DNA from: Gammaproteobacteria bacterium
GTDB lineage: Bacteria; Pseudomonadota; Gammaproteobacteria; Ga0077536
Reading direction: 5' to 3'
Assembly: GCA_030429865.1 (NCBI GenBank)
Contig: JAUIFX010000027.1
Location: forward strand, 1-32,557
Length of the DNA: 32,557 nucleotides
Shown here: positions 1 through 32,557 of the stretch, one piece after another
How positions within the stretch are numbered: the stretch's first letter is position 1
How the letters are laid out: each line of letters begins with the position of its first letter
Program-made: the position numbers and the translations under genes
Notes under the pieces: generated by a model
Told to the model about the DNA's origin: nothing
The model's input: only the letters and a program-made list of their open reading frames with translations
Databases searched by the model: none

Positions 1-2
1 AC

Positions 3-1118
3 ATCCAACGCATGTCGGCGCTGTCCGCATGGCCGATGACCTGGGGCAAGCTGGCCGGCGCCACCCTGATGCCGTGGTACGCCGGCCTCGTCTGTCTTGG
101 CGTGTATGCCGTCTACCGCGCCGACCGCGAACCCGCCGAACTCACGGCTACCGCGTCGGCACTCGTACTCGGGGCCCTGCTCGTGCAAGCCCTGGCCCTC
201 GCCACCGCGCTCGTCGGCGTGCCGCGCGAGCGCGGCCAGCGCGGGCGACTCGGCACGCCCATGGTGCTGCTGCTACTCGCCCTCGTCGTCCCGGTAACGT
301 TCGGCCTGGCGATGCCCGACAGCCCCGGCGCCCTGCCTGCCACCGTTGCCTGGTACGGCTGGCAGGTGGCGAGGGTGCCGTTCCTGCTCGCGTTGCTGGC
401 GCTGTTTGCCGGCTGGGCGGTGCTCGGCGCTTATCGCAGCATGTGCATCGAGCTGCAGATCCGCACGACACCCTGGGCATGGCTCGGCTTCGCGTCGTTT
501 CTCGCGCTAATCGCCGCCGGGCTGGCGCCGGCGCCGGCGCCAGCGGTGGTCGCCGGGCTGTGCTCGTCGGCGGCACTGTACGCGGCGCTGCTGGCCTACG
601 TGGCCGGTTTCGCCTTCGCGCGCGACCCGGTGCAGTACCGCCGCGTGCTGCAGGCCCTCGCCGAACGGCGGCCGCGACGCGCGCTCGAAGCGTTGCCGCT
701 GTGGCTGAGCACGGTGCTGTTCGCGCTCGGCTTCGCGCTCGCTGCCGCACTGCTCGGCGCCGACCCGGCCATCAGCAATGAACGGCCCGACAACCTCGGC
801 GCGGCCGCGCTCGCGGTGGTCCTGATGGCGCTGCGCGACCTTGCGCTGCTGACCTGCCTGAGCTTCCGCGACGCTTCGCGCCGCGCTGAACTGGCCACGC
901 TCGTCGCCATCGCCATGCTCAATCGCTTGTTGCCGGCAGTGCTCGCTTTCCTCGGCCTCGAGGGCCTCGCCGGCCTGGTGCGCCCGCCCCTCTACGAGGC
1001 GCCGCTGGCCGCGTGTGCGATCCTGCTGGTGCACGCGCTCGTCGCCTGCCTGCTCGCGCGCGCCGCGTGGCGGCGCGCGATGCCCGTGCTCAACTCACCA
1101 GGTGATCGAAGATCCTGA
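3..1118 (+). CDS. Multi-pass membrane protein, 3' part (possible ABC-2 type permease)
   Basis: The frame is open from the left edge, so the true start lies outside the window; an internal ATG sits at 12. The product is strongly hydrophobic, with about eight candidate membrane segments separated by short Arg-rich loops, and no soluble domain. The stretch just after the edge (SALSAWPMTWGKLAGAT) resembles the 'LSPW...GKL.GA' region I associate with ABC-2 type export permeases; that assignment is by resemblance only. No ATPase partner is visible because the upstream side is cut off. The 3' end overlaps the convergent TraB-family gene by 29 bp. A membrane protein is near certain; the transporter role is tentative. 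Confidence 0.6.
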   Translation: MQRMSALSAWPMTWGKLAGATLMPWYAGLVCLGVYAVYRADREPAELTATASALVLGALLVQALALATALVGVPRERGQRGRLGTPMVLLLLALVVPVTFGLAMPDSPGALPATVAWYGWQVARVPFLLALLALFAGWAVLGAYRSMCIELQIRTTPWAWLGFASFLALIAAGLAPAPAPAVVAGLCSSAALYAALLAYVAGFAFARDPVQYRRVLQALAERRPRRALEALPLWLSTVLFALGFALAAALLGADPAISNERPDNLGAAALAVVLMALRDLALLTCLSFRDASRRAELATLVAIAMLNRLLPAVLAFLGLEGLAGLVRPPLYEAPLAACAILLVHALVACLLARAAWRRAMPVLNSPGDRRS

Positions 1119-2283
1119 AGCCGGCGACGTAGGTGCCGATGGCCGAGCCCAGCGTGCTGAAGAAGAACACGAGGAAAGTCCGCGCCACGCGGTTGTGACG
1201 CCAGCCGGCAAAGCTGGTGGTGTCCTTGCGCAGGCGCGCGAAGTCGGCGACGGTCGGTTTGCGCACCCAGGCCTCGACGAGTGCGGTGACCATGCCGGCA
1301 CCGACCGTCGGGTTGAGCGACGTCAGCGGCGCGGCCAGAAAGCCCGTCAGGACCGTCAGTGCATGGGCCCCGGCGACCAGGCAGCCGAGCGCCGCGAGGG
1401 TGCCGTTGATGACGACCCATTCAGCGACCAGGCGCAGGCCGAGTTCGGGGCTGCGCATGAATCCCGCGACGAATCCCGCGACGACCAGCGCGACGACCAG
1501 CCACGGTACGAAGCGCAGCCAGCGGCGCCGCGGCGGCGTGGTGTCGAGCGCAGCGAGCCGCGCCGTGCGGTCCGCGATTCCCTCTTCGAGGTAGCGCGCG
1601 ATGCCCTTGAGGTGGCCCGCACCGACAACCGCGAGCACGTGGCCGGGCGATTCGTCGACGAGATCGAGCAGGCGCGCTGCCATGTACTGGTCGCGCTCGT
1701 CGATCAGCGGCTCGTAGATTGGCCCGGCCGAGTCGGCGAATTGCGCGAAGGTGCTCTCGAGCAGGTCGCCCTCCTTGAGCGCCTCGATATCTTCCTCGGG
1801 AATCTCCTCATCGACCACCACGCTCGTGAACAGGCCGGTGAACAGGTACATGCGCTTGTACCACGGCACGTTCGCGTAGATGCGCCGGAGCGTCGTACCG
1901 ATGTCGCGGTCGATGAGATGCAGGGGCAGCGTGTGCGCCTGCGCCCCGTCGATCGCCGCGCGCATCTCGGCGCCCGGCTCGATGCCGAACTGCTCGGCGA
2001 TGCGTTGCTGGAACGCACCCATGGCGAGCATCGCGGTGACCATCGGCGCCTTGCCGCCGCGGATCACCTCGAACAGGTCCATGCGTCCGAGCGCGTCCGG
2101 GTCGACCATGCCGCGGTGCCGGTTGTCGCACAGTTCGATGGCGATGGCGTCGTATCGCGCGGACTCGATCTCCTCGCGTACCGCCTCGGCGCTCGCGCGC
2201 GAGACGTGCGCCGTGCCGAGCAGGCGGATCTTGGTCGCACCCAGGGCCAGGTCGACGTGCGGTTGTTCTGCGATGGTTGTCAT
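1090..2283 (-). CDS. TraB/PrgY-family protein with C-terminal membrane domain
   Basis: This 397-residue protein has the hallmarks of the TraB (pheromone-shutdown, GumN-related) family. GTAHVS lies at residues 23-28, ELCDNR at 50-55, a DRDI..TLRR segment near 125, a DERDQYMA segment near 197, and VVGAGHLKGI near 218. The C-terminal third, from about residue 250, is hydrophobic with several predicted membrane spans. In enterococci relatives limit self-response to pheromone; the proteobacterial role is unknown, and a metal-dependent hydrolase-like fold has been proposed for the superfamily. The start ATG overlaps the stop of the upstream retropepsin-like gene (ATGA, 2280-2283), so the two are probably translationally coupled. 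Family assignment is secure, function is not. Confidence 0.85.
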   Translation of the reverse strand: MTTIAEQPHVDLALGATKIRLLGTAHVSRASAEAVREEIESARYDAIAIELCDNRHRGMVDPDALGRMDLFEVIRGGKAPMVTAMLAMGAFQQRIAEQFGIEPGAEMRAAIDGAQAHTLPLHLIDRDIGTTLRRIYANVPWYKRMYLFTGLFTSVVVDEEIPEEDIEALKEGDLLESTFAQFADSAGPIYEPLIDERDQYMAARLLDLVDESPGHVLAVVGAGHLKGIARYLEEGIADRTARLAALDTTPPRRRWLRFVPWLVVALVVAGFVAGFMRSPELGLRLVAEWVVINGTLAALGCLVAGAHALTVLTGFLAAPLTSLNPTVGAGMVTALVEAWVRKPTVADFARLRKDTTSFAGWRHNRVARTFLVFFFSTLGSAIGTYVAGFRIFDHLVS

Positions 2284-2783
2284 AGGGTTCCTTCTTCGAC
2301 CGGCGCCACGGCGTAGCCGTGCTGCAGCCAGTTGCGTCCCAGCAGCAGCTTCTCGCCTGCCGCGGTGCGGTCGTTGAGATTGGTCAGCACGCGGTGTGCA
2401 CGTCCGCGGTGCACGATGGTCAGGTAGACGTGGTAACGGACCTCGCGGCAGTCGGCCATGCGGATCCCGCGCACCTGCGCGATGGGCGCACTGAGGGTGC
2501 GCCGCTCGCCTATTCCGTTGACCAGCACGAAGCGCGCCGTGCGGCCCACGTCATCGCGCCCCGGCAGCGCGCCGCCACCGATCACCGTCACGTCCTGCGC
2601 GTTGATCGACGAGACCGTGGCGCCGGTATCGAGCCGCGCCTCGAAGTCGAGACCGGCCTCGGCGACGGTCACCCGGCTGAGCGGCGGGAGCATGCGGCGC
2701 TCGACCGACCAGGCACCCAGGAGGTAGCCGAGCGCGAGCCCACTGAGCAGCAGCACGGCGCCGGTGACAGCGCGCTTGGGCAA
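2280..2783 (-). CDS. Membrane-anchored retropepsin-like protein (putative Zn_protease/RimB family)
   Basis: The 167-residue product begins with one membrane segment or uncleaved signal (about residues 7-25). A retropepsin-like domain follows: LDTGATVSS at 51-59 carries the single catalytic Asp motif, and LLLGRNWL at 146-153 is the matching C-terminal strand. This is the pattern of the family annotated as 'ATP-dependent zinc protease', whose RimB member works with the glutamate ligase RimK. No RimK-type ligase is in this window. The start is TTG (2781-2783), supported by an AGGAG ribosome site nine bases upstream on the minus strand. It is first in a two-gene unit with the TraB-family gene. 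The membrane anchor suggests the domain faces the periplasm. Confidence 0.75.
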   Translation of the reverse strand: MPKRAVTGAVLLLSGLALGYLLGAWSVERRMLPPLSRVTVAEAGLDFEARLDTGATVSSINAQDVTVIGGGALPGRDDVGRTARFVLVNGIGERRTLSAPIAQVRGIRMADCREVRYHVYLTIVHRGRAHRVLTNLNDRTAAGEKLLLGRNWLQHGYAVAPVEEGTL

Positions 2784-3192
2784 ATCGGGGCACTCCTGGG
2801 AAAACGCTTGCCAAGGAATCTCTGTTCACGTCCGGACCGGGCAGTCCGCGTTCGCGCTGTTCGCGTTCAAGGCACGTCGCGCCCGCCATGGCCGGCTCCT
2901 GCGGCGCGCCGCAACGCGGAAATCGGACAGCGCGGGCGCGAGATGCCGGGTCATGACTTGTTCAGAGGTTACCTGAGTTCACGGCGGCAAAGGCACTGCC
3001 GGTCGAGCAGCCCGCACGCCGCTCCGCGCGACCGCTGCGGCGGCGATGGCGGTTCTCGTCACACGGCATGCCGTGCCGCTTGGCATTGTAAGCGCTGCGT
3101 TGATGGGGCGGAAATCGCGGCCACCGACGTTCAGGCCGGATTCAGCGCCCGCGCGCTAGCCTGACCGACGTGTCGATCGAGGAGATAGCGCC
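2784..3192 (+). other. Intergenic region, 409 bp, divergent
   Basis: This region lies between the retropepsin-like gene (minus) and the His-rich gene (plus). I see no convincing coding frame. It contains the 10-bp palindrome CGGCATGCCG (3064-3073), and just after it a TGGC...GC spacing that only weakly resembles a sigma-54 promoter. A GAGGAG ribosome site at 3178-3183 belongs to the gene starting at 3193. Promoters for both flanking genes must be here, but none is clear. Confidence 0.5.
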
Positions 3193-3555
3193 ATGTACCT
3201 GTCCCGAATTGTCCGTACCCTGCTCGCCCTCGCGCTGCTCGCCGGGACGACGACCGCGCCGGCCTGGGACGGCAGCGCGAGCGTGATCGCCCCCACCGCC
3301 TGGTTCGGCTTCAGCCTGGGCGCGCCCGTCATCCACCGTCACGCCTATCACTACCCGCCACGCTGGCCAGCCTATGCGCCCTTCCACCGATACGGCGGTC
3401 ATGGCGCTTACGGCCGCGGTTATTTCCGTCCGCGCCACGACTACGGCTGGCGCGGCTACGATCGCCATCGACCGCGGCACTGGGCCGGACAGCGCCATTT
3501 CCGCGGCGGGCGCCACGGTCATCGTGGCCACCACCGCGACCGCTGGCGGCGCTGA
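3193..3555 (+). CDS. Secreted His/Arg/Gly/Tyr-rich small protein
   Basis: The 120-residue product starts with a typical signal peptide (hydrophobic core around residues 9-18) and a likely cleavage after APA near residue 24. The mature part is dominated by His, Arg, Gly, Tyr and Trp, with about 13 His in under 100 residues, and ends in an Arg-rich tail. I recognise no enzymatic domain. Similar low-complexity His-rich exported proteins are often labelled hypothetical; metal or nucleic-acid binding is possible from composition alone. The start is supported by GAGGAG nine bases upstream. It appears monocistronic, with a 10-bp stem-loop directly after its stop codon. Confidence 0.75.
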   Translation: MYLSRIVRTLLALALLAGTTTAPAWDGSASVIAPTAWFGFSLGAPVIHRHAYHYPPRWPAYAPFHRYGGHGAYGRGYFRPRHDYGWRGYDRHRPRHWAGQRHFRGGRHGHRGHHRDRWRR

Positions 3556-3556
3556 G

Positions 3557-3586
3557 CAACGCGCCGAGCATCAGCGCGGCGCGTTG
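3557..3586 (+). terminator. Stem-loop after the His-rich gene
   Basis: A perfect 10-bp inverted repeat (3557-3566 with 3577-3586, loop of 10) starts two bases after the stop codon. The following bases (TCAATTCTGT) are only moderately U-rich, so it may be a weak terminator or an mRNA 3'-end stabiliser. Confidence 0.45.
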
Positions 3587-3596
3587 TCAATTCTGT

Positions 3597-3622
3597 GCGA
3601 AGCCGACGTGCTTCGCTAGAAT
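3597..3622 (+). promoter_or_regulatory. Inverted repeat abutting a -10-like element upstream of rep
   Basis: GCGAAGC (3597-3603) and GCTTCGC (3610-3616) form a perfect 7-bp inverted repeat with a 6-base spacer. It is followed at once by TAGAAT (3617-3622), a good match to a -10 hexamer. No clear -35 is present at the right distance, so a repressor or activator site over the promoter is possible. The rep start codon lies 140 bases downstream. Confidence 0.35.
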
Positions 3623-3761
3623 CCGCGCGGCCTGTCCGGGCACAGTACGGTGCGGCCGGCGCCTCGAACGGCGCGACAACCCGCAGCCGGCTCTCGCGCC
3701 CGCGGGCGCGCCCGGGCCCTGCCCGCACGGGCCCTTACTCCAGCGCCGAACACGTCGACCA

Positions 3762-5759
3762 TTGCACAAACTCAACCAGCGACAACGCGAGGCGGTCCGC
3801 TACCACGAAGGTCCACTGCTCGTACTGGCCGGTGCCGGCAGCGGCAAGACCGGCGTCATTGCGCACAAGATCGTTCACCTCATCGATGCCTGCGAGGCCG
3901 AACCCGCGAACATCGCGGCGATCACCTTCACCAACAAGGCGGCGCGCGAGATGCGCGAACGCGTGCGTACGCTGCTCGGCAAGCGCAACGTCAAGCCCTG
4001 GATTTCCACCTTCCATACCCTGGGCCTGCGTATCCTGCGCGAGGAGCACGAGGCGCTTGGCTACCGGCGCGGTTTCAGCATCCTCGACGCCGGCGACTGC
4101 GCCGGACTGCTCGCCGACCTGATGCGCCGCGACAGCCCGGGCACCGATATCGCGGTGCCGCAGGTGCAGCAGGCCATCTCGGCGTGGAAGTACGCCATGG
4201 TGCCGCCGGACGCCGTCGTCCTCGACGCGCCGAGCCCGGCTGAGTCCCTCGCGGCACGCTGCTACGCGCCTTACTGCGAAGCGCTGATGACGTTCAACGC
4301 GGTCGACTTCGACGACCTCATCATGGGCCCGGTGCGCCTGTTGCGCGAGGATCCGGCGGTACTCGAGCGCTGGCGCGCGCGCATCGACTTCATGCTCGTC
4401 GACGAGTACCAGGACACCAATCTCTCGCAGTACGAGCTCGTGCGCCTGCTGGTCGGCGAGCACCAGCGCCTGACCGCGGTCGGTGACGACGATCAATCGA
4501 TCTACGCCTGGCGCGGCGCGCGCCCGGAGAACATCGCGCAACTGCAGACCGACTTCCCGCGGTTGAAAGTGGTGAAACTCGAGCAGAATTACCGCTCGAG
4601 CGGCATCATACTCAAGGCAGCCAACACGCTCATCGCGAACAACCCCCACGTGTTCGAGAAGAAGCTGTGGTCGGAACACGGCTTCGGCGACAAGATTCGC
4701 GTCGTCGCGCTCAATACCGAGCACGACGAGACCGAGCGCATCGCGAACGACATCCTGCATCGCAAGCTCATGCACGGCGGCGGCTTCGCCGACTTCGCGG
4801 TGCTGCTGCGCTCGAACCACCAGGCGCGCCTGTTCGAACGCGCCTTTCGCGAACGCGACATACCCTACGTGCTCTCCGGCGGCCGCTCCTTCTTCGACTA
4901 TGCCGAAGTCAAGGATTGCGTGTGCTACCTGCGCCTGCTGGCCAACCCGGACGACAACAACGCGCTGCTGCGCATCATCAACACCCCGCGGCGCACGATC
5001 GGCACCGCGACGGTCAAGGTGCTGGTCGATGTTGCCGCCGAGAGCGGGCTGTCGCTGCTCGAGACCGCGCTCGACGAGCGCTTCCGCCTGCGCGTCTCGC
5101 CCCAGGTCGGACGGCGCGTCGGCGAGTTCGCGACCTGGCTGATACGCTTCCAGCGCGAACACGAGGCAACACCGCCGCCAGACGCGTTTGCCACGCTGCT
5201 GGCCGACATCGGCTACGACGACTGGCTCGAACAAACGGCGGAGAACGAGAAGGCGGCAGAGCGCCGCAAGGAGAACGTCGCCGAGCTGTCGCGTTGGATC
5301 GCACGCATCTACGCGCGTGACGAGGAGCGCACGACCGCCGATATCGTCGCCGCGCTGACCCTGTTCGACATCGCCGACCGCCAGGACGACAACGCCGATT
5401 TCGACGGCGTCGCGCTGACCACGCTGCACGCGGCCAAGGGCCTGGAGTACCCCCACGTCTACCTCGCCGGCTTCGAAGAAAACCTGCTGCCGCACCGTTC
5501 GAGCATCGAGCAGGACACCATCGAAGAAGAACGCCGCCTCGCCTACGTCGGCATCACCCGCGCCAAGCGCAGCCTCACGCTGACCTTCTGCCGTACCCGC
5601 AAGCGCTACGGCCAGCTCGAGAGCTGTGAGCCGAGCCGCTTTCTCGACGAGTTGCCGGCCGACGAGCTGGCCTGGGACGGCCGCGTGACCGACGCAGCCG
5701 CCAACCGCGAGACCGGCCGGGGCACGCTCGACCAGCTCAAGCGCCTGCTGCAGACCTGA
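3762..5759 (+). CDS. rep: ATP-dependent DNA helicase Rep (UvrD/PcrA superfamily 1A)
   Basis: The 665-residue protein is close in length and sequence character to E. coli Rep, a 3'-5' helicase that helps replication forks past protein blocks. Motifs in order: Walker A GAGSGKT (24-30), TFTNKAAREM (motif Ia), DEYQDT near 214-219 (motif II), GDDDQSIYAWRGA near 241-253 (motif III), LEQNYRSS near 273 (motif IV), LHAAKGLEYPHVYL near 554 (motif V) and EERRLAYVGITRAK near 589 (motif VI). The chosen start is TTG at 3762, giving the usual N-terminus (HKLNQRQREAV). No ATG lies nearby in frame. The gene seems to stand alone. Confidence 0.95.
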   Translation: MHKLNQRQREAVRYHEGPLLVLAGAGSGKTGVIAHKIVHLIDACEAEPANIAAITFTNKAAREMRERVRTLLGKRNVKPWISTFHTLGLRILREEHEALGYRRGFSILDAGDCAGLLADLMRRDSPGTDIAVPQVQQAISAWKYAMVPPDAVVLDAPSPAESLAARCYAPYCEALMTFNAVDFDDLIMGPVRLLREDPAVLERWRARIDFMLVDEYQDTNLSQYELVRLLVGEHQRLTAVGDDDQSIYAWRGARPENIAQLQTDFPRLKVVKLEQNYRSSGIILKAANTLIANNPHVFEKKLWSEHGFGDKIRVVALNTEHDETERIANDILHRKLMHGGGFADFAVLLRSNHQARLFERAFRERDIPYVLSGGRSFFDYAEVKDCVCYLRLLANPDDNNALLRIINTPRRTIGTATVKVLVDVAAESGLSLLETALDERFRLRVSPQVGRRVGEFATWLIRFQREHEATPPPDAFATLLADIGYDDWLEQTAENEKAAERRKENVAELSRWIARIYARDEERTTADIVAALTLFDIADRQDDNADFDGVALTTLHAAKGLEYPHVYLAGFEENLLPHRSSIEQDTIEEERRLAYVGITRAKRSLTLTFCRTRKRYGQLESCEPSRFLDELPADELAWDGRVTDAAANRETGRGTLDQLKRLLQT

Positions 5760-5801
5760 TTCCCGCCACCCGCGTCGAAGCCGGCACAGTTGCCCCGCAG
5801 C

Positions 5802-5817
5802 GTCGCCCGGGGGCGAC
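5802..5817. promoter_or_regulatory. Palindrome upstream of the sigma-54 type promoter
   Basis: GTCGCCC and GGGCGAC form 7-bp arms separated by two bases. The centre is about 118 bp upstream of the -24 element at 5926, a usual distance for an enhancer-binding-protein site. It could equally be a hairpin after rep, which ends at 5759. There is no U-tract. Confidence 0.3.
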
Positions 5818-5925
5818 ATGTGCCGTCCAGCGTCACCCGTAAAGCGCCTGGGCGGAGTCCTGCCGGCTCGCGCGTTCAACTTAAAAATCAGCCAGTTACA
5901 CAGATTTCTCGCGTGCGTACCCGGC

Positions 5926-5941
5926 TGGCACGGATGCTGCA
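5926..5941 (+). promoter_or_regulatory. Sigma-54 (RpoN) type -24/-12 promoter
   Basis: TGGCACGGATGCTGCA matches the -24/-12 consensus (TGGCAC-N5-TTGC) at all but one core base. The invariant GG (5927-5928) and GC (5939-5940) are exactly 10 bp apart. Transcription would begin near 5952, upstream of the ribosome site and ATG of the small gene at 5974. Confidence 0.7.
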
Positions 5942-5973
5942 ATTCCCGCGGCAGCAACCTCGGGAGCCCACAC

Positions 5974-6231
5974 ATGGCGACGCGCAACGACACCAGCCCC
6001 AGCCTTATCCACCGCGACCGCGAAGACGGCCTCGCGGGCCTCGTCGATGCCTATGCCAGCGAACTCGCCGAGCGCCGCGAGCTGCTGCTCGCCGACCGCG
6101 CCGATTATGCGCGCAAGCTCGACGCGCTGGCCCACCGGGACCCCCATGATTTCAGCGGCCTGGGCCGCCTCTATCGCCAGCATCTGCAACACATCGACGG
6201 CCTGCTCGGCACGTTCGAGGCCGCTGCCTGA
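5974..6231 (+). CDS. Small conserved-looking protein of unknown function under a sigma-54 type promoter
   Basis: The 85-residue product is charged and predicted helical, with Leu/Ala-rich heptad-like stretches at about residues 18-45 and 55-82; it has no signal peptide or membrane segment. I do not recognise a family. The frame extends upstream to 5818, but the ATG at 5974 is preferred: a GGGAG ribosome site lies seven bases before it and a -24/-12 promoter ends 32 bases upstream. A clear intrinsic terminator follows at 6336, so it is a single-gene unit. RpoN control suggests a conditional role such as motility, surface polymer, nitrogen or stress response, but nothing in the protein identifies which. 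Confidence 0.65.
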   Translation: MATRNDTSPSLIHRDREDGLAGLVDAYASELAERRELLLADRADYARKLDALAHRDPHDFSGLGRLYRQHLQHIDGLLGTFEAAA

Positions 6232-6335
6232 AGCGTGTCGCGGGAGCGTCACGGCATCACGCCGCGGCGCGCCCCTCCGCCGGTGACCGTGCCGCGCAGC
6301 GCACGCCGCGAAACCTCACACGACTGCCCCTAATC

Positions 6336-6360
6336 CCCGCTCTCCGGAGCGGGTTTTTTT
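6336..6360 (+). terminator. Intrinsic terminator
   Basis: CCCGCTC (6336-6342) pairs with GAGCGGG (6347-6353) across a four-base loop and is followed by seven T (6354-6360). This is a textbook Rho-independent terminator ending the small gene's transcript. Confidence 0.9.
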
Positions 6361-6403
6361 GTCTGCCCGGAGGCGTCACCACAACACGCCGCGTGGCGCG
6401 CCG

Positions 6404-6434
6404 TCGACACTCCGGCGAGGGACGTGTAGTGTCG
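6404..6434 (+). promoter_or_regulatory. Candidate fadD promoter with embedded operator
   Basis: TCGACA (6404-6409) and TAGTGT (6427-6432) are separated by 17 bp, giving a fair -35 and a weak -10. The same segment carries a perfect inverted repeat, CGACACT (6405-6411) and AGTGTCG (6428-6434), spaced by 16 bp, so a dimeric repressor could cover both hexamers. Confidence 0.4.
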
Positions 6435-6479
6435 TTTGCGGGACGCGCCTGGCCCGCATCCCGGCCCATTTCCAGCTAC

Positions 6480-8171
6480 ATGGAACGACCGCACCACGTG
6501 GACGAGATCTGGTTCGCATCCTACCCTCCCGGCGTACCGCACACGATCGACCCCGCCCGGCATGACTCGCTGGTCTCGCTGATCGACGACGCCTGCCGCG
6601 AGTTCGCCACCCGCCCGGCCTTCCAGAGCCAGGGTGCGACGCTGAGCTACGGGCGCTTCGACGAACTGGCCGATGCCTTCGCCCGCTACCTGGTCGATAC
6701 CTGCCGGGTCGCGCCCGGCGATCGCGTCGCGCTGATGATGCCCAACATGCTCGCCTACCCGGTTGCGCTGCTCGGCGTGCTGCGCGCCGGCGGCGTCGTG
6801 GTCAACGTCAACCCGCTCTATACCGCGCACGAACTCGTGCACCAGCTCGATGATGCCGGCGCGCGCGTGCTGGTCGCCTACGAAGGCGTGCTGGCCACGG
6901 TCACGTCGGCGCAGGCGAAGCTCGCGCTCGAACACGTGGTCGTGGCGCGCATGGGCGACTTCATGCCGTGGCCCAGGCGCCAGCTGGTCGACTTCTTCGC
7001 CAGCCGTCGCTCGGAGGGGCGCGGCGTTCCGCCGGCCGGCGCGGCGAGCCTGCGCGCCGCAGTGCGCAGCGGCGCACGCAGCGCCGCCGGGCTGCCGCGA
7101 CCATCCCTCGACGACCTCGCTTTCCTGCAGTACACGGGCGGCACGACCGGGCGCGCCAAGGGCGCCATGCTGACGCACCGGAACATCGTCGCCAACGTGC
7201 TGCAGGTCACGTCCTGGTTCGCCGCCGACACCGTGCGCGGCGGTGAGATCATGGTCACGGCGCTACCGCTCTACCACGTCTACGCGCTCACCTCGAACTG
7301 CCTGGGCACGATCGCCGTAGGTGGACTCAACTGCCTCATCGCCGATCCACGCGACCTCGATACCTTCGTGCGCACGCTCTCGCGCCTGCCGTTCACGTCG
7401 ATGACCGGCGTCAACACGCTGTTCGCCGCGCTGCTCGATCATCCCGGCTTCGCGCAGCTCGACTTCAGCCACCTCAAGTTCACCAGCGGCGGCGGCATGG
7501 CCGTGCAACGCGTCGTCGCCGAGCGCTGGCACGCGGTCACCGGCAGCGTTCTCGCCGAAGGCTACGGCCTGACCGAAGCCTCTCCCGTGGTCACGGTCAA
7601 CCGCTTCGATGTCAGCACCTTCAGCGGCTCCATCGGCCTGCCCGTGCCGTCGACCGAGATCCGCATCAAGGCGACCCCGGACGTCGACGCTGCCATCGGC
7701 GAGCCGGGCGAGCTGTGCGTGCGCGGACCGCAGGTCATGCGTGGCTACTGGAACAATCCGGCCGAGACCGCCGCGGTACTGGACGACGACGGCTGGCTGC
7801 ATACCGGCGACATCGCGCGCATCGAGGCCGACGGCTATCTCTACCTCGTCGAGCGCAAGAAAGACGTCATCCTGGTGTCCGGCTTCAACGTCTATCCGAA
7901 CGAGATCGAGGATATCGTCGCCGCCCATCCCGGCGTGCGCGAGGTCGCCGCCATCGGCGTGCCCGACGCACGCTCCGGAGAAGCGGTGCGCCTGATCGTC
8001 GTCGCGGCCGAACCCGCGCCGGACGCCGCGGCGCTGATCGCCTGGTGCCGCGAGCACCTGACCGGCTACAAGGTGCCGCGCTCGGTAGTCTTCGCCGAGG
8101 CCCTGCCCAAGACACCGGTCGGCAAGATTCTGCGGCGCGAATTGCGCGAGCGTTACGGCGACGAACCCTGA
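6480..8171 (+). CDS. fadD: Long-chain fatty acid-CoA ligase
   Basis: The product (563 residues from ATG 6480) activates fatty acids to acyl-CoA thioesters by way of an acyl-AMP, the entry step of beta-oxidation. It matches E. coli FadD along its length: an N-terminal W...YP..VP..I.P segment, RVALMMPN, the P-loop YTGGTTGRAKG near 217-227, GYGLTEASP near 361, GWLHTGD near 438, VSGFNVYPNEIE, and the catalytic-Lys tail TPVGKILRREL near 546. The frame continues 29 codons upstream, but that part has no family similarity, so 6480 is preferred although its ribosome site is weak. It converges with the AraC-family regulator. Confidence 0.93.
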   Translation: MERPHHVDEIWFASYPPGVPHTIDPARHDSLVSLIDDACREFATRPAFQSQGATLSYGRFDELADAFARYLVDTCRVAPGDRVALMMPNMLAYPVALLGVLRAGGVVVNVNPLYTAHELVHQLDDAGARVLVAYEGVLATVTSAQAKLALEHVVVARMGDFMPWPRRQLVDFFASRRSEGRGVPPAGAASLRAAVRSGARSAAGLPRPSLDDLAFLQYTGGTTGRAKGAMLTHRNIVANVLQVTSWFAADTVRGGEIMVTALPLYHVYALTSNCLGTIAVGGLNCLIADPRDLDTFVRTLSRLPFTSMTGVNTLFAALLDHPGFAQLDFSHLKFTSGGGMAVQRVVAERWHAVTGSVLAEGYGLTEASPVVTVNRFDVSTFSGSIGLPVPSTEIRIKATPDVDAAIGEPGELCVRGPQVMRGYWNNPAETAAVLDDDGWLHTGDIARIEADGYLYLVERKKDVILVSGFNVYPNEIEDIVAAHPGVREVAAIGVPDARSGEAVRLIVVAAEPAPDAAALIAWCREHLTGYKVPRSVVFAEALPKTPVGKILRRELRERYGDEP

Positions 8172-8218
8172 AGACCGGGGCAAACCGGGGACGGTTGGGT
8201 CGACTCCGACAGGAGAAG

Positions 8219-9124
8219 CTAACTCGACGGTCCACGCGCGCCCCGCTTCCCTTCCCGCAGCGCGCCCGGCGTGACGCCCAGGCGGGCGCGGAACAGCCGT
8301 GTCATGTGGGCCTGGTCGTTGAAGCCGCAGGCAGGGGCAATCTGCTTGAGCGGCAGCTCGCCGGCCTCGACCAGCTCGCGGGCACGCGCCACGCGCCGAT
8401 CGATCACGTAGGAATAGGGCGCACAACCGAAGGTCTTGCGGAAGCGCCGGTTGAAGCTGCACACACCGAGGCCGGCGGCGGCCGCGAGCGCGTCGAGATC
8501 GATACCGGCGTCGAGATGGCTCTCGATGTAATCCACCACGCGCCGGCGCTGCTGGGCGCTCAGGCCGCTCGCATCGACTGCTTCGCGGAAAGTCACCGAC
8601 GAATAGCAGCGCAGCAGGTGCAGCCCGAGCTGGGTGGCGAGCGCCTCGACGTAGAGCGCGCCACCCACCGCCTGTTGCGCGGCCTCGGCCTGGATCGCGC
8701 CGACGGTCGCGGTGATCACCGGATCGTCGACATTGAGCACGTCGCGCAGCCGCACGTCGGTGACGCTGCGGTCGAGTGCTTCGCTGGCGAGCTTGTTGAG
8801 CAGTTCGCCGGTGAGATAGACGTGACTGACGTCGACGTTCTGCGACCAGTTCCAGTCCGAACGCTGCGCGCGCGTCAGCAGCGAGACGCTGCCTGGGGCG
8901 CACCGGGTCTGCGTCCACGAGCCGTCGAAGCGCCGCTCCATCGGCGTATCCCCGCGCTTGTAGGACACCACCATGTAATCCCGCATGGGCGGGATGTAGA
9001 CGTCCTGGCCAAGATAGCGGTAGCTGCGCAGCGCCACGCCACGCCAGCCCAGGCCGTCGCTGCGCGCGATGATCTCGCCGGGCACCCAGCGCGGCAACTC
9101 CTCCGGTGTGATCAGGTCTGACAT
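8219..9124 (-). CDS. AraC/XylS-family transcriptional regulator
   Basis: The 301-residue protein has a variable N-terminal sensing half and a C-terminal AraC DNA-binding domain from about residue 195. Its first helix-turn-helix (LDALAAAAGLGVCSFNRRFRK) and second (LKQIAPACGFNDQAHMTRLFRARLGVTPGALR) are both clear. Two in-frame ATGs exist. The one at 9124 is chosen because GGAGG lies ten bases upstream, whereas the ATG at 9133 would almost touch it. It is divergent from the flavin monooxygenase gene across 414 bp, the classic arrangement for a local activator. The inducer cannot be read from the sequence. Confidence 0.9.
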   Translation of the reverse strand: MSDLITPEELPRWVPGEIIARSDGLGWRGVALRSYRYLGQDVYIPPMRDYMVVSYKRGDTPMERRFDGSWTQTRCAPGSVSLLTRAQRSDWNWSQNVDVSHVYLTGELLNKLASEALDRSVTDVRLRDVLNVDDPVITATVGAIQAEAAQQAVGGALYVEALATQLGLHLLRCYSSVTFREAVDASGLSAQQRRRVVDYIESHLDAGIDLDALAAAAGLGVCSFNRRFRKTFGCAPYSYVIDRRVARARELVEAGELPLKQIAPACGFNDQAHMTRLFRARLGVTPGALREGKRGARGPSS

Positions 9125-9538
9125 GTGCGGCATTCCTCCCGCCGGGTCCGCGCGCCATCCGGCCGGAAAGCTTAGGACAGCGTGCCCACCTTGGCAATTC
9201 GGTGAGCCAGATCAAGAGTTTAGCGGGAAAACCCGGGAAAGGCTTGCCGGGTGCCGGGCGCCGGGGGAGAATCCGCCGACGCCGCGCCCTGCACGGTGCG
9301 CGCCGCGGTCGTGTCGTGCCCATCGCAGCCACGGGCGAAGCCGGGGCGCGCGTGCGCGAAATGTGCAAAGCACCGTCGCGCTTCGTGCAATACACCCCGG
9401 GCAGGCAGCGCGACACTCACATCCTGCGTCACCGCCGTCCGCGCGGTGCGCCCCCTGAAGTCCCCGGTCCGGAGGCGCCCAGCCGCGCCCGCTCGGGGCA
9501 CGAACACGCGATTGACGAAAATAGTGGAGGTACTGTTG
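9125..9538. promoter_or_regulatory. Divergent control region, 414 bp, AraC regulator / monooxygenase
   Basis: No convincing coding frame is present. A direct repeat CGGGAAA occurs at 9224-9230 and 9234-9240, one helical turn apart, which suits AraC-type half-sites. On the minus strand TTGCCA (9192-9197) and TAAGCT (9169-9174) are 17 bp apart and could serve the regulator gene, though the -10 is poor. A GGAGG ribosome site at 9526-9530 serves the monooxygenase. Confidence 0.4.
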
Positions 9539-11170
9539 ATGACTCAGGCAAAAGGCAACGGCGCTGGCGCCGGTACGGATTTCGACGCGGTCGTGGTGGG
9601 AGCCGGCGTCGCCGGGCTCTACCAGCTCCACAAGCTGCGCGAAATGGGGCTCAAAGTGCAATCGATCGACGCTGCCAGCGACGTCGGCGGCACCTGGTAC
9701 TGGAACTGCTACCCGGGCGCGCGGGTGGATTCGCAGTCCTACATCTACCAGTACTGGTTCTCCGACGAACTGGTCAACGAGTGGAACTGGAGCGAGCGCT
9801 TCCCGGGCCAGCCGGAGACCGAGCGCTACCTCAACTTCGTCGCCGACAAGCTCGACCTGCGCAAGGACATCCGCTTCAACACGCGCGTCACCGGCGCGGA
9901 GTGGGACGAAGCCGCCGCGCGCTGGACCATCCGGACCGACAAGGGCGACACCCTGACCGCGCAGTTCTTCATCAGCTGCGCCGGCATGCTCTCGGCGCCC
10001 AAGGTGCCGCCCTTCCCGGGGCACGAGAAGTTCAAGGGCATCATCGCGCACACCGCGCGCTACCCGCGCGAAGGCATCGACCTGAAGGGCAAGCGCGTCG
10101 GCGTCGTCGGCACCGGCGCGACCGGCATCCAGGTCATCCAGACGGTGGCCAAGGAAGCAGGCGAACTCAAGGTCTTCCAGCGCACCCCGCAGTACGCGGT
10201 ACCGATGCGCAACCCGAAGTACAACGATGCCGACCGCGCCGCGTTCAAGGCCAAGGCCCAAGAACTCGAGAACCTCGTCAACCACACCTTCGCGGGCTTC
10301 GATTTCGACGTGCTGCCCGAATCCTGGTACGACCTGACGCCGGAGCAGCGCCGCGCCAAGCTCGAGGAAATCTGGGCCGACGGCTCGCTCAGCTTCTGGG
10401 TCGGCAGCTTCCCCGAAGTGCTCACCGACGAGAAGGTCGGCGAAGAGGTCTCCGAGTGGGTGCGCGAGAAGATTCGCGCACGCATCGACGATCCCGAGCT
10501 GGCCGAGAAGCTGGTGCCGTATCACTACAGCTTCGGCACCTACCGCGTGCCGCTCGAGAACGGCTTCTACGATGCGTTCAACCAGGACAACGTGGAACTG
10601 GTCGAGGTCAAGGAGAACCCCATCGAGTGCTTCACCGAGACCGGGCTGAAACTCGCCTCGGGTGAGGAGTACGAGCTCGACGTCGTCATCCTCGCCACGG
10701 GCTTCGACGCCGGCACCGGCGCCCTCACCCGCATGGACATCCACGGCCGCAACGGCATCTCGCTGACCGAGGAATGGGGCAAGGACATCCGCTCGACGCT
10801 GGGCCTCCAGGTCAGCGGCTTCCCCAACCTGTTCACGGTCGCCGGCCCGCTGGCGCCGTCAACCGCGTTCTGCAACATGACCACCTGCCTGCAGCAGCAG
10901 GTCGACTGGGTCACCGACTGCATCGCCTACCTGCGCGACAAGCACGCGAAGTCGATCGAGCCGACCGTCGAGAAGCAGGACGAGTGGGTCGAACACCACG
11001 ACGAGGTCGCCAACGCGACGCTGCTCGTACGCACCAACTCGTGGTACACCGGCGCCAACATCGAGGGCAAGCCGCGCCGGCTACTGTCCTACATCGGTGG
11101 CGTCGGCCACTACCGCCAGGTCTGCGACGACATCAAGGCCAGCGGCTACCAGGGCTTCTCCATCGCCTGA
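9539..11170 (+). CDS. Flavin-containing monooxygenase, Baeyer-Villiger type I-like
   Basis: The 543-residue product should bind FAD and NADPH and insert oxygen next to a ketone or into a related substrate. The FAD Rossmann motif GAGVAG is at 21-26. The second Baeyer-Villiger signature, GGTWYWNCYPGARVD, is intact at 50-64. The NADPH motif GTGATG is at 191-196. The main fingerprint FxGxxxHxxxW(P/D) appears at 165-176 as FKGIIAHTARYP, with Tyr (175) instead of Trp. The start ATG at 9539 is set by GGAGG eight bases upstream; an open frame before it lacks family similarity. The substrate is unknown. The divergent AraC-family gene probably controls it. Confidence 0.88.
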   Translation: MTQAKGNGAGAGTDFDAVVVGAGVAGLYQLHKLREMGLKVQSIDAASDVGGTWYWNCYPGARVDSQSYIYQYWFSDELVNEWNWSERFPGQPETERYLNFVADKLDLRKDIRFNTRVTGAEWDEAAARWTIRTDKGDTLTAQFFISCAGMLSAPKVPPFPGHEKFKGIIAHTARYPREGIDLKGKRVGVVGTGATGIQVIQTVAKEAGELKVFQRTPQYAVPMRNPKYNDADRAAFKAKAQELENLVNHTFAGFDFDVLPESWYDLTPEQRRAKLEEIWADGSLSFWVGSFPEVLTDEKVGEEVSEWVREKIRARIDDPELAEKLVPYHYSFGTYRVPLENGFYDAFNQDNVELVEVKENPIECFTETGLKLASGEEYELDVVILATGFDAGTGALTRMDIHGRNGISLTEEWGKDIRSTLGLQVSGFPNLFTVAGPLAPSTAFCNMTTCLQQQVDWVTDCIAYLRDKHAKSIEPTVEKQDEWVEHHDEVANATLLVRTNSWYTGANIEGKPRRLLSYIGGVGHYRQVCDDIKASGYQGFSIA

Positions 11171-11198
11171 GCCGCCGGGAGACGCCCGTCCGGCCTCT

Positions 11199-11246
11199 CC
11201 CCGCCCCGTCGCGGCAGCTGCCCGGCGGGGCGCCGCGAAGCGGCGC
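11199..11246. terminator. GC-rich hairpins between convergent genes
   Basis: The 79-bp gap between the monooxygenase and ttcA holds CGCCGC/GCGGCG arms around a GAA loop (11230-11246), and a looser CCCCGCC/GGCGGGG pairing before it. No U-tract follows on either strand, so termination here would be weak or factor-dependent. Confidence 0.3.
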
Positions 11247-11249
11247 GTC

Positions 11250-12149
11250 TCAGGACGCGCCGGCTTCGTCTTCTCCCCCCATCAACCAGGCCCGAGCGTC
11301 GTGACGCGCCTGCGCGGCATCCGTGCCGAGGGCGGCGAAATCGAACAGCGCGCCGTCGGCCAGGTGCGAGGGAACCACGTTCTGCAGCGCGCGGAACACG
11401 TTCTCGACGCGGCCCGGCTGTTCGCGTTCCCACTCGGCGAGCATCGCCTTTACGCGCACGCGCTGCAGGCCATCCTGGCTGCCGCACAGGTTGCACGGAA
11501 TGATGGGGAATTCTCGCGCAGCGGCGTAGCGCTCGATGTCGGCCTCGCGGCAATAGGCGAGCGGGCGGATGACGACGTGGCGGCCGTCGTCGCTGAGCAG
11601 CTTCGGCGGCATACCCTTGAGCTTCGAGCCGAAGAACATGTTGAGGAACAATGTCTCGACGATGTCGTCGCGGTGATGGCCGAGCGCAATGCGGGTGATG
11701 CCGTGCTCGGCGGCGAAGCGGTAGAGGATGCCGCGGCGCAGACGCGAGCACAGCCCGCACATCGTGCGCCCTTCGGGGACCACGCGCTTGACCACCTGGT
11801 AGGTGTCCTGCTCGATGATGTGATGTTCGAGGTCTAGCCCCGCCAGGTAGTCACGCATGATCTCCGGCGGATAGCCCGGCTGTTTCTGGTCGAGATGCAC
11901 GGCGACGAGTTCGAAGTCGACCGGCGCGCGCTCGCGCAGGCTCATCAGCATCTCGAGCAGGGTGTAGGAATCCTTGCCGCCGGACAGGCACACCATCACG
12001 CGATCGCCGGCGCCGATCATGTCGTAGTCGCCGATCGCCTTGCCGGTCAGCCGCCGCAGGCGCTGTTGCAGCTTGCCGGCATCGACGCGCTGCTTGCGCG
12101 GATCCTGCCGGCGTGCGGGGACAGGCAACTTGACGGGTGTGACGTTCAC
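11250..12149 (-). CDS. ttcA: tRNA 2-thiocytidine(32) synthetase TtcA
   Basis: The 299-residue enzyme thiolates cytidine 32 of certain tRNAs using ATP and an iron-sulfur cluster. The PP-loop ATP motif SGGKDS is at 56-61. CGLC at 131-134 and CNLC at 219-222 supply the cluster and sulfur-handling cysteines. [18 protein letters not shown] (157-174) is typical of TtcA. The start is GTG at 12147-12149, with no strong ribosome site. It follows speD on the same strand after 157 bp and is probably transcribed separately. Confidence 0.95.
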
Positions 12150-12306
12150 GGCGAGAAACTATCCGGGGAAGCGGCGCAGGGCCTCGATCTTAGCAGGCGC
12201 CGGCCAAGCGGCGCTCCCGGGAACGGCATGGGTAAGGTCGGCGGGAACGGCGCCCCGGCAGGCCTTGCGCACTGCCGGGACACGCCGCGAAGGATTACCC
12301 CTTCTT

Positions 12307-12717
12307 TCAGGCCACGCTCTGCATCGCGCTGGCCGGCTCGCAGCCCCGTTTGAACAGGCGCGTCTCGATACGCCCCGGACGGAACGCCTCGGTGAGGATC
12401 GGCACGGTGAGGTTCGGATCGCAATCACCACACATGAACACGTCGATCGCGGCGTAGCCGCGTTCCGGCCAGGTGTGGATGCTGATGTGGCTCTCCGCCA
12501 GCACCGTCACGCCGCTTACGCCCTGGCCTTCGCCGAACGGGTGATAGTAGGCATGCAGCACCGTCGCCCCGGCCGCGTGGGCGGCCTGGTCCAGGGTCTG
12601 CTCGATGACCGCGGCATCGGTCAGGTGGCAGGCATCCCACAGCTCGACGAGCAGGTGGTCACCGGCATAAGCGTTACCGCGTGCATCCTTCTTGAAGTGA
12701 TCGGGCAGCTCTTTCAT
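12307..12717 (-). CDS. speD: S-adenosylmethionine decarboxylase proenzyme (canonical SpeD)
   Basis: The 136-residue proenzyme cleaves itself between Glu75 and Ser76 (LAESHISIH) to form the pyruvoyl group. It makes decarboxylated AdoMet, the aminopropyl donor for spermidine. The motif ESHISIHTWPERGYAAIDVFMC includes the Ser (76), proton-donor His (81), Trp83, Glu85 and Cys96 at the spacing of the short bacterial/archaeal (Thermotoga-type) enzymes. Its ATG overlaps the speE stop (ATGA, 12714-12717), so the two are translationally coupled. Compare the divergent paralogue at 13583-13981. Confidence 0.95.
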   Translation of the reverse strand: MKELPDHFKKDARGNAYAGDHLLVELWDACHLTDAAVIEQTLDQAAHAAGATVLHAYYHPFGEGQGVSGVTVLAESHISIHTWPERGYAAIDVFMCGDCDPNLTVPILTEAFRPGRIETRLFKRGCEPASAMQSVA

Positions 12718-13580
12718 TGTTTTTTCCCCTCCACCGCATCTTCGATCCAGCGGGGCAGCATGAAACTCGCATGGTGCACCACCGGCGAATAATGCCGGGT
12801 CTCTCCCGTCAGCCCGGCATAGCGCGCGGACAACGTGTCGACATCCGGTGTCAGCACCGTGGCGTCACGGCCGGCGACGCCGAAGGTCATGTAACCCCCA
12901 TAGTACGTCGGTACGGCCGCGATGTACGCACCCGCGGACAGGCCCAGCCGCCGCAACGCCGAAACCGTGCGAGCCGCTTCGTCACGCTGGAAGAACACCA
13001 CGCCGTCCTGGGCGCTGAGCGCGCCCCGGGGCGAGAGTGCGTCCCGGCAGAGCCGATAGAACTCGTCGGAGTACAGCGCCTCGGCCATACCGATGGGGTC
13101 GGTCGAATCGATCAGGATCGCATCGTACTCGCCGGTGTGCGCCTTCATGTACTGAAAGGCATCCTGGACCACGATTTCGACCCGCGGATCGTCGAACGAA
13201 CGGCCCCCGTCGTTCAGGCTAGGCAGGAACTCGCGCGCGCTGGAGATGACGACCTCGTCGATTTCGACGAGGTCGACTTTCTCCACCGGGTGCTTGAGCA
13301 CTTCGCGCAAGGTCCCGCCATCACCGCCGCCGACGATCATCACGCGCCTGGGCTCGGCCACCGACAACAGCGGCACGTGCGCCAGCATCTCGTGATAGAT
13401 GAACTCGTCCGCTTCGGTGGTCTGCACGATACCGTCGAGGACCAGGACGCGCCCCAGGTAGGGCACGTCGTAGATCCGGATCGACTGGTACTCGGTGTCG
13501 GCCTCGAACAGCAGCGTGTCGTAAAAGAACCCCTGGAAAGCCTGTCCCGTGTACAGGCTTTCTACGAACTGGCCGGCCAC
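12714..13580 (-). CDS. speE: Spermidine synthase (polyamine aminopropyltransferase)
   Basis: The 288-residue enzyme transfers the aminopropyl group of decarboxylated AdoMet to putrescine. Visible landmarks are the N-terminal Y.S..IYD.PYLGRVLVLDG segment, HEMLAHVPL (63-71), the nucleotide-binding GGGDGGTLREVLKHP (84-98), the acidic VEIDEVV (105-111), QDAFQYM (139-145) and the catalytic loop IDSTDPIG (157-164). It lies between the two SpeD-family genes, with two bases after the upstream paralogue and a four-base overlap with speD. All three are evidently one operon. Confidence 0.96.
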   Translation of the reverse strand: MAGQFVESLYTGQAFQGFFYDTLLFEADTEYQSIRIYDVPYLGRVLVLDGIVQTTEADEFIYHEMLAHVPLLSVAEPRRVMIVGGGDGGTLREVLKHPVEKVDLVEIDEVVISSAREFLPSLNDGGRSFDDPRVEIVVQDAFQYMKAHTGEYDAILIDSTDPIGMAEALYSDEFYRLCRDALSPRGALSAQDGVVFFQRDEAARTVSALRRLGLSAGAYIAAVPTYYGGYMTFGVAGRDATVLTPDVDTLSARYAGLTGETRHYSPVVHHASFMLPRWIEDAVEGKKQ

Positions 13581-13582
13581 CC

Positions 13583-13981
13583 TCAGCTCGCCTTTTGCAG
13601 CGATGCCTGGAATTTACCGCGTTCGATCAGGTGCAGCTCCACGACTTCGGGCTCGAAGTACTTCCTGCAGCAAGCCACCGCCAGGTCGTTGTCGAAAGCC
13701 TTGCAGGAGAAGATGTCGATATAGACCTGACCGAGGTTCTCCGCGAAATGCGCGCAGATGTTCGAGGTCTCTATCAGTTGTAGCAGTGTGTAACCGGCCG
13801 CATCGTACGAATGCGTGGCGAAGTGCTCGAGCTGAGGCTCGCCGTACGCTTTCATCTTGATGGTTTCGACGAGATCCTTGACCCACGAACGCAGGTGATC
13901 AGCATCGATGAGACGGTCCCGCGGGCAGCCCGCGAGGTCGATTATGAGGTGTTGCCCCCAGATAGGTTGATGTTCAGACAT
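13583..13981 (-). CDS. Divergent SpeD paralogue (pyruvoyl-dependent decarboxylase candidate)
   Basis: The 132-residue protein belongs to the AdoMet decarboxylase family: an N-terminal GQHLIIDLAGC strand, then GYTLLQLIETSNICAHF and YIDIFSC. Aligned with the canonical SpeD in this operon, Ser73, His78 and Cys93 keep the exact Ser-His-Cys spacing needed for self-cleavage and catalysis. The residue before Ser is Thr instead of Glu. The Trp and Glu of HTWPE, linked to AdoMet binding, are replaced (HFAEN). SpeD homologues that have become pyruvoyl-dependent ornithine or arginine decarboxylases are known; that is my leading inference here, as it would supply putrescine or agmatine beside speE. ATG 13981 is preferred to a GTG at 13996 because a G-rich ribosome site precedes it. 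Confidence 0.8.
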   Translation of the reverse strand: MSEHQPIWGQHLIIDLAGCPRDRLIDADHLRSWVKDLVETIKMKAYGEPQLEHFATHSYDAAGYTLLQLIETSNICAHFAENLGQVYIDIFSCKAFDNDLAVACCRKYFEPEVVELHLIERGKFQASLQKAS

Positions 13982-14195
13982 CGGTATTACCCCCACCCAG
14001 CAAGGTCTTTGAAATCGCAGTGCCGTTCACGGCTCTGCGCCCAGTCGGTCCGGACTTGGTACCGGACCCGGCCGAGGCTATGAAACGGCTTGGTTCACCT
14101 CCTTCGGTCTTGAATTACGCCGCCAGTCACTCACGGAGGAGGCGCAGGGTATAGATCTCCGGCCAGAATGCAAGCGTTATTTCGCGCTGCAGCGT
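13982..14195 (-). promoter_or_regulatory. Structured leader/promoter region of the polyamine operon
   Basis: Read on the minus strand, three potential helices precede the SpeD paralogue. First, CCTCCT (14142-14137) can pair with AGGAGG (14103-14098), which lies inside a near-perfect anti-16S match AAGGAGGTGA that has no start codon after it. Second, a 7-bp GGTCCGG/CCGGACC hairpin with an 8-base loop occupies 14068-14047. Third, a stem of 5 + 4 bp with one mismatch and a tetraloop occupies 14039-14016. A weak TATACC -10 lies near 14153-14148. An 18-codon GTG frame (14134-14078) spans the SD-like motif. I do not recognise a named riboswitch. Confidence 0.4.
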
Positions 14196-14972
14196 TCAGT
14201 CCTGATCGGGGCCGGTTTCCTGCGCCTGGAGGGCGTTTTCGAGCATGCCGGCGAGGCGTCCCGCCCAGGCCCCGGCGGCCCCGGGAGCGTCGAGCAGGTC
14301 CTGCCGACACTCGAGCAGGGCATTCGGCAGACCGCGCGCGAGCGCGTGGACCGGGATGCCGTAATCCTCGGCGTCGATGCGGTAGGGTTGGTTGTCACCG
14401 ACGACGAGGTCGCCGGGTTCGCGCGCGGCCGCGATCAGCGCCTCGGCGAAGCGCCGGTCGGTGCCCGACAGCACCGCCAGGTGCCACGGCCGCCGGGCGC
14501 CGTCGTAGACCGGCGTGAAGCTGTGCACGGCAACGTAGACGCTGGCCTGGCGGCGTGCCGCGCGCGCGTCGAGCAGGCGTGCGATGGCGTCGTGGTAAGG
14601 CGCGTGCACGGCGGCCAGGCGCGCCGCGCGCGCAGCCGCGTCGAGGCCGCGGTTGCCCGGCACCTCGACGCGCTCGGAGCGCGCGGGAACGAGCTGCGTG
14701 CTGTCCGCGGGACGGTTGCAGTCGACGACGAGACGCGAATAGGGCTGCCACACGAGCGTCGCGTCGAGACGGGCGGAGAGCGCACGCGCGAGGTCCAGCG
14801 CGCCGATGTCCCAGCCGACGTGCGTCAGCAGCGCGCCGGCGGCGAGGCCGAGGTCGCCGAGGGCACGCGGCAGGCGCGTGCCGGCGTGGTCACAGGTGAG
14901 GAAGAACGGCGAGGCGGCATCGGCACGCTCGACGACGTAGGGCGCCGGCTCGTCGGCGGCGAGCAGGCTCAC
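14196..14972 (-). CDS. N-formylglutamate amidohydrolase family protein
   Basis: The 258-residue product has the family motifs CDHAG (27-31), HVGWDIGA (51-58), YSRLVVDCNR (78-87), a VHSFTPV segment near 149 and DNQPY near 195. Known members hydrolyse N-formyl-L-glutamate at the end of one histidine degradation route, but no hut genes are nearby. Its partners instead are a carboxylate-amine ligase and a deacylase, so the substrate is probably another N-acyl amino acid or amide. The start is GTG at 14970-14972, 31 bases after the deacylase stop, with no strong ribosome site. Family is confident, substrate unknown. Confidence 0.85.
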   Translation of the reverse strand: MSLLAADEPAPYVVERADAASPFFLTCDHAGTRLPRALGDLGLAAGALLTHVGWDIGALDLARALSARLDATLVWQPYSRLVVDCNRPADSTQLVPARSERVEVPGNRGLDAAARAARLAAVHAPYHDAIARLLDARAARRQASVYVAVHSFTPVYDGARRPWHLAVLSGTDRRFAEALIAAAREPGDLVVGDNQPYRIDAEDYGIPVHALARGLPNALLECRQDLLDAPGAAGAWAGRLAGMLENALQAQETGPDQD

Positions 14973-15003
14973 GCGGCGGCGCCGGGTACGTGGACAGCGA
15001 CGC

Positions 15004-16029
15004 TCATGGCACGGCGCGCCCGCGCCGGTCGATGCGCTGCATCAGGTAGCACAGGCAGTCGAGCCGTACCGCGTTGGCGTCCAGCGTGAGCATCGACGGC
15101 AGCGCGTCGCGGGCCAGGACGATGTCGTCGCCGGGATAGTCGAACACCGCGTCGATCGCGCCACCCCCGGCATCGACGACGTCCAGGCGATGCGCATGGC
15201 GCGCACCGAGACGCCCGAAGCGGGTCCCCGCGGCGAGCTCGCTGAAGTTCAGGTGATCGAGGTCGGGTCGAAACTCGAAGTCGGCCGGCGCGCCGTCGAA
15301 CGACAGGCTCGCCGCCGGCGGTACGCGCACGATCCAGCCGGTGCGCATGAGGTCGAGGTCGTGTTCCGGCACCGGCGCGTGCGGCAGCTCGGCGAGATGC
15401 AGGCAGGCATCGATGTAGGCCTCGGCATGCGCGATGTTCGCCGCGACGCCGGCCTTGCCGCATTCGACGGTGACCGCCGGACAGAGCGTGGCGAGCGCCT
15501 GGGACTGCACACCGGTGGGCTCGGTGAAGTAGACGACCGTGCGGCTGAACAGTCGCGCGAGGTGCAGCCAGCGCTCGTCGAGGCGGTTGACGCAGCCGTA
15601 GTGCGGATTGAGCCCGGTGTTGTTGTGGATGTCGATACTCGCGAACGGCGCCCGCTGGCGCACGTAGTCGAAGACCTCCGCTATCAGGGCCTGCTCGGAC
15701 GACGCGGCGAGACGCGTGCCCGGCCACACGCGGTTGTAGTCCTGCTGCCCGGGCAGTGTGCGCAGGTTGCGCGCGGCGGCCGCCACGTTGCCGACGAACA
15801 ACAGCAGCGGGCGCGGCAGCCCGCGCGCCGCGTGGCGCGCGAGCACCCGCTTGGCCGCCTCGAAGCCGGTGTCCTCGTTGCCGTGCAGCAGCGTCGAGAC
15901 GAACAGCGGCGCGCCCGCGCGGCCGGGCAGGTCGAACAGGGTCGGGCCGCCGAGCAGGCGCTCGAGCTCGCTCGTCCGCGCCGTCAACAATCCCGGCGGC
16001 AGCCGCTCGACGACGCGCAGGGCGCTCAC
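15004..16029 (-). CDS. Succinylglutamate desuccinylase/aspartoacylase-family deacylase
   Basis: The 341-residue protein is an M14-like zinc amidohydrolase. The zinc ligands are recognisable as HGNE (His49, Glu52) and SIDIHNNTG (His135). DYNRVWPG (98-105) provides substrate-binding residues, and VTVECGKAG (Glu189) gives the general base. Relatives remove succinyl or acetyl groups from amino acids, or act on other amides. The start is GTG at 16027-16029, overlapping the stop of the GCS2 gene (GTGA), which sets the start and implies coupling. Since no arginine succinyltransferase genes are visible, a standard AstE role is unlikely. Confidence 0.85.
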   Translation of the reverse strand: MSALRVVERLPPGLLTARTSELERLLGGPTLFDLPGRAGAPLFVSTLLHGNEDTGFEAAKRVLARHAARGLPRPLLLFVGNVAAAARNLRTLPGQQDYNRVWPGTRLAASSEQALIAEVFDYVRQRAPFASIDIHNNTGLNPHYGCVNRLDERWLHLARLFSRTVVYFTEPTGVQSQALATLCPAVTVECGKAGVAANIAHAEAYIDACLHLAELPHAPVPEHDLDLMRTGWIVRVPPAASLSFDGAPADFEFRPDLDHLNFSELAAGTRFGRLGARHAHRLDVVDAGGGAIDAVFDYPGDDIVLARDALPSMLTLDANAVRLDCLCYLMQRIDRRGRAVP

Positions 16030-17453
16030 CGTCCCGCCCCACCCGCGGGCCACTCGTGCACCGGGGCACCGCTGCGCTGATGCTCGCAGTAGCTCGCCAT
16101 GAGCCGGTAGGGATGGCGCTCGTGCGCCAGGTAACAGGCACGTTGCCAGGCGGCGCCGGTCTGGCCGCAGGCGACCCGCGCCCGCACGATGCCGAGCCAG
16201 CGCTCGCGCTCGTCGAGGGCGATGCCGAGCCGCGCGAGGCCGGCGTCGGCATCGCCGATCAGCTCGTCGAGCAGCCACGCCGCCGCCGCCCGCTGCCCGC
16301 CGTCGCAGGTGAGCGTGGCATCGAGACCGTCGCGCGCGGCGCCGTAGAAATTGGCGCGGGCGTCGCCGGCCGTCACGCGCCCGATGCAGTCGCGCATGAC
16401 CCATTCGTGCACGGCACCGAGGTAGAGCGCGGCGTTGGCGATCATGTCGACGAGGCTCGGCCCCGCAGGCAGGGCGCGGTGTTCGAGACGCACGTGCGCG
16501 CCGTCGCTCTCGACCCCGATCAGCGGCCGGTTCCAGCGCCAGATGGTGCCGTTGTGCAGGCGCAGGTGGCGGAACGCCTGCGGATCGTCATCGAAGCGAA
16601 TCGGCAGCAGCACCGGGAACTCGGCCTCGTTCTCGGCGAAACACTCGAACAGCGAGCGCTCGAGGTAACCGCTGCCGAAGGTCACCCGCGGCCGCGCCGC
16701 GGCCGGCCCGGCGGCGCCGGCGATGGCCTGCTCGAAGAGCGGGATGCGGGTCTCGTCCCACAGCAGGCGATCGAACAGGATGGGGGCGTTGACCGCCGCC
16801 GCCAGCACCGGCGCCGACAGCGCGAGGGAGGCGTTGTAATAGCGGTGCGCGAGCGACACCGGGATCTTGAAGTGCACCTGGAACGACGTCGTCGCAGCCT
16901 CGAGCATGACGTCGCTGTGGCGCAGCGCCAGCTGCTCGCGGCCGTCGATACGGATCTCGAGCGGGCGTCCGCGATTGGCCGCGAGGAGCTCGTGGTTGAG
17001 CGCGTAGTAACGCTTGAGTGGCGAGATATTGGCCAGGGACAGGTCGCGCTCGCGGATCGTCGGCAGCGTGCCGATCATCACCATGTTGGCATCGAGGCCG
17101 TGGGCCACGGCGTTGCAGTGCGCCCACAGCGTTGCGAGGTCCTGCGCTGCAGCGGAAAAGGTACGTGGCGCGAAATCGCGCACCGGGGTGTTCAGCTCGA
17201 CGTTGAACCGCGACAGCTCGGGCACGACGTCGGGCGAGTCGAGCGCTTCGAGCAGCGCGGCGTTGCGCGGCACCGGGTGGAAGCCGTGGTCGAGCAGCCA
17301 GGCCTCCAGTTCGAAGCCCCAGGTGTAGCCGGTGTCGGACAGCGAGCCGTCGCCGAAACGGCGTCCCAGGGCCGCGGTCTCGTGCGCGAGGCGCGCGGCG
17401 AACGACGCGAAGTCGTCGCGGCTGAACGTGGTCTTCGAGATTTCTTCGCCCAT
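16026..17453 (-). CDS. Glutamate-cysteine ligase (GCS2)-family carboxylate-amine ligase
   Basis: The 475-residue protein resembles the GCS2 group of gamma-glutamyl ligases, which join the carboxylate of glutamate to an amine at the cost of ATP. TWGFELEAWLLD (44-55) corresponds to the N-terminal acidic metal/ATP strand, and SRFNVELNTP (81-90) to the second acidic motif. Later blocks include SFQVHFKIP and VRLEHRALPAGPSLVDM. It is longer than YbdK-type enzymes and unlike classical GshA. The ATG at 17453 is preferred to the longer open frame, because a TATAAT -10 lies at 17505-17500 and would transcribe it. It heads a three-gene operon with two amide hydrolases. True substrate unknown. Confidence 0.75.
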   Translation of the reverse strand: MGEEISKTTFSRDDFASFAARLAHETAALGRRFGDGSLSDTGYTWGFELEAWLLDHGFHPVPRNAALLEALDSPDVVPELSRFNVELNTPVRDFAPRTFSAAAQDLATLWAHCNAVAHGLDANMVMIGTLPTIRERDLSLANISPLKRYYALNHELLAANRGRPLEIRIDGREQLALRHSDVMLEAATTSFQVHFKIPVSLAHRYYNASLALSAPVLAAAVNAPILFDRLLWDETRIPLFEQAIAGAAGPAAARPRVTFGSGYLERSLFECFAENEAEFPVLLPIRFDDDPQAFRHLRLHNGTIWRWNRPLIGVESDGAHVRLEHRALPAGPSLVDMIANAALYLGAVHEWVMRDCIGRVTAGDARANFYGAARDGLDATLTCDGGQRAAAAWLLDELIGDADAGLARLGIALDERERWLGIVRARVACGQTGAAWQRACYLAHERHPYRLMASYCEHQRSGAPVHEWPAGGAGR

Positions 17454-17499
17454 GCCTTGCGCTCGTTGCCTGCTGCCCGCGACGGGGGCGCGGAGGCGG

Positions 17500-17505
17500 A
17501 TTATA
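17500..17505 (-). promoter_or_regulatory. -10 element of the GCS2 operon
   Basis: TATAAT, a perfect -10 hexamer, reads on the minus strand 47 bases upstream of the ATG. No good -35 is visible at 16-18 bp, which hints at activator dependence. It lies back to back with the boxR promoter. Confidence 0.5.
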
Positions 17506-17534
17506 GGGCTTCGGCAGCGCACCGTCGGAGGGGC

Positions 17535-17562
17535 TGGACAGCCCCGTATCATGCACTATACT
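17535..17562 (+). promoter_or_regulatory. boxR promoter
   Basis: TGGACA (17535-17540) and TATACT (17557-17562) are 16 bp apart and each match five of six consensus bases. Transcription would begin near 17569, 33 bases before the boxR ATG. Confidence 0.65.
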
Positions 17563-17597
17563 GCATGGCCTATTGCCCGCCCATGCATTATTGTGCT
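17550..17597. promoter_or_regulatory. Candidate BoxR operators (TGCA repeats)
   Basis: TGCA occurs at 17552, 17562 and 17584. The first two form CATGCA-N6-TGCATG, a perfect inverted repeat around the -10. The third gives TGCA-N6-TGCT, starting 32 bp after the first. The related repressor BzdR is known to bind TGCA-containing repeats and to release DNA on binding benzoyl-CoA, so autorepression is the natural reading. Confidence 0.6.
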
Positions 17598-17601
17598 TTT
17601 C

Positions 17602-18495
17602 ATGAGCGTACCCGCTTCCGCCAATGACGCCACCGACGATGCTGCTTATCTCGCGCAGCTCGGTGCGCGCGTGCGCCGCCTGCGTGCGCGGCGCGGCATG
17701 TCGCGGCGCATCCTCGCCGGTGCCTCGGGTGTCTCGGAACGCTACCTCGCGCAGCTCGAGACCGGTAAGGGCAACGCCTCGATCCTGGTGTTGAAGGCAG
17801 TCGCCACGGCCATGCACGTCGCCCTCGACGATCTCGTCGACGAACGCGCCGAGCAGAGCGTGGAGTACCTGTTGCTGCGCGAGCGCCTGCGCGCAGCGGA
17901 CGACGACGAGCTGCGCCGTCTCGCGGAAAGCCTGGCCGGCGCCCGCACGGGCGCGCCCCCGCAGCCGGCCCACATCGCGCTGATCGGTCTGCGCGGTGCC
18001 GGCAAGAGCACGCTCGGCGCCGCGCTCGCCAAGCGTCTCGGCCTGCCGTTCGTCGAGCTCGTGCAGGAAATCGAACGGGCGGCCGGCATGGCGGTGAGCG
18101 AGATCTTCGCGCGCGGCGGCCAGACCGCTTACCGCCGTTTCGAGCGCGCCGCGCTGGCCGCCTCGCTCGAACGCTTCGAACGCGCCGTGATCGCCTGCGG
18201 CGGCAGTCTCGTGTCCGAACCGCGCACCTTCGACTACCTGCTCGCATCGTGCTGCACGGTGTGGCTGCGCGCGCAGCCACGCGAGCACATGGAGCGCGTC
18301 ATTGCGCAGGGCGACTACCGGCCGATGGCCGACAACCGCCACGCGATGGCTGACCTGCGCCGCATCCTGGACGAGCGCGCGAGCCTCTATGCCCGCGCCG
18401 ATTACACCATCGACACCTCCGCCAACGGCGTCGAGCAGGCGCTGACCGCGCTGCTCGAACTGCCGTCCGTGCGCGAGCTGGCCATTGCTTCCTGA
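17602..18495 (+). CDS. boxR: BoxR/BzdR-family repressor of benzoate degradation
   Basis: The 297-residue protein joins an XRE-type helix-turn-helix (about 18-76, including RRILAGASGVSERYLAQLETGKGNAS in the recognition region) to a shikimate-kinase-like domain (about 122-290) with Walker A GLRGAGKST at 129-137. This architecture is diagnostic of the BzdR/BoxR repressors, whose kinase-like domain senses benzoyl-CoA. The chosen ATG lies downstream of a good promoter; an upstream in-frame ATG at 17551 falls inside the -10 region and is unlikely. There is no clear ribosome site, so expression may be deliberately low. boxC follows after 10 bp, so the repressor heads its own operon. Confidence 0.93.
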   Translation: MSVPASANDATDDAAYLAQLGARVRRLRARRGMSRRILAGASGVSERYLAQLETGKGNASILVLKAVATAMHVALDDLVDERAEQSVEYLLLRERLRAADDDELRRLAESLAGARTGAPPQPAHIALIGLRGAGKSTLGAALAKRLGLPFVELVQEIERAAGMAVSEIFARGGQTAYRRFERAALAASLERFERAVIACGGSLVSEPRTFDYLLASCCTVWLRAQPREHMERVIAQGDYRPMADNRHAMADLRRILDERASLYARADYTIDTSANGVEQALTALLELPSVRELAIAS

Positions 18496-18505
18496 GGAGC
18501 TTCCG

Positions 18506-20206
18506 ATGCCGACCGCCGCCACCGACACGCTCTCGGCAGATGCCGACGAGGCGCGTGTCATCGATTTCCGTACCGCACCCGATCGCTACCATCACTGGGA
18601 TCTCCGTATCGACGGGCGTATTGCCTGGCTCGGGCTCGACGTCGACGAGCAGGCGACGATTGGCGAAGGTTACGAGCTCAAGCTGAACTCCTACGACCTC
18701 GGCGTCGACATCGAGCTCCACGACGCCATCCAGCGCCTGCGCTTCGAGCACCCCGAAGTCGGCTGCGTGGTGGTCCATTCGAAAAACGAGCGCGTCTTCT
18801 GCGCCGGCGCCAACATCAAGATGCTCGGCCGGGCCACGCATGCGCACAAGGTCAACTTCTGCAAGTTCACCAACGAGACGCGCAACGGCATCGAAGATGC
18901 GAGCGCCGGCTCCGGTCTCGGCTTCCTGTGCGCGGTCAAGGGATCCTGCGCCGGTGGCGGCTACGAGCTGGCGCTGGCCTGCGACGAGATCATCCTTGCC
19001 GACGACGGCGCGAGCGCGGTCTCGCTGCCCGAGCTGCCGCTGCTCGCGGTGTTGCCGGGCACGGGCGGCCTGACCCGGCTGGTCGACAAGCGCCACGTGC
19101 GCCGCGATCGCGCCGATTTCTTCTGCACCATCGAGGAAGGAATCCGGGGCAAGCGCGCGCTCGACTGGCGCCTGGTCGACAGCATCGTGCCTTCCTCGGC
19201 CTTCGACGCGGCAATCGCCGCGCGCGCCGGTGAACTCGCCGCGGCGAGCGACCGGCCGGCCGATGCCACGGGCGTTGCGCTGACCCCGCTCGCACGCCGC
19301 ATCGAAGCCGACGCGCTGCACTACGACCATCTCGACATCCGGCTCGACCGCGCCACGCGCCTCGCCACGTTCACCCTGCGCGGACCGCTCGACGAACTGC
19401 CGGGCTCCCTCGACGAGATCCTCGCGCAGGGTGCCGCGTTCTGGCCGCTCGCGCTGATGCGCGAACTCGACGACGCGATCCTCCACCTGCGCTTCAACGA
19501 AGAGGAGATCGGCACCTGGATGTTCAAGAGCGAAGGCGACGTCGCGCGCGTGCTCGCCGCCGACGCCCTGCTCGAGGCCCATGCGGAGAACTGGTTCGTG
19601 CGCGAGGTATGCCTGTTCGCGCAGCGCGTGCTCAAGCGCATCGATGTCTCGGCCCGCACCCTCGTCGCCGCCGTCGAACCGGGCTCCTGCTTCGCCGGCA
19701 CCCTGCTCGAGCTGGTGCTCGCGGCCGACCAGAGCTTCATGCTCGACGGCGGCTTCGAAGACGACGAGCGTCCGCCGGCCGACATCGCGCTCTCGGCAGC
19801 CAATTTCGGCCGCCTGCGCATGGTCAACGGCCTGACCCGGCTCGAAGCGCGCTCGCTCGACGACCCCGGCGCGGTCGCGCGCCTCGAAGCACTGCGCACC
19901 GAGCCGCTCGACGCCGCGCGTGCCGAGGAACTCGGCCTGGTCACGTTCATTCCCGACGACATCGACTGGGAGGACGAGCTGCGCATCCTCGTCGAGGCGC
20001 GCGCCGGCTTCTCGCCGGATGCGCTGAGCGGGCTCGAAGCGAACATCCGCTTCCCCGGCCCGGAAACGATGGAATCGAAGATTTTCGCGCGCCTGTCCGC
20101 GTGGCAGAACTGGATCTTCCAACGACCCAACGCGGTCGGCGAGAAAGGCGCACTGGTGCTCTACGGCACCGGCGAACGCCCGCAGTACGACAAGCGCCGC
20201 GTGTAG
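18506..20206 (+). CDS. boxC: 2,3-epoxybenzoyl-CoA dihydrolase (benzoyl-CoA-dihydrodiol lyase)
   Basis: The 566-residue enzyme opens the ring of 2,3-epoxybenzoyl-CoA, giving 3,4-dehydroadipyl-CoA semialdehyde and formate. It is a double crotonase-fold protein. The first half carries NERVFCAGANIKML (about 93-106) and the oxyanion loop GSCAGGGYELALACDE (about 145-160). The second half has GSCFAGTLLELVLAADQ (about 392-408). Length matches known BoxC. The start is set by GAGGAG seven bases upstream; a slightly longer frame has no support. It lies between boxR and boxB with short spacers. Confidence 0.95.
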   Translation: MPTAATDTLSADADEARVIDFRTAPDRYHHWDLRIDGRIAWLGLDVDEQATIGEGYELKLNSYDLGVDIELHDAIQRLRFEHPEVGCVVVHSKNERVFCAGANIKMLGRATHAHKVNFCKFTNETRNGIEDASAGSGLGFLCAVKGSCAGGGYELALACDEIILADDGASAVSLPELPLLAVLPGTGGLTRLVDKRHVRRDRADFFCTIEEGIRGKRALDWRLVDSIVPSSAFDAAIAARAGELAAASDRPADATGVALTPLARRIEADALHYDHLDIRLDRATRLATFTLRGPLDELPGSLDEILAQGAAFWPLALMRELDDAILHLRFNEEEIGTWMFKSEGDVARVLAADALLEAHAENWFVREVCLFAQRVLKRIDVSARTLVAAVEPGSCFAGTLLELVLAADQSFMLDGGFEDDERPPADIALSAANFGRLRMVNGLTRLEARSLDDPGAVARLEALRTEPLDAARAEELGLVTFIPDDIDWEDELRILVEARAGFSPDALSGLEANIRFPGPETMESKIFARLSAWQNWIFQRPNAVGEKGALVLYGTGERPQYDKRRV

Positions 20207-20224
20207 CGGCGGAGGAAACCCGAC

Positions 20225-21643
20225 ATGGCACAGGTGGATTACAGCGAACTCATCCCGAACAACGTCGACCTCGCCTCGGACCGGCGCCTCAAGCGCGCGC
20301 TCGAGGCCTGGCATCCGAAGTTCATGGACTGGTGGTGCAATTACGGTCCCGACCAGTACCAGGACAAGGCCGTGTACCTGCGCACCGCGGTCAGCGTCGA
20401 CAAGGACGGCTGGGCGCAATTCGATCACGTCAGGATGCCCGACTACCGCTGGGGCATCTTCCTGGCCGAGAACAACCGCGACGAGAAGACCATCAACTTC
20501 GGCGAGCACAAGGGCGAACCGGTCTGGCAGGAGGTGCCGGGCGAGTACCGCGGGCCGCTGCGCCGGCTGATCGTCACCCAGGGCGATACCGAGCCGGCTT
20601 CGGTCGAGCAGCAGCGTATCCTCGCCGCGACCGCGCCCTCGCTGTACGACATGCGCAATCTCTTCCAGGTGAACGTCGAAGAGGCGCGCCACCTGTGGGC
20701 GATGGTCTACCTGCTGATGGCGCACTTCGGCCGCGACGGCCGCGAGGAAGCCGAGGAGCTGCTCGAACGCCGCTCGGGCGATCCCGACAAGCCGCGCATT
20801 CTCGGCGCCTTCAACGAACGCACGCCGGACTGGCTGTCGTTCTACATGTTCACCTACTTCACCGACCGCGACGGCAAGTACCAGCTCGCCTCGCTGGCCG
20901 AGTCCGCGTTCGATCCGCTCGCGCGCACGTGCCAGTTCATGCTGACCGAGGAAGCGCACCACATGTTCGTCGGCGAGACCGGCGTCGCGCGCGTGATCCA
21001 GCGCGCCTGCGATCTCATGCGCGAGCACCGCACGGACGACGTGCGCAAGTTCGGGGCCATCGATCTGCCGACGATCCAGAAGTACGTCAACTTCCATTTC
21101 AGCGTGTCGGAGGACCTGTTCGGTGCCGAACAGTCGACCAACGCCGCCAACTATTTCACGCAGGGCCTGAAGGGCCGTTACATGGAGGCGCGCATCAAGG
21201 ACGACCACCTGCTCAAGGACTCCCCGTACAGCGTCACCGATCTCGTCGACGGCGAACTCCGCCAGCAGGAAGTGCCGGCGTTGACCGCGATCAACGAGCG
21301 CCTGCGAGACGATTACATCGCCGATTGCCAGCGTGGCGTGGACCGCTGGAACAAGCTGATCAAGGAAGCCGGCATCGACTTCGAGATAACCCTGCCGCAC
21401 CGCGCGTTCCATCGCCAGATCGGGGTCTTCTCGGGCGCCCACGTGACGCCGCAGGGCAAGGTCGTCGACGCCGCGACCTGGGCTGCCCGCGAGTACGACT
21501 GGCTGCCGTCACCGGCAGACCACGAGTACGTGCAGTCGCTGATGCAGCAGGTCACCGAACCGGGCCGCTTCGCCTCGTGGATTGCGCAACCGCGTATCGG
21601 CATCAATAATCAGCCGATCGAATTTCCCTACGTGAAGCTGTGA
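20225..21643 (+). CDS. boxB: Benzoyl-CoA 2,3-epoxidase subunit BoxB
   Basis: The 472-residue diiron oxygenase epoxidises benzoyl-CoA with O2. All expected diiron ligand motifs are present: a Glu in GDTEPAS (123), EARH (153-156), Asp in YFTDRD (214) and EAHH (243-246). GGAGG before the ATG, near 20210, supports the start. The enzyme needs electrons from a reductase, normally BoxA. Here the next gene, overlapping by four bases, is a [2Fe-2S] ferredoxin instead, which suggests that it is the direct donor. Confidence 0.96.
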   Translation: MAQVDYSELIPNNVDLASDRRLKRALEAWHPKFMDWWCNYGPDQYQDKAVYLRTAVSVDKDGWAQFDHVRMPDYRWGIFLAENNRDEKTINFGEHKGEPVWQEVPGEYRGPLRRLIVTQGDTEPASVEQQRILAATAPSLYDMRNLFQVNVEEARHLWAMVYLLMAHFGRDGREEAEELLERRSGDPDKPRILGAFNERTPDWLSFYMFTYFTDRDGKYQLASLAESAFDPLARTCQFMLTEEAHHMFVGETGVARVIQRACDLMREHRTDDVRKFGAIDLPTIQKYVNFHFSVSEDLFGAEQSTNAANYFTQGLKGRYMEARIKDDHLLKDSPYSVTDLVDGELRQQEVPALTAINERLRDDYIADCQRGVDRWNKLIKEAGIDFEITLPHRAFHRQIGVFSGAHVTPQGKVVDAATWAAREYDWLPSPADHEYVQSLMQQVTEPGRFASWIAQPRIGINNQPIEFPYVKL

Positions 21644-21963
21644 CGTCCATGGGTACCGTGATCGCAACCGACCGCGAAGGCGCCGAGCACCGGCTGGAAG
21701 CAAGCGAAGGTCATACGCTGATGGAGATCCTGCGTGACGGCGGCCTGCCGATCGAAGCGATCTGCGGCGGCCAGTGCATCTGTTCGACCTGCCACGTCTA
21801 TGTCGACGCGGACTGGGCGGCGCGGCTCACGCCGCGCGCGACCGACGAGCAGGTGATGGTCGAAGACTCCGGCCACTACCAGGAGAACTCGCGTCTCGCC
21901 TGCCAGGTACCCTACGTCGACGAGCTGGACGGCATCCGCCTGACGCTCGCGCCCGAGTTCTGA
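21640..21963 (+). CDS. [2Fe-2S] ferredoxin, adrenodoxin type, linked to BoxB
   Basis: The 107-residue protein has cluster ligands Cys42, Cys48, Cys51 and Cys88, i.e. C-x5-C-x2-C-x36-C, the spacing of adrenodoxin/putidaredoxin-type ferredoxins. An extra Cys46 lies inside the loop. The GTG start (21640) overlaps the boxB stop (GTGA); an ATG at 21649 is an alternative. The stop overlaps the bclA ATG (TGATG). This tight coupling with boxB and the lack of a boxA gene in the window suggest that it feeds electrons to the epoxidase. The ferredoxin reductase is not encoded here. Confidence 0.9.
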   Translation: MTSMGTVIATDREGAEHRLEASEGHTLMEILRDGGLPIEAICGGQCICSTCHVYVDADWAARLTPRATDEQVMVEDSGHYQENSRLACQVPYVDELDGIRLTLAPEF

Positions 21964-23525
21964 TGGCGACGGGCGAGGCCGCGGCGGACGCAGCGCCGCG
22001 GCCCTACAACGCCGCCGCCGACCTGGTCGAACGCAACCTCGCGGCCGGGCGCGCCGGGAAGCTCGCCTACATCGACGACCACGGCCGTTACACCTACGGC
22101 GAGCTCGACGCCGCGGTGCGCCGCGCAGCGGCGTTGTGGCGCCAACTCGGCGTTGCGCGCGAGCAGCGCGTGCTGCTCGCCATGCACGACAGCTTCGCCC
22201 TGCCGGTGATGTTCCTCGGCGCCATCCGCGCCGGCATCGTGCCGGTGCTCGCCAACACCCTGCTGACCGCCGACGACTACAGCTACCTGCTCGACGACAG
22301 CCGCGCGCGGGTCGCCATCGTCTCGGCGCCGCTCGCCGAGCACTTCGACGGTGCAGTCGCCGCGGCACCCGAACTCGCGCGACTCATCGTCGCCGGCGGT
22401 GGCGACGACGAACTCGGCGGGCTGCTCGCGCAGGCACGCGGCGACGATACGGTGGCCGCGACCTGCAGCGACGAAGCCTGCTTCTGGCTGTACTCCTCCG
22501 GCTCGACCGGGCGCCCCAAGGGCACCGTGCACGTGCATGCCTCGCTCGCCCTGACCGCCGAGCTGTACGCGCGCCCGGTCCTGGGTATCTGCGCCGAGGA
22601 CGTGGTCTTCTCCGCCGCCAAGTTGTTCTTCGCCTACGGCCTCGGCAACGCCCTGTCGTTCCCGCTCAGCGTTGGCGCGACCACCGTGCTGATGGCCGAG
22701 AGGCCGACGCCCGAAGCGGTGTTCGCGCGCCTCGTCGAACACCGGCCGACGCTCTTCTTCGGCGTGCCCACGCTCTACGCCGGGTTGCTCGCACATCCCG
22801 GGATCCCCGCGGCCGAGGCCCTCTCACTCCGCCTGTGCACGTCCGCCGGCGAAGCGCTGCCCGCCGATCTCGGGACACGCTGGCGCGCGCATTTCGGCAT
22901 CGACATCCTCGACGGCATCGGCTCTACGGAGATGCTGCACATCTTCCTTTCCAACCGCCCCGGCGAAGTCCGCTACGGCACCACCGGGCGCGCGGTCGAT
23001 GGTTACGAACTGCGCATCGTCGACGACGACGACATGCCGGTCGCGCCGGGCGAGATTGGTGAGCTGCACGTCGCCGGCCCGACCGCCGCGGCCCATTACT
23101 GGAACAAGCGCGCGCAGTCGCGGGCCACGTTCGCCGGGCGCTGGACGCGCACCGGCGACAAGTACCGCCAGGACGACGACGGCTACTACGTCTACTGCGG
23201 GCGCAGTGACGACATGCTCAAGGTCGGCGGCATCTATGTCTCACCGACCGAGGTCGAAGCGGCGCTGATTGCGCACGAGGCGGTACTCGAGGCGGCGGTC
23301 ATCGGTCAGCGCGATGCCGCGGGCCTGGTCAAGCCGCGCGCTTTCGTCGTGCTCAAAGCGGGCCACCGGGGCGATGACGCAATGGCCGAAGCGCTCAAGC
23401 TGCACGTCAAGGAACGCCTCGCGCCGTACAAGTATCCACGCTGGATCGATTTCATCGAAATGCTGCCGAAGACCGCGACCGGCAAGATTCAACGCTTCCG
23501 CCTGCGCGAAGCCGATCATTGTTGA
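21963..23525 (+). CDS. bclA: Benzoate-CoA ligase
   Basis: The 520-residue adenylate-forming enzyme activates benzoate to benzoyl-CoA, the first step of the box pathway and the source of the BoxR effector. It has the P-loop YSSGSTGRPKG (about 176-186), GIGSTEMLHIFLSNRPG (about 318-334), GRSDDMLKVGGIYVSPTEVE (about 412-431) and the catalytic-Lys segment PKTATGKIQR near 500-510. GSTEMLHIF and GGIYVSP are characteristic of benzoate/aryl-CoA ligases rather than FadD types. Its ATG overlaps the ferredoxin stop. A 4-hydroxybenzoate or other arylcarboxylate preference cannot be excluded, but the operon favours benzoate. Confidence 0.92.
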   Translation: MATGEAAADAAPRPYNAAADLVERNLAAGRAGKLAYIDDHGRYTYGELDAAVRRAAALWRQLGVAREQRVLLAMHDSFALPVMFLGAIRAGIVPVLANTLLTADDYSYLLDDSRARVAIVSAPLAEHFDGAVAAAPELARLIVAGGGDDELGGLLAQARGDDTVAATCSDEACFWLYSSGSTGRPKGTVHVHASLALTAELYARPVLGICAEDVVFSAAKLFFAYGLGNALSFPLSVGATTVLMAERPTPEAVFARLVEHRPTLFFGVPTLYAGLLAHPGIPAAEALSLRLCTSAGEALPADLGTRWRAHFGIDILDGIGSTEMLHIFLSNRPGEVRYGTTGRAVDGYELRIVDDDDMPVAPGEIGELHVAGPTAAAHYWNKRAQSRATFAGRWTRTGDKYRQDDDGYYVYCGRSDDMLKVGGIYVSPTEVEAALIAHEAVLEAAVIGQRDAAGLVKPRAFVVLKAGHRGDDAMAEALKLHVKERLAPYKYPRWIDFIEMLPKTATGKIQRFRLREADHC

Positions 23526-23903
23526 CATTCCCTACACTCTGTAACAACGCAACAGCTTGTGCTTTACCCTGGCGCGCACCACAATTGCCCCAATTGGGGG
23601 ATAGCCGGTGCGCACTCGCCTCATCCACGAGCGAATCAGCGCATCGCATGCCCGACTGCGTGTCGCAAGGACCGCTGCCGCGAAACTTCGAGCCGGACGC
23701 CAGCACGCCGCTGGAGGGCAGTCATCGCGAGCAACGTAACCATCCCGGCGCACGTTCCGAGGAGCCGATTCCATGCGGACAGTTTGTCAGCACAGTCGCG
23801 TGCGCTTTGCGGCCGTCATCGTGCGGTCCGCGCGCTCACGCGCGGCAGCTGCCAGCGCATGGCCGCACCTCGGCGTCGCGCCACCCGGTGCGTGTCCGGG
23901 CTG
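23526..23903 (+). other. Intergenic region, 378 bp, upstream of the kinase gene
   Basis: No frame here has family similarity. A perfect TTGACA hexamer (23522-23527) overlaps the bclA stop but has no -10 at 15-19 bp. A perfect 12-bp palindrome CCCCAATTGGGG lies at 23588-23599. The rest is unremarkable. The promoter of the signalling pair is presumably here. Confidence 0.5.
23588..23599. promoter_or_regulatory. Perfect palindrome CCCCAATTGGGG
   Basis: This is a 12-bp perfect palindrome in the otherwise featureless leader of the kinase gene, 305 bp before its ATG. It could be a dimeric regulator site. It lacks a U-tract, so it is not a good terminator for the benzoate operon. Confidence 0.35.
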
Positions 23904-25343
23904 ATGAACGACACGTCGCGGATCCTGCTCATCGACGACAGCGCAGCCGACATCGAGCTCGCCGCGCGGCTGCTGCGTGACACCTACGCCAATGCCACCC
24001 TCGTCGCCGTGACGGAAACCGCGACGCTGGCCGACGCCCTGAGCGGTGCGCGTCCCGATGCCGTGGTGCTCGCGCCGGTGCTCGGCTGGGCCAGCAGCGA
24101 GAAAGTCCAGGCCCTGCTGCGCGAGCGCTGGCCGGCGGCCGCGGTCGTGCTGTTCGGCCACGAACGCGATGTCGTCGGCGCCTGCCTCAACCCCGGACGC
24201 GCCTGCGCCGGTATCGTGCGCAAGAGCAGCGGCGGCTTCATGGCCCTGTCGGACGTGCTCGGCGCCGCCCTCGCGCGCGCGGCGGCGCCCCCGTCGGCCA
24301 TCCCGTCGACGCTCGACGCCCTGCCCTTGCCAGCGGTGCGCGGCGACGCGGGCGGTGTCATCCTCGCAACCAGCGCGAGCTTCGCCACGCACCTCGGCAG
24401 CAGCCCGGCAAAGCTGCTCAACACCCCCCTCGCGGCGCATTGTCTCGACACCGACGCCCGCGACACCCTGCAGGACTTTCTCGGCGGTGACGACGCCGAA
24501 TGCGCGATCGCACTGGCCGACAGCACGAACGCTCCGGCCGGGACCCTCGCCCTGCGCCGCGGCGCCGACGACGGCCTGCTCGGCTGCCTGCTCGTGCCGC
24601 CCGCGACGGCCCCGGTCCCGGCGGGTGCGGGTCACGAGCCCGATGCCGCGAGCCGCGAAGTGCATGACATGGCGCTGGTCTTCTCACACGACCTGCGCCA
24701 GCCCATGCAGCAGATCATGCGCCTCGCGCGCCAGCTCGGCGAGGCCGACGGCAAACCCACGCCGCGCGGCGACGCACGCACGCTCGATCAACTGCACACC
24801 TGCGCCGAGCGCGCCAGCAACATGCTCGACAGCATGCTCGAATACCTCGCGGTCTCCGCGCGCGACGAACGCCCGGGCCTGGTCGACCTGAACCAGTGCC
24901 TCGACGAGGCGTTGGACAACCTGCGCGCGAGCATCGACGAGAACGAAGCGCAGGTCTACGCCGAGCGCCTGCCGTCGATCGTCGGCGATGCCTACCAGAT
25001 GGTGCACCTGTTCCAGAACCTGGTCGGCAACGCGCTCAAGTTCCGCGGGCGGGCACGACCCGAGGTGCGCATCGTGACGCGCGAAGAGCACGGTCGCTGG
25101 CGTATCGAGGTACAGGACAACGGCATCGGCGTACCGCCCGCCCACCGCGAGCGCGTGTTCGAGATGGGCCAGCGCCTGCACACCCACGACGAATATCCGG
25201 GCACCGGCATGGGCCTCGCGCTGTGCCGGCGCATCGTCGAACGACATGGAGGTACGATCCGCCTTGAAAGCGGTGCGGAGAGCGGCAGCGTGGTCGTCAT
25301 CGACCTGCCACTTCCGCCCGGTCAAATGACGCGCCTCGCCTGA
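23904..25343 (+). CDS. Sensor histidine kinase with N-terminal pseudo-receiver
   Basis: The 479-residue soluble protein has a receiver-like domain (about 5-125), a linker or PAS-like middle (about 135-235), a HisKA domain and an HATPase domain. The receiver keeps the acidic pair (Asp11-Asp12) and a Lys near 107, but the phospho-acceptor position is Ala57 (VVLAPVL), so it should not be phosphorylated. The H-box is FSHDLRQPM (His262). The N-box QNLVGNALKF (371-380), G1 DNGIGV (405-410) and G2 GTGMGLAL (433-440) are intact, so the kinase should be active. The SHDLR type resembles phytochrome-like kinases. The ATG at 23904 is preferred because the domain begins there. The diguanylate-signalling gene follows after 20 bp. 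Confidence 0.88.
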   Translation: MNDTSRILLIDDSAADIELAARLLRDTYANATLVAVTETATLADALSGARPDAVVLAPVLGWASSEKVQALLRERWPAAAVVLFGHERDVVGACLNPGRACAGIVRKSSGGFMALSDVLGAALARAAAPPSAIPSTLDALPLPAVRGDAGGVILATSASFATHLGSSPAKLLNTPLAAHCLDTDARDTLQDFLGGDDAECAIALADSTNAPAGTLALRRGADDGLLGCLLVPPATAPVPAGAGHEPDAASREVHDMALVFSHDLRQPMQQIMRLARQLGEADGKPTPRGDARTLDQLHTCAERASNMLDSMLEYLAVSARDERPGLVDLNQCLDEALDNLRASIDENEAQVYAERLPSIVGDAYQMVHLFQNLVGNALKFRGRARPEVRIVTREEHGRWRIEVQDNGIGVPPAHRERVFEMGQRLHTHDEYPGTGMGLALCRRIVERHGGTIRLESGAESGSVVVIDLPLPPGQMTRLA

Positions 25344-25363
25344 AACCGGTCCGGGGAGAAACC

Positions 25364-27499
25364 ATGTCAAGTCAGTCGACGCCGCTGCGTATCCTGATGA
25401 TCGAGGACGATCGCATCGAGGCGGAGCTGATTCGCCGGCAGCTCGCGCAATCGGCCTACACCGCAGCGGAGATCGAGCACCATCAGCGCATCGCGCAGGC
25501 TCTCGAACGCTTGCGCGAGGAACGCTACGACATCGTCCTGCTCGACCTCAACCTGCCCGATGGCCACGGCGTCAGCAATCTCACGCGCGTGGTCGGGGCC
25601 TGCGATACCGTTCCGGTCATCATCCTGACTAACGTCGAGGACGAACGGACCGCCACCGACCTGGTGCGCGAAGGCGCGCAGGACTACCTCATCAAGCGCC
25701 ACATCACGGCCGACCTGCTGGCCCGCGCGATCCGCTACGCGATGGCGCGCAAGGGCGCCGAAGTGCGCCTGCGCGAGAGCGAGAAGCGTTTCGCCCTCGC
25801 GGTTGCCGGCGCACGCGACGGCATCTGGGACTGGGATCTCGAGAGCGACCACGTCTACTACTCGCCGCGTTGGGCGGACCTGCTGGGCCTGGCTCCGGAA
25901 CAGGCTCTGCCCGAGCCGGCGACCTGGCTGGACCGCATCGAGAGCGACGATCAAACCGGGCTGCGCAAGGCACTGCAGGCGCATCTCGACGGCGAGACGC
26001 CGCACTTCGAATACGAATGCCGCATGCGCAACACCGCAGGCGAACAGATCTGGGTCCTCGCGCGCGGCCTCGCGGTGCGTGACGAACACGGCCGCGCGGT
26101 GCGCATTGCCGGCTCGCTCTCGGACATCAGCGACCGCAAGTCGACCGAGGCGATGCTCGTGCACGAAGCCCTGCACGACGCGCTGACCGGCCTGCCCAAC
26201 CGCAACCTGTTTCTCGACCGTCTCGACCTGGCGATGCGCCAGCACCGCCGCGATCGCAAGCGCAAGTTCGCCGTGCTGTTCCTCGATCTCGATCGCTTCA
26301 AGGCGATCAACGACAGCCTCGGCCACGCCGCCGGTGACGAACTGCTGATCGAGTTCGGACGCCGGCTCGGCATGTTCCTGCGCCCGGGCGACTCGGTCGC
26401 CCGGCTCGGCGGCGACGAGTTCGCGATCCTGCTCAACGATGTGGCCAATCTCAGCGAAGCGACGCGCGTCGCCGAGCGCGTGCACGAGCTGTTGTCGCAG
26501 AAGTTCGTCATAGCCGACAAGGAAATCTTCGCCACGGCGAGCATCGGCATAGCGCTCAGCGACGTGAAATACGAACGCTCGGGAGACCTGCTGCGCGACG
26601 CCGACCTCGCGATGTACCGCACCAAGCGTCGCCGCGCCGGTTCCTATGCCGTGTTCGACAGCTTCATGCACGAAACGGCGCTGCAACGGCTCGAGCTGGA
26701 AACCGACCTGCGCTCGGCGATCTCGCGCGGCGAGCTGGCCGTCTATTACCAGCCGATCGTCTCGCTCGAGCACATGCGCGTGGTCGGCTTCGAGGCCCTG
26801 ATGCGCTGGTTCCACCCGGTACGTGGCCTGATCGGTCCGGACGACTTCATTCCGCTCGCCGAGGAGAGCGGCACGATCGGCGCGCTGACCTGGTGGATCA
26901 TGCGCGAAGCCTGTCGCCAGACACGCGCCTGGCAGCAAAGCGATCCGACGTTCGACGACTTGTCGATCAGCGTCAACGTCTCGACGCGACTGTTCTCCGA
27001 TCCGGATTTCGCACAGCGCACCGTGCGCATCCTCGAGGAAGTGGAACTCCCGCCCTCGGCACTGCACCTCGAGATAACGGAGAACGCCTTGCTCGAGCAC
27101 GAGGCCGAAACCCTGCGCGAGCTCTCGGCCCTGCAGAAGGTCGGCGTGAAATTGCACCTCGACGATTTCGGCACCGGCTATTCCTCGCTGAGCTACCTCA
27201 ACCTGTTCGCCTACGACACGCTGAAGATCGATCGCTCCTTCGTATCCGCCGCCCGCGACGGCAGCCGCGATCGGCGCATCGTCGATGCGCTCGTCAACCT
27301 CGGCCGCGTGCTCGACATGAACGTCATCGCCGAAGGCGTCGAGACGCAGGAGCAGGCGCAGAACCTGCGCGAGCTGAAATGTTGCATGGCGCAGGGATTC
27401 TGGTTCTCCAAGCCGCTGCCGGCCGAGTCGGCGGAGGCCCTGCTCGCGCGCGAACGCAGCCTCTCGTCGAGTTCGATCCGCAACCTGACGCGGAACTGA
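25364..27499 (+). CDS. Receiver-PAS-GGDEF-EAL protein (cyclic di-GMP signalling)
   Basis: The 711-residue protein has a receiver domain (about 8-125, phospho-acceptor Asp61 in VLLDLNLPDG), a PAS domain with PAC (about 140-260), a GGDEF domain and an EAL domain. RLGGDEF (347-353) is intact, and an RxxD inhibitory site (RPGD, 340-343) lies five residues upstream. The EAL domain keeps EAL (477-479), EITEN, DDFGTGYSSLSYL, KIDRSFV and AEGVE. It could therefore make or break cyclic di-GMP. GGGGAG six bases before the ATG supports the start. The preceding histidine kinase is the obvious partner for Asp61. Confidence 0.95.
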   Translation: MSSQSTPLRILMIEDDRIEAELIRRQLAQSAYTAAEIEHHQRIAQALERLREERYDIVLLDLNLPDGHGVSNLTRVVGACDTVPVIILTNVEDERTATDLVREGAQDYLIKRHITADLLARAIRYAMARKGAEVRLRESEKRFALAVAGARDGIWDWDLESDHVYYSPRWADLLGLAPEQALPEPATWLDRIESDDQTGLRKALQAHLDGETPHFEYECRMRNTAGEQIWVLARGLAVRDEHGRAVRIAGSLSDISDRKSTEAMLVHEALHDALTGLPNRNLFLDRLDLAMRQHRRDRKRKFAVLFLDLDRFKAINDSLGHAAGDELLIEFGRRLGMFLRPGDSVARLGGDEFAILLNDVANLSEATRVAERVHELLSQKFVIADKEIFATASIGIALSDVKYERSGDLLRDADLAMYRTKRRRAGSYAVFDSFMHETALQRLELETDLRSAISRGELAVYYQPIVSLEHMRVVGFEALMRWFHPVRGLIGPDDFIPLAEESGTIGALTWWIMREACRQTRAWQQSDPTFDDLSISVNVSTRLFSDPDFAQRTVRILEEVELPPSALHLEITENALLEHEAETLRELSALQKVGVKLHLDDFGTGYSSLSYLNLFAYDTLKIDRSFVSAARDGSRDRRIVDALVNLGRVLDMNVIAEGVETQEQAQNLRELKCCMAQGFWFSKPLPAESAEALLARERSLSSSSIRNLTRN

Positions 27500-27712
27500 C
27501 TCCGCGCGCCGGGGGGCGGCGTGCCGTGGGCGCGGCGTGCCGGGTTGACAAGCGCCGCTGCCGCGCTGTCCCATGCAGCGGTCCCGAGCCGGCCGGCGCG
27601 CGAGAACCATGCGGCAGCGAACCCCATCGTCCAGGCAAAGACCACGCCGCCCGCACCGGGCGGCGAAGGCCAGCACATGGCGCCGGCCAGCGTGGCGGCG
27701 GCGGGCGGCGCG

Positions 27713-28816
27713 ATGAGCGCCTCGCGGGCGCCGCTGCGCAAGATCGTCCATGTCGACATGGACGCCTTCTACGCGTCGGTCGAGCAGCGTGACGATCCGG
27801 CGCTGCGCGACCGGCCCGTGGTGGTCGCCTGGCGCGGACGGCGTTCGGTGGTCTGCGCCGCATCCTACGAGGCGCGCAGGTTCGGCATCCACTCGGCGAT
27901 GCCGGCGGCGCGGGCGGAACGCTTGTGCCCTCACGCCGTGTTCGTGCCGCCCGACTTCACGCGCTATCGCGCGGTGTCTGCCGAGGTGCGCGCGATCTTC
28001 GCGCGCTATACCGACCTCGTCGAGCCGCTCTCGCTGGACGAGGCGTATCTCGACGTGACCGAGAACAAGCGCGGGCTCGAGACCGCGACGCAGGTCGCGC
28101 GCGCCATTCGTGCCGACATCCGAGCCGAGACCGGCCTCAACGCGTCGGCCGGCGTGGCGCCCGCCAAGTACCTGGCCAAGATCGCCTCCGACTGGCGCAA
28201 GCCCAATGGCCTGTTCGTCATCCAGCCCCACGAGGTGCTGGATTTTCTCGCCCCGCTACCGGTCGGCAAGCTGCCGGGCGTCGGCCGCGCGACCCGTGGC
28301 GCGCTCGACGCGCTCGGCATCCACACCGTGGGCGAACTGCGGCAGCGTCCGCTGGCCGAGCTCGCGGCGCGTTTCGGCAAGTTCGGCGCGCGCCTGCACG
28401 ATCTCGCGCACGGCATAGACACGCGCACCGTGCAGCCGCGCCAGGTGCGCAAGTCGTTGTCCGCGGAAACGACTTTCGAAGCCGACCGCACGCTCGATGA
28501 GCTCACCGCGCCGCTCGCCGAGCTCGCCGCGCGCGTATGGCGCAGTCTCGATCGCAGCCGGCGCGAACCCCGCACGGTGGTGCTCAAGCTCAAGACCAGC
28601 GACTTCCGGCTGTTGACGCGCAGTCACACGCCACCGCAACCGCCGTCCAGTGCCGACGAGTTCGCGGCACTCTCACGCGCGCTGCTCACGCGCGTCGATC
28701 TGCCGCCCGCCACGCGTTACCGCCTGGTCGGCATCGGTCTGAGCAATTTCCAGCTGCGTGAACAGGGCGAACGCCAACCGGGACTCTTCGCCGAGTCGCC
28801 GGGTCCGGCGGACTAG
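27713..28816 (+). CDS. dinB: DNA polymerase IV (Y-family, translesion)
   Basis: The 367-residue polymerase bypasses damaged template bases at low fidelity. The catalytic motifs are HVDMDAFYASVE (13-24, with the steric-gate aromatic at Tyr20) and SLDEAYLD (107-114). A helix-hairpin-helix region PVGKLPGVGRATRGALDALG and a little-finger domain follow. QPGLF near the C-terminus resembles the beta-clamp binding motif. ATG 27713 is chosen for fit with family N-termini; an ATG at 27677 would add twelve Ala/Gly-rich residues. No LexA box is obvious upstream. The preceding 213-bp gap holds nothing recognisable. Confidence 0.94.
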   Translation: MSASRAPLRKIVHVDMDAFYASVEQRDDPALRDRPVVVAWRGRRSVVCAASYEARRFGIHSAMPAARAERLCPHAVFVPPDFTRYRAVSAEVRAIFARYTDLVEPLSLDEAYLDVTENKRGLETATQVARAIRADIRAETGLNASAGVAPAKYLAKIASDWRKPNGLFVIQPHEVLDFLAPLPVGKLPGVGRATRGALDALGIHTVGELRQRPLAELAARFGKFGARLHDLAHGIDTRTVQPRQVRKSLSAETTFEADRTLDELTAPLAELAARVWRSLDRSRREPRTVVLKLKTSDFRLLTRSHTPPQPPSSADEFAALSRALLTRVDLPPATRYRLVGIGLSNFQLREQGERQPGLFAESPGPAD

Positions 28817-28925
28817 CCCGGCGCGGCAGCCTGCGGCGCCCGCCCACGAGGCCGGCGCCGCGCGCGGAACACGCCCGGCCGGGCCGTTCCGGTCGGGCGG
28901 CCTCCCGGGGAGACCGGTGACGCGC
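28817..28925. other. Convergent gap with GC-rich inverted repeats
   Basis: The gap between dinB and the CTERM gene contains short palindromes such as GCCCGGCCGGGC near 28875. There is no U-tract on either strand, so no intrinsic terminator can be assigned. Confidence 0.35.
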
Positions 28926-29501
28926 TCAGCCGGGGCGCCGGCGCACCGCGAACAGCGCCACGACGCTGCCGAGCAGCACCACCGGCGCGGGCAGCGGCAC
29001 CGGTGCGGCCGTGATCTGCAGCTGGTAGGAGAAGTCCGTGCTGCCGCCGCCGGTGAAGCTGAAATCGGCGAAACCCGACACGGCCGCGACGTAGGTGCCG
29101 GCGATCAGTGCATCGTAGCTCAGCAACGAATCGAAGCCCGGGCCGCCGTCGTCGTCGACCGCGAGCTGTGCGCCGCCGAGATCGTACAGGGCGACGACCG
29201 GGTCATCGCCGAACTGCGGCCCTTCGGGCGTGTTCACGGCCAGCGTGATGCGCGTGTTGTCGGCCACGCTGAAGCTGTAGAAATCGGCGTCGGAATTGTC
29301 CACGACCAGACCGCCGAACACGCTGCCGCGAAAGCCGAACACGTTGATCACGCCGCCGTCACCGAACGGGTCGACGTCCTGCGCCGTGGCCACGCTGCCA
29401 TTGTCGACGGCGAGATTCTCGGTTGCGGCGAAAGCGCCGCCGGACAGCAGCGCGAGTAGTGCAGCGCCGCACAGTGAGAGGGACGATTTGCGATAGTTCA
29501 T
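28926..29501 (-). CDS. VPLP-type CTERM surface protein (exosortase substrate)
   Basis: The 191-residue product has a signal peptide with likely cleavage after AFA near residue 25. A beta-rich domain resembling bacterial pre-peptidase C-terminal domains follows (DADFYSFSVADNTRITLAV, then DPVVALYDLGGAQLAVDDDGG). The C-terminus is a three-part sorting tail: VPLPA at about 168, a hydrophobic span, and RRRPG at the end. This is the VPLPA variant of the PEP-CTERM signal, cut by an exosortase; no exosortase gene is in this window. AAGGA precedes the ATG, and a sigma-54 type promoter lies about 130 bp upstream, as is usual for this class. It is probably exported into an exopolysaccharide-rich matrix. 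Confidence 0.85.
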   Translation of the reverse strand: MNYRKSSLSLCGAALLALLSGGAFAATENLAVDNGSVATAQDVDPFGDGGVINVFGFRGSVFGGLVVDNSDADFYSFSVADNTRITLAVNTPEGPQFGDDPVVALYDLGGAQLAVDDDGGPGFDSLLSYDALIAGTYVAAVSGFADFSFTGGGSTDFSYQLQITAAPVPLPAPVVLLGSVVALFAVRRRPG

Positions 29502-29630
29502 GGTTCGATTCCTTGGTTCAGCCTTCCCGGGCGATAAGCCGCGACCCGCCGCACGTGCGGCGAGCAGCGCCTACGGCCGGTGCGCCGGCGAGGCTTCCTC
29601 GCTGCCTCCGGCCACCCGCCAGTGCATTGC

Positions 29631-29646
29631 AGCAAAATCCGCGCCA
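29631..29646 (-). promoter_or_regulatory. Sigma-54 (RpoN) type promoter of the CTERM gene
   Basis: Read on the minus strand, TGGCGCGGATTTTGCT matches TGGCAC-N5-TTGC with one change. The invariant GG and GC are exactly 10 bp apart. Transcription would start near 29618, leaving a leader of about 117 bases. A second, weaker match (TGGCACG...AGGCA) lies at 29693-29678. Confidence 0.7.
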
Positions 29647-29716
29647 TCCCGGCAAAGAACTGATTCAGCGACGATTTTGCCTTGCCCGTGCCAAGCGGGC
29701 GCGGCCGCTTGTAAAG

Positions 29717-29731
29717 CCGCCTGACAGGCGG
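29717..29731. promoter_or_regulatory. Candidate enhancer-binding site upstream of the CTERM promoter
   Basis: CCGCCTG-A-CAGGCGG is a perfect 7-bp inverted repeat centred about 105 bp upstream of the predicted start. That is the usual place for an enhancer-binding activator of RpoN. PEP-CTERM genes are commonly controlled by the PrsK/PrsR system with RpoN, so a PrsR-like site is a reasonable guess. Confidence 0.45.
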
Positions 29732-29987
29732 GCGCGCCGCCCGGGACGGTAGCTGGATAAGAAATTCTATTGCTGTCAGTACGTTAGGCCGATCGCACCG
29801 CGCTGGCGGCGTGTCAAAGGATTTGTCACGTGCCGAACGGCGCGAGTGCGCCACGCACGGCGGCCGGCCGCGATGGCGCGCCCGCGCGCCGCGCCGTCCG
29901 CCTCGTCACGGGCGCCAGCACCATTGCAGGGCATCCCGGGGAACGACCCCGGCGCGCAGGGTTTCCTTCGAGGACTTTCCTGTGATA

Positions 29988-29999
29988 GAAAATGTTTTC
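29988..29999. promoter_or_regulatory. Palindrome GAAAATGTTTTC upstream of the IclR gene
   Basis: Five-base arms around TG form an AT-rich palindrome ending six bases before the chosen ATG. Size and composition suit an IclR-family operator. TATTAT at 30002-30007 could be a -10, in which case translation would begin at the ATG at 30018. Confidence 0.4.
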
Positions 30000-30005
30000 C
30001 GTATT

Positions 30006-30791
30006 ATGAATGAATCGATGCCTGCCCTGCCCGCCACGAACCTCCGCGCGCCGCCGCGCCCGCGCTCGACCCTGCGCGCGCTCGACATCTTCGAAGCGTT
30101 CGAAGCACTCAAGCGCCCGCTGTCGCTGTCGGAACTCGCCCGCGCGGCAGGTTTGCCGGTATCGACGTGCCATGCCGCGCTGCGCGCGCTCGAGGACGCC
30201 GGCTACCTGTGCCAGCTCGAAGGTCGCGGCCTCTACCCGACGCGGCGCCTCGGCGACCTCGCCGATACCATCCGCGCGCACGATCCGGTCGGCGCGCGTC
30301 TCGAACCACGCCTCGCGCAGCTGCGTGAGCAGACCGGTGAGACGGTCATTCTCGGCATCCGCCAGCGCGATGCCGTGCAGTACCTGCTGGTGCTGGAGAG
30401 CGCACAGTCGATCCGCTACTCGGCACGCGCCGGCGCGCAGAAGCCGCTGCATTCGAGCGCGATTGGCAAGGTTCTGCTGGGTGCACTGGACACGCCGGCG
30501 CTGACCGCCTGGCTCGCCGCGCACGACCTGGCGGCGATCACGGCGCAAACCCTGACCGGGCACGACGCGCTCACTGCCGACCTCGCGCGCTCGCGCGCGC
30601 GGGGCTACTACCTGACGCGCGGCGAGAACGTCGCCGACGTCATGGCGGTCGCCGCGCCGCTGGCGCTCGGCCAGACGCTGTGCGGCGTCGCCATTGCCGG
30701 CCCGCTCGCGCGCATGGAGGCCGCGCTGACCACGCACGTCGCGGCGCTGCAGCAGGCCGTCGCCGAACTGGGCGACGCTGCCGCGCCATGA
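30006..30791 (+). CDS. IclR-family transcriptional regulator
   Basis: The 261-residue protein has an N-terminal winged helix-turn-helix (about 22-85, with LSLSELARAAGLPVSTCHAALRALEDAGYL) and a C-terminal ligand-binding domain (about 95-255) containing the usual HSSAIGKVLL and GYYLTRGENVADVMAVAAPL segments. The start is uncertain. ATG 30006 gives a normal N-terminus. A GTG at 29982 has a better ribosome site (GAGGA eight bases upstream) but would place the palindrome inside the coding region. The acyl-CoA mutase follows 84 bp downstream on the same strand and is the likely target. Confidence 0.92.
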   Translation: MNESMPALPATNLRAPPRPRSTLRALDIFEAFEALKRPLSLSELARAAGLPVSTCHAALRALEDAGYLCQLEGRGLYPTRRLGDLADTIRAHDPVGARLEPRLAQLREQTGETVILGIRQRDAVQYLLVLESAQSIRYSARAGAQKPLHSSAIGKVLLGALDTPALTAWLAAHDLAAITAQTLTGHDALTADLARSRARGYYLTRGENVADVMAVAAPLALGQTLCGVAIAGPLARMEAALTTHVAALQQAVAELGDAAAP

Positions 30792-30875
30792 ACCCCAGGC
30801 GACGTTTCATCCCGTCCCGGCCAGGCCGCCCGCGCGCGCCTGCCGCATCCGACGCAACTGCACAGAGAGGTGTCC

Positions 30876-32557
<1,682 letters not shown>

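Follow-up and report, generated by a model that had tools for sequence, protein, structure and literature searches.

A predicted PrsR- and RpoN-dependent promoter precedes the gene of a VPLPA-tailed protein in an uncultured gammaproteobacterium

The intergenic DNA upstream of the gene of P0001, a putative surface protein of an uncultured gammaproteobacterium, very probably holds a promoter that depends on PrsK/PrsR and RpoN and belongs to the PEP-CTERM/exosortase regulon. By its sequence, this stretch is a sigma-54 promoter of a kind known since 2006 from exosortase-tailed bacterial surface proteins. Two activator boxes are predicted: one overlaps a 15-bp palindrome that an earlier note on this DNA had taken for the activator's binding site, and the other lies about 100 bp further upstream. 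All positions refer to the window, i.e., the whole stretch of DNA that was analysed (32,557 nt, contig JAUIFX010000027.1).

Results

Haft et al. (2006, PMC1569441) described an element that precedes 99 of 167 proteobacterial PEP-CTERM genes, in which a 17-nt motif 1 ending in TTTACA, predicted to be the PrsR site and "sometimes repeated", is followed by a spacer of 62.8 nt on average (32-92) and then by a sigma-54 motif 2. The same order is found upstream of P0001, where the spacer between the proximal box and motif 2 is 63 nt (Table 1).

Table 1. Features of the P0001 gene and its upstream region, with the bases retained in the sister species
Feature	Position	Strand	Sequence	Bases kept in sister species	Remarks
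Distal PrsR-like dyad (predicted)	29828..29812	minus	TGACAAATCCTTTGACA	14/17	102 bp upstream of the proximal box
Perfect 15-bp palindrome	29717-29731		CCGCCTGACAGGCGG		Overlaps the proximal box by 10 bp
Proximal PrsR box (predicted; Haft motif 1)	29726..29710	minus	TGTCAGGCGGCTTTACA	16/17	17 nt, TTTACA end
Sigma-54 -24/-12 element (predicted; Haft motif 2)	29646..29631	minus	TGGCGCGGATTTTGCT	17/20 (region)	11/12 scored consensus positions
Ribosome-binding-site-like motif	29510..29514	minus	AAGGA		Read from the sequence; within the best-conserved non-coding block
P0001	28926..29501	minus			191 aa; DVUA0089 (FDP) family, NF038127 37.2 bits vs cut-off 29

The -24/-12 element bears out the exact GG-N10-GC geometry that the earlier note had read on the minus strand. 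On its own this geometry is frequent, with 791 occurrences in both strands of the window; the score of the element was equalled at just one other site (65 kb, both strands). Judging from the -12 position, transcription is predicted to start at ~29620. The distance from motif 2 to the start codon (29501) is 129 nt, which falls within the range of 23-221 nt given by Haft et al. and 1.5 SD above their mean of 71, and the non-coding DNA upstream of P0001 extends over ~500 nt (29502-30005), their criterion being more than 200 nt. Another -24/-12-like site, at 29693 (10/12), was rejected: its distance from the box is 16 nt, and the sister species does not conserve it. A scan of 28800-30020 turned up neither a sigma-70 promoter nor an intrinsic terminator, and there was no Rfam match. 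Elsewhere in the window (23559-27499), a histidine kinase gene is followed by that of a response regulator with PAS, GGDEF and EAL domains, possibly a cyclic-di-GMP signalling pair.

The composite pattern TGT-N8-TTTACA, 63 nt, TGG-N9-TGC occurs once in the window, where it scores 20/21 against the consensus, a value that none of 200 shuffles equalled. A looser pattern, TTTACA-N48-78-TGG-N9-TGC, gave 6 matches in 4.6 Mb as opposed to 0 for the reversed control, and the three of them with TGT in place each stand ahead of a CTERM gene. TGT-N8-TTTACA alone showed no excess (4 in the genome vs 3 in the reversed control); it is informative only through its placement ahead of CTERM genes. The central bases of the proximal box are GC-rich, and its matrix score is 16.9, compared with 21.2 in the sister species.

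The sister species belongs to the same genus (L018/L020, contig JAPOKK010000011.1); its genome encodes a protein that is 89% identical to P0001 and was the sole relative returned by a protein search of an 84,980-species collection. Over the intergenic DNA, 287 of 479 bases are identical, giving a background of 60%. The best-conserved non-coding block lies in the start region, with 17/17 bases kept within 29505-29526, and after it the two composite elements are the best-conserved non-coding stretches (Table 1). The layout is the same in the sister species, with TGGCGCGAATCTTGCT as the -24/-12 element, a spacer of 64 nt and a distal box at -105. Orthologues of P0001 from other genera of the family, with 49-58% identity, showed no PrsR box, and the conservation thus concerns two species. 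In four other genera/genomes of the family the tails of the orthologues are of the VPLP or VPVP type and the box is absent, and a more distant relative, from another family (L025), combines a box with an IPAPA tail.

The distal dyad, which the earlier note had missed, is nearly symmetric (6/7 pairs) and is the second-best site of the window after the proximal box when scored with a 17-position matrix built from other sites. Lying between P0001 and a divergent IclR-type gene (30006-30791), conserved and almost fully paired, it might serve that gene and not the P0001 promoter. We regard this as unlikely though not negligible, given how regularly such a copy accompanies box promoters at unrelated loci: a second box (score of at least 12.5, within 230 bp) was present at 8 of the 10 box promoters of the genome, 102-179 bp upstream of the first, and at a ninth promoter it lies 334 bp upstream. 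Across the loci of all genomes, a second box accompanies 26 of 44, against 1-3 of 44 with position-shuffled matrices. A second copy of motif 1 is common here, whereas Haft et al. found it "sometimes repeated". Helical phasing between the boxes was also considered and dropped, with p ~0.06 for the 8 sites of this genome (period 10.5) and p 0.36 for the 26 sites.

A search of the genome for an exosortase, prsK and prsR, part of the check that the earlier note had proposed, and for rpoN recovered all four. Contig C9 carries prsK (TIGR02916, 725 bits vs cut-off 300), prsR (TIGR02915, 686 vs 503) and the exosortase gene xrtA (315 vs 208) together with polysaccharide genes of the XrtA type, and a single rpoN lies on contig C249. 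PrsT (TIGR02917) was not among the scanned ORFs of contig C9. XrtD is the exosortase named for VPLPA tails. In the genome search no XrtD (TIGR04152) was found above the cut-off, the sole match being XrtA itself (125 bits vs 400). The assembly is a draft of 291 contigs, 95.7% complete with 4.6% contamination, and these absences are therefore provisional, while the assembly is also the basis for assigning the contigs to one organism. As a separate observation, contig C92 encodes a second exosortase-family protein (L129:5720-6262), XrtM-like and just short of the cut-off (113 bits vs 125), which carries candidate Cys, Arg and His residues.

These genes support the earlier proposal of a sigma-54 promoter ahead of a gene with an exosortase-type tail. 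The genome also encodes about a dozen further PrsR-like regulators or sigma-54 activators, any of which could in principle drive such a promoter in place of PrsR. This is very unlikely, however, as the box tracks PrsR phylogenetically (Haft et al. 2006, PMC1569441) and sits before PEP-CTERM genes both here and in relatives.

The earlier note had assigned the role of activator operator to the palindrome, whose arms, CCGCCTG and CAGGCGG, flank a central A. The palindrome does exist and is perfect; its stated distance of ~105 bp upstream of the start holds for the predicted transcription start (~104 bp from ~29620) and not for the start codon. Its perfect symmetry, its typical enhancer distance and the 10 bp that it has in common with the proximal box all speak for the proposal, which we nevertheless find highly improbable. 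Perfect palindromes with arms of at least 7 number 16 in the window vs 14.7 in shuffled sequence (69% GC), which means that the palindrome alone is not significant, and longer ones than this are present elsewhere in the window. At its position the sister species has CCGGATGTCAGGCGT, in which the left arm is altered and 4/7 pairs are left, while the shifted 17-mer of the proximal box is kept. Moreover, what the other CTERM genes have in common upstream is TGTC-N7-TTTACA and not the palindrome. Between the two species it is hence motif 1 and motif 2 that are conserved, not the palindrome, which we judge to be incidental. That the entire arrangement arose by chance and has no regulatory role is barely credible, for although many weak matches arise in GC-rich intergenic DNA, the composite has no second occurrence in the window and no match among its shuffles, and both of its elements lead the conserved non-coding stretches after the start region.

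Other palindromes were observed as well. A perfect one of 16 bp, CGCCGCACGTGCGGCG, lies in the predicted 5' untranslated region (29547-29562) and is not conserved in the sister species, and perfect palindromes of 24, 20 and 20 bp are centred near 532, 18270 and 27754 of the window.

P0001 starts with a hydrophobic, signal-like stretch, continues with a PPC-like domain (PF04151, 26.4 vs 25.9) and ends with a VPLPA tail, a hydrophobic stretch and a terminal RRRPG. Its tail, VPLPAPVVLLGSVVALFAVRRRPG, scored 20.6 bits against the VPLP/VPVP tails of the genome and 7.7 against the PEP tails; the VPLP/VPVP tails were partly scored on a model built from themselves, and the P0001 tail was the lowest among them. 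Neither the protein nor its tail matched TIGR02595 (PEP-CTERM), nor did the tail match TIGR03370 (VPLPA-CTERM) despite the letters VPLPA. The "VPLP variant" of the earlier note accordingly stands as regards these letters and the likeness to the genome's VPLP/VPVP tails, and does not stand as regards membership in either model. As the tail fails both NCBIfam models, we infer sorting by an exosortase from the architecture of the protein. A literature search on VPLPA tails or XrtM found no papers.

We then compared promoter box and tail type over the ~47 CTERM-like genes of the genome, collected from TIGR03370 and TIGR02595 matches and from the box search, 40 of which have at least 200 nt upstream (start codons were chosen by eye). 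Of the genes with PEP tails, 10 of 16 scored at least 16/21, vs 1 of 24 with VPLP, VPVP or PIPLP tails (Fisher p 8.5e-5; the cut-off was set after the scores were seen, and p is 1e-4, 0.03 and 0.14 at 15, 17 and 18). A rank test on all promoter scores gave p 0.003 for the same two groups. The single exception is P0001, tied for the top score. Elsewhere in the family, a crude rule recognised 16 box genes with PEP tails and none with VPLP/VPVP tails except the sister gene. In three genomes of other families (G123, G128, G133), the box lies ahead of VPVPAAVWLFGSG-type tails (VPVP) at eight sites (loci L115, L159, L162, L164, L165, L169 and L205), so that a box together with a non-PEP tail is not new in itself. 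When box sites of other genomes were inspected, 37 of 84 had a recognisable CTERM gene downstream, the remaining sites being truncated, unrecognised by the rule or possibly due to chance. As an observation in its own right, the genome holds ~27 VPLP/VPVP-type CTERM genes (L036-L050 and others), mostly without PrsR boxes, and no detectable XrtD.

Discussion

The P0001 promoter agrees with the element of Haft et al. in its 17-nt TTTACA motif, 63-nt spacer, GG/GC element, long intergenic region and repeated motif 1, and in the presence of PrsK/PrsR and an exosortase in the genome. It differs from that description in that the gene has a VPLPA-like tail and not PEP, and no other such gene of this genome was found to carry the element. 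Like pepA of Aquincola tertiaricarbonis, it combines a predicted enhancer with an RpoN-type -24/-12 element, both upstream of a CTERM gene; unlike pepA, whose start was determined by primer extension and whose rpoN dependence was demonstrated (PMC9850573), the promoter described here is known from its sequence, and the protein family is a different one. In Zoogloea, control by prsK/prsR, with mutants, is reported in PMC9012009. In Desulfovibrio vulgaris, DVUA0057 (PrsR), a regulator of the same class, bound its five predicted CTERM targets in a DAP-chip assay (PMC3333781); the family of P0001 is named for another protein of that species, DVUA0089. P0001 further resembles the TIGR03370 VPLPA-CTERM/XrtD system in its VPLPA letters, hydrophobic stretch and arginine-rich end, and departs from it in that the tail misses the model and the exosortases of the genome are XrtA and an XrtM-like protein, with no XrtD above the cut-off.

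From the sequence, its conservation and the published work on relatives, we propose that PrsK would detect an envelope or extracellular cue, upon which PrsR would be phosphorylated. PrsR, as an NtrC-type activator, would bind the proximal box, with the distal dyad probably helping, and through looping of the DNA its AAA+ domain would touch the RNA polymerase-sigma54 at the -24/-12 element, leading to promoter opening. The transcript, predicted to begin at ~29620, would carry a single gene, whose product, once exported, would engage an exosortase through its C-terminal tail, and the sorted protein may then join the extracellular or exopolysaccharide layer.

The division by tail type could further be taken to mean that the organism maintains two separately regulated streams of exosortase substrates, one with PEP tails, controlled by PrsR/RpoN and handled by XrtA, the other with VPLP/VPVP tails, lying outside the regulon and handled perhaps by the XrtM-like protein, with P0001 as a bridge between the two. 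We offer this as a doubtful, speculative reading; if true, a VPLP-type substrate would have gained a PrsR promoter in this genus and would be co-expressed with the XrtA set. The papers that we found give little on how PrsR selects its targets, and the split within one genome (10/16 vs 1/24), along with the frequent second box, provides testable details of this choice. Taken together, the predicted promoter would place a gene of an uncultured bacterium in a known biofilm/floc regulon, and it corrects which binding site is to be tested.
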